Shown: positions 1 to 64,000 of the stretch, in pieces
Layout: each line of letters opens with the position of its first letter
Position numbering within the stretch: the stretch's first letter is position 1
Assembly (NCBI RefSeq): GCF_000337775.1
Contig: NZ_AOLQ01000007.1
Location: 1-64,000, forward strand
From: Haloarcula vallismortis ATCC 29715
GTDB taxonomy: Archaea > Halobacteriota > Halobacteria > Halobacteriales > Haloarculaceae
Direction of reading: 5' to 3'
DNA: 64,000 nucleotides
Program-made: the position numbers and the translations under genes
Notes under the pieces: model-generated
The model's database searches: none
What the model saw: the letters and a program-made list of their open reading frames with translations, nothing else
Told to the model about the DNA's origin: nothing

Positions 1-7
1 GACACGG

Positions 8-26
8 AACACTCAGCCGGAGTGTT
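8..26. terminator. short perfect hairpin near window edge
   Basis: A 7-bp perfect stem (8-14 with 20-26) closes a 5-nt loop. It may be the terminator of a gene lying outside the window, or chance. AT-rich sequence follows at 41-66. Nothing else is recognised in positions 27-160. Confidence 0.3.
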
Positions 27-161
27 TGCTCTCGTCGTATAGGTATTTTATATGTTCGCTATATAGACAGCTGTAGCACTACTGGCGAAGTCAGCAGTGG
101 TCCGATACGCTCAGGGCAGCAACTCGATGCCAGCAACGGGCTGTCGGATCATCCGCTCACG

Positions 162-244
162 TCGTCCGCAATGGAGGAACTTTTTCTGAGCGGGGGAGTG
201 GGACCCGCTGGCGATGACGAGATGTTACCACCGCTGAGAGCCAG
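162..244 (+). ncRNA. permuted or partial C/D-box sRNA-like copy
   Basis: Positions 214-220 read ATGACGA (C-box-like). A 13-nt spacer follows and then CTGA (D box, 234-237), enclosed by a 5-bp stem (208-212 with 240-244). Just before it, 166-193 contains a second CTGA (186-189) bounded by CCGC/GCGG and preceded by an ACTTTTT tract. That segment resembles the second guide unit of the complete C/D-like sRNA at 3967-4033, but here it precedes rather than follows the first unit. The copy therefore looks circularly permuted or rearranged, and its second C box is degenerate. It may be a functional single-guide RNA, a relic or a recombination scar. Positions 245-371 show no gene or further structure. 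Confidence 0.4.
209..238 (+). repeat. direct repeat, left copy (flanks helicase gene)
   Basis: This 30-bp segment matches 3970-3999 at 29 of 30 positions in the same orientation. The repeat covers the C box, first guide and first CTGA of the C/D-like sRNA. The two copies bracket the whole helicase gene, 3.76 kb apart. Confidence 0.85.
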
Positions 245-371
245 TTTCTATTAATTGATTGCTTGGCCGGTGACATCGTGTTCAGATACGCAGATTCGTG
301 GACCGATCGGAGACTGGGCTATATCGGCACCCGCTCGTTCTATGTACGCCGGTTTTTATCGACAGTCAACA

Positions 372-3300
372 TTACTCAGCGGGTTCGATTCGCGTATCGC
401 TGTGTACTATCAGGTCTGTCGTGCCCTTCCATTCGTCCAGCCGTGGGTTTATAAACTGATACGTTGTACCCTCGGAGAGTTCCGGGGAACCATTGCCACT
501 CCAGACCGTCACATACAGTTCTTCAGAGCCATCCCAAGCGTATCCCTTCTGTTGTATATTATCCGGGAGATCGTCGAAGAGACTCTGCACCTCTGCTTCG
601 ACGATAGTATCTGTGGATTCGGGCTCGGAGTCCGCTTTCCCGAGAGGGAGTATCTCAGTCGCCTCCGTCAGGTGCAATTGTACTCGGCCCTGGAATTCGT
701 CGACTCTGACACCACGCAGTTGGTATCTCATCTGCTGCTCTAACATTGTCACGTCGGTGCCATCCCAGATAATAAACTGGCACGCTCCGGTTTCGTCGGT
801 AAATGTACCCTCCTGTTGTTTTGACTCGTGACTGTCATCGTTGATGGTGGTGACGACGCCCTCGACGGTTACCGTGTCATCAGCACTATCTAACGCGTTC
901 AGTTGATGTATGTCGGTCAAGTGTGCCTCGATCTCGTTAACGAATTTGGACTGGTTCCCTCTCTGCGTGCAGATATCCAGTGTTTGCTCGGCTCGTGTAA
1001 TCGCTACGTAGAACAGCCTGCGTGCCTCTGCCTCACTGTTCGTATCGACCGGCTCAACGGGGGCGAGTAAATTGTCACGGTCTGCAAGCGGAATCCCATC
1101 ATCATCATCGGTAGCGTGCAAGATAATGACGTGTTCTGCCTCTCTCCCCTTCGATTGATGAATCGAAAAGACCGACACGCCGTCGTCGTCATACCCCACT
1201 GCCGACCACGGTCCGGAATTGGTTCGATACTGGTCGTCTTTGCCATCGTACGGAATCCGCCGCTGTTCAAGTTTGGTTTTGACTGCGTCGAGATACGGAG
1301 CTCCTCGGTCCAGATGGCAGAGGATCATGATATCTTCAGGAACGGCGGATTCGTCCTCGAGATAGCGCTGGGTACGCTCAGCGGCGAACTCACCAACCGA
1401 TTCTTTGTACTCATATCTCGAACCGTCCGGCAAGATATGTAACTGTGGGTCCGCTTCGGTACCAGACTCAACACGCTGCTGTTTGCTAATTTGCTTGTCG
1501 TTGTGTTCGATGAGCGCCTCGCCCGTGCGCACAACCTGAGACGGGCTCCGATAGTTCTTGGTCAGCATCGTCCGCGTGTGGGGGGCGAAGTGATCCCCAA
1601 ACTCTACGAAGTATTTCACCTCCGAGCCCTGGAACGAATAGATACTCTGCCAGTCGTCACCGACACAAAATAACCGTGGATTGTCAGCCCCGTCGGTGAA
1701 CCGAGACAGAAGTTCAACATTCATCCCAGAGACATCCTGAAACTCGTCGACAAGAACGTGTTCGTACTGATCCGCGTATGCCGTGCCAGGATCGGCAACG
1801 GCATCTATAGCCGTCGAGATCATATCGCTGAATATCATCAGCCGATTCGCATCTATATATTCGGCAAAGTCCTCGTACAGTTTGATACCACACTGGCCGA
1901 AGTAATACTGCCGTGGATCGTCTTCTGTCAGGTGCCGCCTGATTTCGTCCCGGCTGAGATTAAACTGCCGGGCCTTCTGCACAAAGTCTTTGAATTTACT
2001 GTATATCTGACCCTCTACGTCGTTGTACTGATATGTGTCTTCGATGAGTTGTGTTGTCGATTTCGGGGTCAGAGACACGCCATTGAGTTCTAGTCGATGT
2101 GCGAGGACTTGCTCAAGCCGCCCGTTCTCGTGCTGGAATTCATATGTGTTGATCAATCCGAATTTCTCTGCGGTCTCGAACTGCTCTCGTGCCCACAGGA
2201 GTTTCTCGATGTATTCTTCGCTGGTCCACGAAAACCACGGAGCGACGTCTGCGTTTTCGTCGAGCCCCCAGTGTTCGATATAGAGGTCGTGGTCTGGCAG
2301 ATAGAAATCCGGATTGTAACTACCCTTATCGGCAGCAGTCTCAGCCCAGGTAGCGAGGTCCTCATGCCGGTATTCGACTCCGTGTTCAAACAGCCAATCC
2401 GCGATTTTCTTTTCGGCGTGAGATTCGACCTCTTCTCCTTTGAGCGTCGTGTACCGTTTCTCGCGTCTGGCCTCGAAGAATTCTTCCCTCGTATCGAATT
2501 CGCTCTGCTGCAAGAGGTCGGTATTCAATCGCCGAAGAAACTCCGCATAGAACTCCCGGAACTCGGGGTCTGTCCGCCTTCGTTCGGGCACCGTGTCTTT
2601 GATAAAATTGAGGATGTCGTCGCCTACAATCAGATCCCGGGGACGATCTAAGTAGTCCATCGCAATGTTCAGCCCGAACGAATGGAATGTTGAGCATTCG
2701 ACACTGTTGATATCGAACCACTCCTCGAGTCGTTGTTCCATCTCCTCTGTGGCCGAGTTCGTCAACGTAAGTGCGATAATCTCTTCGGGATCAACGCCGA
2801 GTTCATGGATTAAATACGCGATTCTAGCAGTGAGAGTTACCGTTTTTCCGGTTCCCGGGCCAGCGACGACCTGGTTTGCTCGGTTGTTCCTGACAACCGC
2901 CTGCGCTTGCTTAGTGTTGAGACTGTGATTCTCGTCGTCGTACTCTTCGAACAGGTGGCGGGAGCGTTCTATTTCGTGCGCTACGAACCCCTCGATGTTC
3001 TCACCTCCCTCGTTGTACTGCTCGACGAATTCCCGATCAGCTCTGAGTTGGGACTCGAGTTCGTCGAGTCGGTCACGAACTGCCTGTGGTGGCGTCTCCA
3101 GTTGGTTTCGTGCGTCGGTGACTCGACTGACGAGGCTCTCAAGTTTCCTAATCAGTTGTTGTTGTTCATCAGACGGGAGATATTCATCGTATTTCCGAAG
3201 CGATGTCGATGGTCGACATAAGTTTCGATGTCGACGGCGTATCGTCTCAACGTCATCACGAATCTTCACAGCAGCCTGGAGGGCGGTTAGTTGCCGTTTG

Positions 3301-3734
3301 AGGTCGTTGAATTGTTCCAGCTCGGATTTAGTAAGGTAGGCACACCAAAGCTGCTGACTTGTTGGAGGGGTGTGCTCGATGTCATACGCAGCTGTCCCCG
3401 TCTCAACTGCACTCTCCAATTGCTGGTTGAGTGCATCTATTCGCTGTTCGATTGGCGTTATATCGTCCAGTGGGGGGATAGCACGGTCAGTAGCGGCTTT
3501 CTTGTCGCTTCGGAGCCACGGTTCCTTGAGTGTGGTCTGGTACAGCTGGCGACAGTCCGCTACTTCGGTCTCGCTGTTCTCAGCCCACGTCGACAATGCG
3601 TCAGCGATATCCTGTCGGAGATGCTCGTGAGCAGTTTGGTCGGGAACCGAAACAAAGCGTCGTAGGAGCGGTACTCGGCTGGGGAGAGTCGACTCTTCCT
3701 CAGTGAGCCACTGCTGTGTATTAGTCCACGGCAT
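372..3734 (-). CDS. UvrD/Rep-type SF1 helicase with nuclease-like insert and OB folds
   Basis: A 1120-aa ATP-dependent DNA helicase of superfamily 1. Helicase motifs are visible: Walker A AGPGTGKT (291-298), TFHSFG (349-354), DEFQD (663-667), GDDWQSIYSF (about 692-701), a motif V region IHQSKG (about 858-863) and YVAITRAE (about 908-915). Inside the helicase core, residues about 435-490 resemble a PD-(D/E)XK-type fold (conserved Glu, then YNPDFYL and YIEHWGL), although the usual Lys is Trp. The N-terminal 270 residues are charged and probably helical. After the helicase core two OB-like segments follow (about 955-1035 and 1045-1118), which could bind ssDNA. The gene stands alone, is clearly more AT-rich than its neighbours and is bracketed by a 30-bp direct repeat, suggesting acquisition. 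Repair or anti-mobile-element defence are both possible; the SF1 call is firm, the nuclease and OB calls are inference. Confidence 0.85.
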   Translation of the reverse strand: MPWTNTQQWLTEEESTLPSRVPLLRRFVSVPDQTAHEHLRQDIADALSTWAENSETEVADCRQLYQTTLKEPWLRSDKKAATDRAIPPLDDITPIEQRIDALNQQLESAVETGTAAYDIEHTPPTSQQLWCAYLTKSELEQFNDLKRQLTALQAAVKIRDDVETIRRRHRNLCRPSTSLRKYDEYLPSDEQQQLIRKLESLVSRVTDARNQLETPPQAVRDRLDELESQLRADREFVEQYNEGGENIEGFVAHEIERSRHLFEEYDDENHSLNTKQAQAVVRNNRANQVVAGPGTGKTVTLTARIAYLIHELGVDPEEIIALTLTNSATEEMEQRLEEWFDINSVECSTFHSFGLNIAMDYLDRPRDLIVGDDILNFIKDTVPERRRTDPEFREFYAEFLRRLNTDLLQQSEFDTREEFFEARREKRYTTLKGEEVESHAEKKIADWLFEHGVEYRHEDLATWAETAADKGSYNPDFYLPDHDLYIEHWGLDENADVAPWFSWTSEEYIEKLLWAREQFETAEKFGLINTYEFQHENGRLEQVLAHRLELNGVSLTPKSTTQLIEDTYQYNDVEGQIYSKFKDFVQKARQFNLSRDEIRRHLTEDDPRQYYFGQCGIKLYEDFAEYIDANRLMIFSDMISTAIDAVADPGTAYADQYEHVLVDEFQDVSGMNVELLSRFTDGADNPRLFCVGDDWQSIYSFQGSEVKYFVEFGDHFAPHTRTMLTKNYRSPSQVVRTGEALIEHNDKQISKQQRVESGTEADPQLHILPDGSRYEYKESVGEFAAERTQRYLEDESAVPEDIMILCHLDRGAPYLDAVKTKLEQRRIPYDGKDDQYRTNSGPWSAVGYDDDGVSVFSIHQSKGREAEHVIILHATDDDDGIPLADRDNLLAPVEPVDTNSEAEARRLFYVAITRAEQTLDICTQRGNQSKFVNEIEAHLTDIHQLNALDSADDTVTVEGVVTTINDDSHESKQQEGTFTDETGACQFIIWDGTDVTMLEQQMRYQLRGVRVDEFQGRVQLHLTEATEILPLGKADSEPESTDTIVEAEVQSLFDDLPDNIQQKGYAWDGSEELYVTVWSGNGSPELSEGTTYQFINPRLDEWKGTTDLIVHSDTRIEPAE

Positions 3735-3966
3735 GATGTCGAAAGCTACGAGCTGCTTGCTGACTGGTAGCGGTGGAGGCTAATAAATCACGCTTTTGCT
3801 CGGATTATCGAAATGTTTCCAGTCCCCAGAGGCAACGGTACGCGTTTGGGTGTTGGGACGTCTGTTTACTCCGGATCGGATATACGAAGGACTTCTCGGG
3901 ACGAGACTCCGCGTTCCACACGTCCAGAACGAACGAGTTTTTCACGAAGGGCAGTCTACCACGCAC

Positions 3967-4033
3967 TGGTGGCGATGACGAGATGTTACCCCCGCTGAGC
4001 CCCTTGTGACGATGGACTTTTCCTGAGCCACCA
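3967..4033 (+). ncRNA. candidate C/D box guide sRNA
   Basis: A complete archaeal C/D-box layout is readable: a 7-bp terminal stem (3967-3973 with 4027-4033), C box ATGACGA (3975-3981), a 13-nt guide (3982-3994), D' box CTGA (3995-3998), a 7-nt linker, C' box GTGACGA (4006-4012), a 10-nt guide (4013-4022) and D box CTGA (4023-4026). Both C boxes carry the same RUGACGA variant of RUGAUGA. Family knowledge: L7Ae, Nop5 and fibrillarin would assemble on such an RNA to 2'-O-methylate rRNA or tRNA, five nucleotides upstream of each D/D' box. I could not identify a target. A T-rich TATA-like stretch lies near 3936-3943. It sits between the helicase 5' end and the rhodanese 3' end in a 317-bp gap that otherwise holds only the helicase promoter region. 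Confidence 0.6.
3970..3999 (+). repeat. direct repeat, right copy (flanks helicase gene)
   Basis: Partner of the 30-bp repeat at 209-238, with a single C/A difference in the guide segment. It lies inside the candidate C/D sRNA, upstream of the helicase start codon. No transposase or integrase is present between the copies. Confidence 0.85.
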
Positions 4034-4051
4034 TTTCACTCCAAACAGCAG

Positions 4052-4438
4052 CTAAAACGGTGCAGCAGGACCTTCGTCGGTGTCTCCGTCAGCAGCCGCA
4101 GTGTCTGCCGTCGCCTCCCCGTCAGCGGTTGCACGTTCCAGCGGCCCGTCCCAGCCGTTCAGCCCTGGTTCAAAGCTCACAACGTCGCCATCAAAGCCTT
4201 CATACGACGCGATAAGCCGGGCAGCCTGGACGCTAGACTTCCCCTTCGGACATACTGTCACAACCTCGTCGTCGCCGTCGAACCGTTCGACTTCGTCAAC
4301 GAGCGACGGGAACGGGACGTTCTCGCTTCCGGGAATGTGGCCTCGCTCGAACGCGCCGGGCGAGCGGATATCGACCACTCGGACCGCCTCCTCGTCGAGT
4401 TTCGACCGTAGCTCGTCGGTGTCGATTTCGCCGTCCAT
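4052..4438 (-). CDS. rhodanese-like sulfurtransferase domain protein
   Basis: A 128-aa single-domain rhodanese homologue. The family moves sulfane sulfur through a persulfide on the active-site cysteine; here the loop is CPKGKS (63-68), with Cys63 as the probable acceptor. The N-terminal DIRSPGAFERGHIPGS segment is the usual CH2A-type motif. The C-terminal 25 residues form an Ala/Asp-rich tail that is probably disordered. It follows the Nudix gene by 38 nt in the same direction and may be the last gene of that operon, although a TTTAGG TATA-like box near 4460-4465 could give it its own leaderless start. The donor and acceptor are not evident. Confidence 0.85.
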   Translation of the reverse strand: MDGEIDTDELRSKLDEEAVRVVDIRSPGAFERGHIPGSENVPFPSLVDEVERFDGDDEVVTVCPKGKSSVQAARLIASYEGFDGDVVSFEPGLNGWDGPLERATADGEATADTAAADGDTDEGPAAPF

Positions 4439-4476
4439 ACCCAGCCGCTAGCGGCCGATGCCTAAACCTTCACCGG

Positions 4477-5019
4477 CTACAGCAAGCCGTCGGCCTGTGC
4501 CAGCAGGATGCCTTCGATGGTCGCGTCGTTGGCCGGTTCGCGCCGAGCGACCTGCAGCGCCTCGTCGATGGGCACCGTCGTCACCGAGAGGAACTCGTTG
4601 TCATCGAGCTCCCGGTCGACGGGTTCGAGGCCCTCCGCGAAGACGATGCCGCGGCGGTGCCGAAGCACGCCGGTCGAACACGAGAACTCCTCGATGAGCG
4701 AGACGCCGGCAGCCTCGAAACCGGTCTCCTCGCGGAGTTCGCGCGCCCCGGCGGTCGTGTATGATTCGTCGTCCTCGACGATACCCGCCGGGAGTTCGAG
4801 GCACTGCTCGCGAATGGTCGGGCGGTACTGGTCGACCATGACGAGTTCGTCGCCGGTCGTCGCAACCACGACGGCCGCATCTGGCAGTTCAGCCCAGTAG
4901 TAGTCCTTCTCGGAACCGTCGGGCTGGCGTACCCGGTCATAGCCGCCGGTGTACCAGCCGGTTTCGTACTCGCGCTTGCTCTCGATAATGGGCCACTCGT
5001 GGGCCGGTTCGCGGGTCAT
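4477..5019 (-). CDS. Nudix hydrolase, ADP-ribose pyrophosphatase-like
   Basis: A 180-aa Nudix protein. The Nudix box is complete at 79-101 (G-x5-E-x7-REL-x-EE-x-G), which binds the divalent metal and catalyses hydrolysis of a nucleoside diphosphate linked to another group. The preceding LVMVDQYRPTIREQCLELPAG resembles the ADP-ribose/NudF subgroup, so ADP-ribose is a likely substrate, but substrate cannot be fixed from sequence. The start ATG lies 5 nt after the stop of the upstream membrane-protein gene, pointing to a shared transcript with three small haloarchaeal proteins. Confidence 0.85.
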   Translation of the reverse strand: MTREPAHEWPIIESKREYETGWYTGGYDRVRQPDGSEKDYYWAELPDAAVVVATTGDELVMVDQYRPTIREQCLELPAGIVEDDESYTTAGARELREETGFEAAGVSLIEEFSCSTGVLRHRRGIVFAEGLEPVDRELDDNEFLSVTTVPIDEALQVARREPANDATIEGILLAQADGLL

Positions 5020-5024
5020 ACGTT

Positions 5025-5429
5025 CTATCGGACCGCGACGTGGTAAAACGTGCCGTTGTGCCTGACGACGACGCCGTCGTCAGTCACAGCCCCGTCGAAC
5101 TGCTGTTGCAGGGCGTCGCGCTCGTCAAAGGGAGAGTGGGTGAATGCACCTTTGAATCCCAGTGGCCCGCGCCAATACGGCTCGGACTGCCCGGCCGCCG
5201 ACGGGGATGCGTCTGCAAGCGCCTCGCTCGTGTACGGGAAGCGCCGCTCGGACTGGGTGCTCCAGTTGACCGCCGTGCCGTTGTCGACGCTGTACTCGCC
5301 GTCGGTCGGCGTGGCGACGATATAGTAGGGGTCACCGCTCTTGAGCAGGCCCGGCAGCGCACCCAGGGCCAGCAACAGCACGACGACGGCGATGATGCCA
5401 AGTAAGGTGTTCCGTGTGACCGGACGCAT
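5025..5429 (-). CDS. small membrane-anchored protein, unknown function
   Basis: A 134-aa protein with one strong N-terminal hydrophobic segment (residues about 8-30), then a soluble domain that is probably exposed outside the membrane. The hydrophobic segment could be an uncleaved signal anchor. No catalytic motif is recognised. The start codon overlaps the stop of the upstream gene (TGATG), so translation is probably coupled. It looks like a haloarchaea-restricted family; no function is proposed. Confidence 0.7.
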   Translation of the reverse strand: MRPVTRNTLLGIIAVVVLLLALGALPGLLKSGDPYYIVATPTDGEYSVDNGTAVNWSTQSERRFPYTSEALADASPSAAGQSEPYWRGPLGFKGAFTHSPFDERDALQQQFDGAVTDDGVVVRHNGTFYHVAVR

Positions 5430-5842
5430 CAGACGACCTCGCGATAGATGCGGCCGAAGGCCTGACGACGGAGCGTCCCGACGGCAGCCCGGCGTTCGTC
5501 CTGAAACGTCGCTGCGACGGCCTGCTCCGCAAAGGGCGCAGCGTGCCAGACGACGTTGTCCACGTTCTCCGCGCCGACCAGCGTCACCTCACAGTCGGTG
5601 TCCTCGCGCCATGCTTCGAACTCCGTCATCGAACCGACCTGAACGGCGAGCGATTCTGCGAACAGTACGTCGCGAGCGGTTTCGACGACTTCGCTGGTGA
5701 CCCGCTCCTCGTAGGTCTCCGCGTCGAGACCCATCGCCTTCGCGACTTCCTTGACGACGACCTGTGCCGTCGGCCCAAACGCATCGTATCGCTCGCGGGC
5801 CTCGGCTGCCGATGCCGGCGCGAACTGCCCCTCAGTGTCCAT
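5429..5842 (-). CDS. conserved haloarchaeal protein, probably DUF5809
   Basis: A 137-aa soluble, acidic, mostly helical protein without transmembrane segments or recognisable catalytic residues. From memory it resembles the haloarchaeal family DUF5809, which is usually next to a DUF5810 gene as here. It lies 23 nt after the zinc-finger gene and overlaps the following membrane-protein gene, so it is in the middle of a five-gene minus-strand operon ending in the Nudix and rhodanese genes. Function unknown. Confidence 0.7.
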   Translation of the reverse strand: MDTEGQFAPASAAEARERYDAFGPTAQVVVKEVAKAMGLDAETYEERVTSEVVETARDVLFAESLAVQVGSMTEFEAWREDTDCEVTLVGAENVDNVVWHAAPFAEQAVAATFQDERRAAVGTLRRQAFGRIYREVV

Positions 5843-5865
5843 ACGTCCCCTTGCTGCCGGCGGGA

Positions 5866-6345
5866 CTATTCGGTTTCGTCTCCGCTGTCGTCGGCGTCGG
5901 AATCCGGCGTGTCAGCAGCGCCGGACTCCGGTACGTCACTGTCAGCGGCGTCCGAATCGCTTTTATCGCCGTCGCGCAGCATCTCCCGCGTCAGGTCCCG
6001 AGCCTCGGCCAGTACCTCGCTGTCGTGGTCGCTAAGCGCGTTCGACCCACGGTGGCGGTCCGCGCCCTGCGGGAGGTCACCGTGGTCGTGTCCGTGCTCG
6101 TGACTATGCCCGTCGCCGCTGCGGTCGACGGTGTCCTCGAACATCTGTGGGAACTCTGTCTCCTCGGCGTACTCGACGACCTCGGTCGAGAGTTCGTCCT
6201 CGCCGAGCTGGCCCCAGTCGGGGACGCGCTCGTCGAGCCACGCTTCGTGGTCGTCACCACCGGTCATCGCGGTAAATGCGAGGTGATTCGCCAGATGCAC
6301 GTCGTCGGCTTGCGGGTCGTCACACACTGGACAGGCGTATCCCAT
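5866..6345 (-). CDS. C2H2-type zinc-binding protein with His-rich loop, probably DUF5810
   Basis: A 159-aa protein starting MGYACPVC. The open frame extends further upstream, but this ATG opens the conserved domain and a TATA-like box lies about 30 nt before it (near 6374-6380). The N-terminus holds a compact C-x2-C ... H-x3-H zinc-finger pattern (CPVC, then HLANH). Further on there is a histidine-rich run (GHSHEHGHDHGD) that could bind metal ions. The C-terminal 50 residues are Asp/Ser-rich and low-complexity. It is the first gene of the operon that continues with the DUF5809-like, membrane, Nudix and rhodanese genes. Regulator or metal-handling roles are both guesses. Confidence 0.75.
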   Translation of the reverse strand: MGYACPVCDDPQADDVHLANHLAFTAMTGGDDHEAWLDERVPDWGQLGEDELSTEVVEYAEETEFPQMFEDTVDRSGDGHSHEHGHDHGDLPQGADRHRGSNALSDHDSEVLAEARDLTREMLRDGDKSDSDAADSDVPESGAADTPDSDADDSGDETE

Positions 6346-6496
6346 GGGTGTGCAAACTGTGGCTACGGAGCCGTATATGCAGTCGGGGTCTCGGAGCGGT
6401 GGTCGGTGCGAGAGGGCTGGCTGCGAAGGGCCATCGGGCAACAGACTGCACAGTACGACCACAGCGCTCAAACAGTGACAGGCGTAGCCGACACAG

Positions 6497-6994
6497 TCAT
6501 AATAGTCGGACCATCACAAGCGCATTCTCGCCGTTGCTGTAGTAGTTCGGAATGGTCTTTCGGTGCTCGAACCCAAAACGCCGGTAAAGCTTCCGTGCGC
6601 CGCCATTGTCGGCTCGGACCTCCAGCTTGACTGAGCCAGCCCCGGTCTCGCCGATGACCTCAAGTGCGCGCGTCAACAGTGCGCTCGCAACCCCTTGCCG
6701 ACGGTACGACGGCCGAACCGCGAGGTCCTTGATGTGGCCGAGCGGGGTACCGTGGTTTGGCACCGTGTCCGCGATGACGTAGCCCGCGACGGCCGGCGGG
6801 TCGCCATCGTCGTTGTCTGTTTCGGCGACGAGAAACCCCGGTTCGCCGAGATAGCTCTCCAGTGCCGAAAACGGCCACGGCTGTGGAAACGACGCCTGCT
6901 CAATGCGGTGGACCTCGATGAGGTCTGCACGGACAGCGCGCCGAACCGCTGGTGTGCCCGGCGTCTCCGGCCCGTCAGGAGCGACCGTTGTCAC
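6497..6994 (-). CDS. rimI: GNAT N-acetyltransferase, RimI-like
   Basis: A 165-aa GNAT protein. Motif A reads YRRQGVAS (about 97-104), the acetyl-CoA pyrophosphate loop. FPQPWPFSALESYL near the N-terminus and NYYSNGENALVM at the C-terminus are typical of the RimI/N-alpha-acetyltransferase branch, which acetylates protein N-termini (ribosomal S18 in bacteria, broader substrates in archaea). The start is GTG; a TATA-like ACATATGT near 7014-7023 lies at leaderless spacing. The first 15 residues are Pro/Thr-rich and variable, so a later start is conceivable. Confidence 0.85.
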   Translation of the reverse strand: MTTVAPDGPETPGTPAVRRAVRADLIEVHRIEQASFPQPWPFSALESYLGEPGFLVAETDNDDGDPPAVAGYVIADTVPNHGTPLGHIKDLAVRPSYRRQGVASALLTRALEVIGETGAGSVKLEVRADNGGARKLYRRFGFEHRKTIPNYYSNGENALVMVRLL

Positions 6995-7465
6995 GTGTGT
7001 ATTTTAGTGTGGACCTACATATGTGTTACCGCCGACCGAAGGTGCCTGTGTTCTGACTGTTTGTCGATAGGTGCTGATAGTTCATGCATCGATACGACCG
7101 AGGCAAGGTTAGAAATGCGGAAGGTTCTTTAGCCTGACGAGTCTACAGCTAGGTGCACCCATTTTGGGTGCCACCACCCCCACCCCCACCCCTCTTTCCA
7201 AACTTTTCAATCGCTGTCGGGGTGTACTGGAGATAGGTTCATCAGGGTCGATTACACGCGTCGGGAACGGAGGAGTCACTTCCAACGGGTCTCAGCTGCG
7301 TCGCTGTTGCAGGAGAAACTTCTGAGAGTCCCCAGCATCTGATACAGGTAGTACTGAGACTCGATTCGTTGCTCGAAAAATCACGGGCGGAAGAGAACCG
7401 CGCTGTCTCACGGCGCGTCGCGCCGTTCGAGATATAAGAGACTCCTCGCTACGCTCGGAGTCTCT
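6995..7465. other. 471-bp intergenic region with hairpins and a C-rich tract
   Basis: No plausible coding frame. It holds the rimI promoter at its left end, a 7-bp hairpin at 7155-7171, and immediately after it a C-rich run (7171-7193) that on the minus strand gives three tracts of four or five Gs separated by single Ts. A GC-rich palindrome is at 7412-7426 and the aconitase terminator hairpin at 7437-7465. Confidence 0.7.
7437..7465 (-). terminator. hairpin directly after the aconitase stop
   Basis: A 9-bp stem (7437-7445 with 7457-7465) around an 11-nt loop begins right at the aconitase stop codon. A T-run after it is weak, so its role may be 3'-end formation or stabilisation. Confidence 0.5.
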
Positions 7466-9439
7466 CTAGTCGTCTGCAGGCGCAGCGCCGCCGTCGTCGT
7501 GTTGCTGCTTCGTGTGCGAGAGCTTGCCACCGGCGGCGAGGATCTCGCGTTCGCGCTCGGAGGCGTCAAGCTGGCCGGTCGCTTCCCAGTCGTCGTTCAC
7601 GCGGATGGTGAACTCTGTCTGGCCGGATTTGACTGCCTCGGCCGCGTCGTCGACGATCTCGATGTCGTCGCCTTCCTCGATCTTCTCGTAGGTCTCCTCG
7701 TCGATGGTGAGCGGGACGATACCGAAGTTGAACAGGTTCGCCTTGTGGATGCGGGCGAAGCTCTGTGCAAGGACGGTCTCGATACCCAGGTACATCGGGC
7801 ACAGGGCCGCGTGTTCACGCGAGGAGCCCTGACCGTAGTTCTCGCCAGCGACGAGCACACCGCCGTCGGCTTCGAGTGCGCGCTCCGCGAACGTGTCGTC
7901 GACACGCGAGAGCGTGAACTCGGAGAGCTTCGGGACGTTCGACCGGTACATCAGGATGTCCTGTGTGGCCGGGATGATGTGGTCCGTCGTGATGTTGTCC
8001 TCCATCTTGAGGAGGGCCTCACCACCGACTTCCGTCTCCAGCGGGTCCTTCAGCGGCACGTCACCGATGTTCGGGCCCTTGATGAGCTCGTCGTCGACGG
8101 CGTTGTCCGGCGCGATGAGGTCCGATTCGGAGTTGCCGATGTACTGGTCGGGCATCTCCAGACCCGGCGCTTCGAGGTCGCCGAGTTCGTCGGCGAGGTC
8201 TCGCGGGTCGACGATTTCGCCTTTGATGGCCGCCGCGGTGGCGACTTCCGGCGAGCAGAGGTAGACGTTGTCGTCCTCGATGCCGGAGCGACCCTCGAAG
8301 TTGCGGTTGAAGGTTCGCAGCGAGACTGAATCGGAGGCTGGGACGTGACCGATGCCGATGCAGGCACCACACGTCGCCTCGGAGAAGTTGACGCCGGCGG
8401 CCATCATCTCCGCGGTCCAGCCCTCGCGGGCCAGCATCTCGGAGGCCTGCTTGGAGCCGGGGGCGACGATCATCTCGGTCTTCTTGTCGATGTTGCGCCC
8501 TTCCAGCATCTTCGCGGCCGGGAGGATGTCCTCGTAGGCGCCGTTCGTACAGGAACCGATCATGACCTGCTCGACGTCGACGCCCTCGACCTCGGAGACG
8601 GGGACGACGTTGTCGGGCATGGACGGCTCGGCGATGAGCGGTTCGAGGTCCGAGAGATCGACGACGATCTCGTCGGCGTACTCGGCGTCCTCGTCGGGGC
8701 CGATGTCCTCGAAGACGTCCTCGCGGCCGAGGCGCTCGAGGTAGTCCTTGGTCTGGTCGTCCGTCGGGAAGATAGAGGACGTTGCACCGAGCTCGGTCCC
8801 CATGTTGGTGATGGTGGTCCGCTCGGGGACGGTCAGCGTCTCGACGCCGGGACCGGTGTATTCCAGCACCTTGCCGACGCCGCCCTTGACCGAAAGCCGG
8901 CGGAGCAGCTCCAAGATGACGTCCTTGGCGGTGGCCCATTCGGGCAGCTCGCCTTCGAGGCGGACGTTGACGACTTCCGGCATCTCGATGTAGTAGGCAC
9001 CGCCACCCATCGCGACGGCGACGTCGAGCCCACCGGACCCGATGGCGAGTTCACCGAGGCCACCGGGGGTCGGCGTGTGCGAGTCGGACCCGAGCATCGT
9101 CTTGCCGGGTGCGGCGAAGTTCTCCTTGTGGACGTTGTGACAGATACCGTTACCGGGGCGTGAGAAGTGAGCCCCGAACGTACCCGCCGCAGAGCGGAGG
9201 AAACGGTGGTCGTCGGTGTTCTTGAAGTCGAACTGATATGTCTGGTGGTCACAGTACTGTGCGGCCAGTTCCGTCTGGACCTCTTCGAGGCCCAGCGCTT
9301 CGAACTGCAGCCAGACGAGCGTCCCGGTCGTGTCCTGTGTCAGCACCTGATCGATCTCGATACCGATCTCTTCTCCGGGTGTTAGCTCCCCTTCGACGAG
9401 ATGGTCGTCGAGAATTTTTTCCGTAAGCGTCTGTCCCAT
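7466..9439 (-). CDS. acn: aconitate hydratase
   Basis: A 657-aa [4Fe-4S] aconitase that interconverts citrate and isocitrate in the cytosolic TCA cycle. Cluster ligands are visible: Cys297 in GSCTNG and Cys357/Cys360 in TCGACIG. GSDSHTPTPG and the C-terminal GENYGQGSSREHAA swivel-domain motif are typical. The frame extends 28 codons upstream, but the ATG at 9439 opens the conserved MGQTLTEKIL sequence, and a TATA box (9465-9472) is 28 nt upstream, fitting a leaderless mRNA. The protein is shorter than bacterial AcnA (about 890 aa), as expected for the archaeal/mitochondrial-like type. A homologous function such as homoaconitase is unlikely. Confidence 0.95.
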   Translation of the reverse strand: MGQTLTEKILDDHLVEGELTPGEEIGIEIDQVLTQDTTGTLVWLQFEALGLEEVQTELAAQYCDHQTYQFDFKNTDDHRFLRSAAGTFGAHFSRPGNGICHNVHKENFAAPGKTMLGSDSHTPTPGGLGELAIGSGGLDVAVAMGGGAYYIEMPEVVNVRLEGELPEWATAKDVILELLRRLSVKGGVGKVLEYTGPGVETLTVPERTTITNMGTELGATSSIFPTDDQTKDYLERLGREDVFEDIGPDEDAEYADEIVVDLSDLEPLIAEPSMPDNVVPVSEVEGVDVEQVMIGSCTNGAYEDILPAAKMLEGRNIDKKTEMIVAPGSKQASEMLAREGWTAEMMAAGVNFSEATCGACIGIGHVPASDSVSLRTFNRNFEGRSGIEDDNVYLCSPEVATAAAIKGEIVDPRDLADELGDLEAPGLEMPDQYIGNSESDLIAPDNAVDDELIKGPNIGDVPLKDPLETEVGGEALLKMEDNITTDHIIPATQDILMYRSNVPKLSEFTLSRVDDTFAERALEADGGVLVAGENYGQGSSREHAALCPMYLGIETVLAQSFARIHKANLFNFGIVPLTIDEETYEKIEEGDDIEIVDDAAEAVKSGQTEFTIRVNDDWEATGQLDASEREREILAAGGKLSHTKQQHDDGGAAPADD

Positions 9440-9462
9440 AACGTGCGTCAATGGATGGCGCG

Positions 9463-9472
9463 GCGGTATAAA
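9463..9472 (-). promoter_or_regulatory. TATA box of the aconitase gene
   Basis: On the minus strand the sequence reads GGATTTATAC, centred about 28 nt upstream of the ATG at 9439. This is the spacing expected for a haloarchaeal leaderless promoter. A second TATA-like stretch is at 9497-9507. Confidence 0.6.
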
Positions 9473-9601
9473 TCCCGCGTATTCCGTCGTATTTTTCATA
9501 TAAAAACCCGCTCCGTCCGTCACTCAGAAGCGAGTCAACCGGCCGAGACGGCAGTCGGCCAGACCGGCAGGTCTTTCCACGACACTCACACAGAACCGCG
9601 T

Positions 9602-10063
9602 ATGTTCAAAAGCGGACGATTCGTCGCCGATGCCCTCGGCGACCTGCGCGAGTCGCAAGTGCAACCGAACGGCGTCGACCTCACGCTCGGTGCGATCTAC
9701 GAGCAGGTCAAACCGGGGCGCATCGAACGCGGTGGCAAGACTGTTGGCGACCGACAGGAGATCGAACCCAGCGACGGAATGTACCACCTCGACCGCGGTG
9801 GCTACATCGTCGAGTACGCCGACCGCGTCGTCATTCCAGATGGCCACATCGGCTTTCTCCTCCCCCGGTCGTCGTTGCTCCGGAACTCCTGCATGCTCGA
9901 TACGGCAGTCTGGGACGCCGGCTACGAGGGGCGGGGCGAGGGGCTACTGGAGGTCCACCATCCAATAGAACTCGAAGCGGGCGCACGCGTCGCACAGCTC
10001 GTACTCGCCGACGCCGCTCACGAGGGGACGTACGAAGGGTCGTATCAGGGCGAAAATCTCTGA
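9602..10063 (+). CDS. dut: deoxyuridine 5'-triphosphate nucleotidohydrolase (archaeal type)
   Basis: A 153-aa protein of the dUTPase/dCTP-deaminase fold. It would hydrolyse dUTP to dUMP and diphosphate, keeping uracil out of DNA and feeding dTMP synthesis. The substrate-binding motif PRSSLLRNS (about 97-105), the AVWDAGYEGRGEG motif and a glycine/tyrosine C-terminal arm (GTYEGSYQGE) are present. Length suits the archaeal dUTPase subgroup rather than the 190-200-aa dCTP deaminases. The open frame runs 67 codons further upstream, through the aconitase promoter, but MFKSGRF is the natural family start. A more divergent paralogue is encoded at 50749-51189. Confidence 0.88.
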   Translation: MFKSGRFVADALGDLRESQVQPNGVDLTLGAIYEQVKPGRIERGGKTVGDRQEIEPSDGMYHLDRGGYIVEYADRVVIPDGHIGFLLPRSSLLRNSCMLDTAVWDAGYEGRGEGLLEVHHPIELEAGARVAQLVLADAAHEGTYEGSYQGENL

Positions 10064-10285
10064 TCCGTAACCGCGGTCCGAAACAGGTCTCGTGGCTCTA
10101 AACATGGTAGGCCATGCTGTGAATTTAAGTGGATTTCCTGAGTGCTATCCATTGGTGCTTGAAGCAACTATACCCCGGTCCACACCGCCGTCAGCCTTCA
10201 GTACCCGGAAATTACACAAGCACCGTTTTCAGGTACGACAACTGTCTGACCGGGGTTTATCACCGTTGCTGCGTGACAGTGAGAC

Positions 10286-10945
10286 ATGATAGTAGAATTT
10301 CACATCGATGCCCCCCTCTTGCAGCGAACAGCTGAAACGCTGAGTAAAGCAGCGATACGGATACAGCGACTGCACTGCGAGAGCGGCGACTGTCGTGCCG
10401 TCGCCTGGATTGGCCCCGTCGAACGGCCCGCCATCGAAGCGAATCTGGCCCAGGACGAGAGTATCACCGACTATGCCCACGTAGCGGCAGAAGGAGATGG
10501 TCACTGGTACACCCTACACACAACTGATACGACAATCGACGCGATCGGAGAAGCGCTGTTGAACGCGGACGGGTTCCTGCTCGGCGCCGCACAGACCGGC
10601 GAGGACTGGGTCTTTCGGGCCCGGTTCCCCGAGAAGAGTTCGGTGCTGTCGTTCCGTGACGCGCTCGTGTCCAGTGATATCACCATCGACATTCAGACAA
10701 TCACTGACGACACAGAAGCCTCCCCTCAGTTCGGCGTGACGGACCCACAGAGAGAAGTGCTGTTGCTCGCGCTCAATCGTGGGTACTTCACCGTCCCGCG
10801 GGAGTCGTCTCTCTCGGATCTCGCCGCCGAACTCGGTATCTCCAGTCAGGCCGCTTCGGAGCGGCTCCGCCGGGGGACGCGAACACTGGTCCAGAACACA
10901 CTGGCAGCCCCTGAGCGGCCGCTTGTCGGCTCACCGCCGGAGTAA
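10286..10945 (+). CDS. Bat-type helix-turn-helix transcription regulator
   Basis: A 219-aa protein with the two-part layout of haloarchaeal Bat-like regulators: an N-terminal sensor/linker of about 155 residues and a C-terminal HTH_10 domain (about 160-210), with TDPQREVLLLALNRGYF, LAAELGIS and QAASERLRRG. Such proteins bind DNA and respond to unknown cellular cues. No GAF or PAS domain is obvious. A TATA-like TTTATCA (about 10256-10262) sits 28 nt before the ATG, implying a leaderless transcript. It is a single-gene unit; targets cannot be inferred, though HalOD1 and mgsA follow in the same direction. Confidence 0.85.
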   Translation: MIVEFHIDAPLLQRTAETLSKAAIRIQRLHCESGDCRAVAWIGPVERPAIEANLAQDESITDYAHVAAEGDGHWYTLHTTDTTIDAIGEALLNADGFLLGAAQTGEDWVFRARFPEKSSVLSFRDALVSSDITIDIQTITDDTEASPQFGVTDPQREVLLLALNRGYFTVPRESSLSDLAAELGISSQAASERLRRGTRTLVQNTLAAPERPLVGSPPE

Positions 10946-11031
10946 TCGAGAGGAGACCGGAACCCCGTCCGTAGAAAGCGAGGACGGTTGGACGCTGGCT
11001 CTCTGTGAGGGTGGGTCTGGGAGTTGTCTGT

Positions 11032-11049
11032 CGGCGAGCAGCCGTTTTT
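11032..11049 (+). terminator. hairpin plus T-run after the Bat-type gene
   Basis: A 4-bp stem (CGGC/GCCG) with a 5-nt loop is followed directly by five Ts. It lies about 85 nt downstream of the regulator stop codon. Confidence 0.4.
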
Positions 11050-11166
11050 GCGTCATTTGAGCCGACAGTGTGGGTGGACCGTCTTGACCGTCGTCGACAC
11101 GCCGGTTACTTCAGACAGTGAAATAGCTCATCCGCTGTTATAAGAGAAGGGAGCGTATGCTGGTGT

Positions 11167-11445
11167 ATGAGCTCGAACGAGGGGACTGTGTATATGCTGC
11201 GGAGTCGGGCCACGGAAGGGTCCGACGACTGGGTGAGCCCCGAGCCCGCGGGAGATGTTATTGCCGATGCGGTGCTTGAAGCGACGGATCTGGATGCGGA
11301 TGATATTGACGGGCTGGATACGTACGTCGACAGCGAGTCACTCCGTGCGGTCGTCGGAGAGGGGACGACGGAGTCGCTGACGTTCGCTGTCGAAGGACAC
11401 GACGTGACAGTAACCGCTGATGGAGAGATTTCTGTCGGTGGGTAA
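11167..11445 (+). CDS. stand-alone HalOD1 output-domain protein
   Basis: A 92-aa protein that is essentially one HalOD1 domain (haloarchaeal output domain 1). The pattern of a short helical half with DVIADAVLEATDLDADDIDGLDTYVDSE and a C-terminal beta part (LTFAVEGHDVTVTADGEISV) is characteristic. In other proteins HalOD1 follows receiver or sensor domains, so this solo form may act as a partner of a signalling protein. A TATA box (GTTATAAGAG, about 11137-11146) is 28 nt upstream of the ATG. Biochemical function is unknown. Confidence 0.8.
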   Translation: MSSNEGTVYMLRSRATEGSDDWVSPEPAGDVIADAVLEATDLDADDIDGLDTYVDSESLRAVVGEGTTESLTFAVEGHDVTVTADGEISVGG

Positions 11446-11503
11446 CCGGCGCTAACAGGCCCCCGTCCAAATGACATAAGTCGATGGCCAGAGAGCCACA
11501 GGT

Positions 11504-11887
11504 ATGACCCGTGTCGCGCTCATCGCACACGACGACGAGAAGCCAGAGATGATCGATCTGGCACAGAGTTACGAATCGACACTCTCGGAGTTCGATCTCG
11601 TCGGAACTGGCACGACGAGCAAGCGTATTATGGCCGAGACCGACCTCACGGTCGAGCGCAAGGAGAGCGGGCCGATGGGCGGCGACACACAGATCGGCGC
11701 GGAAGTCGCCGAGGGCCGGATGGACGGCATCGTCTTCCTCCGGGACCCGCTGACGGCACAGCCCCACGAGCCGGACATCTCAGCGCTCCTGCGCATCTGT
11801 GACGTCCATGACGTGCCGCTGGCGACGACGCGGACCTCGGCGGAATACGTTCTCGACGGGCTGGCCCAAGACACAGCCGACGACTAG
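11504..11887 (+). CDS. mgsA: methylglyoxal synthase
   Basis: A 127-aa homologue of MgsA, which converts dihydroxyacetone phosphate to methylglyoxal and phosphate. Diagnostic sequences are GTGTTSKRI near residue 35 (phosphate binding), [17 protein letters not shown] (about 55-71, with the catalytic aspartate) and [15 protein letters not shown]. The HAMAP-type length for this family is about 130-150 aa. A weak TATA-like ACATAAG is near 11473-11479. It is a monocistronic unit convergent with queC; in haloarchaea such a bypass may relieve sugar-phosphate overflow, but that is inference. Confidence 0.92.
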
Positions 11888-11917
11888 CCCGTCAGAAGGC
11901 AACCGTTCGCGGGCTGC

Positions 11918-12616
11918 CTACTCCGCGTACGTCGGTCGCTCCGCGTACTCGATGGGGTCTCGCTCGCCGATGCGCTGGAAGGCTTCGAGCCGGAAGGCGC
12001 AGGCGTCACACGTCCCACAGGCCGGTTCGTCGTCCCGGTAACAGCTCCACGTATCCTCGTAGGGGACGCCGAGTTCGACGCCGCGCTCGGCGATGTCGGT
12101 CTTGGACCACTCGATGAAGGGCGCGACGAGGTCGATGTCCGTCTCTGGCTTCGTGCCGGCGTCGATGACGCTCTGAAAGGCGTCGAAGAAGGCGGGCCGG
12201 CAATCCGGATACCCCGAGAAGTCCTCGCTGTGTGCGCCGATGAAGACGGCCCCGCAGTCGTTGGCCTCGGCGTAGGAGACAGCCATCGACAGCAGGTTCG
12301 CGTTGCGGAACGGGACATACGAGGTCGGAATCTCGTCGCTGTCGGTGTCGGCGTCGGCCACGTCCATCGAGTCGTCGGTCAGCGACGACGCACCGATCTG
12401 CGTGAGGTGGCCGGTCTCGACGTGGAGGAAGTCCGCCGCGTCGACGTGGTCGGCCAGTGCGCTGGCACAGTCGTACTCCCGGTCTTCGGTGTTTTGCCCG
12501 TAGCTCGTATGGAGGAGATACAGGTCGTCGTAGCCGCGGGTCTGTGCTTCATAGGCCGCCGTGGCGCTGTCCATGCCGCCGGAGGCGAGCACGACAGCGC
12601 GGGTGTCGTCAGTCAT
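11918..12616 (-). CDS. queC: 7-cyano-7-deazaguanine (preQ0) synthase
   Basis: A 232-aa PP-loop ATPase. QueC converts 7-carboxy-7-deazaguanine, ATP and ammonia to preQ0. The PP-loop SGGMDS is at 12-17, and a C-terminal zinc site is formed by four cysteines in CYRDDEPACGTCDAC. The longest frame starts at a TTG within the queE stop codon; the ATG at 12616 is preferred because it opens the conserved TDDTRAVVLASGG sequence. It is the last gene of the queD-queE-queC operon. In archaea preQ0 is inserted at position 15 of tRNAs and turned into archaeosine. Confidence 0.95.
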   Translation of the reverse strand: MTDDTRAVVLASGGMDSATAAYEAQTRGYDDLYLLHTSYGQNTEDREYDCASALADHVDAADFLHVETGHLTQIGASSLTDDSMDVADADTDSDEIPTSYVPFRNANLLSMAVSYAEANDCGAVFIGAHSEDFSGYPDCRPAFFDAFQSVIDAGTKPETDIDLVAPFIEWSKTDIAERGVELGVPYEDTWSCYRDDEPACGTCDACAFRLEAFQRIGERDPIEYAERPTYAE

Positions 12617-12639
12617 CTGTGATGATTTCAGTAAGTGCC

Positions 12640-13422
12640 TCAAGTGCCCGGTGCGTCGTTCCAGAGGTCGACGTGGAGCCGCGGCGTGTAGCGGTAGCCG
12701 TACTCCAGCGCGAGGTCCGCGACGGTCTCCCGGGTCGATTCGAGCTGGTCGCGGGTCTGTCCTTCCGGCATCAGTAACACGTCGTCGTCACGTACGCGAG
12801 CCGAGGCGGCGTCGCGGAGGCGCTCGATGAGGCGCTCGATTTCGGCCATGTCCTCGCGGCCCGTGACGACGAACTTCAGTTGCGTGTCGTAGGTTTCGAC
12901 GAGGTCGGCCAGCGTGTCCAGGTCGAGCCGGCGCTCTTCGTGGCGGTCAGCCCACTCGCCGTCGCCGTCCGGGTCGCGGTCGGCCGTCGGCGTGCTGGAG
13001 GCCAGTTTCGGGCTGACGCTGGCGAGGTCAATCGGAGCCTCTGGAACGACAGTCCCGTTGGTCTCGACCGTCGTGTGGTAGCCCCGGTCGGCCAACCGCT
13101 CCAGCAGGACCTCGCTCGAATCGTGAATGAGTGGTTCGCCGCCGGTGAGGACGACGTGGTCGGCGTCGTACTCCGCGATAGCCGCGAGCACGTCGTCGAC
13201 GGCGAACCAGTCGTGGGTCGGCTCCCACGAGGTGTGATAGGAATCACAGAACCAGCACCGCAAATTACAGCCGCTGGTCCGGACGAACACGCTCGGAACG
13301 CCGGCCAATCGGCCCTCGCCTTGCAGCGACTGGAACAGTTCGTTGATCGGGAGGTCACCCGTCTCCGCGTCGGCGTCAGTTCCCTCGATATCGACCCCGG
13401 GCGCGTCGTTCGCGACCGGCAT
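12640..13422 (-). CDS. queE: 7-carboxy-7-deazaguanine synthase
   Basis: A 260-aa radical SAM enzyme that rearranges 6-carboxytetrahydropterin to 7-carboxy-7-deazaguanine. The cluster motif C-x3-C-x2-C is at Cys52, Cys56 and Cys59 (SGCNLRCWFC), and the N-terminal INELFQSLQGEGRLAG is the usual QueE signature. LTGGEPL at about 95 is the SAM-binding GGE motif. The start overlaps the queD stop. Compared with compact bacterial QueE it carries an insert around 150-175 rich in Asp/Arg (PTADRDPDGDGEW), as halophilic homologues often do. Confidence 0.95.
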   Translation of the reverse strand: MPVANDAPGVDIEGTDADAETGDLPINELFQSLQGEGRLAGVPSVFVRTSGCNLRCWFCDSYHTSWEPTHDWFAVDDVLAAIAEYDADHVVLTGGEPLIHDSSEVLLERLADRGYHTTVETNGTVVPEAPIDLASVSPKLASSTPTADRDPDGDGEWADRHEERRLDLDTLADLVETYDTQLKFVVTGREDMAEIERLIERLRDAASARVRDDDVLLMPEGQTRDQLESTRETVADLALEYGYRYTPRLHVDLWNDAPGT

Positions 13423-13871
13423 CAGCGGATACAGAGTTCGCTGGTCTCCCGAACGGAGACGGCCACATCCGAGACTGTCTCCGGGAGGTGGTCGGCGAGA
13501 CGCTGTTCCAGTATTGTGGCCATGACTTCGGCTGTCGGCGGGTGGTCGAGAACGACCACAGCGTCGCCATCGCCGCTGGCATCGAAGGCCTCGACCAGCG
13601 GGTCGCCGGCTTCAAGCAGGAAGCGGTGGTCCCATTCGTCGACCACGTCCGTGATTTCGCCCTTGTCGACGACCCACCCTTCGTCGGTGAGTTCACCGGT
13701 GACGCGGACAGTAATCTCGTAGTTGTGTCCGTGCGGGCGCGAGCATTTCCCGTCGTGATGTAGCAATCGATGGCCCGCAGAGATCCGGAGCGGTCGATCA
13801 CCGCCGACAACAAGTTCGCGCTCGCCAGCGTCGGCGAGCGTGTCATCGGCCCTCGATAGTCGCTGAGACAT
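13422..13871 (-). CDS. queD: 6-carboxy-5,6,7,8-tetrahydropterin synthase
   Basis: A 149-aa member of the 6-pyruvoyl-tetrahydropterin synthase/QueD family, making 6-carboxytetrahydropterin from dihydroneopterin triphosphate. The zinc-binding histidines are His34 and the HGH at 47-49; Cys43 in GKCSRPHGHNY is the catalytic cysteine pattern of QueD. WDHRFLL and the C-terminal ETSELC segment complete the active site. It is the first gene of queDEC; a TATA-like GTTAAG near 13893-13900 is about 26 nt upstream of the start. Confidence 0.93.
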   Translation of the reverse strand: MSQRLSRADDTLADAGERELVVGGDRPLRISAGHRLLHHDGKCSRPHGHNYEITVRVTGELTDEGWVVDKGEITDVVDEWDHRFLLEAGDPLVEAFDASGDGDAVVVLDHPPTAEVMATILEQRLADHLPETVSDVAVSVRETSELCIR

Positions 13872-14057
13872 ATCACGGTATTATCGGTCGGTGGCTTAAC
13901 TCTCACGGGAGCTGGCTGGCCAGTGCCTCGGTACCACGGAACTGAGACGAACGAGGGGCGAGTCGTTACTGTCCGACAGTAGGTGCGCAGTGGGAGACAC
14001 GTATCGAGAGCGAGCAGACGGCGATAATCGAACGGAGTTCACCGTAAAACGGCGCTC

Positions 14058-14077
14058 AGCGACCGCTGACGGTCGCT
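14058..14077 (-). terminator. perfect 8-bp hairpin after the 14104 gene
   Basis: AGCGACCG and its exact complement are separated by a CTGA loop. It lies 27 nt beyond the stop of the minus-strand gene at 14104 and is likely its transcription end signal. No other feature is seen in 13900-14057. Confidence 0.5.
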
Positions 14078-14103
14078 CCGCGTGTTACTGAGAGTCCGCA
14101 GAG

Positions 14104-14478
14104 TCACTCAGAGAGTGAGTCCTCGGCAACGGCCGCAAGTCGTCGGTTCACGGCTCGGAGATACTCGGCGGCAGCGTCGGGGTCGTTGGTATCGAGCGCG
14201 GCGGACACTTGCTCGTAGCCGTGGAGCAACTGCGAGCGCAACTCACACTCCGGCAGTTTGTTCCGGCTGACCGTCTCGGCCGTCGCAACTGTCTGTCGAG
14301 CCGTATCGAACTCCGCTGCGGTAATCGCCGTCTCGCCCTCTTCAGCGAGTTGTGTCAGCACCGCGTGTACGTCGCTGGGCAGGTCTCTGGACACAGACGC
14401 TGTTAGGTGTGCACAGAGATAACAGTCATGTTGGTCACACAGCGGTGAGCGCCGGCCCGCCTCGTGGGCGACTCTCAC
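14104..14478 (-). CDS. small conserved haloarchaeal protein, unknown
   Basis: A 124-aa soluble, mainly helical protein with a GTG start. The N-terminal 30 residues contain three cysteines (CDQHDCYLCAHL) that could form a partial zinc site. The rest (SDVHAVLTQLAEEGETAITAAEFDTARQTVATAETV) reads as a helical hairpin domain. If the true start is further inside, at the SRDLPSDVHAVL segment, the cysteines would be lost. It is divergent from the 14530 gene with only 51 nt between them. No function recognised. Confidence 0.55.
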   Translation of the reverse strand: MRVAHEAGRRSPLCDQHDCYLCAHLTASVSRDLPSDVHAVLTQLAEEGETAITAAEFDTARQTVATAETVSRNKLPECELRSQLLHGYEQVSAALDTNDPDAAAEYLRAVNRRLAAVAEDSLSE

Positions 14479-14529
14479 CGCGAGGGAACCGGCGTAAGGG
14501 ATAGGTCACTGTAGCCCACAGAGTCGGGT

Positions 14530-15219
14530 GTGACACGACGTGCCGTCGAACGGGAGTTCGAACGTTACCTCTCGCAGTTCGTCGACGAGACGTACGCGGC
14601 ATTCGATGTGGCGGCCGTGCTACGCGGATCAAGTGGAGGCGGGAGCCGCGTTGCGGGCAAACTACTGAACAACAGCCGACCGCTAGAACGCCACGTCATC
14701 CGACCGAAGCTCCAGTCCTACCAGCAACAGATACTCGCCCAACTGGAGCCGGTACTGGATTACGCCGCCACTGATACGACGTTTGACACGTATGCGGACG
14801 AAGTGCTGGCCCGCGATATCTACTGGAACGCGCTCCGTGACACCGTCCGCGGCGACCAACGAGAACAGATTCGGGAGCGACTGCTGGCCCGCCAGCAATC
14901 GTTTGGAGACGACCTCGCGCCGCTGGTCGCCGCCGACAGCGACGACTTCTGGACGGCTGTCACTGACACATACGACCGGGAAACGGCGACGGACATCGTT
15001 CAGACACACTTCGAGTTCTCCGTGCCACTGCGGGAGGACCAGAACGCCTTCGCCTTCGAACTCAGCATTGACCCCGGTGAGGTGCTGGGCGGGCTCGCGC
15101 GGGCCCTGCCAACGCTCAACGTCGAATTCACCGACGAGGCGTTGCGGTCGATGCGCCACGCTGAACAGCAGGTCATTCCGTCGGCGAAGGCTGACGTAGA
15201 ACAGGCTTACGAGTCATAG
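14530..15219 (+). CDS. conserved haloarchaeal protein, unknown
   Basis: A 229-aa protein beginning with GTG. It is soluble and helix-rich, with an N-terminal half of amphipathic helices around SRPLERHVIRPKLQSYQQQIL and a C-terminal FELSIDPGEVLGGLARALPTLNVEFTDEA segment. No transmembrane region or catalytic motif is seen. It shares its upstream region with the divergent 14104-14478 gene. Its distribution appears restricted to haloarchaea; function unknown. Confidence 0.65.
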   Translation: MTRRAVEREFERYLSQFVDETYAAFDVAAVLRGSSGGGSRVAGKLLNNSRPLERHVIRPKLQSYQQQILAQLEPVLDYAATDTTFDTYADEVLARDIYWNALRDTVRGDQREQIRERLLARQQSFGDDLAPLVAADSDDFWTAVTDTYDRETATDIVQTHFEFSVPLREDQNAFAFELSIDPGEVLGGLARALPTLNVEFTDEALRSMRHAEQQVIPSAKADVEQAYES

Positions 15220-15296
15220 AGTAGCCCTGCTACTGCGCGCCGTTTTGCACAGCCCACAGTACCAGCCGGTGCTCAGAGTGGTAGCGTCCGAAAGTG

Positions 15297-15336
15297 GACA
15301 CAACAGCCGTCTTGGCACGTGGACGGCTATTGTGTC
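15297..15336. other. long inverted repeat in a 466-bp intergenic region
   Basis: Two 15-nt arms (15297-15311 and 15322-15336) pair at 14 positions around a 10-nt loop. It lies 78 nt after the stop at 15219 and may be a terminator, an RNA structure or a relic element end. The remaining gap (15337-15685) turns AT-rich at 15500-15590 but contains no supported gene. Confidence 0.6.
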
Positions 15337-15685
15337 GGATATTGGTGTTGGTGTTGACTGACGACGGCAGGTATGGTTACTCACGTCGACTCGGCCTCGG
15401 ACTCCGCGAGGCCGATATAGCATGGGAGCTTGGCAGCGAACGCCGGTGACGGCGTTCACCTACGGGCTACAGTACGTAGACCAATCAACCTGCCATCGAT
15501 TTCCATGTACCCATATGGTAAATAACCTACGAAATATGTTACTTCTATACCGAGTAAATCATTATAGTCCGTCTTCAGCAACCATAACGCCGGAACGCAG
15601 GAGGGGACAGAACTACTAGAAATCTGGTAATTCTTTATCGAAGGTCACGAGAGTCAAACGTGACAGTGACGGGACCGGCGTCGCG

Positions 15686-17014
15686 TCAATCGTCGAAGGG
15701 CCAGTCACCGGTACTCCGCATTCCTTCGGCGAGATTCTGTGCTTCGAGCGCATCGGCGATCTCCGCAGGGTCTTTGTGAGCAGGCTGTGCTGACCTGTCA
15801 GCAAGCGTCACGGCGAGTTCTGTCAGGAGGATAGCCTGCTCGCGGAACGTCCGGGGTTCCAGTTTGTCCAGCGTATCGGCATGGGTGTGACCCCAGCCAC
15901 GCCCATCGCCGCCGGTTTCGCTGGTCACGTGATAGCCGGGGACGCCCCGCCGCACGAACGGCCAGTGGTCGCTGTGAGGACCCTGCTCCGGCGTGAGCGA
16001 AATGGGGTGGTCGAGACGGTCGGCCACACTCTCGGCAGCGGCGGTCAACGCGTCGAAGCCGTGGGTGTAACACTTCAGCGTGCGTCCCTGAACGACACCG
16101 TCGAAGTTGAGCACGGCCGTTACGTCGTCAAGAGCGGTTTCGGCGGCCAGCCGGTTCGAGCCGACCAGACCGACCTCCTCGGCACCGAAGGCGACGAACT
16201 CCACGCGGGTCGCCAGTTCGTCCTCGCGGCCGGCCAGCGCGCGGGCGGCCTCGACGACCATCGCCGTCCCGGCCCCGTTGTCCATTGCCCCCTCCGCGAT
16301 GTCGTGGGCGTCGATGTGGCAGGTCACCAGTAGTCGTTCTTCCGTGTCCGGTCCGAGTTCGGCGTGGACGTTCTGGCTCGTCGCAGCGGGCGTCTCGCAG
16401 TCGACGCTGAGGGTGACAGCGTCACCGGCGTATCGGCGGGCCAGTCGCGCGCCCGTCTCGCTGGCGACGCCGACAGCCGGAACCTCGCCGATAGGGGCCT
16501 CGGCCGTCCCGACGCTTCCGGTCGGTGGCAACACGCCTTCGACGTGGTTACAGTAGATGAATCCGACTGCGCCGGCCTCGACGGCGCGGTAATACTTCTC
16601 CCGCCGGTGGATGTAGCGGTCGTACCAGTCAGGCACGTCAGAGCGGGCCAGCACTATCTGGCCCTCACAGTCGGCGTCCTCGAAATCCGCTGGGAGGCCG
16701 TGGCCAACGTCGACCAGTTCGCCAGTCACCTCGCCGGACGGCGACCGCGGAAGGGCGATGCATTCGTGAGCCTGCGTCGCGACCGGTGACCCCCCGACGA
16801 GGACGGCGCTGTCGCCCCGCTCCCAGCCCTGTATCTCGAACTCGGAGAGTCGTGCGTCGCGGGTGTATGCTGCCAGCGCGTCTCGGGTCGCTTCGGCGGC
16901 CCTCCGTTCGCCGTCGCTGCCCGCCATCCGGTTTCCGATGTCGACCAGCGTCTCCAGGTGGTCCCACCCGACTGTGCTGGTGAACGTTTCGCCGATCCAG
17001 TCAGTGTCGTCCAT
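15686..17014 (-). CDS. M28 family zinc aminopeptidase with PA domain
   Basis: A 442-aa metallopeptidase of family M28. An inserted protease-associated-like domain spans about 95-205 (GQIVLARSDVPDWYDRY, then AVEAGAVGFIYCN). The di-zinc peptidase part follows with HIDAH (233-237), AMDNGAG (244-250), FGAEEVGL (276-283), NFDG (303-306) and GHTHADTLDKL (375-385). There is no signal peptide, so a cytoplasmic peptidase is likely; it would remove N-terminal amino acids from peptides. The final 35 residues are an extra acidic tail. It stands alone, with start ATG at 17014. Confidence 0.88.
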   Translation of the reverse strand: MDDTDWIGETFTSTVGWDHLETLVDIGNRMAGSDGERRAAEATRDALAAYTRDARLSEFEIQGWERGDSAVLVGGSPVATQAHECIALPRSPSGEVTGELVDVGHGLPADFEDADCEGQIVLARSDVPDWYDRYIHRREKYYRAVEAGAVGFIYCNHVEGVLPPTGSVGTAEAPIGEVPAVGVASETGARLARRYAGDAVTLSVDCETPAATSQNVHAELGPDTEERLLVTCHIDAHDIAEGAMDNGAGTAMVVEAARALAGREDELATRVEFVAFGAEEVGLVGSNRLAAETALDDVTAVLNFDGVVQGRTLKCYTHGFDALTAAAESVADRLDHPISLTPEQGPHSDHWPFVRRGVPGYHVTSETGGDGRGWGHTHADTLDKLEPRTFREQAILLTELAVTLADRSAQPAHKDPAEIADALEAQNLAEGMRSTGDWPFDD

Positions 17015-17077
17015 ACGTCTCGGTGGGGCCGTGCCGGCTTTGAAATTAGGGGTCGCCGGGCCGGTACTCGGCCGCAG

Positions 17078-17410
17078 TCACGACGACGCGAGTGGCCCGT
17101 ATCGACTGGCGACCCCGTACCCGATAACCGCCAGTGTAGTGTTTGCGAGGCCGAACAAGAGCAACGACAAAAGCAGATCAAGCGGCGTGACAGCGATAAC
17201 CGGCTGGTTCAAGAGCCGATAGTACGCCGAAAGGAGATCGCTACCGAGGGCAGTTGCGGCGAGAAACCCGCCAAAACTGGCGATGCCGACGGTAGAGGCG
17301 GCTGCGGTGCAGTACCGCCGGGACAGGGCACGCCGTCTGGCGTCGGCGTACACCAGCGCAGTGACGGCTGGCGACACGAACAGGGCAACGGCAACCGGGA
17401 GGAGGGTCAC
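17078..17410 (-). CDS. small membrane protein, unknown
   Basis: A 110-aa protein with about three transmembrane helices (residues about 3-23, 37-57 and 75-100). The longest frame starts at a GTG 13 codons earlier, but that would put the TTTATAT box (about 17434-17440) inside the gene. Using the GTG at 17410 places this TATA box about 27 nt upstream, consistent with a leaderless message. It is divergent from the alcohol dehydrogenase gene. No family recognised. Confidence 0.6.
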   Translation of the reverse strand: MTLLPVAVALFVSPAVTALVYADARRRALSRRYCTAAASTVGIASFGGFLAATALGSDLLSAYYRLLNQPVIAVTPLDLLLSLLLFGLANTTLAVIGYGVASRYGPLASS

Positions 17411-17521
17411 AGTCTGGTAATTAATTGCAGAGCGATATAAAATCGGCACCTGATCGCTGGCCGGTCAGCCGTATGGGGTCGCTGTCCTCGGTATTTTGTC
17501 GGGTGCGCGCGAAGCAGACCT

Positions 17522-18589
17522 ATGCACGCCGCAGTGCTTGAGGCGTACGACGAACCACTGGTAGTCCGGGACCGCGATTCGCCGACGCCGGACCCTGACG
17601 GGGCCGTCGTCGAAGTCGAAGCGTGCGGAATCTGCCGGAGCGACTGGCACGCCTGGCAGGGCCACGGCGACTGGGCCGACGACGACGTGCCGATAGGACA
17701 GGTGCTGGGCCACGAACCGGCGGGCCGCGTCGTCGAAACGGGCGACCGGGTGAGAGCAGTGTCATCCGGCGACCGGGTCGTCGTGCCGTTCAACCTCGGT
17801 GACGGGACCTGTAGCTACTGCCGGAACGGTCACGGCAACGTCTGTACGGACGGGTGGGCGCTGGGCTTCGAGTCCGACGTTCCGGGCGCGTTCGCTGAGC
17901 GGGTCGCCGTCCCGCATGCCGACTACAACCTCGTGGAACTGCCCGACAGCGTCGGGTTCGACGCCGCGGCAGCGCTGGGCTGTCGGTACGTCACGGCCTT
18001 TCACGCGCTGGCACATCGGGCCGATGTCGATGCAGGGGACCGCGTCGCGGTGCATGGCTGTGGCGGCCTCGGGCTGGCGGCCGTCCAGATCGCGTCGGTG
18101 CTAGGGGCGAGCGTCATCGCAGTCGACATCCGGGACGAACCGCTGGCGATGGCCCGCGACGTGGGCGCGAGCAGCGTCGTTGACGCCAGCGGTGTGGCGG
18201 ACGTGCCGGCGGTCATCGAGGCCGAGACCGACGGCGGTGCGGAGGTGTCCGTCGACGCGCTGGGCCGGGCCGAGACCTGCCGGAACAGCGTTCAGTGCCT
18301 CCGACCACGGGGAACGCACGTTCAGGTCGGGCTGACGACTGCTGCTGAACGCGGCGATGTGGCGCTGCCAACCGACTGGATCACCCGCTGGGATATCGAC
18401 GTGCTCGGCTCTCGCGGGATGCCGCCGTCGCGGTACGACGAACTCCTCCGTCTGGTCGCCGACGGGACGCTCAGCCCCGGAGCACTCATCACCCGCCGGG
18501 TGGCGCTGGAGGGCGTTTCGGAGCGGCTAGCCGCGATGACCGACTACCAGACCGACGGCGTCGAGCTGGTAACAGAGTTCGGCCGGTAG
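17522..18589 (+). CDS. zinc-dependent alcohol dehydrogenase
   Basis: A 355-aa medium-chain dehydrogenase/reductase. The catalytic zinc region is CGICRSD plus GHEPAG, and the NAD(P)-binding fold carries GCGGLGLAAVQIA (about 178-190). The structural-zinc lobe reads DGTCSYC-x7-C, so the first of the usual four cysteines is replaced by Asp. GHEPAGRVVETGDRV is typical of ADH-like enzymes; the alcohol or sugar substrate is not determinable. A TATA-like GTATTTTG is about 28 nt before the start. It is followed by a small membrane protein gene with its own TATA box. Confidence 0.88.
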   Translation: MHAAVLEAYDEPLVVRDRDSPTPDPDGAVVEVEACGICRSDWHAWQGHGDWADDDVPIGQVLGHEPAGRVVETGDRVRAVSSGDRVVVPFNLGDGTCSYCRNGHGNVCTDGWALGFESDVPGAFAERVAVPHADYNLVELPDSVGFDAAAALGCRYVTAFHALAHRADVDAGDRVAVHGCGGLGLAAVQIASVLGASVIAVDIRDEPLAMARDVGASSVVDASGVADVPAVIEAETDGGAEVSVDALGRAETCRNSVQCLRPRGTHVQVGLTTAAERGDVALPTDWITRWDIDVLGSRGMPPSRYDELLRLVADGTLSPGALITRRVALEGVSERLAAMTDYQTDGVELVTEFGR

Positions 18590-18627
18590 CGGGTACGCTT
18601 TTATCGCTTCAGCTTGATAACTCAAGC

Positions 18628-18864
18628 ATGTCTGACATACTGCGTGACGCCGTCTTCGAACCAGTCCGGGACGCGGTCCCGTTTCTGGTCATCACCGTCC
18701 TGTGGGTTATCGTGACACTCGTCCTCTACGGCCTCTTTCTCGTGACCAAGCCGAGCGAGATCAGCTACGACGCTTGGGTGCATGCGACGGTGTTTGTCGT
18801 CCCGATGATCGGGTTCTTGGGACAGGTGCTCCAGCAGGCGCTGTCGGGCCACCAGCGGGCATAA
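18628..18864 (+). CDS. small two-helix membrane protein
   Basis: A 78-aa protein with two hydrophobic segments (about 17-38 and 50-68) separated by a short charged loop. A clear TATA box (CTTTTATC, about 18598-18605) lies 27 nt upstream of the ATG, so it seems to have its own leaderless promoter despite being 38 nt after the dehydrogenase. No family recognised. Confidence 0.65.
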   Translation: MSDILRDAVFEPVRDAVPFLVITVLWVIVTLVLYGLFLVTKPSEISYDAWVHATVFVVPMIGFLGQVLQQALSGHQRA

Positions 18865-18875
18865 CCGGTGTCATA

Positions 18876-19193
18876 TCACTTCCACGGGTTCGGGACCAGT
18901 TCGGCCTGCACCGTCGCACCGACGGCGAGATGTGTATCGGTCGTCGGCTCAGCGATACAGAGCAGGACGTAGCCGTCCGCCAGATGTCGGTCCTTGAGCG
19001 CCCGCGGCGGGCGGTGATGGACCACGTCGCCGGACAGCAGCCGAGCGGTACAGGTCCCGCACGCGCCAGTCCGACAGCCAAACGGCAGTCCGATATCCGC
19101 AGCCGCCGCGGCATCGAGTATCGTCTCGCCGTCCGCCACCGAAACCGTCTCCGTCCGGTCGCTGTTTCGCCAGTCCAGCAGGACCTCGGTCAT
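18876..19193 (-). CDS. plant-type [2Fe-2S] ferredoxin
   Basis: A 105-aa single-domain ferredoxin. Cluster ligands are in CRTGACGTC (C-x4-C-x2-C) with the fourth cysteine in LLCIAEP about 30 residues later. It lacks the long acidic insertion of the main haloarchaeal ferredoxin and is much shorter than the membrane-anchored ferredoxin at 22834-23418. The frame extends upstream into SBP56, but MTEVLLDW is the sensible start, 22 nt after the SBP56 stop. Co-transcription with SBP56 suggests it receives or gives electrons in the same pathway; that is inference. Confidence 0.85.
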   Translation of the reverse strand: MTEVLLDWRNSDRTETVSVADGETILDAAAAADIGLPFGCRTGACGTCTARLLSGDVVHHRPPRALKDRHLADGYVLLCIAEPTTDTHLAVGATVQAELVPNPWK

Positions 19194-19215
19194 CGGCTGC
19201 CCAGCCGAGCTGCCC

Positions 19216-20613
19216 TCATTGCCACACGTCGCTGGTACAGTCCCCGTCGGGCCACCGAATCTCGTGGGCACGAGCGGGGCCTTCAGGGAGGTCGCCGAAG
19301 TCCACGAGGAAGTCACGGTCCAGCGACATCGTTCCCGTCCGCGGGTCCACGTCGGCTTTGAGCATCACCGAGCCGTTTTCGGCCTCCTCGGGGAAGAACT
19401 GGTTGTCCCACGACGAAAACAGCGAGGTCGTCCAGTACAGCCGCTCGCCGTCGAGTGAGAGTTGGAGCATCTGCGGGCCGGCAACGATATCACGCCCCTG
19501 TACCTGCTGAATGTCGCCGAAGTAGCCCCCGATTGAGATGGAATCGGCCTTTCGGGGGTTCGACGGGTCCGAGATGTCGTACATCCACACCTCGCCGTGG
19601 AGCCAGTTCGACCCGAAGAGGTAGCGGTCGTCCATCGAGATGAGGATATCCGTCACCAGTGCCGGGACCGGCATGTCCCACCCCTCGTGCTCGCGGTCGT
19701 CGAACTCGATGACCGGTTCGGCGTGGTACTCACCGTTCGATTCATGGAAGTGGATGATGTTCGAGGACAGTGCCGCCCCGACATAGCCGTGTGTGCTCTC
19801 AGGCGTGTGCAGGAAGCGGGCCTCAAGCGGAATCAGGCCGTCCTCGCCGAGGTCGATGGTCTGCTCGACGGTGCCGGCCTCCCAGTCCCAGAAGTTGAGC
19901 CGCTGCCCGTACTTGCCGTCCTCGACATCGTCCAGATCGAAGCCGGGGTAGTACGTCTTCGGGGCCGCCCACTCCGTCGACAGCATCACGTTCTGGCGGG
20001 GCTGGTACCAGTAATCGTAGTTCATCTCAATCTCGCCGGGCGTGTCCCACCGGCCCTGCACCTCGAAGTCGTCGTTGAGTTCCAGAAAGCCGCCGGGGAG
20101 GTCGCCGTCGGCGTCGCCCAGCATGGAGATGAGAATCTCACCGTCGGGGATGCAGTGGACCGTATGCGGCGCGGAGAGGTCGTGTTCGTACACTTCCTCG
20201 GGTTCGATGACTTTCGTCAGCTCGGGGTCGCGGCGCTCCTTTGTGTCGACGATGTGAATTCGGGAGGACCGCTGGCCGGGAATGACGAGATGCTGGCGTT
20301 CCAGCCCGTCCATGTGACACGAGGAGGAGCAGGCGTTCCACCCGAAGTGGTGGAGTTCGTCGCCCTTGTTCGGCATTTTGACCCGGTTGATTATTTCGCT
20401 GTAGGTGTCCGAGTCGGGGTCCACGTCGACGACGGCTAGGAAGTCCGGCGCGTCGACGTCCTGGCCTACGTGTAGGCCCATCACGTAGGCGGTCTGTTCA
20501 CGCTCGGCCTCCTCGATAGCCGCCTGCGGGGTGGCATACCCCGGTCCCTCGTGGTCGTGGTGCTCGTTATGATTGTGTGTCTCGCTCTCGGCTGGCTGCT
20601 CTGCATCACTCAT
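19216..20613 (-). CDS. selenium-binding protein 56 family, methanethiol oxidase-like
   Basis: A 465-aa SBP56 homologue, a seven-bladed beta-propeller family of which bacterial and human members oxidise methanethiol to formaldehyde, hydrogen sulfide and hydrogen peroxide with copper. Family marks include WNACSSSCH near 94-102, HTVHCIPDGEILISMLGD, FGSNWLHGEVWMYDISDP and GGPQMLQLSLDG-like blade sequences (here AGPQMLQLSLDG). Several His residues suitable for metal binding are present, plus a histidine-rich N-terminus (HNHNEHHDHEGPG). A TATA-like ACTAAAATG is about 28 nt upstream. It heads a two-gene unit with a [2Fe-2S] ferredoxin. Confidence 0.88.
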   Translation of the reverse strand: MSDAEQPAESETHNHNEHHDHEGPGYATPQAAIEEAEREQTAYVMGLHVGQDVDAPDFLAVVDVDPDSDTYSEIINRVKMPNKGDELHHFGWNACSSSCHMDGLERQHLVIPGQRSSRIHIVDTKERRDPELTKVIEPEEVYEHDLSAPHTVHCIPDGEILISMLGDADGDLPGGFLELNDDFEVQGRWDTPGEIEMNYDYWYQPRQNVMLSTEWAAPKTYYPGFDLDDVEDGKYGQRLNFWDWEAGTVEQTIDLGEDGLIPLEARFLHTPESTHGYVGAALSSNIIHFHESNGEYHAEPVIEFDDREHEGWDMPVPALVTDILISMDDRYLFGSNWLHGEVWMYDISDPSNPRKADSISIGGYFGDIQQVQGRDIVAGPQMLQLSLDGERLYWTTSLFSSWDNQFFPEEAENGSVMLKADVDPRTGTMSLDRDFLVDFGDLPEGPARAHEIRWPDGDCTSDVWQ

Positions 20614-20725
20614 GCGTGTTAGTTACATTCACATTACATTTTAGTGATGCGTTCCGGATGAAACGGCCGCTACATGCGGCGTGGTAATGGTCGCATCCGG
20701 ATCGATGCACGGGCCACCGCTGGCT

Positions 20726-21628
20726 TCAGGCCAGTTGTCGCCAGCTCCAGATCGGTTCCCAGTCGAGTAGCTGCTCGGCTTTCGACGTGTCGATGAGCGC
20801 CGCATATGGGTCTCCGTGGTTACTCGCCTGTTCTCGGTAGTCGGCCTCGGGATACAGTGCTGCTGCGAGTTCGGCGCTCGGTGTCTCGGCGCTCGTGTCC
20901 GGGGCCGACACCCAGAGCCGCTCGTGGCCGTGAAACGACGCCTCGATGGCTGCCTCGACGAGCGTGACAGCGTCGGTAGCATGGACATACCCACAGAGCG
21001 TGTTCCGCTGGGTATGGAAATGCGCCGAGTCCCGGAGCCCAGCGAGGGTACGGTCGGCCTCGACGAACGTCTCGCGGGCCAGTTCGTCGTCGACCACCCA
21101 CGGTAACCGAAGCGACGTGATGGTCTGCGGTGCGTCCGCACTTCGGCGGGCGAACCCGTCGGCAGCGATCTCCAGTGCCTGTTTCCCCATTGCGTACGGG
21201 TTTGACGGTGTAAGGCGGTGGTCCTCGTCGACCGGAAGATAGTCGATTGTGATCGGCTCCGGTTCGAACCCGCCGCCGATGGCGCTAAAACTCGACGCCA
21301 GAGCGACCGTATCAACGCCCAGTTCGCCGGCGGCCTCGAGTACGTGATAGCTGGACATGACGTTACTCTCGTAGGTCCGGTGTCCCGGCGCGCGGTCGGG
21401 CGTTGGAATCATCCCGAGGTGGACGACGGCGTCAGGGTCAGATTTTGCGAGCGCCTCGTACACGTCGCCCGCGTCAAGCAGGTCAGTCTCGACGTATGCG
21501 TCCGAGTGTGTCTCGTCGCGCCTACCACGGGAGAGATTGACCGTCCGGTACCCCGCTGCATCCAGATGTTCGAGAACGTGCGTGCCGACGCGGCCGTTAC
21601 CGCCGGTGACGGCGACCGATTCGGGCAT
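20726..21628 (-). CDS. NAD-dependent epimerase/dehydratase family protein
   Basis: A 300-aa extended short-chain dehydrogenase/reductase. The cofactor loop is GGNGRVGTHVLEHL (9-22), and the catalytic Tyr-x3-Lys is YAMGK (about 148-152). The nearest likely role is conversion of a nucleotide sugar or sugar lactone, but substrate is not evident. The open frame continues far upstream over the neighbouring gene; MPESVAVTGG is the natural start. It follows the NmrA-like gene at 21682 by 53 nt in the same direction, so the two may be an operon. Confidence 0.82.
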   Translation of the reverse strand: MPESVAVTGGNGRVGTHVLEHLDAAGYRTVNLSRGRRDETHSDAYVETDLLDAGDVYEALAKSDPDAVVHLGMIPTPDRAPGHRTYESNVMSSYHVLEAAGELGVDTVALASSFSAIGGGFEPEPITIDYLPVDEDHRLTPSNPYAMGKQALEIAADGFARRSADAPQTITSLRLPWVVDDELARETFVEADRTLAGLRDSAHFHTQRNTLCGYVHATDAVTLVEAAIEASFHGHERLWVSAPDTSAETPSAELAAALYPEADYREQASNHGDPYAALIDTSKAEQLLDWEPIWSWRQLA

Positions 21629-21681
21629 ACGTACGTCTGCAGCGCACAGCGCCAAAACAGTCCCGCAGAGTCCGTCGCTGC

Positions 21682-22566
21682 CTACGACGCCATCAACGAC
21701 CGCCGAACGGCGTCCTTGATCGGCGTCTGGTCGATCGGCACGACATCCTGCAGGTCCATCGCCGGGTCGACCGTGACCGGGTTCCGCATACTCTCGGCCA
21801 GCGGCCGGGCAATGGCGTACTGTACGTCTGTCGTGAAGCGAAGCCAGTGCGAGGACAGGCCCGGCGTCATCACCGGCACAGGGATGATGAACACCCGCTT
21901 GCCCTTCTCCGCCGCGGTGAGTTTCAGCAGCGACTCGTAGGACCACACCGATGGCCCGCCGATATCGTAGGTCTCACCGCGGGTCTCGTCGGCATCGAGT
22001 AACGCCACGAGGTAGCTAATCGCGTCGTCGACACCGATGGGTTGACACGGCGTTCGGACCCACTTCGGGACGAGCATCAGCGGCAGGCGGTCGGTCAGGT
22101 CGTTGACGATCCGGAAGCTCGCGCTCTCCGGACCGATGATGACCGCCGCCCGGAGTACTGTCAGGTCGAACGACCCTTCGGCAAGCACCGATTCGACTTC
22201 GCGCCGCGACGCCAGATGGGGCGAGAGGTTCTCCTCGTCACCGCTGATACCGCTGAGATAGACGACCCTGTCGACGCCCGCAGCCGACGCCAAGTCGGCG
22301 AACCGACGGGCGTAGCGACGGTCTAGCTCGGCAAAGTTCTCGGACGTGAGCGAGTGGATGAGGTAGTACGCTACGTCGATATCATCACAGAGCCCGTCAA
22401 GAGAGTCTGGGTCGCCGAGGTCACCCTCGAACGGCTCGACCCCATCAGGAAAGGATTCCTCGCTCGCGCTCCGGGAAAACGCGACCACGTCGTGGCCTGC
22501 GTCGTTCAGGGCACGAACCAGTCGCTGTCCGATGAATCCGGTCGCACCCACGACAAGCACACGCAT
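21682..22566 (-). CDS. NAD(P)H-binding atypical SDR protein
   Basis: A 294-aa protein of the atypical SDR/NmrA-like group. The N-terminal GATGFIGQRLVRAL (7-20) is the dinucleotide-binding loop. VAYYLIHSL and VDRVVYLSGISG are typical of a haloarchaeal/cyanobacterial branch related to complex I accessory or oxidoreductase-like proteins. A conventional Tyr-x3-Lys active site is not obvious, so it may be a regulator or an accessory reductase. Begins at an ATG just inside the gap before tRNA-Arg. Confidence 0.78.
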   Translation of the reverse strand: MRVLVVGATGFIGQRLVRALNDAGHDVVAFSRSASEESFPDGVEPFEGDLGDPDSLDGLCDDIDVAYYLIHSLTSENFAELDRRYARRFADLASAAGVDRVVYLSGISGDEENLSPHLASRREVESVLAEGSFDLTVLRAAVIIGPESASFRIVNDLTDRLPLMLVPKWVRTPCQPIGVDDAISYLVALLDADETRGETYDIGGPSVWSYESLLKLTAAEKGKRVFIIPVPVMTPGLSSHWLRFTTDVQYAIARPLAESMRNPVTVDPAMDLQDVVPIDQTPIKDAVRRSLMAS

Positions 22567-22715
22567 GTGTTCGTACCTTGTGTCGGAACCTCAAGGACGT
22601 TGCGGCGATTCCCGTCCCGTGACAGTCAACAGAGCTGTGAGAGACAGCGCACGGTCGCGGGCGTCGCTTGCATCGCCCGTGTGTACCTACGTTCTCGCTG
22701 CCGGTTCGCTGAAAA

Positions 22716-22788
22716 CGGGCGGCGAGGGATTTGAACCCCCGACCATCTGGTCCGGAACCAGGCGTTCTGTCCGCTGAACTAGCCGCCC
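22716..22788 (-). tRNA. tRNA-Arg (anticodon CCG)
   Basis: A 73-nt cloverleaf reads on the minus strand: acceptor GGGCGGC paired with GCCGCCC, discriminator G, D arm GTTC/GAAC, anticodon loop TTCCGGA, T loop TTCAAAT. The anticodon CCG decodes CGG arginine codons. CCA is not encoded and there is no intron. Base 27 (C) faces A at 43, so the anticodon stem has one non-Watson-Crick end. A T-run follows the 3' end. Confidence 0.95.
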
Positions 22789-22833
22789 ACAAGAAACGCT
22801 ATCAGACTGTCCGTCTTAACGATTGTGAACCCG

Positions 22834-23418
22834 TCAGGGCGACTCGCCAGTCTCGATCGTGAACTCGCTGGTCGGGTACGCGACACAGGTCAGACAGTAC
22901 CCCTCTTCCATGTCGTCGTCCATCAGCGAGTCGTTGTTGCTGTGACGGATGTAGTCCTCGGCTGGACCGTCCTCGATATGGCCGGCACAGGAGATACACT
23001 GGCCCTCGCGGCAGGCGTAGGGGAGGTCCCAGCCTTCCTCTTCGCCGGCGTCGAGAATCGTCTCGTTGTTGGCGACCTCGATTGTCTCACCCTCCTTGGC
23101 GAATTCGATTTCGTAGTACTCGACCTCGTCGTCGGCGATGTCGTCGGGGTCGAAGCCTTTGTCCTCTTCTTCGACCTCTTCGCCCTCGCCGAGTTCGCCT
23201 TCGGCCTCACCAGCCGGAATCGCTGTGGCACCGCCACCGCCGATAGAGCGGTTGTACGGCTCCGGGAAATCTGTCTCGGGGACTGTCGCGGCTCGCTGCT
23301 CCAGAACCTCCTGAGAGATATCTTCCGGTGCCTCCCAACCGGTCCCTTTGGCGTAGTGGAGCGCGACCACTATCAGGGTAAGCGTGGCCCCGGCGGCGAG
23401 TCCAACGAGTTCTACCAT
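22834..23418 (-). CDS. membrane-anchored haloarchaeal [2Fe-2S] ferredoxin
   Basis: A 194-aa protein with an N-terminal hydrophobic helix (about 4-22), an acidic low-complexity linker (about 70-95) and a plant-type ferredoxin domain. Cluster ligands are in CREGQCISC and the later CLTC segment. The domain contains the [19 protein letters not shown] region typical of haloarchaeal ferredoxins. The anchor would hold the cluster at the inner membrane face, where it could serve a respiratory or desaturase partner. It is a single gene. Confidence 0.88.
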
Positions 23419-23545
23419 GTATCCGGCTATGGAATACTGGTTTAATTAGCTGTTGTTTCAACGCGCGAGCACCGTCGACACCGCTTGACGGAGCGGCCCA
23501 CGGCCCGAAACGATGACACAGAAAGTAACCGCAATCGGCGATGGT

Positions 23546-24445
23546 CTACTCGCGGCGCGGGACCTCGTGGCGACCGAAGCCGTATCGGAGGCGGCTGGCG
23601 AGGCGGCGCGAGAAGCGACCGTCGTCGGCCCGCGAACCGAACCGCTCTGCAAGCGACTGGTAGATGAGCGGCACTGGGACTTCCTGTTCGAGCGCCTCCT
23701 GTACGGTCCAGGTGCCGGTCGACCCGCCTTCGACGCGGTCGGCCACGTCGCCGAGGTCGTTGCCCTCCTCGCGGAACGCCTCCTCGCAGAGTTCTAGCAG
23801 CCACGAACGGATGACGGCCCCGTTGTTCCAGGTGTTGGCGACGGATTCGAGGTCGAGGTCGTACCGGCCGTTTGCCAGCAGTTCGAAGCCCTCGCCGTAG
23901 GTCTGCATCAGCGCGTACTCGACGCCGTTGTGGACCATCTTGACGTAATGGCCCGAGCCCGCCGGCCCCATCCGGTCGTGGCCGTCGGGGCCGGTCGCGA
24001 CGGCGTCGAAGACGGGAACCAGTTCGTCGTAGGCCCACTCCGGGCCGCCGACCATCAGCGAGAAGCCCAGTTCCGCACCGGCGGGACCGCCAGAGGTGCC
24101 ACAGTCGAGGTAGGCCGCATCAGTCGACTCGGCACGGCGAACTGAATCTTCAAAGTAGGAATTACCGCCGTCGACCACAACGTCGTCGCCGTCGAGTGTC
24201 GGGGCCAGTTCGTCCAGCGCGGCGTCGACCGGGTCCCCCGCCGGGACCATCAGCCAGATGCGTTTTTCCGAGCCGAGTTTCTCCGCGAGGTCGGCGATAG
24301 ATGATGCCGGTCGAGCCCCGGCGTCTGTCGCGTCGGCAACACTCTCCTCGTCGATGTCGAAGACGACGACCTCGTGGCCGGCTTCGAGTACGCGGTCGAC
24401 GACGATGCGGCCCATGCGTCCGAGTCCGATGACGCCAAGTTCCAT
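23546..24445 (-). CDS. gnd: 6-phosphogluconate dehydrogenase, decarboxylating
   Basis: A 299-aa enzyme that oxidatively decarboxylates 6-phosphogluconate to ribulose 5-phosphate, the route to pentoses in haloarchaea. GLGRMGRIVVDRVL (7-20) is the cofactor loop, GTSGGPAGAE (about 117-126) the substrate loop and HYVKMVHNGVEYALMQ the catalytic lysine segment. The length of about 300 matches the short archaeal/Bacillus GntZ type rather than the 470-aa E. coli form. A gap of 271 bp with no supported gene separates it from the divergent peptidase at 24717. Confidence 0.92.
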   Translation of the reverse strand: MELGVIGLGRMGRIVVDRVLEAGHEVVVFDIDEESVADATDAGARPASSIADLAEKLGSEKRIWLMVPAGDPVDAALDELAPTLDGDDVVVDGGNSYFEDSVRRAESTDAAYLDCGTSGGPAGAELGFSLMVGGPEWAYDELVPVFDAVATGPDGHDRMGPAGSGHYVKMVHNGVEYALMQTYGEGFELLANGRYDLDLESVANTWNNGAVIRSWLLELCEEAFREEGNDLGDVADRVEGGSTGTWTVQEALEQEVPVPLIYQSLAERFGSRADDGRFSRRLASRLRYGFGRHEVPRRE

Positions 24446-24716
24446 ACAGGGGGGTCGCCGACCGAACAGGTAGGGGTTGCGGTTCGACAGAAAAGCGTGG
24501 CACGAACACCACCCGTGCCGTCGTCAGTCACGGCGCCGTCACCAACCAACTGCCTTGGAAGTGGTCGTGGGAAGCAAGCAATTGCCACGTAGTGCTGTCC
24601 CGTACTGCACCGGACACTCCGGCTCTGGAACGCAAAAAATCTACGGAATACAATCACATCATACATGATATCCCGAGGACCACCGCCGTTTTGGTTCGGC
24701 CACTCCTGCTGAGAAT

Positions 24717-25814
24717 ATGGACGAACGCATACGCGAACACGCTCGTATTCTTGTCGACTGGAGCGCTCGCATCGGCGCGGGCGATGACGTGGTCGTGGCC
24801 GTCGAGGACGGCGCTCACGACCTCGCAGTCGCTGTGGCCGAACAGCTTGGCGACCGCGGCGCGAACCTCCTGTCGACGTACCAGTCCGACGAACTCACGC
24901 GAGCCTATCTGCAGGCCCACGATGAGTCGTTCACTGAGGACCCCGAGTACGAACTGGCGCTGTACGAACAAGCCGACAGCGTACTGTTCCTGAAGGGGTC
25001 GTGCAACACCACCGAGACAGCCGACGTTGGCAGTGACCAGCGGCAGGCGTACTCCAGGTCCCGACAGGCAATCCGGGAGGCCCGGCTGGACACCGACTGG
25101 GTATCGACACAGCACCCGACGCGGGCGATGGCCCAGCAGGCCGGGATGGCCTACGCCGACTACGAGGACTTCGTCTACGACGCGACGCTGCGTGACTGGG
25201 AGGCACTGGCCGAAGAACAAGCCAAGCTGAAAGACATTCTGGACGACGGCGAGGCGGTCCGTCTCATCACCGGCGGGACGGACCTCACGCTGTACATCGA
25301 CGACCGCCTTGCCGTCAATTCCGCTGCCAGCGTGGCCTACGACTCGCACAACCTCCCCTCGGGCGAGGTGTTCACCGCGCCCTACGACACCGCCGGCGTC
25401 GTCACCTTCGACGTGCCGATGACGATACAGGGGCGCCGCGTCAAGAACGTCGAGCTGACGTTCAAGGACGGCGTCGTCGTCGACTGGTCGGCCGAGCAGG
25501 GCGAGGCGGTCATCGATGAAATCATCGGGACTGACGGCGGCTCCCGCCAGCTGGGCGAGCTCGGCATCGGAATGAACCGTGGCGTCGACCGCGTCACCGA
25601 CAACATCCTCTTCGACGAGAAGATGGGCGGAACGGTCCACCTCGCGCTCGGGCGCGCGTACGACGCCTGTCTCCCCGAAGGTGAGTCCGGCAACGACAGC
25701 GCCGTCCACGAGGACCTCATCACGACGATGGGCGAGGGGTCGCGGCTCGAAGTCGACGGCGAAATCGTCCAGCGAGACGGCGTGTTCCGGTGGGAAGACG
25801 GCTTCGAGGGGTAG
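24717..25814 (+). CDS. M29 family metallo-aminopeptidase
   Basis: A 365-aa aminopeptidase of the thermophilic M29 family. Recognisable parts are the substrate-domain helices (LVDWSARIGAGDDVVV), the mid-region LPSGEVFTAP, a metal-binding segment with GELGIGMN and the MGGTVHLALGRAY and HEDLITTMGEGSRLEVDGE strand. M29 enzymes use two Co/Zn ions held by Glu and His to trim N-terminal residues. A standard ATG start without Shine-Dalgarno. A strong hairpin and T-tract follow the stop. Confidence 0.9.
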   Translation: MDERIREHARILVDWSARIGAGDDVVVAVEDGAHDLAVAVAEQLGDRGANLLSTYQSDELTRAYLQAHDESFTEDPEYELALYEQADSVLFLKGSCNTTETADVGSDQRQAYSRSRQAIREARLDTDWVSTQHPTRAMAQQAGMAYADYEDFVYDATLRDWEALAEEQAKLKDILDDGEAVRLITGGTDLTLYIDDRLAVNSAASVAYDSHNLPSGEVFTAPYDTAGVVTFDVPMTIQGRRVKNVELTFKDGVVVDWSAEQGEAVIDEIIGTDGGSRQLGELGIGMNRGVDRVTDNILFDEKMGGTVHLALGRAYDACLPEGESGNDSAVHEDLITTMGEGSRLEVDGEIVQRDGVFRWEDGFEG

Positions 25815-25968
25815 CTGTCGCAGTACCCCCGTGCGGCAGGCCGGGGAGTCGTTGTCGCAGTGCTGGGGGCCGGGAGCGCCCTGTGTGGCGCGACCCGGGG
25901 AAAGGCAGGTCTGCTGAAGACTGTGCTGATGCTGTTGTGATGTCCCGCGAGCCCAGCGAGCGGTTTCA

Positions 25969-26010
25969 CTCCGAGCGCGGCCGCAGGCCGCGACTCGGAG
26001 GTCGTTTTTA
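25969..26010 (+). terminator. strong GC hairpin plus T-tract after the M29 gene
   Basis: An inverted repeat centred at about 25986 (CTCCGAG and GCGGCC arms, one mismatch, GCA loop; about 25971-26000) is followed by GTCGTTTTTA. This is a convincing intrinsic-type terminator about 155 nt downstream of the stop. Confidence 0.65.
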
Positions 26011-26022
26011 GCGTATATTTTT

Positions 26023-26067
26023 GCAAGGGGGTTCCCGCAACGCCGCAGGCGCGAGGAAACCCCCTGC
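26023..26067 (-). terminator. bidirectional hairpin between M29 gene and arlJ
   Basis: Arms 26023-26035 and 26055-26067 pair at 11 of 13 positions; a second small hairpin (26041-26051) is nested in the loop. On the minus strand a T5 run (26071-26075) precedes it and an A-rich stretch follows. It sits 16 nt beyond the arlJ stop. Confidence 0.55.
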
Positions 26068-26082
26068 AGTAAAAAGGGACCC

Positions 26083-27831
26083 TCAGATTGAGAGAAACTG
26101 CGACACCAGCCACTTCGTGAACGTCCCGGTAACCGCGCCGATCCACGTGAGCATAACGAAGTGCATGTAGGTGTTGGCGTTGTGGCCGCCGTCGACAGTT
26201 CGAATCATCAGCGACGACAGCATCGCGCCGAACATAATAATGATAATGAGCAGGAACTCTATGAGCGGAATGTTGTAGACGCTCGTGTTGATAAGCGAGG
26301 CGGCGTCAAGACGGCTCCCGGTACTCAGGTTCAGCGACATACCGGCGAGGATGTTGACGACCTGCAGGCCGATGAAGAAGGCGAAGGTTGAGGCAGCGGT
26401 CATCCCGTAGAGGAGGCCGACGAGCGTCGTCGCCGCCTGCTTGCGCTTCTGGCGGAGCTGCAGCACCTGATTCATGTTCTCGGAGATGAGTTCGCCCAGT
26501 TGCTTTGGCGACCCACCCATCTCGCGGCCGATGAGATACATCTCTGAGAAGGTCTGGATGAGGTAGGACCGGCAGTCGGCAGTGAAAAAGCGCCAGGCAG
26601 ATGTCGGCTCGATCCGCATATTCAGCCGCTTGTAGAGGTTGTCGATGTTCGGAGAGAGCGCGCCGAAGTCCTTCTTGCGGAGGGTGCGAAGCACCGCGCC
26701 GGTCGTTGACTGTTTCGCGCCTTCGGTCGCACCAAGCGCGCGGATGAAGTTCGGGAACTCCGAGTCGCGGTCCTTGATACGCTGTTCTTCCTGCCGGAAG
26801 ACGAGACCGGGGATGATCATCGGCGTGATCGGCGCAGCAGCATACATCGGCAGCGGCACTTCGTCGAACATGAAAAAGAGGTCGTTCAGCGTGACCGGCG
26901 AGATACCGAGCATCCCGCCCAGCGTGATGAACACGAGCAGCATCGACAGCCCCACACCGGCAGCCATCGACTTGTTGAGCTTGGACTCGATCGGCGACGG
27001 GTAGTCGACCGGGTGGAACCACACCGGGTCGTAGGGAGCCATCGAGCGGATAGCGAGGTAGAAGCCGGTCTGGACGAACACGAACATCACAATGACGGCG
27101 CTGACGGTCATCGTCGGGTTCGTTCCGGTCAACACCGGCAGCACGACAGCGAACACCAGCGCGAACGTCATCGAGAGAATCATCGACAGATAGAGGTCTT
27201 TCATCACCTCTAAACTGTCGAGCGAGCTCTTGTACACCGTCGAGTAGTGCTGGATAATCTGTTCCTGTTCGGTCAGGAGATAGTCGTCGAGTCCTTGACC
27301 GGCCCCAAGCGTGTACGCGAGGCGGTCGAAGAAGTCCGAAACGGCGCGGCTCGGGACCTGTTTGGCACGGCGGCGGCAGGCGTCGTCGAGGCTCAGGTTC
27401 CAGGTATCGACCAGCTGGACGATACGGTGCATCTCCATCGCGAGTTCGCCGTACTCATCCTCCTTGGCCAGCGTGCGAAACACCTCCATCCGGTCGATTT
27501 TCGTCGTCGCCAGCACGGTCATGTGGGTGATAAGCAGGTGAAACCGGTTGTTGAGCTCGCGCTTGCGCTGGCTCAGGAGGATTTTCGGGTAGAAAATCGC
27601 CGACGCCATCACGAGAAAGCCAAGCAGGGGAATCGGCGCCCGGACTGCAAAGGGCTGCTCTAACAGCAGGGCAACGACCGTCGAGATGATGAAGAAGGCA
27701 ACGGCTGGCAGCAGGATGAGGAAGAGATACCGCTCCAGCGGGATGGTCATCTGGCGGTAGGACTCAACGAGCGACTGGAGCGTCTCGGATATCGTCAGAT
27801 CGAGGTTGCTCTCGGCTTCGCCCTGTGCCAT
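26083..27831 (-). CDS. arlJ: archaellum membrane platform protein ArlJ (FlaJ)
   Basis: A 582-aa polytopic membrane protein of the T2SF/FlaJ family, on which the ArlI ATPase docks to assemble and rotate the archaellum. Hydrophobic segments are at about 40-60, 68-85, 222-275, 300-330, 460-490 and 525-575. Two T2SF-like cytoplasmic domains surround positively charged loops (KQSTTGAVLRTLRKKDFGAL). Start is 2 nt downstream of the arlI stop. It is the last gene of the arlCE-F-G-H-I-J operon. Confidence 0.95.
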   Translation of the reverse strand: MAQGEAESNLDLTISETLQSLVESYRQMTIPLERYLFLILLPAVAFFIISTVVALLLEQPFAVRAPIPLLGFLVMASAIFYPKILLSQRKRELNNRFHLLITHMTVLATTKIDRMEVFRTLAKEDEYGELAMEMHRIVQLVDTWNLSLDDACRRRAKQVPSRAVSDFFDRLAYTLGAGQGLDDYLLTEQEQIIQHYSTVYKSSLDSLEVMKDLYLSMILSMTFALVFAVVLPVLTGTNPTMTVSAVIVMFVFVQTGFYLAIRSMAPYDPVWFHPVDYPSPIESKLNKSMAAGVGLSMLLVFITLGGMLGISPVTLNDLFFMFDEVPLPMYAAAPITPMIIPGLVFRQEEQRIKDRDSEFPNFIRALGATEGAKQSTTGAVLRTLRKKDFGALSPNIDNLYKRLNMRIEPTSAWRFFTADCRSYLIQTFSEMYLIGREMGGSPKQLGELISENMNQVLQLRQKRKQAATTLVGLLYGMTAASTFAFFIGLQVVNILAGMSLNLSTGSRLDAASLINTSVYNIPLIEFLLIIIIMFGAMLSSLMIRTVDGGHNANTYMHFVMLTWIGAVTGTFTKWLVSQFLSI

Positions 27832-27833
27832 CG

Positions 27834-29507
27834 TTAGTCGGGCCTTGCTATGTTGAACGGAATCCCTTCGACGCCGTCACGCTGGAAGTCCGAGATGAAG
27901 TCGTTGACCTCGTGATACCCCAGAATGCCCTCCTGAATGGCCCGTTCGATGAGGTTCGCACGGAACTCGAGGTCGTCGTAGATGTCACGCGTGTCCTCGT
28001 ACCCCAGAAGGGTCGCAATCTGCTCTTCGAGGACGAAGGAGTTGTTCATCCCCTGGAAGATGATCTCGTCCTCGACGGGGTCCCAGTTGAACACCTGCCG
28101 GGTGACGACACCGTCCATCTCCTTGGAGTACCCCTCTATCTCCTGAACGCTCGTCACGCGGCGAAGGACCTGATCGCCCTGCTTGACGCGGTTCTGGAAC
28201 AGGGCTACGTCAGCCACGTCCATGAACGTCTCGGGGACGTTGATGGGTTCGCCGGTGAAGCGCTGAATCATCGAGACGATGTCGCTGGCGTGGAAGGTCA
28301 GCATTACCGGGTGGCCGGTCTGGGCGGCCTGGAATGCCATCCGTCCCTCCTCGCCACGAACCTCCCCCACGATGATGTAGTCCGGGCGGGAACGAAGCGC
28401 GGCGGCGACCAGGTCGAACATGTCGATGCTGGTCCCCTCGTCTTCGCCCTCACGAGTCAGGAGTTGCTGCCAGGTGTTGTGCGGGGGCAGCACTTCGGCG
28501 GTGTCCTCCGCGGTGTAGATCTTCGCGTCGTCGGGAATGAACGAGGTGATGGCGTTCAGCGTCGTCGTCTTCCCGGACGCCGTCTCCCCGACGACGAACA
28601 CGGTCTGTTCGTTCTCCAGACAGAGCCAGAGATACGCGGCCAGTTGCGGCGACAGCGTCATCCACTTCGTAATCTGGAAAATCGAAAGCGGAACGTCGTC
28701 ACCCTGACGGATTGTGAGCGAGGGTCCTTTCAGGCTCACGTCGTCAGAGTAGATGAGATTCAGACGCGACCCGTCCGGGAGCGTCGAGTCGACGATGGGG
28801 TCCGAGTCGGAGACCGGGTCGCCCATCCGCTCGCCCATGTTACGGAGCCACTGGTCGAAGGCCTCCTCGCTCTGCCACTCGACAGTCGTTTCCAGCATGC
28901 CGTAGACCCCGTGGTCGACGTGGCACTCGCTGCGGCCGATAACGTGAATGTCCTCGTTAGCCGGGTCGCGCATGACCGGTTCGAGCGGGCCGAGGCCGAC
29001 GATGTCGCGGTTCAGCCGGTAGAGGATGTTTTCGTAGGTCTCCTGCGTGACTTCGACGCTGCTCACATCGGTCAGATTCGACAGACGTGTCAGGACGCCG
29101 CTGTCGCTGTCTTCGTCCCGGACCTTGGTCGTCTCTTGCAGGAGTTCCTCGATACGGTCGTCGAACTGGGCCTCGTTCTCCGGCGCGGGCTTGTTGACGC
29201 TACGCTGGAGCAGACGGTTGCGGACCTTCCCGAAGACGGCCCGCTCGTCCTCGTCGAGTTCCGGCTCGATGGCGTAGTACTTCATGTCCTGACCCACGTC
29301 GCCGTAGATATGACAGAAGATGGGGCCACCGACCGGGTAGAGCACGTTCGGCCGGTTCGTCTCGTACTCGTCGTCGGCCTCGTCGATGAGCATCGGGAAC
29401 TCACCGGTGATCTGCTTGAACTTCTTCAGGTGGTCCCGCAGGTGGGGCCGTCGCGCTGCCATCTGTCGAAGTTCGTCCGACGGTTTCGCACGTCCGTGGT
29501 CTGTCAT
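27834..29507 (-). CDS. arlI: archaellum motor ATPase ArlI (FlaI)
   Basis: A 557-aa hexameric secretion-type ATPase. Walker A GETASGKT is at 307-314; the Walker B/arginine segments include IIVGEVRGEEGRMAF and TGHPVMLTFHASD. The N-terminal 90 residues (tail, unusual acidic region with YPVGGPIFCHIYGDVGQDMKYYAIEPELD) form the N-terminal domain typical of euryarchaeal ArlI. Together with ArlJ it powers both pilin-like archaellin export and rotation. It is 14 nt after arlH, so part of the same transcript. Confidence 0.96.
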   Translation of the reverse strand: MTDHGRAKPSDELRQMAARRPHLRDHLKKFKQITGEFPMLIDEADDEYETNRPNVLYPVGGPIFCHIYGDVGQDMKYYAIEPELDEDERAVFGKVRNRLLQRSVNKPAPENEAQFDDRIEELLQETTKVRDEDSDSGVLTRLSNLTDVSSVEVTQETYENILYRLNRDIVGLGPLEPVMRDPANEDIHVIGRSECHVDHGVYGMLETTVEWQSEEAFDQWLRNMGERMGDPVSDSDPIVDSTLPDGSRLNLIYSDDVSLKGPSLTIRQGDDVPLSIFQITKWMTLSPQLAAYLWLCLENEQTVFVVGETASGKTTTLNAITSFIPDDAKIYTAEDTAEVLPPHNTWQQLLTREGEDEGTSIDMFDLVAAALRSRPDYIIVGEVRGEEGRMAFQAAQTGHPVMLTFHASDIVSMIQRFTGEPINVPETFMDVADVALFQNRVKQGDQVLRRVTSVQEIEGYSKEMDGVVTRQVFNWDPVEDEIIFQGMNNSFVLEEQIATLLGYEDTRDIYDDLEFRANLIERAIQEGILGYHEVNDFISDFQRDGVEGIPFNIARPD

Positions 29508-29521
29508 ATCTTATGTCACCT

Positions 29522-30283
29522 CTAGGCGACGCTCCGTGATTCGATGACGATGCCGGTTCCCGAACGGACCGAGAACCCGATGGTGTCACCGACCTGTTCG
29601 CCCATACCGGCGAATCGGAGGACGTTGATCTGCCGGCGCACGTCGTTGCCGACCTCGATCATCTCCAGTTCGATGAACACGTCGGCGATGGCCCGGAACG
29701 GACCGATAGCCTCCTCGTCCAGCGTCGACGGGTCGACGGTGAGCATGATGCATTTGCCCTGTGAGATGACATCACGGAAGTACGAGATGACCTCCAGAGC
29801 GGCCTGTCGTTCCTCGTTTTGCCGGACAAGGGCCTCGAATTTGGGGTCGTTCCGGAGGATGGCGTCGAAGGTGTCGATGACGACGACATCGGCGTCCCAC
29901 ATCACCTCGGCCTCCATCAGCCGTTTGAGGAGTTCCTTCCGGTCTGATTGTTCGTCACCGCCAGTGAGGGCGTTCGATTCGCCGATGTCGGCGTGCAGGA
30001 ACAGCACGTCCTCGTCGAGGATGTGGTCGACCATGTCATAGGACAGCGAGTGCATCTGGTCGAGGAAGCTCCCGACAGTCAGCTCCGTCGAGAGGTACGT
30101 CACTTCGTGTCCCTCCTCACAGAGGCCGTAGGTGAACCGCTGGCTCATGGCGGATTTCCCGGCTCCGTAGTCACCCTCGACGAGGATGATACTGCCGGGT
30201 GGGATACCGCCGCCCAGTTCCTTGTTCAGCCGGTCGTGGTCGTCCAGTCCAAGCGAGAATAGGTCAGTACTTGCGATACTCAT
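29522..30283 (-). CDS. arlH: archaellum KaiC-like ATPase ArlH (FlaH)
   Basis: A 253-aa RecA/KaiC-fold protein. Walker A GDYGAGKS is at 37-44 and the Walker B region is [12 protein letters not shown]. ArlH binds ATP and sits in the cytosolic ring with ArlI, where its nucleotide state regulates assembly. The start overlaps the arlG stop (ATGA), indicating translational coupling. Confidence 0.95.
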
Positions 30284-30732
30284 GTGTTGAACTCCAACAC
30301 CTCCTCGTCGCCGTTGACAATCAGCTTGAGACGGTGGTCGCCGCTGCTGAGGTTGTCGTTGATGTCGATACGGACGACCTCACCGGGCCGCCAAGAGTTG
30401 CCACCGTCCGGCTCCAGTGTCACCGTGTAGTCACTGGCGAAAACCCCATCGACGAACAGGTCCAGCTGTCCGGGAACTGGGGCCAACGTTTCCGAGCCAG
30501 TGTTTTTGACGTGGACAGTGATTGTGTCGCTGCCGCTATCGTAGATGGTGTCGCTGCCGCTGTCGGAGATTATTTCCACATCGGTCCGGACGTCGCTGCT
30601 CACGTCCAGCCCCTGTTCCGAGACAGCGTTGCTCAGTTCGCCGATACTGCTCGTGAACACGCCGGCCACGCTCGCAGCGATGGCCATCGACGCGATGAAC
30701 AGGATCAGGTGTGAGACGGAGACGCTCGCCAT
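30280..30732 (-). CDS. arlG: archaellum stator-anchor protein ArlG (FlaG)
   Basis: A 150-aa protein with an N-terminal hydrophobic helix (about 6-30) and a beta-rich exterior domain of the ArlF/ArlG fold ([16 protein letters not shown] and [18 protein letters not shown]). With ArlF it binds the S-layer and anchors the archaellum stator in the pseudoperiplasm. It overlaps arlH by four bases and follows arlF by one base. Confidence 0.93.
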
Positions 30733-30733
30733 G

Positions 30734-31171
30734 TTAGCTCACCACCATCGTGTCGGCGATACCGTTCTCGGTGACGACTTTCACCCGGTCAGGCTGGCTA
30801 CTGAGCGAGGAGACGGTAATCGTCAACCGCTCCTGTGACGCCCAGATGTCAGTCGAGCCGTCACCGTCGACGGTCGTTCCGTAGCCGGTGCGGTAGTCGT
30901 TGTCGACCAGCAGGTCGGTTGCTTCGACCGACAGCGTCTCAGAGCCGGTGTTGTCGATGGTCACGACGAGGTCTTTTTCTCCGCTGCTGTTCCACGTCGC
31001 CGACACAAGCGAGATGTCGGTGTTCTGCTGGTCGAGCAGTCGGTCACGCTGGTCCTCGCGGGCGTCGTTGACGCGCTCGAAGCTGTTCGCGGTCGCGGAG
31101 TAGAACATCCCGAAGCCGATGAACGCAGCCACGAAAATGACGGCTGCCGAGCCGCTAACGCTGAATCCCAT
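30734..31171 (-). CDS. arlF: archaellum stator-anchor protein ArlF (FlaF)
   Basis: A 145-aa protein with an N-terminal membrane helix (about 4-24) followed by a heptad-rich stalk (NSFERVNDAREDQRDRLLDQQ) and a beta-sandwich. ArlF binds S-layer protein. The frame extends 20 codons upstream, but the ATG at 31171 opens the hydrophobic MGFSVSGSAAVIF segment and overlaps the arlCE 3' end by 17 nt. Confidence 0.93.
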   Translation of the reverse strand: MGFSVSGSAAVIFVAAFIGFGMFYSATANSFERVNDAREDQRDRLLDQQNTDISLVSATWNSSGEKDLVVTIDNTGSETLSVEATDLLVDNDYRTGYGTTVDGDGSTDIWASQERLTITVSSLSSQPDRVKVVTENGIADTMVVS

Positions 31172-32813
31172 CGGAACCACCTCCCACCAGTTTCGAGAGC
31201 GCAACGGCGTCAGCGCCGCTGTCACTGTCAAGCTGCGAGATGTAGTGCAGGCTCTCCGTGTGGTGGTCGATAGACAGCCCGTCCCCGGTATCGTTCACGT
31301 TGTCGAAGCCGCGGAGGTACTCCTTGAGCTGGTCCGCGACCGACTCGTCGATCCAGTCGATGGTCTCGTAGTAGTCGATAGCGCGGGCCGTTTCACGGTA
31401 CCCCGAGTGCTGGACCAGGAACTCCAGCCACTCGACGATGATGAGGTCCGCTGCGAACCCTTCCGGCATCGTCGACAGGTACGGCTTGCCGTCGTCGTCC
31501 GCGTCTGCGTCTGAGCCGTCGTTTACCGCTGCCTCATCGTTGCTCCCAGTCGCCGCCGTATCAGTCTGTGTGGCAGTCGGTTCGGGGTCTGATTCGGGTT
31601 CTGGTTCGGGTTCCGGTTCGGGCTCAGTCTCGGTGACTGGGTCCGGTTCCGGTTCGGGCTCTGGTTCTGGGTCAGCTTCCGTAGCCGCCTCGGCGTCGTC
31701 GAGCCCGTCGTCCTCGATGACCTCGTCAAAGAGGTCGTCGTCTTCCAGCCCGCCTGCATCGCCGCCGTCATCATCTTCAGCCAGCAGGTCGTCGTCCTCG
31801 TCGGCCAGCAGATCATCATCGTCATCTGCAAGCAGGTCGTCATCATCGTCCGTTTCGTCCGCAGGTTCCTCACCCTCGGCCCACTCGGCGTCGCCGGATT
31901 CGTACTCGTCTTTGAGCTCTGCGAACGATTTGCCGCCGTCGCCGTCGTCGCTGTCCTCGTCCATACTCTCCCCGTCGTCCATACTCATCCCATCGTCCAT
32001 GCTCATGTCGTCCTCCGTGTCGTCGAAGTCGTCGAACTCCTCGTCGAACGACCCGCCGTCGTCCTCAAAGCCGCCCATGTCGTCGCCACCGTCGTCGGGA
32101 AACATATCGTCGACACCGCCGTCGTCCATCGACATGTCACCGCCAGTGTCCTCGGTCAGGTCCTCGTCGAAGAACCCTTCTGCATCGGCGTTGGCGACAT
32201 CGTCGTCGATATCCTCTTCAGCATCATCGCTCCCATCATCGTCGAACAGGCCGAAGGAGCCACCGCCCTCGCCCATGCCGCCCATACCGCCGTCGACATC
32301 GTCGGCGAAAGGGTTGACGCCACGGGTGACCATCTCGTAGATGTCGAGCAGCTTCCGGACGTTCTCCTCGGTTTCTTCGACAGACTCGGAGATGCTCTCG
32401 TTTTCCGTCCGCACCGTGTTGACCGTCGAGGAGAGGCTGCCGACCTCGTTTTCCAGTTCTTCGAGCCGGTGTTCCAGCTCGTCAGTGTCGGGCCCGCTGG
32501 CGTCCTCCATGTCGCCGAACTCGTCGTCACCGAACCCACCCATGTCGTCGCCGCCGTCGTCGAGCCCGCCGAGGCCACCGAGATCGTCGCCACCGCCGTC
32601 GTCAGCCATCAGACCACCGCCGTCGGCCATTTCGCCGCCACCGTCGTCCTCGCTCGTGTTCCCGCTCTCGTCGTCCGACAGAATCGAGTCGAACATATTC
32701 TTGATGCTCATACCAACCAGCCCGCCGGTCAACAGGACAAAGAGGGCGGGAGCCAGTCCAACCAGTTCTGGTGAGACGGCTGGAGCCAGTGGCACGAGAG
32801 CGGGACTACTCAT
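31155..32813 (-). CDS. arlCE: fused archaellum switch protein ArlCE with acidic repeats
   Basis: A 552-aa fusion. The N-terminus has one hydrophobic helix (about 12-38), then Gly/Asp-rich sequence and a coiled-coil FlaC-like part (about 105-165). After this comes a very long acidic low-complexity region (about 170-440) with DDDLLADD-type runs, MSMDD repeats and EPEPEP stretches. The C-terminal ArlE/D domain (about 450-545: YLSTMPEGFAADLIIVEWLEFLV) binds the cytosolic ring and CheF. It couples the chemotaxis output to the archaellum switch. Its promoter region (32814-32950) is AT-rich and carries the same TAATAATA element as the archaellin genes. It is first in the arlCE-J operon. Confidence 0.93.
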   Translation of the reverse strand: MSSPALVPLAPAVSPELVGLAPALFVLLTGGLVGMSIKNMFDSILSDDESGNTSEDDGGGEMADGGGLMADDGGGDDLGGLGGLDDGGDDMGGFGDDEFGDMEDASGPDTDELEHRLEELENEVGSLSSTVNTVRTENESISESVEETEENVRKLLDIYEMVTRGVNPFADDVDGGMGGMGEGGGSFGLFDDDGSDDAEEDIDDDVANADAEGFFDEDLTEDTGGDMSMDDGGVDDMFPDDGGDDMGGFEDDGGSFDEEFDDFDDTEDDMSMDDGMSMDDGESMDEDSDDGDGGKSFAELKDEYESGDAEWAEGEEPADETDDDDDLLADDDDDLLADEDDDLLAEDDDGGDAGGLEDDDLFDEVIEDDGLDDAEAATEADPEPEPEPEPDPVTETEPEPEPEPEPESDPEPTATQTDTAATGSNDEAAVNDGSDADADDDGKPYLSTMPEGFAADLIIVEWLEFLVQHSGYRETARAIDYYETIDWIDESVADQLKEYLRGFDNVNDTGDGLSIDHHTESLHYISQLDSDSGADAVALSKLVGGGSDGIQR

Positions 32814-32871
32814 CTTTTGTATCTCATGCCGTTTCTACTCTTGAATATTCCCCTTAGCGTATCATATTTGA

Positions 32872-32879
32872 TAATAATA
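32872..32879 (-). promoter_or_regulatory. probable TATA element of the arl operon
   Basis: TAATAATA on the plus strand (TATTATTA on the minus strand), 59 nt upstream of the arlCE ATG, inside a markedly AT-rich 32850-32940 block. The identical 8-mer occurs upstream of both archaellin genes. Confidence 0.5.
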
Positions 32880-33054
32880 TCCCATTTTCCCGGCTAAGAT
32901 ACGGTAAATTAACAACCCAAGTACTAGCCTATTACATTTCAGATTAATTTCAGTCAGACGGCCGGGGAACAGATCGATTCAGTGCGCCCCCGGCAGACGA
33001 ACGGCTGTCGTCCGTCTGACGCCAAACGTCAGGCACGAGTGCCGCTCGCGACCG

Positions 33055-33576
33055 TCACAGTGTTATCGAATCCGTGTTCGCGCTTTTGACGATGAAATCA
33101 CCGGTGTCAGCTTCGAGTTTGACTGACCGGCCGTGGTCACCGCCGAGGTCTTCGCCGACAACGGGAACACCGTGTTCGTCAAGCGTCTCGCGCACCTTCT
33201 TGGCGTTTCGCGACCCGATAGAGGAGCCGCTCTCTGAGAAATCGAGCATATCGCTCCCACCGGCAATTTTCGCTTCCATCGCCTCCGTCGACGCCCCGGC
33301 GTCCGCCATGGCTTCGATGAGTGCGTCGATCCCTGTGTCCGCGAACTTCGCATGGTTACCGCCGTCGATATCAGCTGCCGACGGAAGCATGACGTGAACG
33401 AGCCCGGCCACTGTGTTCCGGGTGTCGTATATCGCAATCCCGATACAGGAACCGAGCCCGCTCGTGGTCAGCACGGCCGGTTCGGTGGTCACCTTGTACT
33501 CGGCGATACCGACCTTGATACGCTCGGGCGGACTTTGTTCGGGGCTCTCTGTTTGGCTACCATCGTATACTTTCAT
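33055..33576 (-). CDS. cheD: chemoreceptor glutamine deamidase CheD
   Basis: A 173-aa CheD. It deamidates receptor glutamines and, in archaea and Bacillus, its activity is modulated by CheC. The active-site region GLGSCIGIAIYD (about 40-51) with Cys45, AGLVHVMLP with the catalytic His and KIAGGSDML are intact. The start codon overlaps the cheC stop, so the two products are coupled. A 241-bp gap holding the arl promoter separates it from arlCE. Confidence 0.95.
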   Translation of the reverse strand: MKVYDGSQTESPEQSPPERIKVGIAEYKVTTEPAVLTTSGLGSCIGIAIYDTRNTVAGLVHVMLPSAADIDGGNHAKFADTGIDALIEAMADAGASTEAMEAKIAGGSDMLDFSESGSSIGSRNAKKVRETLDEHGVPVVGEDLGGDHGRSVKLEADTGDFIVKSANTDSITL

Positions 33577-34793
33577 TATTTGAATATCTGTTCGACATCC
33601 GCGCCCGTCTCGGTCGCCCGCTCGACATCAAGGTCGTTGAGGGCAGCGCGCAACTCTTTCTCGTTTGGCAGGGCGTGAATCTCTGCCTGGAACTCGATGT
33701 CGTCGGTCTGCATCTGTGAGTCGATGATGAACGCGTGCTCCTGATACTGTCCGACCTGCGCCGCAAGCGGGTCGATAATCGCCCGCCCCATGTCGTGGAC
33801 GACCTGTGGCGGCGTGTGTTCGACCGATGTCTGAAGGACATTCGCCCAGCCGTCGACGAACCCGCTCGTCATGATGTTTCCCAGCTCCTCAATGGCAGCT
33901 TTGTGTTGGTCGGTTAGCTCGTCGCTGTCCATTTCGATGGGCATCATTGCCTCCGCGACGTTGATTGCAGAGACCTCATCGAACAGTACCATCAGGTAGC
34001 CACTGGGCGTCCCGGTGAACTCGACGACCGTCCCGACAAAGGTGTCCGTGCCGATCTGTTTCGGCACGTCTTCGATGGGGGCGAAGCTGATCTGTGTCAC
34101 CTCCGACTCGGTCGGAATACCGGTCATCATTTCGACGTTGTCAGCGGCTTTCTGGGTGCCGCGGGTCGTCATCTCGTTGAACGTCTGGAGCTTGTCGATG
34201 GGGATTGCGTCGCCGTCCGTGTCGACGTGCTCTACCATCATCTCCGTGAGCGACTCGTACTCAGGGAGCATGTAGATGTAGAAGTTCACCGACTCGTCGA
34301 TCCATTCGATCTCCGATTTGAACACGAACACCTGCTGGTGGTCGGCGTCTACGGGTGCATCTGGGAGCACGTCACTGCCGGACTCCTCGACATAGGTCGG
34401 CGGCGAATGGTCGATGGTCGCACCGACGTAGTCGGCCCACCCGTCGATGAACCCGCTCATCATGATGTTGCCGATCTCCTCGATACAGCTTCTGGCCATC
34501 GCCTCGTCGTCACTGCTACCGGGCATCATCTCCTCGGTGATCGTTCCAGCGCTGTCGACGTCGAAGGCAAGCACAGTATCGCCCTCCAGAACACCATCGA
34601 AGGAGAACTCGACTCCGACGAAGTCCCGGCCGGCCAGTTCCTCCCCGACATCTGCTCTGTCAAGCAGCGTGATTTTGGTTACGTCGACGACGGCATCGAT
34701 ACCCGTCATCTGGCCCATCGACTGCGTGGCCTGTTCAGCCCCCTCGTGAGCGAGTTGGTTGAACGTGCCAAGCGACTGAATATCGACGTTCAT
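33576..34793 (-). CDS. cheC: tandem-domain CheC-family phosphatase/adaptor
   Basis: A 405-aa protein with two CheC-like halves (about 1-195 and 200-405). The phosphatase helix motif appears twice, as EEIGNIMMSGFIDGWAD (about 104-120) and EELGNIMTSGFVDGWAN (about 300-316). The usual CheC is about 200 aa with two such motifs, so this is a duplicated or expanded version; Haloarcula and Halobacterium carry several CheC variants. It dephosphorylates CheY-P and binds CheD. It starts immediately after the cheY stop. Confidence 0.9.
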   Translation of the reverse strand: MNVDIQSLGTFNQLAHEGAEQATQSMGQMTGIDAVVDVTKITLLDRADVGEELAGRDFVGVEFSFDGVLEGDTVLAFDVDSAGTITEEMMPGSSDDEAMARSCIEEIGNIMMSGFIDGWADYVGATIDHSPPTYVEESGSDVLPDAPVDADHQQVFVFKSEIEWIDESVNFYIYMLPEYESLTEMMVEHVDTDGDAIPIDKLQTFNEMTTRGTQKAADNVEMMTGIPTESEVTQISFAPIEDVPKQIGTDTFVGTVVEFTGTPSGYLMVLFDEVSAINVAEAMMPIEMDSDELTDQHKAAIEELGNIMTSGFVDGWANVLQTSVEHTPPQVVHDMGRAIIDPLAAQVGQYQEHAFIIDSQMQTDDIEFQAEIHALPNEKELRAALNDLDVERATETGADVEQIFK

Positions 34794-35153
34794 TTATGAG
34801 GGAACGACGTCCTCGATAGCCTCCATCACACTGGGTTTCTGGAACGGCTTGGTGATATACCCGTCAGCCCCCGCTTTCACCGCCTCCTTCATTTTCTCTT
34901 CCTGGCCAACGCTTGTGCACATGATGACGTTCGCATCCGGATTAGAAGATTTAATCTCGTCTGTGGCTTCGATGCCATCCCGGATCGGCATCACGATATC
35001 CATCATCACCAGGTCTGGACCCTCTTCTTTGAACACTTCGACAGCTTCGACTCCATTCTCGACCTCTCCAACGATCTCGTGATCTTCTTCGAGGATCTCG
35101 CGGAGGAGGTTACGCATAAACTCTGAATCGTCGGCGATCAGTACGTCTGGCAT
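34794..35153 (-). CDS. cheY: chemotaxis response regulator CheY
   Basis: A 119-aa single receiver domain. Asp8/Asp9 form the acidic pocket, Asp52 is the phosphorylation site (VMMDIVMP), a Thr/Ser switch lies in MCTSVGQ and Lys in YITKPF. CheA phosphorylates it; CheY-P acts on the ArlCE switch via CheF. The longest frame begins at TTG; ATG at 35153 is the sensible start. It heads cheY-cheC-cheD. TTTATCT at about 35184-35190 may be its TATA box. Confidence 0.95.
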   Translation of the reverse strand: MPDVLIADDSEFMRNLLREILEEDHEIVGEVENGVEAVEVFKEEGPDLVMMDIVMPIRDGIEATDEIKSSNPDANVIMCTSVGQEEKMKEAVKAGADGYITKPFQKPSVMEAIEDVVPS

Positions 35154-35239
35154 GCCTATCAAGCCTACATATCGTGATGAGTTAGATAAAGGTGTCCCGT
35201 AAATTATCGCGTGTGATATCGGTGGGTCCTGAAACCCAG

Positions 35240-37321
35240 TTACACCGCGGGGAGATGCGGCATGAGAACGCGAATGAAATCGAGCGCAAAGGGGCCGTAC
35301 TGGAAGTACACGAGCCCCGAAAGGAGAACGTACGCTGTCGTCAGTCCCGCCGGGAGTGCCAGACCCAGAACGACCACTCTGGACGGGACCCTGTCAGGGG
35401 CAAGTGTGCGGCCCAGCACAGCCCCAGCACAGACAACAGCCCCTCCGAGATTGAGCAGTGCGTGGAACTGTACCGCCTCTCCGAGCGCCAGATCAAGTCC
35501 GGCAACGACACCGAGTCCGAGGACGAGGCCACCGATCGTACTCACAGCGTACCCGCCGGCAAGCCACCACCTCGCGTCGCTGGCGGTTTCGTGGACGGCT
35601 GGAATCCGAACGAGTCCGTACATGATGAGCGGGACCGTCGGCAGCAGATAGCGGACTGTGAGCTGTGTGTGCAGCGGCAGGCGGCTCAGATAGACGAGCG
35701 TGAATACAGCTGCGAGGGCCGCGACAAGCATATCCGTCTGTGTTCGAGGCGAATACTGCGACGGACGGACGCCCAACTGCCGTATTCGTCGACTGGCTGA
35801 GCGAACCAGAACCGCGGGAAGTGCCGCGACCGCGCCGAAAAGTGGGACGGCCTCAACCATTGTGAGTTCAATCGCCTCGTAGGAATTAGGAGCGTAGTTG
35901 ATCCGTGGTGCAGCGCCGCTCCGCAAGAAGATCTGTGACAATCGCTCGGGAGTGGTCAGTACGCCGACACCAAGACGGACTGCATCCGAGACGAAGACCA
36001 TCGCGGGTGCCGCGGATTCCATGATTCGTTCGAACAGGGCGAGAGCCGGTGTAATGATCGGCGTTCCGCCATCACTTCCCGTTCCGCCATCGCTTCCTGT
36101 TCCGCCATCGCTTCCCGTTCCGCCATCGCTTCCCGTTCCGCCATCGCTTCCTGTTCCGCCATCGCTTCCTGTTCCGCCATCGCTTCCTGTTCCGCCATCA
36201 CTTCCCGTTCCGGTACCCCCAGTACTGCCGGACCCGCTACCGCCACCCGTTCCGGTATCGCCGCCGGTCTCGGGTGTGAACTCGACGTTCGCACCTCCGA
36301 CAGCGGAGAGCAACCGCGGCGGCTTGACTGGGTTACCGGATATAAGATAGTTCGTGATGAGCATCGGGAGGGATCCGAGGAAGAGCGCGAGGCCGATAAC
36401 AGCGAGGTGGATGAACGAATTTCGCCTTGCGGTGACAAGGTCCACAATGGCCAGAATCACCACGAGGAAAAATCCCTCGAAGGCATGAGTCCAAGTTACC
36501 AGGCCAGCGGCAACGTACGCACCGGCGCGAAAGCCGAGCCCACGCCGAAATCTGGCGTCAGCATACGCAACTCGGCTCCGAGCAAACAGGTACACCGTCG
36601 TCAGTATCAACAGTCCTACCAGAACGTGCCGTTTCGGAAGCGAAGCCCAGAATCCGACAGACGAGGCGATACCGATTGCGACACCAGCCGCCAAAGCGAC
36701 CGGGCGGTCGTGCCAGATTCCGACGAGGCGATAGAGAACGACACCGGTCGTTGCTGCTGCAAGCATTGTCGATATCTGGAACGCAGCTATCGGGAGCGCA
36801 GTGTCCGGAAGGGCTGTCGCTGTCAGCGCACCGGTCAGAAACAGGACGGCGACGAGACCGCTACCGACCCACAGAACAGTTCGACCGGCGGTGTCGGTGT
36901 GGCGCTGCCCGAGCACGCTGACGTGAGAGACAAAAGCGAGCGCAGTGCCCGACCAGAGTCCGAGGAGCAATAGCCGGGGGGTGATGAACACGGACAGCGC
37001 CTGGAGTGCCCAGACCAGCGGGACAGCCAGCAGGATCTGGCCGTAGTTTCGCCCGTACAGCATGCCACCGGACTTGTGCAGGCCCGGTTGTGCGCCAAGT
37101 GTCAGGGTGTACGGCGTCTCCGTGATGTGGAGCTGCCCGTTCGAGACAGCGACGAGCGCGTTGGCAGTGGTGTACGTGTCCGTGATGAAAATGCCGACGC
37201 GCCAGTAGAGCCCGAACGTAACGAGCAGGCCGAGCCAGAGGACGTAGCCGTAGCGGTCACCGAACACAGTCTTTCCAAACTGTCGGCAGCTGCCAGTGAA
37301 CCACTCGGCGTCTCGGGTCAT
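35240..37321 (-). CDS. large polytopic membrane protein with hexapeptide repeats
   Basis: A 693-aa membrane protein with roughly a dozen hydrophobic helices and an interrupting Gly/Ser/Asp-rich loop. The N-terminal region (LVAVSNGQLHITETPYTLTLGAQPG and GMLYGRNYGQILL) recalls the extracytoplasmic loop of glycosyltransferase-C (GT39/GT87-like) enzymes, but no certain DxD-type active site is seen. The loop contains eight tandem GSDGGT units encoded by an 18-bp repeat. It overlaps by four nucleotides with an upstream exported-protein gene, so the pair is co-translated. It is inserted among chemotaxis and archaellin genes; a role in archaellum or S-layer glycosylation is possible but not shown. 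Confidence 0.65.
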   Translation of the reverse strand: MTRDAEWFTGSCRQFGKTVFGDRYGYVLWLGLLVTFGLYWRVGIFITDTYTTANALVAVSNGQLHITETPYTLTLGAQPGLHKSGGMLYGRNYGQILLAVPLVWALQALSVFITPRLLLLGLWSGTALAFVSHVSVLGQRHTDTAGRTVLWVGSGLVAVLFLTGALTATALPDTALPIAAFQISTMLAAATTGVVLYRLVGIWHDRPVALAAGVAIGIASSVGFWASLPKRHVLVGLLILTTVYLFARSRVAYADARFRRGLGFRAGAYVAAGLVTWTHAFEGFFLVVILAIVDLVTARRNSFIHLAVIGLALFLGSLPMLITNYLISGNPVKPPRLLSAVGGANVEFTPETGGDTGTGGGSGSGSTGGTGTGSDGGTGSDGGTGSDGGTGSDGGTGSDGGTGSDGGTGSDGGTGSDGGTPIITPALALFERIMESAAPAMVFVSDAVRLGVGVLTTPERLSQIFLRSGAAPRINYAPNSYEAIELTMVEAVPLFGAVAALPAVLVRSASRRIRQLGVRPSQYSPRTQTDMLVAALAAVFTLVYLSRLPLHTQLTVRYLLPTVPLIMYGLVRIPAVHETASDARWWLAGGYAVSTIGGLVLGLGVVAGLDLALGEAVQFHALLNLGGAVVCAGAVLGRTLAPDRVPSRVVVLGLALPAGLTTAYVLLSGLVYFQYGPFALDFIRVLMPHLPAV
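36063..36206 (-). repeat. 18-bp tandem repeat, 8 copies (GSDGGT units)
   Basis: Eight direct copies of an 18-bp unit, differing only at two third-codon sites (A/G and C/T), encode eight GSDGGT hexapeptides in the membrane protein. Such in-frame arrays can change length by slippage, and this one keeps the reading frame because the unit is a multiple of three. Confidence 0.95.
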
Positions 37322-37800
37322 CGCTCCACCTGCACTGTCACGTTTTCGGCAACAATTGTCTCAGCAGTTTCGAAGCTCTGTACCCGAAGCAGGACAGTGC
37401 CCCTGTACACGTCCCGCTCCAGTGACGACGGTGGTACCGCCCTGTCTCCGGGTGCGAGTCGGTACGTTCCAGACTGACCTTCCGAGAGGACCCGCTCATC
37501 TTCGCGGGAAATGTTGAGTGCAGGAACTGCAACCTGATATAACAGCCTTGGACGGCCCGTCACGGAGTCGACGGTCACACTGGCATCGGGTACTCGGAGA
37601 TACGCAACATTCGTGCCGAACCGACCGTCCGTGATCCGTATCTCTGACGTGGGCAGTTGTACGGAACTGATAGCCGCCGTCCCGTCACCGATAGTCGTCG
37701 GCTGTGTCCTGACAGCGTCGACGCCGACGAGCGGTCCCGTCACGACGAGCGTTACCAGAACAAACAGGGCAACGACCATCGGCGGTTGGCGCGGGACCAT
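37318..37800 (-). CDS. exported or membrane-anchored protein, unknown
   Basis: A 160-aa protein with an N-terminal signal-like hydrophobic segment (about 9-28) after a short basic stretch, then a beta-rich exterior part (ISSVQLPTSEIRITDGRFGTNVAYLRVPD). The stop overlaps the start of the downstream large membrane protein (ATGA). No family recognised. Being paired with that protein, it may be its exposed partner. Confidence 0.6.
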   Translation of the reverse strand: MVPRQPPMVVALFVLVTLVVTGPLVGVDAVRTQPTTIGDGTAAISSVQLPTSEIRITDGRFGTNVAYLRVPDASVTVDSVTGRPRLLYQVAVPALNISREDERVLSEGQSGTYRLAPGDRAVPPSSLERDVYRGTVLLRVQSFETAETIVAENVTVQVER

Positions 37801-37895
37801 TATCTACCCTACACACTGCCGTGCCCGGATTTAAATCCCTCGTCGGTTGGACACACTGCTGTCCCTGTCATCACGGTAGCTACCCGATTACAGGT

Positions 37896-37913
37896 CGTCG
37901 TTCGGCAACGACG
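37896..37913 (-). terminator. perfect 7-bp hairpin after the ArlD/E-like gene
   Basis: CGTCGTT pairs with AACGACG around a CGGC loop, 15 nt beyond the stop at 37928. A second palindrome (GGTAGCTACC, 37876-37885) follows. These probably end the 37928-38503 transcript. Confidence 0.5.
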
Positions 37914-37927
37914 TATAACAGGCCGTA

Positions 37928-38503
37928 TCAGAGTTCGGCGCCGTCGGCATCCTCGACGGCCTGTAAGAGATCGGCGATGGAATCGTCCGGCGTCAGTTGT
38001 GTCGACCGGACGAGCTGCTTGATGACCGCTGGCGGGTATCGAACTGGCACGTTTGATTCCGACAGCAAGATACCCAGCACTTCTTCGACCGGTGTCGACC
38101 CGTCCATCTGGCGACCGTACCAGAGCATAAAGCTCTCGAAAACCGTGACAATGTCGTTGGAGGCAAGCTGTTGCTGGTCGACATCGCCGTCGAACTTCGC
38201 GGTCACGTCGAAGCCATATCTGGCGTTCGAGTCGGCCATCTGTTCGGCAAGCCACTCGTGGACGTTCGCATCGGAGAACTCAGGAGCCGACGGCTCCGGG
38301 TCTGGTGCAGGAGACGGCGGTGATTCAGACGCCGAATCCGATGAGACCTGGTTCCCGTAGGAGTCGTCAGTGCGGACATCCGACGAAACGACGTAGCGGC
38401 CCTCGTCGATTTCAGTGACGTGCTCGTCGTCGGCGATATCGAGCTCTTCGGGCGAAAGTACCTTGCCCTCTTCCGGATTCGGTTCATCTGACCGCCGAGC
38501 CAT
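37928..38503 (-). CDS. ArlD/E-domain-like protein of the archaellum cluster
   Basis: A 191-aa soluble acidic protein. The N-terminal 85 residues are low-complexity ([14 protein letters not shown], then SESPPSPAPDPEP). The C-terminal 80 residues (YGRQMDGSTPVEEVLGILLSESNVPV and RYPPAVIKQLVRSTQL) resemble, in length and helical pattern, the C-terminal domain of ArlCE/ArlD, although identity is low. From memory it may be the haloarchaeal family DUF7500. Its place between cheY and the archaellins supports a motility function. Confidence 0.55.
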   Translation of the reverse strand: MARRSDEPNPEEGKVLSPEELDIADDEHVTEIDEGRYVVSSDVRTDDSYGNQVSSDSASESPPSPAPDPEPSAPEFSDANVHEWLAEQMADSNARYGFDVTAKFDGDVDQQQLASNDIVTVFESFMLWYGRQMDGSTPVEEVLGILLSESNVPVRYPPAVIKQLVRSTQLTPDDSIADLLQAVEDADGAEL

Positions 38504-38592
38504 AGATACTAGTGTGTGAGGCTATCGTATAACTCCGTCGCTGGTCAGGGTGGAGAAAAGAGAACGGCGTCGAATCAAATAGATGACCGAGT

Positions 38593-39219
38593 TTAGAGGC
38601 TGACTGCGGAGTTACCAGACAGAGTCTCCGGGACGACCAGTCGGGCGGTCGTCGTGCCACCGGACTGAGTGTTCAGTCGAACCGTCGCCGTCTCACCCTC
38701 ACCGAGACCGTCACCGTCACCGCTTCCGCGGATTAGCTCGGCACTGAAGACGATTGTCGCGCGGTCAGACGGGTCGTTCAGGACCTGGCTTCCCGAAATC
38801 GAGTCGTCGTCGTCCTGCACATCAGTGACAGCGAAGGAGGACCCGTCAGGATCCGGGGTGCCACTGTAGCCGGACGAGGTTAGGTCGTAAGACCCAGTAG
38901 AGTCGACCCACTGGGCGATCGTACTGCCGATGTCGATGTTCCCCGCACCGGGTGCCTTCTTCACCGTCAGCTTGACCGTGTTGATCGTGCTGCTGGACGA
39001 CTGGATGTCTTCACCGACGGCGTTGACGAGCTGTAGTCGGTTCGTCACTTGGTCACTGCTCTGTTGTCCGGTTTCCTCGGCGCTGCTCTGGAGGAAGCCA
39101 GCCGTGTTAATCAGGACGCCCGCAGCAATGGCGGCGACCAGCACCATCGCGATGAACACGATGAGGGTGCCGATACCGACCTGCCCGCGGTCGTCATCAT
39201 TCGTTAGTTCCGTTAGCAT
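38593..39219 (-). CDS. flgA1: archaellin (flagellin), copy 1
   Basis: A 208-aa preprotein. The class III signal [18 protein letters not shown] is cut by prearchaellin peptidase after Gly, leaving a hydrophobic N-terminal helix that forms the filament core. The C-terminal beta domain contains [15 protein letters not shown]. The longer frame upstream is leader; MLTELTND is the normal start. It differs from copy 2 mainly at residues about 125-170, the surface-exposed part. Both are highly expressed-type genes with their own promoter. The gene symbol follows Haloarcula usage and is tentative. Confidence 0.93.
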
Positions 39220-39228
39220 TGTTGATCC

Positions 39229-39243
39229 GGGTCTGTCTGACCC
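39229..39243 (-). promoter_or_regulatory. leader hairpin of archaellin copy 1
   Basis: GGGTC pairs with GACCC around a 5-nt loop, ending 10 nt before the ATG in the 5' UTR. The same 15-nt sequence is present in the leader of copy 2. It may stabilise the mRNA or control translation. Confidence 0.5.
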
Positions 39244-39266
39244 TATCTGTTGACTCTTTTCACGGG

Positions 39267-39274
39267 TAATAATA
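39267..39274 (-). promoter_or_regulatory. TATA element of archaellin copy 1
   Basis: TATTATTA on the minus strand, 48 nt from the ATG, preceded by a purine-rich GAGAGGAGA and an AATTTG box. The block is largely repeated at 40211-40235. Confidence 0.55.
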
Positions 39275-39539
39275 TCTCCTCTCAAATTATAGGTATTGAT
39301 AACCGAGTCACTGATAGCTGTAAGTAACAGCTTCAGCGGTTGAAACCGGTATTTGTTCGAAAATAGACGGGAACTGGATTCTATTTCTGAGAGTAGCAGT
39401 CAACAGAGTTTGTGACCAAAATAAATGACTGTGTATGTGGCGGAGCCAGTATTGTGTCGCAGCTATCTGATGGAAAGCACGCAGAAAGCAGAAATTTGCT
39501 ATGAGTATGTCAGCAGTCGAAATTGAAAGGGACGATGCG

Positions 39540-40163
39540 TTACAGCGAGACCGCAGAGTTACCAGACAGAGTCTCCGGGACGACCAGTCGGGCGGTCGTC
39601 GTGCCACCGGACTGAGTGTTCAGTCGAACCGTCGCCGTCTCACCTTCACCGAGGCCATCGTCAGCAGCGCCACCGCGGATCGCTTCAGCGCTGAAGATAA
39701 TAACAGCTCGGTCGGACGGGTCGTTCAGAACCTGGCTTCCCGAAATCGATCCGTCATCGTCTTGGATGTCAGCGACGGAGAACTCGCTCGCGCCCGGGTC
39801 GCCGTCATAGGTGCCTTCGTAGGTAAGGTCGTACGAGCCACTGGAGTCGACCCACTGAGCGATTGTACTGCCGATGTCGATGTTCCCCGCACCGGGTGCC
39901 TTCTTTACGGTAAGCTTGACCGTGTCGATCGTGCTGCTGGACGACTGGATGTCTTCACCGACGGCGTTGACAAGCTGCAGTCGGTTCGTCACTTGGTCAC
40001 TGCTCTGTTGTCCGGTCTCCTCGGCGCTGCTCTGGAGGAAGCCGGCCGTGTTAATCAGGACGCCCGCGGCGATTGCGGCGACCAGCACCATCGCGATGAA
40101 CACGATCAGGGTGCCGATACCGACCTGCCCGCGGTCGTCGTCGTTCGTTAGTTCCGTTAGCAT
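39540..40163 (-). CDS. flgA2: archaellin (flagellin), copy 2
   Basis: A 207-aa preprotein almost identical to copy 1 through residue 125 and at the C-terminus, with a variable block around 125-165 ([20 protein letters not shown] here). The peptidase site [10 protein letters not shown] and hydrophobic segment are intact. The 320-bp spacer from copy 1 holds no gene, only the promoter and leader of copy 1 and AT-rich sequence. The promoter and leader of both genes are conserved, showing a tandem duplication followed by homogenisation. Confidence 0.93.
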
Positions 40164-40172
40164 TGTTAATCC

Positions 40173-40187
40173 GGGTCTGTCTGACCC
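40173..40187 (-). promoter_or_regulatory. leader hairpin of archaellin copy 2
   Basis: The same GGGTC/GACCC hairpin as in copy 1, at an equal distance from the ATG. Confidence 0.5.
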
Positions 40188-40210
40188 TATGCAACCGTTC
40201 TTTTCGTCAG

Positions 40211-40218
40211 TAATAATA
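40211..40218 (-). promoter_or_regulatory. TATA element of archaellin copy 2
   Basis: TATTATTA on the minus strand, 48 nt from the ATG, with a G-rich (GGGGGGAGG) upstream element. The 356-bp stretch 40164-40519 otherwise holds only the hairpin at 40472-40487. Confidence 0.55.
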
Positions 40219-40471
40219 CCTCCCCCCAAATTATTTGACTTGATAACGGTATTCTGAGGGGCTGTGAAGAGTATTTGCCAGAAGAACGTCTGTTATTTGG
40301 CCCAGAGAAGATGATCGAGCCGCGTCGCCTCTAAGAATCAGATTTAATCACGTCCCAAAGTCGGTATCAGCGATAGAAATAATGGTTGGCGTGTAGTTCG
40401 AAGGTGTGTTGAGTTTCGCTGGAAGGGGGCAATATAGAGAAAGGAGACCTCCAGACCATCGTCGACAGAGA

Positions 40472-40487
40472 GGCCCGGTCGCGGGCC
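40472..40487 (-). terminator. GC hairpin after the small membrane gene
   Basis: GGCCCG and CGGGCC form a perfect 6-bp stem with a 4-nt loop, 32 nt beyond the stop at 40520. Confidence 0.45.
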
Positions 40488-40519
40488 GGTCGGTCAGGTG
40501 GCGTGGCCAAGACACACAC

Positions 40520-40795
40520 TCACTCGTACGTGACGAGACTGTACATTACGAACAGATAGCCAAAGGTCGTCAAGCCACTGTTGACCAGCAGCAACGAGCG
40601 AGCACCTTCGAAGTCGTTGATGAATGCGCTAATCATTGTCGCGGCCGCGCCCGCGATTGCGAGCGAAAAGCCCACCGAGAGGTGAAGCATCGCCTGCCGC
40701 GATGTCTGGAGGTACGCACGCATGGCCATCCCGACCATTGTCAGTCCGGCCACGACGAACACCAGCGTCGATATGGCATAGAGAAGTTCTATCAT
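40520..40795 (-). CDS. small three-helix membrane protein, probably DUF7521
   Basis: A 91-aa protein with three hydrophobic helices (about 2-26, 38-60 and 68-88) and a conserved-looking basic segment AYLQTSRQAMLHLSVGF. From memory it fits the haloarchaeal DUF7521 family, usually paired with an ArsR-type HTH gene as here. The GTG two codons upstream is an alternative start; ATG at 40795 is preferred. It follows the HTH gene by 83 nt and may be controlled by, or signal to, it. Confidence 0.65.
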   Translation of the reverse strand: MIELLYAISTLVFVVAGLTMVGMAMRAYLQTSRQAMLHLSVGFSLAIAGAAATMISAFINDFEGARSLLLVNSGLTTFGYLFVMYSLVTYE

Positions 40796-40878
40796 CAGCA
40801 CTGTACAGTGCTACAGCGAACCCGCTATTAAATCCACGCTCGAAAATATCTTTCATGATAACGCCGCGAGGAGGCGTT

Positions 40879-41214
40879 CTACCGCTCGGATAGAGTCCGC
40901 CACGCCTCGTCGAGTTTGTTGGTCACTTCCGACCGTTCCTCGATGTGGACCGTCAGTTCGTCGTCGAAGTCGACCCGGACCTCGTCCACGTTCCGCCGGT
41001 ACACCTTGATGCGACGGCGGTCGTCAGAGAGGATATTGTCGTGGAGTTCCAGCAAGTCGTGTTCGGTCAGTTCGTCAATGCGTCGGTAGCACGTCGCAAT
41101 GGGGATTCCGAGTTCGTCGCTGAGCTCCTGTGCGGAAACCGGTTCGTCCGTCGCGTCAAGGATTTCGGCACTGTATTTATTGCCAAGCGTCTGAAGAATC
41201 TCCCCTGAATCCAT
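40879..41214 (-). CDS. ArsR-like winged helix-turn-helix regulator
   Basis: A 111-aa wHTH protein: EILQTLGNKYSAEILDATDEPVSAQELSDELGIPIATCYRRIDEL with the wing ELHDNILSDDRRRIKVYRR. The ATG at 41214 follows a TATA box (TTTATTA, about 41241-41247) by about 27 nt. It probably regulates the downstream membrane-protein gene, and perhaps the adjacent archaellins, but direct evidence is absent. Confidence 0.8.
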   Translation of the reverse strand: MDSGEILQTLGNKYSAEILDATDEPVSAQELSDELGIPIATCYRRIDELTEHDLLELHDNILSDDRRRIKVYRRNVDEVRVDFDDELTVHIEERSEVTNKLDEAWRTLSER

Positions 41215-41370
41215 CGTTATCAAATCATAAATTCAGTCGATAATAAAGCTATCGCCTGTGATATCGAGTGAAAGAGAGACAAACACGAACCACAGGACGT
41301 TCGTACGGAAACGCCGTTCTGTGTCGCTGTACCCTCCGTTCTACGGAGTAATAATGGGTTTATCGTATCG

Positions 41371-42096
41371 CTAAATTGGTGATTCTTCCTCGCTCATCAT
41401 CGAGAAGGCACTGGCGTTCTGGTGGACATCGATACCACCCCGGTCGATCTCCATCGGGTAGATGTCGGTCTCGATGTTTTGCTTTCGCATCTTGGCGACC
41501 CAGACGTACCGGTTCACACCGGTGTCAGTCGGTGTCTGGATGAGATAGATGTTGCCGTCGGTCAGATAGTTCTCCAGTCCGATTTCGGTGTCTGGGAAGA
41601 CAGCCCCCTGTTCGTTGGTCATCAGCGTCGTGAGGCCGCTGTCGCTGAGGATGTCAGTGAACTTCAGGAGATACGTCCGTTTCTCCTTTTCATTTTCGAA
41701 GAACAGTTCGAACATGGCAAGGGAATCAAGCACCAGCCGGTCGTAGTCTCCGTCTTCGAGTTCCTCCAGTAGAATATCCAGCGAGGAGGTGAAGTCGTTC
41801 TCGCGCAGGAGCACCTGCTTGTCGTACACCTTGATGTCACCGTTGTCGACGTGCTCCTGCCAGTTTTCGAAGCCAAGGGATTCGGCGGCCTCCCGGAGGT
41901 CCGACTCATCCTCCTCGAAGGAGAGATAGATGCCATTCTCGTCGTACTTTTCGACGCCGTTGTAGATGTACTGGAGACAGAGGATCGATTTCCCGGCACC
42001 GGGGTTACCACTCACCAGTGTCGTCGAGTTCTTCACAATACCGCCGTTCAGAATGTCGTCGAGGCCCTCGATCCCCGTTTTGGTTTGCTCAATCAT
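41371..42096 (-). CDS. KaiC/GvpD-class RecA-like ATPase
   Basis: A 241-aa single-domain KaiC-like protein. Walker A GNPGAGKS is at 30-37; GIEGLDDILNGGI before it and RLVLDSLAMFELFF as Walker B are typical. It is a relative of ArlH but shares its strongest resemblance with the signalling KaiC-like family. ATG at 42096 is chosen over an upstream start because it opens the conserved TKTGIEGLD region. It lies between cheW and the HTH gene; a role in taxis signalling or in sensing ATP is a guess. Confidence 0.78.
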   Translation of the reverse strand: MIEQTKTGIEGLDDILNGGIVKNSTTLVSGNPGAGKSILCLQYIYNGVEKYDENGIYLSFEEDESDLREAAESLGFENWQEHVDNGDIKVYDKQVLLRENDFTSSLDILLEELEDGDYDRLVLDSLAMFELFFENEKEKRTYLLKFTDILSDSGLTTLMTNEQGAVFPDTEIGLENYLTDGNIYLIQTPTDTGVNRYVWVAKMRKQNIETDIYPMEIDRGGIDVHQNASAFSMMSEEESPI

Positions 42097-42184
42097 AGTT
42101 TCGGAAGGAACTGAAAGTTGATTAGATACTTCTCTGTCGGGAATGTTAAAAAGTCTTGCTGGTGTGTCGCTAAACGAACCGGAA

Positions 42185-42619
42185 TCAGTCACCAGCGTGG
42201 ACGATGGCGGGGTCCACCCAGATAACAAAACTGTCATCTCGCTTGATGACACCACGAATCGAGCCGGCGTCGTTCGCGGGGGACCGGTCGACCTGCTCCG
42301 GAGTGACCTGCACTACCTGATACACCTCGTCGACGAGCCAGCCGGCCGCGCCCTGTTCTTCGACAATTTCTGGGTCGAACACGATGATTCGCTTCTCCGC
42401 GCCCTCGTCCTCGATACCGAAGACGACCTTGGGATCGACGATCGATGTCGTGCGCCCGCGAAGATCCATGACACCACGGACGTGCGGCGGGGCGTTCGGG
42501 ACGGACGTGAGTTCGCCGATGTCGACGATCTCAGTCACGTAGTCGATACTCACGCAGTACGTTTCCGAGCCGAGCTGGAACTCAAGCACTTGGCCGGTGG
42601 TGGCTGACTGTGCTGCCAT
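42185..42619 (-). CDS. cheW: chemotaxis coupling protein CheW
   Basis: A 144-aa CheW-fold protein that links CheA to the transducers. The two SH3-like subdomains are visible (VLEFQLGSETYCVSIDYVTEIV and HVRGVMDLRGRTTSIVDPKVVFG). ATG at 42619 is used; the GTG six codons earlier is weaker. It is divergent from cheB, with a 170-bp promoter region between them that serves both transcripts. Confidence 0.93.
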   Translation of the reverse strand: MAAQSATTGQVLEFQLGSETYCVSIDYVTEIVDIGELTSVPNAPPHVRGVMDLRGRTTSIVDPKVVFGIEDEGAEKRIIVFDPEIVEEQGAAGWLVDEVYQVVQVTPEQVDRSPANDAGSIRGVIKRDDSFVIWVDPAIVHAGD

Positions 42620-42789
42620 TGCGGTTCTTATCCACACTGTCGCGGATAGTGGCGCATAAAGCTGCCTGCTGGGCTATCAACTTTGATTACGTGGGCGGAG
42701 TATTTATTTCGGGGCCGGACGGGAGTTGGAAGTAGGTATGAGGATGTCTCGTGCACCGATGTCTCCTATCCGACGGGAGCGTTGGTGAT

Positions 42790-43896
42790 ATGGCAGATGG
42801 TGTCCGCGCCGTGGTCGCAGACGACTCTCACTTCATGCGGAGTGTCATCTCTGATATCCTCAGTGATGGCGGTATTACTGTCGTTGCGCAGGCGCGTGAC
42901 GGCGAGGAGGCAGTGTCAGCCGTTATCGAACACGAACCGGACGTCGTGACAATGGACGTCGAGATGCCGGTAATGAACGGCATCGAGGCAACGGAGCGCA
43001 TCATGGCCGAGTCTCCGACACCGGTGTTGATGCTGTCGGCCCACACCGACGAAAACGCCGATGTGACGTTCGAAGCGCTCGATAAGGGTGCGGTCGACTT
43101 CTTCACCAAGCCCGGTGGTGAGGTGTCGATGGAGATGTCACGCCTGAAAGACCAGCTGGTCGAGATGGTCAGCTCCGTCGCGGCGGTCGATGTTGGCGCG
43201 ACGCGCAGCCGCGGCGGGACAAGTAGTGACAGTGGGGCAGCAACAACAGCCAGCGGTTCAGCTACTGGCCGGAGAGAAACCGGGGGTCCGTCGGGGCAGA
43301 CGGCCTACGTCGCGAACCCGACGCTCGTCATCGGTTCGTCGACTGGCGGCCCGAAAATGGTCGAGCAGGTGATGGAGAACCTCCCCATCGAGGCAGACCT
43401 CCGGGTGCTCATCATCCAGCACATGCCCGAAGGATTCACCGGTCGCTTCGCCGAGCGGATAAACACGCGAAGCGACTACGAGGTTCGGGAGGCCACCGAC
43501 GGGGCACGCATCGGCGGCGGCGAGGGGCTCGTCGCCGCCGGCGACCGCCACATGGTGGTCAAGAACTATCGGAACGGGCGACTGCGGACGAAGCTGACAC
43601 AGGACGAACCAGTCAACAGCGTCCGCCCGGCCGTCGACGTGACGATGCGGACGGCCGCGGATACAATCGACGACCCGCTCGTCGGCCTCATCCTCACCGG
43701 GATGGGTGAGGACGGTGCGGACGGGATTCGACGGATCAAGCAGGCCGGCGGCGAGACCATCGCACAGGACGAGGCCACGTCCGCGGTGTACGGCATGCCA
43801 AAGCGTGCCGTCGAGACGGGCTGTGTGGACACTGTCTTGCCTATCGACGACATTGCGGACGGCATCATCGACACGATTACTACTGAGGTGACCTGA
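42790..43896 (+). CDS. cheB: chemotaxis protein-glutamate methylesterase CheB
   Basis: A 368-aa two-domain protein: receiver (1-120; Asp11, Asp12 and phospho-Asp56 in TMDVEMP) and methylesterase (about 180-365; Ser in SSTGGP, His in QHMPEGF and Asp in GMGEDGADG). A Ser/Gly-rich linker (about 140-175) joins them. It demethylates and deamidates transducers when phosphorylated by CheA. The longer frame begins at GTG 13 codons upstream; MADGVRAVVADDS is the natural start. It is first in cheB-cheA-cheR-HEAT. Confidence 0.95.
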   Translation: MADGVRAVVADDSHFMRSVISDILSDGGITVVAQARDGEEAVSAVIEHEPDVVTMDVEMPVMNGIEATERIMAESPTPVLMLSAHTDENADVTFEALDKGAVDFFTKPGGEVSMEMSRLKDQLVEMVSSVAAVDVGATRSRGGTSSDSGAATTASGSATGRRETGGPSGQTAYVANPTLVIGSSTGGPKMVEQVMENLPIEADLRVLIIQHMPEGFTGRFAERINTRSDYEVREATDGARIGGGEGLVAAGDRHMVVKNYRNGRLRTKLTQDEPVNSVRPAVDVTMRTAADTIDDPLVGLILTGMGEDGADGIRRIKQAGGETIAQDEATSAVYGMPKRAVETGCVDTVLPIDDIADGIIDTITTEVT

Positions 43897-43898
43897 CA

Positions 43899-45890
43899 AT
43901 GGACGACCAGTATTTAGACGCATTCATCCGTGAAAGCGAAGAAGCGATTACCGAACTCAACAACTCACTGCTCGAACTCGAGTCCGACCCCTCCAACACG
44001 GAGGCGATGGATTCGATCTTCCGGACAGCCCATACGCTGAAGGGCAACTTCGGGGCGATGGGCTTTGACAACGCTGCGAATCTCGCGCACGCGATGGAGG
44101 ACCTACTCGACGAGATGCGCCAGGGCGAGATGGAGGTCACACCGGACCTGATGGACCTCGTCTTCGCTGGCGTCGACCAGATAGAGATCATCGTCGGGGA
44201 GATCGAAGAACACGGTGAATCGGGGACGGAGACCGACGAAATGGTCGAGGAGCTCCGTGCCGTCCTCGAAGAGGGGGCCGCGGCCGCGGGTGACACCGAA
44301 CCGGCAGACGACAGCGACTCGTCGGACAGCGACGGTTCGCTCACCACGGACGCCAGCGCCGCCGACGCCGATATCGACGGCGATGCCGTCGACGACCGAG
44401 TTCTCCAGGCCGAAATCAGCGTCGGGGAGTCGGATATGCTCGGCGTCGACTCGATGCTTGCCGTCGAGTCCATCGAAGAACGGTTCGACATCCTCGATTC
44501 GAGTCCGAGCCGCGCCGATATCGAGGACGGCGAGTTCGAGGACACGTTCGTTCTGTATCTCGACGGTCCCGACGCGGCGACTGTCGACGCGGAACTCGGG
44601 ACGACCGGGAAGGTCGACAGCTTCGACGTGACCGACGTGACCGACGAACTGGTAAGCGAGGCAGACACCGGCTCCGATGCTGTCGACGAGAGTGTGCCGG
44701 ACTCTGGTTCGGATTCGGACTCCGACCCGGGTGCCGAAGAGGAACACAGCGTCGACGAGATCAAGTCCGTTCGGGTCGACGTCGACCAGCTCGACGACCT
44801 CCACGGGCTCGTCGAGCAGCTGGTCACCAGCCGGATCAAGCTCCGGCGGGGTGTCGAACAGAACAATCTCGATTCGACCAGCGAAACGCTGAACGAACTG
44901 GACAAGATCACGGCGAACCTCCAGAACACGGTGATGGACATGCGGCTCATCCCGCTGAAGAAGGTCGTCGGCAAGTTCCCACGGCTCGTCCGGGACCTTG
45001 CACGCGAACTCGACAAGGACATCGAGTTCGAGATCGAGGGCGAGGACATCGAACTCGACCGGACAATCCTCACCGAGATATCGGACCCGCTGATGCACAT
45101 CCTCCGAAACGCCGTCGACCACGGCATCGAACCGCCCGAGGAGCGTGAACAGGCGGGGAAACCGCGTACCGGCCACATAACGCTCCGAGCATCCCGTGAG
45201 CGCGACCACGTTATCATCGAAGTCGAAGACGACGGGGCCGGGCTTGACGTGGACGGCATCAGAGAGAAGGCCGTCGAAAAGGGCGTCCGCTCGCCCGAGG
45301 AACTGGACGCGATGGACGATTCCGCGGTGTATGACCTCGTGTTCCACCCCGGATTCTCGACAGCCGATGAAGTGACAGACACCAGCGGACGCGGCGTCGG
45401 CATGGACGTCGTCCACGACACGGTCTCCCAGCTCGACGGGTCAGTCAGCGTCGACTCCGAACCGGGTGAGGGAACGACCGTCTCACTGCGCCTGCCGGTG
45501 ACGATGGCTATCGTCAAGGTGCTGTTCGTCAAGGTCGGCGACGAGGAGTACGGCGTCCCCATCAAGAACGTCGACGAGATTACCGGGACGGAGGAGGCGA
45601 AACAGGTCAACGGTCAGGAGGTCATCAAACACAACGACGAAATCTACCCGGTCATTCATCTCGACGACACCTTCGACATCGAGGGCGAGACAGCCAACGG
45701 CGACGGGATGCTCGTCCGCATCCGTGAATCCGAGCGGCAGGTCGCGCTCCACTGTGACTCGGTCAACAGCCAGGAGGAGGTGGTGGTCAAGCCACTGGAG
45801 GGTATCCTCTCAGGGACGCCCGGGCTCTCGGGCACGGCCGTGCTGGGCGACGGGAACATCGTCCACATCCTCGACGTGGTGACGCTATGA
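43899..45890 (+). CDS. cheA: chemotaxis histidine kinase CheA
   Basis: A 663-aa CheA. P1/HPt has His45 in FRTAHTLKGN; a long acidic linker (about 120-285) separates it from P3 (dimerisation, about 290-350), the P4 kinase domain with N box HILRNAVDHG, G1 DDGAGLDVDG and G2 GRGVGMDVV, and the P5 CheW-like domain ending LDVVTL. It starts 2 nt after the cheB stop and its stop overlaps the cheR start. Confidence 0.96.
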   Translation: MDDQYLDAFIRESEEAITELNNSLLELESDPSNTEAMDSIFRTAHTLKGNFGAMGFDNAANLAHAMEDLLDEMRQGEMEVTPDLMDLVFAGVDQIEIIVGEIEEHGESGTETDEMVEELRAVLEEGAAAAGDTEPADDSDSSDSDGSLTTDASAADADIDGDAVDDRVLQAEISVGESDMLGVDSMLAVESIEERFDILDSSPSRADIEDGEFEDTFVLYLDGPDAATVDAELGTTGKVDSFDVTDVTDELVSEADTGSDAVDESVPDSGSDSDSDPGAEEEHSVDEIKSVRVDVDQLDDLHGLVEQLVTSRIKLRRGVEQNNLDSTSETLNELDKITANLQNTVMDMRLIPLKKVVGKFPRLVRDLARELDKDIEFEIEGEDIELDRTILTEISDPLMHILRNAVDHGIEPPEEREQAGKPRTGHITLRASRERDHVIIEVEDDGAGLDVDGIREKAVEKGVRSPEELDAMDDSAVYDLVFHPGFSTADEVTDTSGRGVGMDVVHDTVSQLDGSVSVDSEPGEGTTVSLRLPVTMAIVKVLFVKVGDEEYGVPIKNVDEITGTEEAKQVNGQEVIKHNDEIYPVIHLDDTFDIEGETANGDGMLVRIRESERQVALHCDSVNSQEEVVVKPLEGILSGTPGLSGTAVLGDGNIVHILDVVTL

Positions 45891-46696
45891 ACAAAGGTAG
45901 CGAGCGCACCTTCGAAGACCTCGTCGAGTTCATCGGCGAGGAGATGGACTTCGAGTCGGGCTTTTACAACGACTCGTATCTCGACCGTCGTATCACCGCG
46001 CGGATGCGTCGGACCGACATTGAGGACTACCAGTCCTACCAGCGGCTGCTGGAGCGCGACGACGGCGAGCGCGAGGAACTGCTCGATTCGCTGTCAATCA
46101 ACGTCACCGGCTTCTTCCGGAATCCGGACGCGTGGGAGCGCCTGCGGCCAGTTCTTCGGGAACTCACGGAAAACAACCGCACGGTCAGGCTCTGGTCGGC
46201 CCCGAGCGCCGACGGCCGCGAGCCGTATTCGGCGGCGATGCTGGCACTCGACGATCCCGATATCAACGCCCGGCGGGTTGAGATAACGGCAACGGATATC
46301 AATGCCGACATCCTCGAAGAAGCTCGTGACGGGACCTACGCGACCTCCCAGACGACCGACATCGCCGATGAGCTGGAGCCGCTGGACGATTACACGAAGT
46401 ACATCCAGCAGGACGGCAACACGTTCCAAGTTCGAGACCGCGTCAAGGAGATGGTCACGTTCGAGCAACACGACCTCATCCGGGGCGACCCCAAACGCGA
46501 TTTCGACCTCGTGTTCTGCCGGAACCTGCTCATCTACATCGATTCGGAGTTCAAAGTCCCCATCTTCGAGACGATCCGCGGGTCGCTTCGGGAGGGTGGG
46601 TACCTCATGATCGGCATGACCGAGACGCTGCCCGCGGAGTGTCGGGATTCCTTCGAAGCGGTCGATAAGCGACACCGCATCTACCGGCGTGTGTAG
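45887..46696 (+). CDS. cheR: chemotaxis protein methyltransferase CheR
   Basis: A 269-aa S-adenosylmethionine-dependent methyltransferase that modifies transducer glutamates. The N-terminal helix bundle carries ITARMRRTDIEDYQSYQRLL; the SAM site is LWSAPSADGREPYSAA, and FDLVFCRNLLIYID with MIGMTETLP are diagnostic. It overlaps cheA by four nucleotides and is followed by the HEAT gene after 6 nt. Confidence 0.95.
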   Translation: MNKGSERTFEDLVEFIGEEMDFESGFYNDSYLDRRITARMRRTDIEDYQSYQRLLERDDGEREELLDSLSINVTGFFRNPDAWERLRPVLRELTENNRTVRLWSAPSADGREPYSAAMLALDDPDINARRVEITATDINADILEEARDGTYATSQTTDIADELEPLDDYTKYIQQDGNTFQVRDRVKEMVTFEQHDLIRGDPKRDFDLVFCRNLLIYIDSEFKVPIFETIRGSLREGGYLMIGMTETLPAECRDSFEAVDKRHRIYRRV

Positions 46697-46702
46697 CGAC
46701 CA

Positions 46703-47935
46703 ATGAGCCTCTACGAACTGGAACGTGACGGCAAGGCACAGGAACTCATCCGCCTCCTCAGGGAGAGCGACAACGAGCGGGTCAAGACCCGTGCCGCGGA
46801 GCTGCTGGGGAACTTCGACGACCACGACGACCGACGCGACGTGGTCAACGCGCTCGTAGACGCCGCCCAGAGCGACAGCGACGCAATCACCGGCGCGGCT
46901 ATCGATTCGCTTGACGAACTCGGGGACGACGCGATCACACAGCTCATCGGCAGCATGGCCGGGGTCGACCTCGAAGACGACGCCGCCGACTGGGTGAAAG
47001 CCAAGGCGTACATGCAGGTACTTGATTCCGATGTACCAGAACTGCGGATGGCAGCGGCCAACGGGCTCGGGAACCTGGATCAGGCCGACGCGGTCCCGAA
47101 GCTGGCTGAGCGCTTCGAAGACCCAGACCCACGAGTGCGGGCGCGGGCGGCCCGGTCGGCCGGAAAAATCGGCGATTCGCGGGCGACGACGCCGCTTGAG
47201 TCAGTCCTGTCGGACCCGAAAGCCGGCGTCAGGCGTGAGGCCGCCGACGCGCTGGGCAACATCGGGAACCGACAGGCGCTTCAGGCGCTGTTGCCGCTGT
47301 ACGAGGACGACGACGAGCGGGTCCGGCGTATCGCCGTCGGCGCGTTCGGGAACTTCGGCAACGACCGGCCGGTCGATTATCTCATCGAGGCGCTTTCTGA
47401 CGAGTCGGCCGCCGTGCGGCGGACAGCCGTCTACTCGCTCATCGAACTCCTGTCGAACGTCCCAACAAACCAGAGCCACGAAATCCGGGACACCGTCGTC
47501 GAGAAGCTCTCGAACACGGACGACCGGAGCGTCGTCGTGCCGCTGGTCGAGATTCTCGAAGAGAGCACGCAGGCCGCACAGCGGCGCAACACCGCCTGGA
47601 TGCTCGGTCGGGTCACCAGTCAGGAGGAGCGGGACCGAGTCATCGAATCGCTCGTCGACGCACTGAAGGAGAACGACCAGATGCTCCAGCAGTTCGCCGC
47701 CACCAGCCTCGCCGAACTCGGCGACGACGACAACATGGTGGAGCGTCGGCTGCTCAAAATCGTCCAGGACGACGCTGTCGACCCCGAGGTTCGGGGCCAA
47801 GCAATCTTCACGCTCGGGAAAGTCGGCGGCGAGCGCTCCCGGAAGACGCTGGATAAACTCATCGACGAGACCGAACACGACGTGGTCCGAAAGAAGGCCT
47901 TCTCCGCCATCTCGAAGCTCGGTGGCCGCGGATGA
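46703..47935 (+). CDS. HEAT-repeat protein of the che operon
   Basis: A 410-aa alpha-solenoid of about ten HEAT/PBS-lyase-like repeats (GNLDQADAVPKLAERFEDPDPRVRARAARSAGKIGD and relatives). It is scaffold-like, without catalytic motifs. A protein in the same position is known in the Halobacterium salinarum taxis region and interacts with Che proteins. It lies immediately after cheR and before cheF, so a scaffold for taxis output is the best inference. Confidence 0.85.
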   Translation: MSLYELERDGKAQELIRLLRESDNERVKTRAAELLGNFDDHDDRRDVVNALVDAAQSDSDAITGAAIDSLDELGDDAITQLIGSMAGVDLEDDAADWVKAKAYMQVLDSDVPELRMAAANGLGNLDQADAVPKLAERFEDPDPRVRARAARSAGKIGDSRATTPLESVLSDPKAGVRREAADALGNIGNRQALQALLPLYEDDDERVRRIAVGAFGNFGNDRPVDYLIEALSDESAAVRRTAVYSLIELLSNVPTNQSHEIRDTVVEKLSNTDDRSVVVPLVEILEESTQAAQRRNTAWMLGRVTSQEERDRVIESLVDALKENDQMLQQFAATSLAELGDDDNMVERRLLKIVQDDAVDPEVRGQAIFTLGKVGGERSRKTLDKLIDETEHDVVRKKAFSAISKLGGRG

Positions 47936-47994
47936 AGCAGCCGAGTGGATTAAGACGCGGCGGGGCATACACGAGAACGATAGCTGGCTAACCG

Positions 47995-48858
47995 ATGAGC
48001 GACGGAGAACACGCACTGGTCGATACCAAGGGGAAGTTCGTCCAGGTTGTCTCGGACGGGCGCAAGCGAAACGACATCGAGTGGCTACCCGGTCGGATTC
48101 TCCTCTCGAACAAGCGACTCGTCCTCGCAACCAACGACGGCAAACGAACCATCCCGCTGTCGAAGGTCAGCAGCGTCACGGCAAGCCAGATGAACCAGCC
48201 ACTCGCACAGGTAGACAGCTACATCAAGGTGCAGGCTGGCCGGAACGTGACGCTCATCTCGGCGAAACAGGCCGAGGAGTTTCAGGAAAAGCTCTACAGC
48301 ACGCTGCTCGACCAGACCGTCGTCCTCGTCAACCACCCCGCAGTCAAGGGTGGCGTCGTGCAGGACGGCGGCTGGGAAAAGGGACGGCTCAAACTCGACG
48401 GCGACTGCATCAATCTGGCCATCGCCAGCGGCACGTTTGTCGAGCTGGACATCGACGACGTGGGGACCGTCGAGGCCAAGGAGAAGACGATCCGCGGCGA
48501 CGAACGACCGCTGTTAGAGGTCGAACATACCATCGAAGGCACCAGCGTCGAGACCCACATCTCGGGAACGCCTCGACATGTCTCGCTCATCGAAGGGCTC
48601 GTTCGGCAGGGCGAGCAGCGCAACATCGCCGACGACGTGGACCTCTCGGATAAAGAGACACAGGTGCTGATGGCGCTGTACTCTGGTATCTCACCGTTCA
48701 AGATTCCGGACTTCGTCGATATGGAAATCGAGGAAGTCGAAGACGTGTACGACCGGTTGATGGAGGCCGATATCCTCGAACCGGTCCGGACACGCCGGGA
48801 AGTGCAACTGGAAGCCCGCGGCCGCTCAATCGCGAGCGATGCAATGGCCGACCAGTAA
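47995..48858 (+). CDS. cheF1: taxis protein CheF, first copy
   Basis: A 287-aa CheF (DUF439 family). In Halobacterium salinarum CheF links CheY and other Che proteins to the ArlCE switch complex of the archaellum. Here HALVDTKGKFVQV, EWLPGRILLSNKRLVLATNDGK (beta-rich, PH-like) and a C-terminal wHTH-like segment (about 215-270) are visible. It starts 59 nt after the HEAT gene and is probably in the same transcript. A paralogue lies 1 kb downstream. Confidence 0.88.
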   Translation: MSDGEHALVDTKGKFVQVVSDGRKRNDIEWLPGRILLSNKRLVLATNDGKRTIPLSKVSSVTASQMNQPLAQVDSYIKVQAGRNVTLISAKQAEEFQEKLYSTLLDQTVVLVNHPAVKGGVVQDGGWEKGRLKLDGDCINLAIASGTFVELDIDDVGTVEAKEKTIRGDERPLLEVEHTIEGTSVETHISGTPRHVSLIEGLVRQGEQRNIADDVDLSDKETQVLMALYSGISPFKIPDFVDMEIEEVEDVYDRLMEADILEPVRTRREVQLEARGRSIASDAMADQ

Positions 48859-48932
48859 CCGAGACGCTGTAACGGTTCGACCGGGACGGACGGTTCGACG
48901 CGTTTTTGAAGCGCGGTTGATTGAGAACAGGT

Positions 48933-49322
48933 ATGGCAGAATTCACGGTCGCCGTCTCCGACCCGGAGGACGGCCACACCTACCAGATCGACGTTGACGG
49001 ACAGGACGCAAACCGCTTCATCGGCCGCGAGCTCGGCGACGAGGTCGACGGCGGCGCTGTCGGCCTCGACGGTTACACACTTGAACTGACCGGCGGCTCG
49101 GACACCTCCGGCCGACCGATGCGATCCGACGTTCGCGGCGTCATGACGAAGGAGATCATGTCCGACGGCGGCGTCGGCTTCGAGCCGACCACCGACGGCG
49201 AGCGCAAGCGGATCACCGTCCGCGGCCGCGAGGTCAGCGACGACACGCGCCAGATCAACGCGAAAATCACGGCCCGCGGGAGCGACGACGTGGCCGACCT
49301 CCTCGGCGACGACGACGAGTAA
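48933..49322 (+). CDS. rps6e: ribosomal protein eS6 (S6e)
   Basis: A 129-aa archaeal/eukaryal small-subunit protein: [21 protein letters not shown], then [20 protein letters not shown] and [17 protein letters not shown] are diagnostic. The TTG four codons upstream is discounted. A TATA-like GTTTTTG is about 27 nt before the ATG, so it has its own leaderless promoter. It sits oddly between the two cheF genes. Confidence 0.95.
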
Positions 49323-49327
49323 GTCAC

Positions 49328-49756
49328 GTGCCGGACCGCGTTCCCAGTGACCACGAGACTGTCGAGACGCATCGCGTTCCCGTCGAGTCGGTCGGCCGAA
49401 CCGACCGACCACGGGTTGTGCTCCCGGCGGAACTGGAGTTCGAGGACGGCGACACCATCCGTCTCGCGCTGGACGGCGACTGGTACCACGCTGTTGTCGA
49501 GACGAACCTCGACGGTAGGCCGGTGATCTCACACGTCGCCGACAACCGCCGACTGGCCCGCGAGCGGGACGGGACGAACCGCCTCGCCGAGTGGGTTGCC
49601 GACAGCGATGTCTCACTCGGCGGGTCGGTACACCTCGACGTGGTCACCGACGGAACGGAGTACGGCCTCCGAACACCGGGCAAGCGCGTCGTCTATACAG
49701 CGACCGGCGGACCGGACGCCTCGCTGTCAGATATCGCTCGAAATCTCGATAACTGA
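49328..49756 (+). CDS. small conserved haloarchaeal protein, possibly DUF7112
   Basis: A 142-aa acidic protein starting GTG, 5 nt after the eS6 stop, so co-transcribed with it. It is beta-rich in the middle (RPRVVLPAELEFEDGDTIRLALDGDWYHAVVE). It may belong to a family noted as DUF7112 beside eS6 in haloarchaea; this is from memory. A nucleic-acid-binding or beta-barrel role is conceivable but unsupported. Confidence 0.6.
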   Translation: MPDRVPSDHETVETHRVPVESVGRTDRPRVVLPAELEFEDGDTIRLALDGDWYHAVVETNLDGRPVISHVADNRRLARERDGTNRLAEWVADSDVSLGGSVHLDVVTDGTEYGLRTPGKRVVYTATGGPDASLSDIARNLDN

Positions 49757-49856
49757 CGCCGGTCGCCCCTGATTTCCCGAGCAGCTCCGATTTTTGCTGC
49801 TGATACTCGCGCGAAACGCTCAATATCAGTGCTGATGTACATCAGGTAACGGACGA

Positions 49857-50735
49857 ATGTCGGAATCAGTGATCGCGGATTTCGTCGGCAAATTCAACTC
49901 CGAAGTGGCTGGTCGGGGCGACCCCATCAAAGGTCGGATCGTCCTCTCCCAGAAGCGGCTGGTACTGGCCGCGAGTGAGGACGACAAGCTGACGATTCCG
50001 CTGGAGTCAATTTTCGACATCGCCATCGGGCAGGTCCCGCCCGACCTGGGCGATTTCTTCGACTCGACAGTGACAGTCGCCTTCGAGCGCAATGGAAAGC
50101 GACTCGTCGCTGCTATCGAAGCCGGCGACGAAAAAATCGAGAAGTTCGGCACGGTGCTGTTCAAGGCTGTCATCAACGGCACCGAAACGACGGTCAAAGA
50201 GCGCGCCCGCGTCGGTGGTCGCGTCACCGACGAGCCGTTCAAGACGGCGAAGCTGTTTCTCACGCCCGGTAACGTCGAATTCCGGCGTAGCGACGGGTCG
50301 TTCGCTGTCGATCTTAAGACGGTGTCGGACTTCGACCGGAACACGCGGGAGATTAACGGCAAGAGCCGGCCGGTGCTGACAGTCCGGCATATGAAAGACG
50401 GAACGGCCATGACGACGCTGGCCGCGATGGCCTCGAACCGAAAGATGTCGATTCTTGGGCGCTATCTCCGCCGCGAGTACGCCGAGCTCATGGAGGAGCT
50501 CAAAGACGTCGAGCTCACCAAGGACAAGAAGGAGGTGCTGGTCGCCATGTACTCGACCGGCGACATGGACGGGATGCCGCTGGCGAGTATTCTCGGCAAG
50601 GACTCCTCACAGGTGTCGATGATTCTCCAGGACCTCGCCGACGACGGGCTCGTACAGGACGGCTCTGACGGCCCGACGCTCACGCCGACCGGCAAGGTCG
50701 TCGCCAGCCGTCACCTCGAAGACGTAAACGCCTGA
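49857..50735 (+). CDS. cheF2: taxis protein CheF, second copy
   Basis: A 292-aa CheF paralogue with the same architecture: FNSEVAGRGDPIKGRIVLSQKRLVLAASEDDK at the N-terminus and a C-terminal wHTH-like segment (DKKEVLVAMYSTGDMDGMPLASILGKDSSQVSMILQDLADDGLV). Identity with the first copy is only moderate, suggesting divergent partners. In halophiles with two CheF proteins, both bind Che and archaellum switch components. It has no close upstream gene. Confidence 0.88.
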   Translation: MSESVIADFVGKFNSEVAGRGDPIKGRIVLSQKRLVLAASEDDKLTIPLESIFDIAIGQVPPDLGDFFDSTVTVAFERNGKRLVAAIEAGDEKIEKFGTVLFKAVINGTETTVKERARVGGRVTDEPFKTAKLFLTPGNVEFRRSDGSFAVDLKTVSDFDRNTREINGKSRPVLTVRHMKDGTAMTTLAAMASNRKMSILGRYLRREYAELMEELKDVELTKDKKEVLVAMYSTGDMDGMPLASILGKDSSQVSMILQDLADDGLVQDGSDGPTLTPTGKVVASRHLEDVNA

Positions 50736-50748
50736 GCGGGCCGGCGTC

Positions 50749-51189
50749 TCACTCGCTGTTCGACGGCATCTCTTCGGTCTCGACAATCGTACTGACCCGC
50801 GCATTTTCCTTGAGCTTCAGCCCCGCACCGCCGACCGACAGCGGCACGCGCGGGAGCGCCGCGACGTGCAGCGTCGGGTGGGTCGCCCCGCGTTCGAGCA
50901 GTTCTGTCCGCGGCTGGAGTGTCACCGTCGCCTCGCCGGTCAGCGATTCGTTGTACTCGATGAGATACTGACCGGCCCGCAACGTCCACCATTCGTAGTC
51001 GTCGTCCGGGTTCCGCTTCTCGCTCGTGTGAGGCGCGACGCCGGCGGGGTCGAGCTCGCCGCCACCGAAGTCGATCCGGCCCGGTTCGACGACCTCATAC
51101 ACGTCGGCGACAGTCAGGTCGAACCCCGGGCTGTCGGCTTGGGTCGGTTCGTGGACGATATCCGTGACGTACTCGGCGAAGTCGGTCAT
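50749..51189 (-). CDS. dUTPase/dCTP deaminase-like protein, divergent
   Basis: A 146-aa protein of the dUTPase superfamily fold. Resemblance to the Dut protein at 9602-10063 is clear in the N-terminus (VYEVVEPGRIDFGG) and in YLIEYNESL, but the DAGY motif and the C-terminal arm are lost and the arginine motif reads PRTELLERGATH. It may be a regulatory or catalytically different member. A TATA-like TTTTAGG about 27 nt upstream of the ATG supports the start. It is convergent with cheF2, 13 nt away. Confidence 0.7.
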   Translation of the reverse strand: MTDFAEYVTDIVHEPTQADSPGFDLTVADVYEVVEPGRIDFGGGELDPAGVAPHTSEKRNPDDDYEWWTLRAGQYLIEYNESLTGEATVTLQPRTELLERGATHPTLHVAALPRVPLSVGGAGLKLKENARVSTIVETEEMPSNSE

Positions 51190-51275
51190 GTACGGGTATA
51201 CCGGACGAATAGGCCTAAAAGTGAGGCTGGAAGCGGCGGCACAATGCGTATTGGCCTCGGTTGCGAAGCACGGCT

Positions 51276-52721
51276 GTGTCGTACTCGTGGCCGCTCTCGC
51301 CGAAGGTGACGCTGGTCGCCGCGATTACCATCGTGCTGCTCGCCGGTGCAGTGACGATAGTCGAGCCGGGGACACCGGGAGCGCCGGCCGAGCGCGGGCA
51401 GACGCCGACGAAGCTGGTCGAACCTAAATCCGGGGAGAACGTGTTCTGGCCATACACCAGCCGGTCGCGGTCAGCCTCGGGACGGACGCTGGCGATAAAC
51501 GTCGTCGTGTACGGCGACACGGCGACCGTTCGTGGGTACCTGACCCGCGGCCAGAACCCAGACTGGAACCTGACCGAAGCCGACGAGCAGGACATTGATC
51601 CCGGCGAGGGACCGGTAACCGAGGGCAACGCTACCAACGGTACGCTCGTCGAGTGGGGGGCCGCCACGGGGTCGACGCGCTACCTCTACGTCCACGACCG
51701 GACGCTCACCGAAGACCGGGCCGGCGAAGTGATCCGCCGTCCGTACCGCGCGAGTTCATACACCGGACCGCTGGGGAGGGAGGCGGCCGGGGCCTGGATT
51801 GAGGAGACCGACCAGCTCCACGACGGCACGTATCTGGGGGCACGTCACCACATCCGCCTGTACGAATCGCCCTACGAGTCGGACAATTGGGTCGCTATCC
51901 AGGCCCACAGCGAGCACTGGGACTGGTTCCGGCTCCGGCACACGGTCCACGACACCGAAGCGGCCCAGAACCGAGTGGAACACGAGTTCATGGGCGAGCC
52001 GTTCGCCGACGGCGTCTGGCGGCTCTACCTCGACAACGGCCGGGGGACCCGCTCAGACGGCTGGGCGACGGTCATCGACCTCGAAGGGGAGCCTGAGCCC
52101 GTTGGGCCCGGTCCGATGACACTGGGCGTTGCTGGACTGGCACTGGGAACGGCGGTCCGGCGACACCGGCGGCGGCACCGACGAACCGACACCGCGCAAC
52201 CGCCGCCGCTGTCGGGCACGCCACTGCCGCGATGGCTCCGGTCGCTGGACCAGCTAGACCAGCGGCTGGTCGGCCGCCTCGTGCGCGGTCTCTCGTACCT
52301 GCTGTTGTTCGCCGTCCTCCTCGGGCTCTACCTCGGCATCCGGTTCAGCGGCGTCGCGCTCGAACAGGCGTTTCCCGCGGTGGACCCGAAGCTCATCGCC
52401 GCGTCCCTGTACCCGGTGCTCGCTTTCGGTCTCCCCGGTGAGGCGTACCTCGCCGGCCGGAACCTCGACCCGGTCCGGAGCTTCGCAGCGGCGGCGACCG
52501 GCATCGGGACCGCGTTCGTGCTGGACTACCAGTACGTCGCCGTCACGGTGCTGCCGCTGAACGTCGTGCTTCATCGGCTCGGCCTGGTCGTCGCACTCGG
52601 TACGGTCGCCGCCGGGGCGGTGACCCGTGGTGCCTCAGTGAAGACGGTGAACCGAGTCATCGGTGCCGGCCTCGTTCTGTGGGTGTCTCTTCTGGTCGCG
52701 GCGCTGGTGGGCTGGCTGTAG
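51276..52721 (+). CDS. membrane protein with large exterior loop, unknown
   Basis: About 481 aa. A first hydrophobic helix (about 13-30) is followed by a roughly 250-residue exterior domain (NVVVYGDTATVRGYLTRGQNPDW and related) and then six to seven further helices after a basic cytoplasmic stretch (RRHRRRHRRTDT). The GTG at 51276 is preferred over the TTG at 51261; no ATG fits, so the start is uncertain. No family recognised, and it has no obvious operon partner. Confidence 0.6.
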   Translation: MSYSWPLSPKVTLVAAITIVLLAGAVTIVEPGTPGAPAERGQTPTKLVEPKSGENVFWPYTSRSRSASGRTLAINVVVYGDTATVRGYLTRGQNPDWNLTEADEQDIDPGEGPVTEGNATNGTLVEWGAATGSTRYLYVHDRTLTEDRAGEVIRRPYRASSYTGPLGREAAGAWIEETDQLHDGTYLGARHHIRLYESPYESDNWVAIQAHSEHWDWFRLRHTVHDTEAAQNRVEHEFMGEPFADGVWRLYLDNGRGTRSDGWATVIDLEGEPEPVGPGPMTLGVAGLALGTAVRRHRRRHRRTDTAQPPPLSGTPLPRWLRSLDQLDQRLVGRLVRGLSYLLLFAVLLGLYLGIRFSGVALEQAFPAVDPKLIAASLYPVLAFGLPGEAYLAGRNLDPVRSFAAAATGIGTAFVLDYQYVAVTVLPLNVVLHRLGLVVALGTVAAGAVTRGASVKTVNRVIGAGLVLWVSLLVAALVGWL

Positions 52722-52770
52722 TGAGTGGAAGAGCGCGGCACTTTTGCCCGGCGAGTGACTCCCTCTCTGC

Positions 52771-53202
52771 ATGACCAAACACACGGAGTTTCTGGCGGGC
52801 GAGCGGCCCGAAGACGTGCTGTTCTTCCTGCATGAGGACGCCGTCTCGAACCCCGGCGCGCTGGCCGAGTACGCCGACGAAGTCGAGGACGGCCACGTCC
52901 TCGTCCTGCCGGGCGACGACGGCCGCAGCGCGTTCCAGTCGGCGACCGGCATCGACCCGATGGGGCTGGCACAGCAGGCGATGGGGACCGAGGGCGACAT
53001 CCACGACGACCTGACCGGCGCTGTCTGTCCGGTCGCCGAGGAGGAACCCGAAAGCGACCACACCACTCGTTTCGTCTTTGCCTTCGCCGAGGAACAGAAC
53101 GAAGACGTGGGCGGGCTCTACGCCGAGGGCGACGTGGTCCACGCCTACGCGGTGTGTGCCTGCGGTGAACGGTACAGCGACAAGTGGGTCGTCGGGGAGT
53201 AG
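52771..53202 (+). CDS. conserved haloarchaeal protein, probably DUF5807
   Basis: A 143-aa acidic protein: HTEFLAGERPEDVLFFLHEDAVSNP at the start and a C-terminal CACGERYSDKWVVGE. It has three cysteines near the C-terminal part, two of them as C-x-C. From memory it matches family DUF5807. A TATA-like CACTTTTGC is about 28 nt upstream of the ATG. Function unknown. Confidence 0.7.
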   Translation: MTKHTEFLAGERPEDVLFFLHEDAVSNPGALAEYADEVEDGHVLVLPGDDGRSAFQSATGIDPMGLAQQAMGTEGDIHDDLTGAVCPVAEEEPESDHTTRFVFAFAEEQNEDVGGLYAEGDVVHAYAVCACGERYSDKWVVGE

Positions 53203-53250
53203 CGTAGAACCGCATCGCGGAAACCGCGGTCTCGGTCACGGAGTCTGTCT

Positions 53251-53344
53251 TACCGCTCGGTGTCCATCCCTTCGTCCGCGTCCTCGGGCAGGCGGCGGAA
53301 CGCGTCCACGATGGCCTGTTTCGCCACTGCACCTTGTGTCGTCC
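53251..53344 (-). repeat. 94-bp partial copy of the DHH gene 3' end
   Basis: This segment matches 53467-53560 at 89 of 94 positions, same orientation, 216 bp away. It repeats the last 30-odd codons of the downstream-placed DHH gene, including the stop, but not the rest. It lies in a 263-bp gap with no gene. Confidence 0.9.
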
Positions 53345-53465
53345 GAGTCCACCGTTTTATTCTCGGCGGCGCTCACTTCGTTCGCGACTCACTCGAATAA
53401 AAACGTGGGCGAAAAAGCCGCGCTCTCACACGATTCGAGCGCGGTAGGGATAGCCCACAGAAAAA

Positions 53466-54557
53466 CTACCGTTCGGTGTCCATCCCTTCGTCCGCTTTCT
53501 CGGGCAGTCGGCGGAACGCGTCCACGATGGCCTGTTTCGCCACTGCACCTTGCGTCGTCCAGTGGTGCGCGTAGTCCATCATGTCGTCGTAGATGTCGGG
53601 CTTGCAGCCCGCTGCTTTCGGGTGGCCGCCGCCGTTGACCTGCTGGGCGACCTCGTGGGCGCGCTCAAAGCTGTCCGTCCCGCGAATCGAAGCGGAGCCG
53701 GCGGGCTTGACGATGACAGCGGCGTCCGCGCCCTGCTCGCGGAGGGCTTCGGCGACCTCGTTCTGCGAACAACGACCGTAGGTGACGCCGACGGTCCACT
53801 CACCCACGTCGCGGAGTTCCGCCCGGTCGACGGCCTTCTCGATGAGCGCCTCCTTCTCGACGCGCTTCTCGTCGAGGAACTCGTGGAACTCCGGGGAAAG
53901 GTCGGGGCCGTGGTCGCGGACCGCGTCGATGTACTCCTCGGGTTCGCTCCAATAGGACAGGTCCGCGAGGTCGTCGCTGCGGGGGTCGTCGCGGATCCAG
54001 AGGTCGTGGTCGCGGGTGACGGCGGCGAGGTCGGCCCACTGCTCGTCGAAGTCGTAGTCGAGTTCCGAAAGCGCCACGTCGGCGGTACACACTTCGTCAG
54101 AGTCACCAACAGTGCGCTCGACGCCGGCCGCGTCCACGTCGGCGGCGAGGTCGTCGGGCCACTGGTGGTGGTCGAACCAGACCACACGTTCGACGCGCTC
54201 GATCAGCGAATCGAGGGGGGCGATGTCGGATTCGCGGTCGGGACAGAGGTCGCAGATGAAGACGGTCGCGTCGGGGTCGGCGTACTCGGCAGTCCATTCG
54301 AGCGCCTCCGTGAGTTCGTGCGGACCGGCAGGCAACAGCGCGCCCTCGCCGTGGGCCTCACGGATCAGTGCGGTACAGGCCAGCCCGTCGGCGTCCGGGT
54401 CGGCGATAACAATGACACCAGCGTCGTCCAGCGTCTCGGCGGCTTCGGCTTCGGCCTGCTCTTCCTCGTAGGAATCCGGAATAAAGAACCCCTCACCGGG
54501 GAGTACGGATTTGCGGCCGATAGAGAGGCGGTCGTCGTCGATGAGCCAATCGTCCAT
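53466..54557 (-). CDS. DHH/DHHA1 family phosphoesterase
   Basis: A 363-aa RecJ/NrnA-type phosphoesterase. Metal motifs are DPDADGLA (about 52-59), DLCP (about 99-102) and DHHQWPDD (about 130-137); the DHHA1 domain has GGGHPKAAG near 316-324. It would hydrolyse single-stranded DNA, RNA or small linear dinucleotides with Mn2+. It is smaller than bacterial RecJ (about 570 aa). The frame runs 21 codons upstream, but MDDWLIDDDRLSIGRK is the natural start. A partial copy of its 3' end lies at 53251-53344. Confidence 0.85.
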   Translation of the reverse strand: MDDWLIDDDRLSIGRKSVLPGEGFFIPDSYEEEQAEAEAAETLDDAGVIVIADPDADGLACTALIREAHGEGALLPAGPHELTEALEWTAEYADPDATVFICDLCPDRESDIAPLDSLIERVERVVWFDHHQWPDDLAADVDAAGVERTVGDSDEVCTADVALSELDYDFDEQWADLAAVTRDHDLWIRDDPRSDDLADLSYWSEPEEYIDAVRDHGPDLSPEFHEFLDEKRVEKEALIEKAVDRAELRDVGEWTVGVTYGRCSQNEVAEALREQGADAAVIVKPAGSASIRGTDSFERAHEVAQQVNGGGHPKAAGCKPDIYDDMMDYAHHWTTQGAVAKQAIVDAFRRLPEKADEGMDTER

Positions 54558-54641
54558 GCCACAGCAAGCGGACGTGGCGTCAAGAAGCCGTCGGGTTCGA
54601 CTGTGGCAGAGTGCTGTCACGGCGGTGCGTCGGCGCGTCGG

Positions 54642-57388
54642 TCACGCCACCTCGATGCCGCGAACTTCGAACCGCGCGCCGCCGTGCTCGCCGTCAACCA
54701 CGGTGACTGTCCACCCGTGGGCATCGGCGATTTGCTTGACGATGCGAAGCCCGAACCCGGTTCCGTCCGCAGCAGTCGAGTGGCCAGCCTCGAAGACCTC
54801 GTCGCGCTTCTCTGGCGGTATTCCGGGGCCGGTGTCCTCGACGTAGAACCCGTCCGCAAGCGCACCGACAGTCACCGTTAGGTCGTTTACGGCCCCATCT
54901 GCGTCGGCCGGCGACATCGTCGACTGGGGGCGTGCGTGTTCGACGGCGTTTCCAACGAGGTTTTCGAGTAGCTGTTCGAGCCGCCCTCGGTCCGCGACGA
55001 CCGTCTGTTCGGTCCGGACCGTATCAAGTAGCGTCGTGTTATTCATCGTTCCTGGGTCCGCGACGACCGTCTGTTCGGTCCGGACCACGAGCGTCGCGTC
55101 ACCGGTCGGGACGTTCTGCCAGCACCCCTCGGCGACTGCTCGGAGGTCCAGTGACTCCGTCTCGGTGACCTCGTCCCCGCTTCTGGCAAGCGTCAGCAGG
55201 TCGTCGATGAGCCTGTTGCTTCGCTGGATTGCCGCGGCGACGTTGTCGAGGTGGTCGCTCTCGCACTCCGCCCGAGCCAGCTTGAGCTGTCCTTGCGCGA
55301 CGGTGAGCGGGTTCCGCAGATCGTGGCTGACAACGCCAGCGAACTCCCGGAGGCGTTCGTTCTGTCGCTCAAGTGTCCGTTGACGCTCTCTCCGCTCCGT
55401 GACATTTTCCGACACCGCCAGCCCGGAGATGACATCCCCGTCGTCGTCCCGAACGGGAACCGTCTGAACCTGATACTGTCTGTCCTGGTACTGCTGTTCG
55501 AACCTGTTCGAGCGGCCGTCCAGCGCCTCGCAGTAGTAGTGTTCGAGTTCGTCTGCAATCGCCTCGGGGAACAGGTCGTGTGGCGTCGACCCCTCGAAAT
55601 CCTCCGACGTGAGCCCCACAGAGCGGAGTTCGCCGCCGCCGGCGACGGTGTACTGGCAGTCGTGGTCGAAGAGGAACACGCCCATCTCGGGGATGTTCTC
55701 GACGAGGGCCTCGTACTGTGCCTTGAGCCGTTGGAGTCGCTGCTCGCGCTCCGCACGGGCGGTGATGTCACGGCCAATGCCGACAAGCAGCGGCGTCCCG
55801 TCCGGGTGGACAATGCGGTTGGCGACGTACTCGTAGGGTATCTCGGAGCCGTCTTTGGTCAGGAGCGACGCCTTGAGACGCGCGTGGCCCGTTTCGAACA
55901 CCTCGTCGATTGCCGCGGCCGCGGCCGTCTGGTCTGCCTCGGTGACGAAGTCGGTCCCGTCCATCGCCGCGATTTCGTCGTCGTCGTAGCCGGTCACCGC
56001 GGCGAAACTCTCGTTCCACCGCTGGAGCGTCCCGGATTCGTCGTGGACGAACAGCACGTCCTCGATAGCGTCCAGCATGTCGTCGGTGTACTCGTGGTAG
56101 CGCCGGAGATTCCGCTCCCGCTCCTTCCGCGCGGTGATGTCCCTGACGAGCCCCTGAACGAACCGGACCGACCCGTCGTGTGTGACCGGGCTGGCGCTGA
56201 CCTCCACGTCGACGAGGTCCCCGTCGGCGTCGATGAGACGTAGTTCGAGTTCGCGGACGGTCTCGCCGGCCGCGACCCTGGAGAATCCGTTGAACGCAGT
56301 TTCCATGCTCGCTTCCGGAACGTAGGTCTGGAACGGCGTATCGATGAGTTCCTTGGGCGTGTAGCCGAGAAGCGATTCGACGACCGGGAGACGAATCGAA
56401 AGATGCCGTCGGTGTCCAGACGGAATATCGTGTCCGGGCTCACCTCCGCTATCTCGCGGAACCGGCGCTCGCTCTCCCGGCGGCGCTGTTCGGAGCGGTG
56501 GCGCTGGATGGCGCTCCCCAACAGGTTGGCGACGTTCTGGACGAACGTCACGTCGTCGGCAGTAAAAGTGGACTGGCCGGTCGAGTGCGTGCCCAGGACG
56601 CCCCAGGGGTCGTCAGTGTTGCCGATGACGATGCTGATGCCGCTCACCACGTTGTGGTCCAGCAACAGCGGCGGGCCGCTGAAGCGCTCCTCCGTGGCCA
56701 GGTCGTCGACGACGACCGCCTCCTCGGTCTTGAGCGTGAAGCCGGCCTGTGAGTCCAGTCCGGCCCCGACAGCCGCGGTGCCGACCAGTCCGTCCTGCCA
56801 GCCGACGCCGGCCCGCAACAGGAGGTCGGAGCGGTCGGGGCGGTATTCGAGCACTTTCGAGTACTCCGTACCCAGCGTGTCCGAGACGAGTTCGACCGCC
56901 TCCTCGAACAGCGTCTGTAGCCCACTCCCGGAGAGAGCGTGTTTCCCCAGCGCCGCCAGTGCGGGCTGCTGTTCGATTCGCGCTTCCAGTCCCACCTCCG
57001 CGCGCCGCTGTGCGACGAGGTTCTCGATTCGGTTCGCCAGCAGTGTGTAGCGGTCGGTGCCGTGCCCCTTCTGGAGGTAATCGCTGACACCCTTTGAGAC
57101 GGCCTCGCTGGCTACTTCCTCGCTCCCTTTCCCGGTGTAGAGGACAAACGGGAGGTCCGGATACTGCTCGCGGACAGCTTCCAGAAACTCGATGCCGTTC
57201 GTCTCGGGCATATCGTAGTCCGAGACGACACAGTCGAAGGAGGCCTCGGAGAGCCGCGCGAGCCCCTCGCTTACGTCCGTTGCCGTCTGGACGCTGAAAC
57301 CGTCGCCCTCACGCTCCAGAAACGTGCCGGCCACCTCGGCAAGCCCCGGGTCGTCGTCGACGTGGAGCACACGGACTTTGCGGTGCAT
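54642..57388 (-). pseudogene. frameshifted multi-domain sensor histidine kinase
   Basis: Two frames make one gene. Upstream part (57388 down to about 56389): receiver domain (Asp57 in SDYDMP, GKGSEEVA), GAF (about 140-305) and the start of a PAS domain (IAEVSPDTIFRLDTDGIF). At 56386-56388 the frame changes, and a one-base loss in a C-tract (minus strand) fits: with one base restored, the second frame continues as VVESLLGYTPKEL and then two to three PAS/PAC domains, phosphoacceptor SHDLRNPLTVAQGQL and HATPase with LLENLVGNAVEHA, FYVEDTGPGIPPE and TGFGLRIVKQ. Either it is a natural inactivation or a base error. A 22-residue in-frame duplication lies just before the N box. As read, a kinase-less REC-GAF protein would be made from the first part. 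Confidence 0.8.
54990..55086 (-). repeat. 66-bp internal duplication in the kinase gene
   Basis: A 31-nt sequence occurs exactly twice (54990-55020 and 55056-55086), offset by 66 nt, i.e. 22 codons. It encodes RTEQTVVAD twice, with a 13-residue novel segment (PGTMNNTTLLDTV) in between. Confidence 0.9.
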
Positions 57389-57480
57389 CTCTGGAATTAT
57401 ATGCGACCGAGAAATATAAACATACTGTCAATTTTGTGGGCAATCGGCCGGTCGTACCCACATCGGCTCGCGCGGCGTCA

Positions 57481-57945
57481 TCAGACCCCTTCGCGCTCGG
57501 GGTTGGGTTCGCCTTCGAGCTGGCGGACCGTCAGTACCGGCATCGGGGCCTCCCGTACGAGCTCCTCGGCGACGCTCCCCAGCAGGTACCCGTGTTCGCC
57601 GTGGCGGCCGCGGGTCCCGCTGACGATGACATCGGCATCGTGTTCCACTGCGTACGTGGAGATTTCGTCGGCCGGGTCACCCTCCCGAACGGCGGTGACG
57701 AGCTCCTCGTCTGCCTCGGCGTCAGCGGCCTCCAGAATAAACGAGAGGGCGCGGCCGCCAGTGGTCGCCAGCGCGCGCTCCAGCGCCTCGCGAACCTCTT
57801 CCGGCGTCGTCTCAACCTCGCCGGTGTCGACGACGTACAGCCCGTGGACAGTTGCGTCGAAGCGTGCTGCCAGGTCCAGCGCGGCTTCGACGGCCCGCTC
57901 TGCGCTGCCGGAGCCGTCCGTGGCGATGACCACCGTATCGAACAT
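57481..57945 (-). CDS. universal stress protein (UspA family)
   Basis: A 154-aa USP domain. TVVIATDGSGSAERAVEAAL at the start and SGTRGRHGEHGYLLGSVAEELVREAPMPVLTV (ATP-binding G-x2-G-x9-GS loop region) near the C-terminus are diagnostic. The open frame extends 110 codons into the next gene region, but MFDTVVIA is the right start, with a GTATTTA TATA box about 28 nt before it. It is divergent from the second Usp gene. Confidence 0.9.
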   Translation of the reverse strand: MFDTVVIATDGSGSAERAVEAALDLAARFDATVHGLYVVDTGEVETTPEEVREALERALATTGGRALSFILEAADAEADEELVTAVREGDPADEISTYAVEHDADVIVSGTRGRHGEHGYLLGSVAEELVREAPMPVLTVRQLEGEPNPEREGV

Positions 57946-58069
57946 ACACCACGCATCGAAGCCGCGACTAAATACACTGTTGGTCACGGCGAGGGACGCT
58001 CCGGATGACACCGCGCGGTCGGCGCGAACCTCGGTGGATTTTTGCCGGCCGGGGTCACAGTGGCGAGTG

Positions 58070-58504
58070 ATGGACATCGACCTCGTACTCGCGCCGGTCG
58101 ACGGCAGCGACCAGTCGGAACGAGCGGCCGAGTACGCGATCGCCGTCGCGGAGCGGTATGACGCCGATCTCCACCTGCTGTTCGTCATCGACGAACGGCT
58201 CCACCGAGATATCGACAGCGGCACCGTGAGCGCGACCGCGATCGCCGAGGAGCACCGAGCGTTCACCGAAAGCATCCGAGAGCGGTTCCACGACGCTCAC
58301 GACGGCGTGTTCGAAACGTCGTCCGCGACCGCGTTCTCCGAGACGCGGCTGATGCAAACACCGGGAAGCGTCGTCCTCGACGTGGCTGAAGACCTCAATG
58401 CGGATTTCATAGTCGTCCCGCGCGAAGAAGGAAGCGAAGAGGCCGTCGGGCGCGCGGCGACCTACGTCATCGAGTACGCCAGCCAGCCGGTTCTCACCGT
58501 TTAA
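58070..58504 (+). CDS. universal stress protein (UspA family), second
   Basis: A 144-aa USP domain (DLVLAPVDGSDQSERAAEYAI at the start, PQ-rich end YASQPVLTV). The ATP-binding glycine loop is degenerate (VVPREEGSEEAVGRAATYVIE), so it may not bind ATP. A long upstream open frame is not coding. It overlaps the convergent GNAT gene by four bases. Confidence 0.85.
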   Translation: MDIDLVLAPVDGSDQSERAAEYAIAVAERYDADLHLLFVIDERLHRDIDSGTVSATAIAEEHRAFTESIRERFHDAHDGVFETSSATAFSETRLMQTPGSVVLDVAEDLNADFIVVPREEGSEEAVGRAATYVIEYASQPVLTV

Positions 58505-59022
58505 AGCCGGATCGCCATCTCTATCTCGAAGCTCTCAGCGCTACTGATCTCGAATCCGACCTTCTCGTACAGCGATATCGCCGGGTCATTCCACCGCTCG
58601 ACGGTGAGCCAGACGTGATCGATGCCCTCGGCCTGGCCGTACCCAAGCAGCGTCTCGACCAGCGCCGTCCCGATACCAGCACCCTGGTAGGCCTGTAACA
58701 CGAAGATGGCGAGTTCGTGCTCGTCCTCGTTGTCCGGGACCAGCGTCGCGTGGCCGGCGACGGTGTCATCGTGTTTGGCGACGACGTTGACACAGTCGCC
58801 GTCGAGGATCGTTTCGAGCCACTCGCGGATGGCCTCCTCCTTGACCGGTGGGATGCCCTGCGCCCGGTCGGCGGGATCGAAGTCGAGATACATCTCGACT
58901 AAGCTCTCCGTGTCGGCGTCGTCGGCAGGGATGACGTCGATGGAGCGGTCCTCGCGGTCAGTAATCGTCTGCGGTGGCTGTGGAAACGCTTCGGCGGGTT
59001 CGTCTGGATACGTGCGGGTCAT
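58501..59022 (-). CDS. GNAT family N-acetyltransferase
   Basis: A 173-aa acetyltransferase. The acetyl-CoA loop is QGAGIGTALVETLL (about 122-135), and SLYEKVGFE is the motif B region. Long acidic N-terminus (first 25 residues). The substrate is not evident. It overlaps the Usp gene upstream by four nucleotides (ATGA), so both are on one transcript. Confidence 0.85.
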   Translation of the reverse strand: MTRTYPDEPAEAFPQPPQTITDREDRSIDVIPADDADTESLVEMYLDFDPADRAQGIPPVKEEAIREWLETILDGDCVNVVAKHDDTVAGHATLVPDNEDEHELAIFVLQAYQGAGIGTALVETLLGYGQAEGIDHVWLTVERWNDPAISLYEKVGFEISSAESFEIEMAIRL

Positions 59023-59390
59023 CGGATGAGAGTCACCGGCGTCTGTGCGTTCAGGAGGACGAACTCGACGATGGGGCCGAGCTGTATCTTCCCGAGCGGC
59101 GAGCGACCGCCGCCACCGAGGACGATTCTATCGAACCCCTCGCTCTCGGCGATGTTCACCAGTTCGCTTCCCGGAGAGGAGCCCTCGACGCGTCGAAGCG
59201 GCGGTTCGAGCCCGCTTTCGTCGATACGCTCCTGTATCCGTTGGTGAACGGTCTCAACGTCGGCATCGGTGTCTTCGTTTTCGAAGAGAGCGACGGTCAG
59301 CTCGTCGCCTGTTTCCGATACGCGTTCGAGTGTTTCAGTCAGTGCCTGGTAGGACAGTTCGCTGCCCCCGACACCGAGCAGTATTTTCAT
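59019..59390 (-). CDS. universal stress protein-like, third
   Basis: A 123-aa Usp-fold protein beginning MKILLGVGGSELSYQAL, shorter than normal USPs (about 145 aa) because the middle is compact. The C-terminal loop DRIVLGGGGRSPLGKIQLGPIVEFVL keeps the ATP-site pattern. A strong TATA box (TTTTTTA, about 59415-59421) is 28 nt upstream. It is the first gene of a Usp-GNAT pair. Confidence 0.85.
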   Translation of the reverse strand: MKILLGVGGSELSYQALTETLERVSETGDELTVALFENEDTDADVETVHQRIQERIDESGLEPPLRRVEGSSPGSELVNIAESEGFDRIVLGGGGRSPLGKIQLGPIVEFVLLNAQTPVTLIR

Positions 59391-59505
59391 ACTCGGGCCA
59401 TGCATGGGAGCGGTAAAAAAGCCACCCGGCTGAACTGTTAGGAGAGGACAACGACAGCGGGACGGCGGCGATACCCTTTTTCACCGCGGGCACGCATGCT
59501 CGGCT

Positions 59506-60237
59506 ATGACTGAGGGCGCACCGCCGGACGAGAGGGATGTCGAGGCGGCAGACGACGAATCGGCCGGACACCAACCGGATGAGCCGGCGGCCGCAGATGA
59601 CAGAGCCGACGACGCTGACGCCACGGAGAGTGATACCGCTGACTCGGCCTCGGAAGAAACAGTCTCGGCCGAGTCAGGCAATGAGACAGCGGTGTCGGAA
59701 GCCAGTGACGTCCCGTCCGACGTACAGAAATACGACCGCTTCAAGAAAATCGAGGGAGGGACCTACGACCGCGCGAACGACTTCCTCCGGGACCGAACGT
59801 ACATCACCGCCCGCGAGTGGGCCATCGCCCGCCTCTGTGCTGACTTTCGTACCGAAACGGGCGTCGAGATGACCAAAATCGGGGAGAACCTCCCCGAACT
59901 CGTCCCGTTCATGACGGACACGTACACGCCACAGGCGGTCAATCAGGCCCGCGCTGCCTTCGAGGACAAGGTCCGGAAGGCCGGCGCAACCTTCCTCTAC
60001 GGCGCGATGTGTGACTTCTTCACCGCCGAGGACCTCGACGACGTGATGTACGAGGCCACAGAGGTCGCGAAGTTCCTGCTCGAAGTCGAGGGCGTCGACC
60101 TCGCCGTCGAGGACGAGATGGAGGCCGAAGACCGAATCTCATCCGTGATGCGGGAGGTCCGCGAGCAGTCGGCGGCGCTGCGACACGACGAGGTGTGTTG
60201 TCCTGAGTGTGGCAATGAATTTCAGGTCGACGAGTAG
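59506..60237 (+). CDS. conserved haloarchaeal protein, probably DUF5806
   Basis: A 243-aa protein. Residues 1-70 are an acidic, disordered-looking Ala/Asp/Glu tail. The core (about 75-215) contains YITAREWAIARLCADFRTE, GENLPELVPFMTDTYTPQAVN and a helical region that fits DUF5806. The C-terminus has CCPECGNEF, a partial zinc ribbon. A TATA-like CCCTTTTT is about 30 nt upstream. A small membrane protein gene follows by 11 nt in the same direction. Confidence 0.75.
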   Translation: MTEGAPPDERDVEAADDESAGHQPDEPAAADDRADDADATESDTADSASEETVSAESGNETAVSEASDVPSDVQKYDRFKKIEGGTYDRANDFLRDRTYITAREWAIARLCADFRTETGVEMTKIGENLPELVPFMTDTYTPQAVNQARAAFEDKVRKAGATFLYGAMCDFFTAEDLDDVMYEATEVAKFLLEVEGVDLAVEDEMEAEDRISSVMREVREQSAALRHDEVCCPECGNEFQVDE

Positions 60238-60248
60238 CCACGGCTGAG

Positions 60249-60689
60249 ATGGACGACTTCGACCCCGACACACAGCCGTCGATGTCGGTCCACGAAGCGA
60301 CACAGAAAGTGCTGCGGACCGATCTGGCGATTGGTATCGGCGGCGCGGTGCTTGGCTACGCTGAGGCGGGGACAGCACTGGTCGACGTACTGCCGGTGGT
60401 TGTCGGGTTCGGACTCCTGACTGGGACCACAGTGGCTGTCGTGGAACACGAGGCGGTCCCGGGCGTCTACCCGGAGGTCGCCGCACTGGCAGCGTTCATC
60501 GTGCTCGCTGGCACGGTTGCCGGCCTCGTGACGCTTTCAGAAGCGTCAGTGACGCTCGTGCTCGCGGCCGTTCTCTCGGGCTTTGGGGTCGGCGTCATCG
60601 TCAACCGGGCGCTCTATGGCCTCGTCTTCGACGTGCCGGCGTACCGGCTGACCCGGGTGCGAGAGGGGTCACAGTCGCGCAGTCAGTGA
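60249..60689 (+). CDS. small polytopic membrane protein, unknown
   Basis: A 146-aa protein with about four hydrophobic helices (about 25-45, 50-65, 78-95 and 102-122) and a DFDPDTQPSMSVHEATQ acidic N-terminus. It follows DUF5806 closely and is probably in the same transcript. No family recognised. Confidence 0.6.
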   Translation: MDDFDPDTQPSMSVHEATQKVLRTDLAIGIGGAVLGYAEAGTALVDVLPVVVGFGLLTGTTVAVVEHEAVPGVYPEVAALAAFIVLAGTVAGLVTLSEASVTLVLAAVLSGFGVGVIVNRALYGLVFDVPAYRLTRVREGSQSRSQ

Positions 60690-60705
60690 TATCCAGAACT
60701 GGATT

Positions 60706-61224
60706 TCAGTCTGGGAAGAACGGCTCTGGGTCCTCGTGGCTGACGGTGACCACCTCGTCGTCGGTGAGCGGTCTGATATGGGAGTACAGTCCGTGGTCGG
60801 CGGCGACCTGCGAGAGGTCCGCGCGGTCGGTCTGGTCGTAGTACAGCGGCACGAGCACGGCGAGGTCGTCGCCACATTCCAGCGCGACAAGCAGGAACAC
60901 CATCCCGTCGCCGGTCGCCCGGAACACCTCGGAGCGGTCGACGGTGCGGTCTTCGAGCGCGTCGGCGACCCGCCGGAACTCGTCGCCGGGAACCACGACA
61001 TCGAAGCCGAGTCGCCGGGTTTCTGGCTCGTATTCGCCGTTCCGTTCGGCCATCGTCCGCGGTTCGCCGGTCAGCACCGCCACGTCTCCGGGGTGGAGTT
61101 CGATTGCTTCGTGCCCGTCGTCGCGGTACTGTGTTGCCGTCGCCGCCATATCGTCGATGACCTGCTCCCAGTGACCGGCGACACGGCCGAAGGGGTTAGA
61201 TTCGGGGTCGGCAGGGTCGTTCAT
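60706..61224 (-). CDS. conserved haloarchaeal protein, unknown
   Basis: A 172-aa soluble acidic protein. GHWEQVIDDMAATATQYRDDGHEAIELHPGDVAVLTG at the N-terminus and LALECGDDLAVLVPLYYD-like strand (here VALECGDDLAVLVPLYYD) are distinctive; it may be family DUF7529 (from memory). It is convergent with the small membrane protein gene and divergent from the ABC gene. No function is proposed. Confidence 0.6.
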   Translation of the reverse strand: MNDPADPESNPFGRVAGHWEQVIDDMAATATQYRDDGHEAIELHPGDVAVLTGEPRTMAERNGEYEPETRRLGFDVVVPGDEFRRVADALEDRTVDRSEVFRATGDGMVFLLVALECGDDLAVLVPLYYDQTDRADLSQVAADHGLYSHIRPLTDDEVVTVSHEDPEPFFPD

Positions 61225-61310
61225 ACGTCGAGTGTGGCGGCGACCGGGATAAATTGTTGGTGGGATAGTGGCACAACAGTTTTACTGGTATTTTGAGAAG
61301 TGGGGGACAG

Positions 61311-63983
61311 ATGCGCGACCTCTTAACGTTATCTGACCTCCGAACCCAGTTCGAGACGGACCGCGGCACCGTCAAAGCCGTCGACGGCATCGACCTCACC
61401 GTCAGGGAGGGGGAAACCGTCGGTCTGGTCGGCGAGTCCGGCTCGGGGAAATCCGTCACAGCGTTATCGGCAATGGATATCGTCGATGACCCTGGTCACA
61501 TCGCCGGTGGTGACATCCGGTTCGGCGCACTTGAGACAGTCACACGGCTGTCCCGGCAGTATCCGAAGGCAGTACGGACAGCCGACGAGGGAAGCGGGTT
61601 CATCACCATCGACGCGGCAACGGTTGACCGGGGCCGTCTCCCCAAATCACTTGAGACGACAGCCGACGACGCCACGCTGGCCACGCAGTTCATCCGGGAA
61701 GCCCCGAAGAAGGCCCTCCCGGAAAGCGGCGACGCACCCGTCACGATTACCGACGGCTACGTCGATCTGACGGCAGCCCCGGAGCGAGTGATGCGGGACA
61801 TCCGTGGCGGCGACATGGGGATGATCTTCCAGGACCCGATGACATCGCTGAATCCCGCAATAACGGTCGGCGAACAGGTCGCAGAGAGCCTGCGGCTCCA
61901 CCGCTACGGGAACAAGCGAAACGACTCGTGGTTCAACGCCGTCCGTGAAATCACGCCCTCGATCAGCCGGAGCGGCGAGATGGACGAGGAGATCCGGTCT
62001 GACGTCATCTCGCTGCTGGAGGAGGTCGGTATTCCGGAGCCGGCCGACCGCGTCAACGAGTATCCCCACGAGTTCTCCGGCGGGATGCGCCAGCGCGTCC
62101 TCATCGCTATCGCGCTGGCGTGCCGACCGAAGCTGCTGGTCGCCGACGAGCCGACGACGGCGCTCGACGTGACCATTCAGGCACAGATTCTGGACCTCAT
62201 CGACGACCTCCAGGCGGACCTCGGGATGTCGGTGTTGTTCATCACGCACGACCTCGGTGTCGTCGCGGAGACCTGCGACCGCGTCGCCGTGATGTACGCC
62301 GGCGAAATCGTCGAGGAAGGACCGGTCGAGGAAATCTTCCAGAATCCGTCACACCCGTACACGTACACGCTGCTTGAGTCGATACCCGGCGAGGGGACAG
62401 ACCGGCTGACGCCAATTGAAGGGAACGTCCCCAGCCTCATCGACATGCCCAGTGGCTGCCACTTCGCCGACCGGTGTCCGTGGGCCGAGCCCGAATGTCG
62501 GGAGGGAGAAATTCCGTACCTCGAACACGGTCCGGACGACATTACCCATCGCTCGAAGTGTATCCTCGAATCGTTCGATACAGACGAATACGGCACTGGT
62601 GAAACCGGCGTTGCCGCGACGGAGACGACGCGAACGGACAGACAGCTCATGGAGGTTGACGGGCTGAAGAAACACTTCTCGCGGGCCGACGACCTGCTGG
62701 ACAAGTACATCGGGCGCGAACCGGAGTCGGTCAAAGCCGTCGACGGCGTCTCGATGGACATCTACGAGGGCGAGACGCTGGGACTCGTCGGCGAGTCCGG
62801 GTGTGGGAAATCGACGACCGGCCGGACAATCCTCAGACTGCTGGAACCGACAGACGGGACAGTAGTGTTCGCCGGACAGGACCTTTCGGAGCTAGATAAG
62901 GGTGGCCTGCGGGAAGTCCGTCGGGACCTGCAGATGATCTTCCAGGACCCGATGTCGAGCCTCGATCCGCGGATGACCGTCGGCCAGACGATTATGGAGC
63001 CGCTGAAGATTCACGACCTCCCGGAGGATACCGGCGACGGCTCCCGCCGCGAGCAACGGGTCGAGCGAGTGGCCGACCTCATGGAGGCGGTGGGGCTCGA
63101 CCCAGACCAGTACGACCGCTACCCGCACGAACTGTCAGGCGGACAGCGCCAGCGGGTCGGCATCGCTCGCGCGCTCGCCGTCGACCCCGATTTCATCGTC
63201 TGTGACGAACCCGTCTCGGCGCTGGACGTGAGCGTCCAGGCCCAGATAATCAACCTCCTGGAAGACCTCCAGCATGAGTTCGGCCTGACGTACCTGTTCA
63301 TCGCCCACGACCTCTCCGTGGTGCGCCACATCTGTGACCGCGTCGCGGTGATGTACCTCGGGGAAGTGGTCGAAGTCGCCGACACGCCGGACCTGTTCGC
63401 GGACCCGAAACATCCCTACACGCGGGCACTCATGTCGGCAATCCCGGAGCCGGACCCGACCGTAGAGGCCGACCGAATACTGCTGAAAGGCGACGTCCCG
63501 TCGCCGATTGACCCGCCGTCGGGCTGTCACTTCCGGACCCGCTGTCCCGAGGTCATCCCACCGGATATCGATATCGAACAGGAGACGTACCGCGAGGTAA
63601 TGGACTACCGGCAACGGGTCGAGGACGAGGCCATCGCCATCGATGCAGTCCGGGAGCAGGCCGAACAGGCCGACAGCGCCACAGCGGCGACAGACGGCGG
63701 CGCGGACCTTACCGAGCCGCCGAGCGGCCGGGGAGAGGTACCGATGGCAGCGTTCAAGCAGGCGATGTTCGACCGGTTCTTCGAAACGAGCCTGACCGGG
63801 GAGAACCGCCGCGTCGTCGAGGAATCGATCGAACACCTCGCGGACGAGGACTGGGATACTGCCGCGTCTGTGCTACGGGACCGATTCGAGAGCGTCTGTG
63901 AGACACAGCACCCAGAACTACAACCGGGCTCCCACCCAGCAGCGTGTCACCTTTACGATCAGGCGGACAGCGGCAGTAACTGA
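61311..63983 (+). CDS. fused two-domain oligopeptide/dipeptide ABC transporter ATPase
   Basis: An 890-aa protein with two ABC NBDs, DppD-like then DppF-like. NBD1 has GESGSGKS, the signature FSGGMRQRV, and [17 protein letters not shown]2 has [17 protein letters not shown] and [14 protein letters not shown]. Each ends in an oligopeptide/dipeptide-type C-terminal region with cysteines ([14 protein letters not shown] and [10 protein letters not shown]). NBD1 holds an insert of about 75 residues between Walker A and the Q loop, and a C-terminal tail of about 110 residues (after about 780) extends beyond the usual end. TATA-like GTTTTAC lies 28 nt before the ATG. Membrane and binding-protein genes should lie outside the window. 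Confidence 0.92.
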
Positions 63984-64000
63984 ATAATATTACTTGGCTG

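Follow-up and report, generated by a model that had tools for sequence, protein, structure and literature searches.

Two similar stretches of a C/D box sRNA gene flank a large helicase gene near the end of a contig of Haloarcula vallismortis ATCC 29715, which raises the question of how the two copies and the gene between them came together. We analysed the window, that is, the first 64 kb (64,000 nucleotides) of contig C7 of its own assembly, by comparison with other genomes of the genus, the family and the class. The comparisons indicate that the window carries an occupied integration site inside a C/D sRNA gene. Coordinates of the features are given in Table 1.

An intact and a truncated sRNA copy around the helicase gene

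The right copy has every part of an archaeal C/D box sRNA, in agreement with the first-pass annotation of this DNA: C box ATGACGA, D' box CTGA, C' box GTGACGA, D box CTGA and the terminal stem TGGTGG/CCACCA, which is also present in the predicted fold. The first guide unit of the left copy, likewise described correctly, is 209-238; it matches 3970-3999 at 29 of 30 positions (E ~2e-7 for the whole genome) and is the sole further match in the genome. The exact bounds of the left copy are 206-238. A relic of the second guide unit had been placed in front of it (~162-205), and this did not withstand comparison, as relatives with a single sRNA have the same stretch (CGTCCGCAACGGATGCACTTTTCCCGAG..., with TTTT at -28) before their sRNA. 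The gene between the copies was seen to be AT-richer, as had been noted; its GC content is 50-55%, against 62-66% on the right side.

The window begins at a contig end, 205 bp upstream of the left copy, and the gene upstream of the site is therefore absent from the contig. Rfam models detected one tRNA only in the window, away from the site, so that the integration site is not a tRNA-gene attB.

Table 1. Features of the sRNA locus in the window, and same-genus empty sites compared with its joined flanks (1-223 + 3985-4440)
Feature	Position	Strand	Basis or remark
Chromosomal left flank	1-205	+	72-84% alignment to the sequence immediately upstream of the single sRNA in same-genus empty sites
Old native sRNA promoter region, cut off from the intact gene	~158-205	+	Promoter comparison; T-tract shifted to -25
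Left junction: remnant sRNA 5' half (C box, D' guide, D' box)	206-238	+	29/30 identity to 3970-3999
Putative recombination core, left copy (GTTACCACCGCTGAG)	224-238	+	Same 15 bp between two arms on a Haloarcula pelagica plasmid; strand exchange apparently bracketed here
Conserved element end: spacer AGCCAG and arm TTTCTATTAATTGAT (consensus ACCCAG TTTCTATTAATAGAT)	239-259	+	20-sequence alignment A2
Cargo: 1120-aa SF1A helicase (UvrD/helicase IV-like) with C-terminal OB-fold-like stretch	372-3734	-	Pfam
Probable element-supplied replacement sRNA promoter (TTTT at -29, AACGAACGAG upstream)	3920-3966	+	Without match in empty sites
Intact C/D box sRNA	3967-4033	+	Boxes and terminal stem; predicted guide for Gm1950
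Putative recombination core, right copy (GTTACCCCCGCTGAG)	3985-3999	+	Joined flanks align as one piece to empty sites
Chromosomal right flank	4034-4440	+	89-98% identity of 3967-4440 to both occupied and empty same-genus genomes
Rhodanese-like gene in right flank	4052-4438	-	
Empty site L040 (G040)			93% to joined flanks
Empty site L041 (G026)			91% to joined flanks
Empty site L037 (G005)			87% to joined flanks
Empty site L038 (G076)			87% to joined flanks
Empty site L036 (G086)			85% to joined flanks

Empty sites define the extent of the insert

A single sRNA was present in each of six sampled genomes of the same genus. When the two flanks of the window were joined (~680 bp), they gave an uninterrupted alignment to five of these empty sites at 85-93% identity; the sixth (L039) aligned in two pieces, with the gap further upstream. 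The element-only pieces 246-371 and 3735-3966 had no match in the empty sites. As the joined flanks match the empty sites and the element-only pieces do not, the insert extends from ~224 to 3984 (3.76 kb). It has a short core directly repeated at both ends, together with a matching empty site, as is characteristic of integrative elements.

Alignment of the locus in related genomes had been proposed as a way to find an empty site carrying one intact sRNA, and such sites do exist in the same genus. With these, and with other genera carrying unrelated cargo at the same place, the earlier suggestion of a mobile gene, or of one integrating at an sRNA locus, gains strong support. Two other parts of the first-pass annotation, the permuted copy and the duplication that trapped the gene, had to be given up. 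The left copy is better described as the native promoter and native 5' half joined to a conserved element end; in the right copy, a promoter and 5' half supplied by the element precede the native 3' half.

The sRNA locus in haloarchaeal genomes

The sRNA was matched in 80 of the 96 family genomes; a model of the sRNA 5' half matched 389 of the 391 class genomes. A model of the 5'-type junction (the type in the window) found this junction in a minority of the 391. The site is occupied in ~19 of 391 class genomes, including 7 of the 24 in the window's genus, and additionally on plasmids; the count is approximate, with weak or contig-end cases (G003, G155). Inserts measure 0.75-19 kb and are single or tandem, and the spacing between the left junction and the intact sRNA varies from 750 bp (G082) to 17.7 kb (G403). 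Cargo unrelated to that of the window, with the same kind of left end, occupies the site in other genera. In the 20-row alignment A2 (the window and 19 left junctions), this end consists of a 5' half ending in CTGAG, then ACCCAG, then TTTCTATTAATAGAT.

Tandem cassettes were found in G013 and G344, and arrays of three each in G152 and G367. In G152, the native promoter and the intact sRNA come first and are followed by three cassettes, each having a 3'-type end, where TAATCTATTAATAGATNNTGT precedes GTTACCCCC and then the sRNA 3' half. A model of this 3'-type junction gave further cases in G141, G367 and G289. On a Haloarcula pelagica plasmid, the core has an arm on each side, ATCTATTAATAGAT-ATTGC-GTTACCCCCGCTGAG-ACCCAG-TTTCTATTAATAGAT, and plasmid pHmuk01 of Halomicrobium mukohataei carries a Fic cassette with both ends. 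Judged from these comparisons, the sRNA locus is an integration hotspot.

Some further sRNA copies were observed. On the Haloarcula pelagica plasmid (L100, ~11880-12036), the two-armed core is immediately preceded by a full-length but degenerate sRNA. G152 has a second sRNA copy (G152:C1:304134-304180) ~1 Mb from its cassette array (L163, G152:C1), and two copies were also seen in several other genomes (G007, G012, G017, G075).

The inserts rebuild the sRNA gene

Both types of insert leave an intact sRNA, in line with the restored target of integrative elements. The 5'-type inserts bring a new promoter and the sRNA 5' half, and the 3'-type inserts bring the 3' half. All 14 native promoters compared have a T-tract at -28/-29 relative to the start of the sRNA. 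The right ends of 5'-type inserts have little sequence in common otherwise, yet the tract is at this position in 16 of 16. This fixed spacing indicates that 5'-type inserts supply a promoter besides the 5' half.

A 39-kb island around one sRNA is present in G289 (L164, L205 and L206; G289:C2:204000-248000). It has the native 5' half at one end, a native-type 3' half at the other end and, between them, a different intact sRNA; Dnd genes, a CARF protein, a Mre11-Rad50-NurA-HerA cluster and three recombinases also belong to the island. The 5' remnant and the outer 3' remnant share their type with the related genome G367, and the intact sRNA and the inner 3' remnant are of another type. Going by these types, an element-supplied gene seems to have taken the place of the native one.

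Core, arms and the point of strand exchange

All the inserts have in common palindromic arms TTTCTATTAATAGAT and a 15-bp core, made up of the D' guide and the D' box. A search of the 391 genomes for exact copies of the 12-bp palindrome TCTATTAATAGA gave 20 places, of which 14 are sRNA junctions; elsewhere, the arm is rare. The reversed control of this sequence gave 14 single matches, so that the signal lies in the location of the matches and not in their count. Six exact arm matches without a core (G055, G341, G355, G367 at 905 kb, G342 and G337) were accordingly attributed to chance. Paired exact arms were not found in the class genomes; the second arm is missing from 5'-type junctions, and the 5' half of the sRNA stands in its place.

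Differences between the repeats within a locus help to locate the exchange. In G093, the left copy has the base of the empty site (GAGATG) and the intact copy has GAAATG; as only the left copy keeps the empty-site base, the intact 5' part should be element DNA. In G339, the remnant reads CTGAG and the intact copy CTCAG. The 3'-type remnants of G367 and G289 have CTTG where the sRNA has GTTA. Each of these differences alone could be a later mutation; taken together, they would place the exchange in the CCCCC-N-C stretch. The size of this stretch is compatible with the 7-bp overlap of known tyrosine recombinases (PMC8371274).

A search of phages, IMG/VR contigs and circular forms yielded none with the attachment site; 47 bare-core and 12 paired-arm matches in IMG/VR were judged to be chance. 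In the window, the left copy and its arm carry mutations, so the insert there may have lost its mobility.

The core as a predicted guide for helix 69

Helix 69 of 23S rRNA contains GGGGGUAAC, with which the D' guide GUUACCCCC can pair. No 23S rRNA match was obtained in the window's own assembly, and the pairing was made with the 23S rRNA of two relatives. Counting 5 nt from box D' leads to the fourth G of the run in GGGGGUAAC, as expected of a guide and its target. For the second (D) guide, no convincing target was found in our search. PMC2584109 reports Gm1950 (E. coli 1909) in helix 69, as well as a C/D sRNA candidate for it, Pyrococcus sR41-like, with relatives in 25 archaeal genomes. From the shared target, the sRNA of the window is presumably the same as that candidate. 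The likeness lies in a D' guide that complements helix 69 at the G reported as methylated; the difference is that the haloarchaeal gene doubles as an attachment site. A core that is also the guide for a fixed ribosomal target would explain the stability of the site, as with tRNA genes.

Cargo of the inserts

Family searches were done on representative cargo proteins, and the rest were assigned by similarity to them. The cargo consists mainly of toxin-antitoxin genes (Fic, MNT, VapBC, HicA, TumE, MazF-like) or defence genes (Dnd). Fic genes are present in G093, G231, G079, G032, G013 and pHmuk01, and a Doc-like Fic in G401. MNT nucleotidyltransferases were found in G344, G244, G339, G037 and G152, TumE with an HTH partner in G344, HicA with a DUF7387 partner in G082, PIN/VapB-type pairs in G152 and G367, a PemK/MazF-like toxin in G152 and a VapB antitoxin in G244. 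The 17.7-kb insert of G403 carries ars, copper and PIN-like genes and no recombinase, and G141 carries universal stress proteins; the ars and stress-protein names come from sequence reading. G289 has a Dnd set (DndC, DndD, DndA) with a CARF protein, and a Mre11-Rad50-NurA-HerA cluster in which the Mre11 names also come from sequence reading. Some cargo had no family match, for example proteins of 190 aa in G013 and 162 aa in G344.

The helicase of the window matched Pfam UvrD-helicase (2.6e-47) and UvrD_C (8e-14). It occurs in 6 of 92 family genomes, the window's own included, and was not found in the six sampled same-genus relatives. Against the DNA helicase IV model it scored 232 bits, with a cut-off of 543. 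Its best PADLOC match was GajB of the Gabija system, yet 55 generic UvrD-type models also matched it, and this assignment was not retained. The helicase may have some role in defence. Its relatives with 41-44% identity were seen in five family genomes (L228-L232).

Recombinase genes

The element in the window and every small cassette lack a recombinase, and thus do not carry an integrase of their own. Only in G289 did we find an integrase-bearing element; this 5'-type element encodes a tyrosine recombinase (L164:14191-15399), TR402, and two serine recombinases. TR402 has Phage_integrase and SAM-like domains, and an upstream small ORF, leucine-zipper-like (coiled-coil-like), is conserved beside its relatives; a second helper candidate overlaps the integrase frame. 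Against the archaeal XerA/integron integrase model, TR402 scored 56.8 bits, far under the 220-bit cut-off. The G244 cassette contains a C-terminal piece with 61% identity to TR402. G155 has a 60% identical piece near a contig end, at a distance that fits a 5' remnant at another contig end. More distant relatives (34-43% identity) are located at places without this core, and neither core nor arm was found near the relatives elsewhere.

The sole complete recombinase-bearing element also contains two serine recombinases; from the gene content and the related pieces, the responsible enzyme is probably the tyrosine recombinase. Three recombinases by the truncated end in G145 (L161) were dismissed, having no relation to the other sites. 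The remnant in G244, 54 residues long (L086, 5906-6067), lies ~300 bp from the intact sRNA.

Proposed mechanism and alternative explanations

We are highly confident that a site-specific recombinase integrated the cassette of the window at a fixed attachment site in the C/D sRNA gene. The enzyme, most likely of tyrosine type and acting in trans, would have exchanged strands within a core of ≤15 bp (GTTACCCCC-N-CTGAG), which is simultaneously the D' guide and the D' box. The cassette, being of 5'-type, would have come with a promoter of its own and with another sRNA 5' half, so that the sRNA after integration would be composed of the element promoter, the element 5' half and the chromosomal 3' half. 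The native promoter and 5' half would then persist as a decaying remnant on the far side, joined to the element end (ACCCAG-TTTCTATTAATAGAT). The 3'-type members would supply the 3' half and let the native promoter stay, with a 3'-half remnant behind the mirror-image arm. Genome comparison directly provides the occupied and empty sites, the core and arms, both insert types, the arrays, their cargo and the replaced promoters.

Could the locus have arisen without a dedicated recombinase? Host homologous recombination of plasmid cassettes through the ~33 shared bp of the sRNA would account for plasmid-borne junctions and cassettes, and for the many inserts lacking a recombinase. We consider it very unlikely, as the exchange appears limited to the core, a recombinase-bearing element exists, and arms, which such recombination does not require, are conserved in 20 left-end junctions and have mirror-image counterparts at the right end of 3'-type inserts. 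A transposon making a long target-site duplication at a preferred site, in place of conservative site-specific recombination, would also give a fixed target, direct repeats and inserts mostly without a recombinase; it is extremely unlikely, since the repeat differences within loci assign the 5' parts to the element and the 3' parts to the chromosome, one core is common to two mirror-image insert types and carries tandem arrays, and the inserts have no common transposase or terminal inverted repeat. As for a tandem sRNA duplication with one copy permuted and the helicase trapped in between, the gene is indeed flanked by two similar copies, and the sequence in front of the left copy is similar to the sRNA 3' half (GGAACTTTTTCTGAGCGG versus GGACTTTTCCTGAGCC). 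Empty relatives already have that sequence upstream of their single sRNA, and the joined flanks align to empty sites without further steps. In other genera, where the cargo is different, the left copy runs into the same end sequence. The duplication is scarcely credible for these reasons.

The left remnant might itself be a functional mini C/D RNA or a regulator of the cassette. The window remnant can form a 5-bp stem with element sequence (GCUGGC/GCCAGU; z -1.65), and in most cassettes the remnant still has a promoter at -28. However, the stem is missing from most remnants, several have indels in the guide or C box, and the promoter spacing of the window remnant has shifted to -25; hence, such a function seems highly unlikely. 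Returning to integration by a site-specific recombinase, it would entail excision and movement of the cassettes, and transcription of the rebuilt sRNA. At a broader level, it is evenly balanced in our judgement whether haloarchaea possess a cassette system in which a conserved guide sRNA gene serves as a universal dock and a trans-shared recombinase builds toxin-antitoxin and defence arrays on both sides of it, the working sRNA of G289 being wholly element-supplied.

Relation to known systems

In the review of archaeal tyrosine recombinases, the targets listed are tRNA genes, protein genes and intergenic sites, with no mention of sRNA or snoRNA genes (PMC8371274). A full-text search of open-licence papers gave no published case of an archaeal C/D sRNA gene as attB, and earlier reports are possible. 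SNJ2-type and related tRNA-gene elements (PMC8371274) resemble the inserts described here in having attB in a structural RNA gene, a short core (13 bp in SNJ2, 15 bp here), and an RNA gene restored by the element with a partial copy at the other end. The tyrosine recombinase of G289 beside a small coiled-coil-like gene may be a further likeness. Unlike those elements, the inserts here target a C/D box sRNA, mostly lack a recombinase and comprise two mirror-image types on one core. The pTN3-type elements (PMC8371274) also target the 5' half, in their case of tRNA genes, and rebuild the RNA gene under an element-supplied promoter. Here, that promoter is not the one of the integrase but a stand-alone copy at the native sRNA spacing, and inserts usually lack the integrase gene.

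Integron gene cassettes are small, have no recombinase of their own, stand in tandem at one site and frequently carry toxin-antitoxin genes. The small recombinase-free cassettes of haloarchaea, with their one-site tandem arrays and toxin-antitoxin cargo, are similar. They differ in that the core is in a host RNA gene, and that neither a linked integrase platform nor an attC-like element was seen.

C/D box sRNA genes would thus be a new class of integration target. Toxin-antitoxin and defence genes collect at one predictable address, and the neighbours of the sRNA could reveal new haloarchaeal defence systems. Mobile DNA would here bring replacement parts, promoter included, for a nearly universal guide of ribosome modification, which makes the essentiality of the guide and its exchange between species testable.

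An element end with a partial core (CCCCACTGAAACTCGATTTCTACTAATAGAT) was also observed in L162 (G282:C3, ~8889-8923), in frame within a 153-aa CopG/NikR-like ORF; it is perhaps a secondary integration site.
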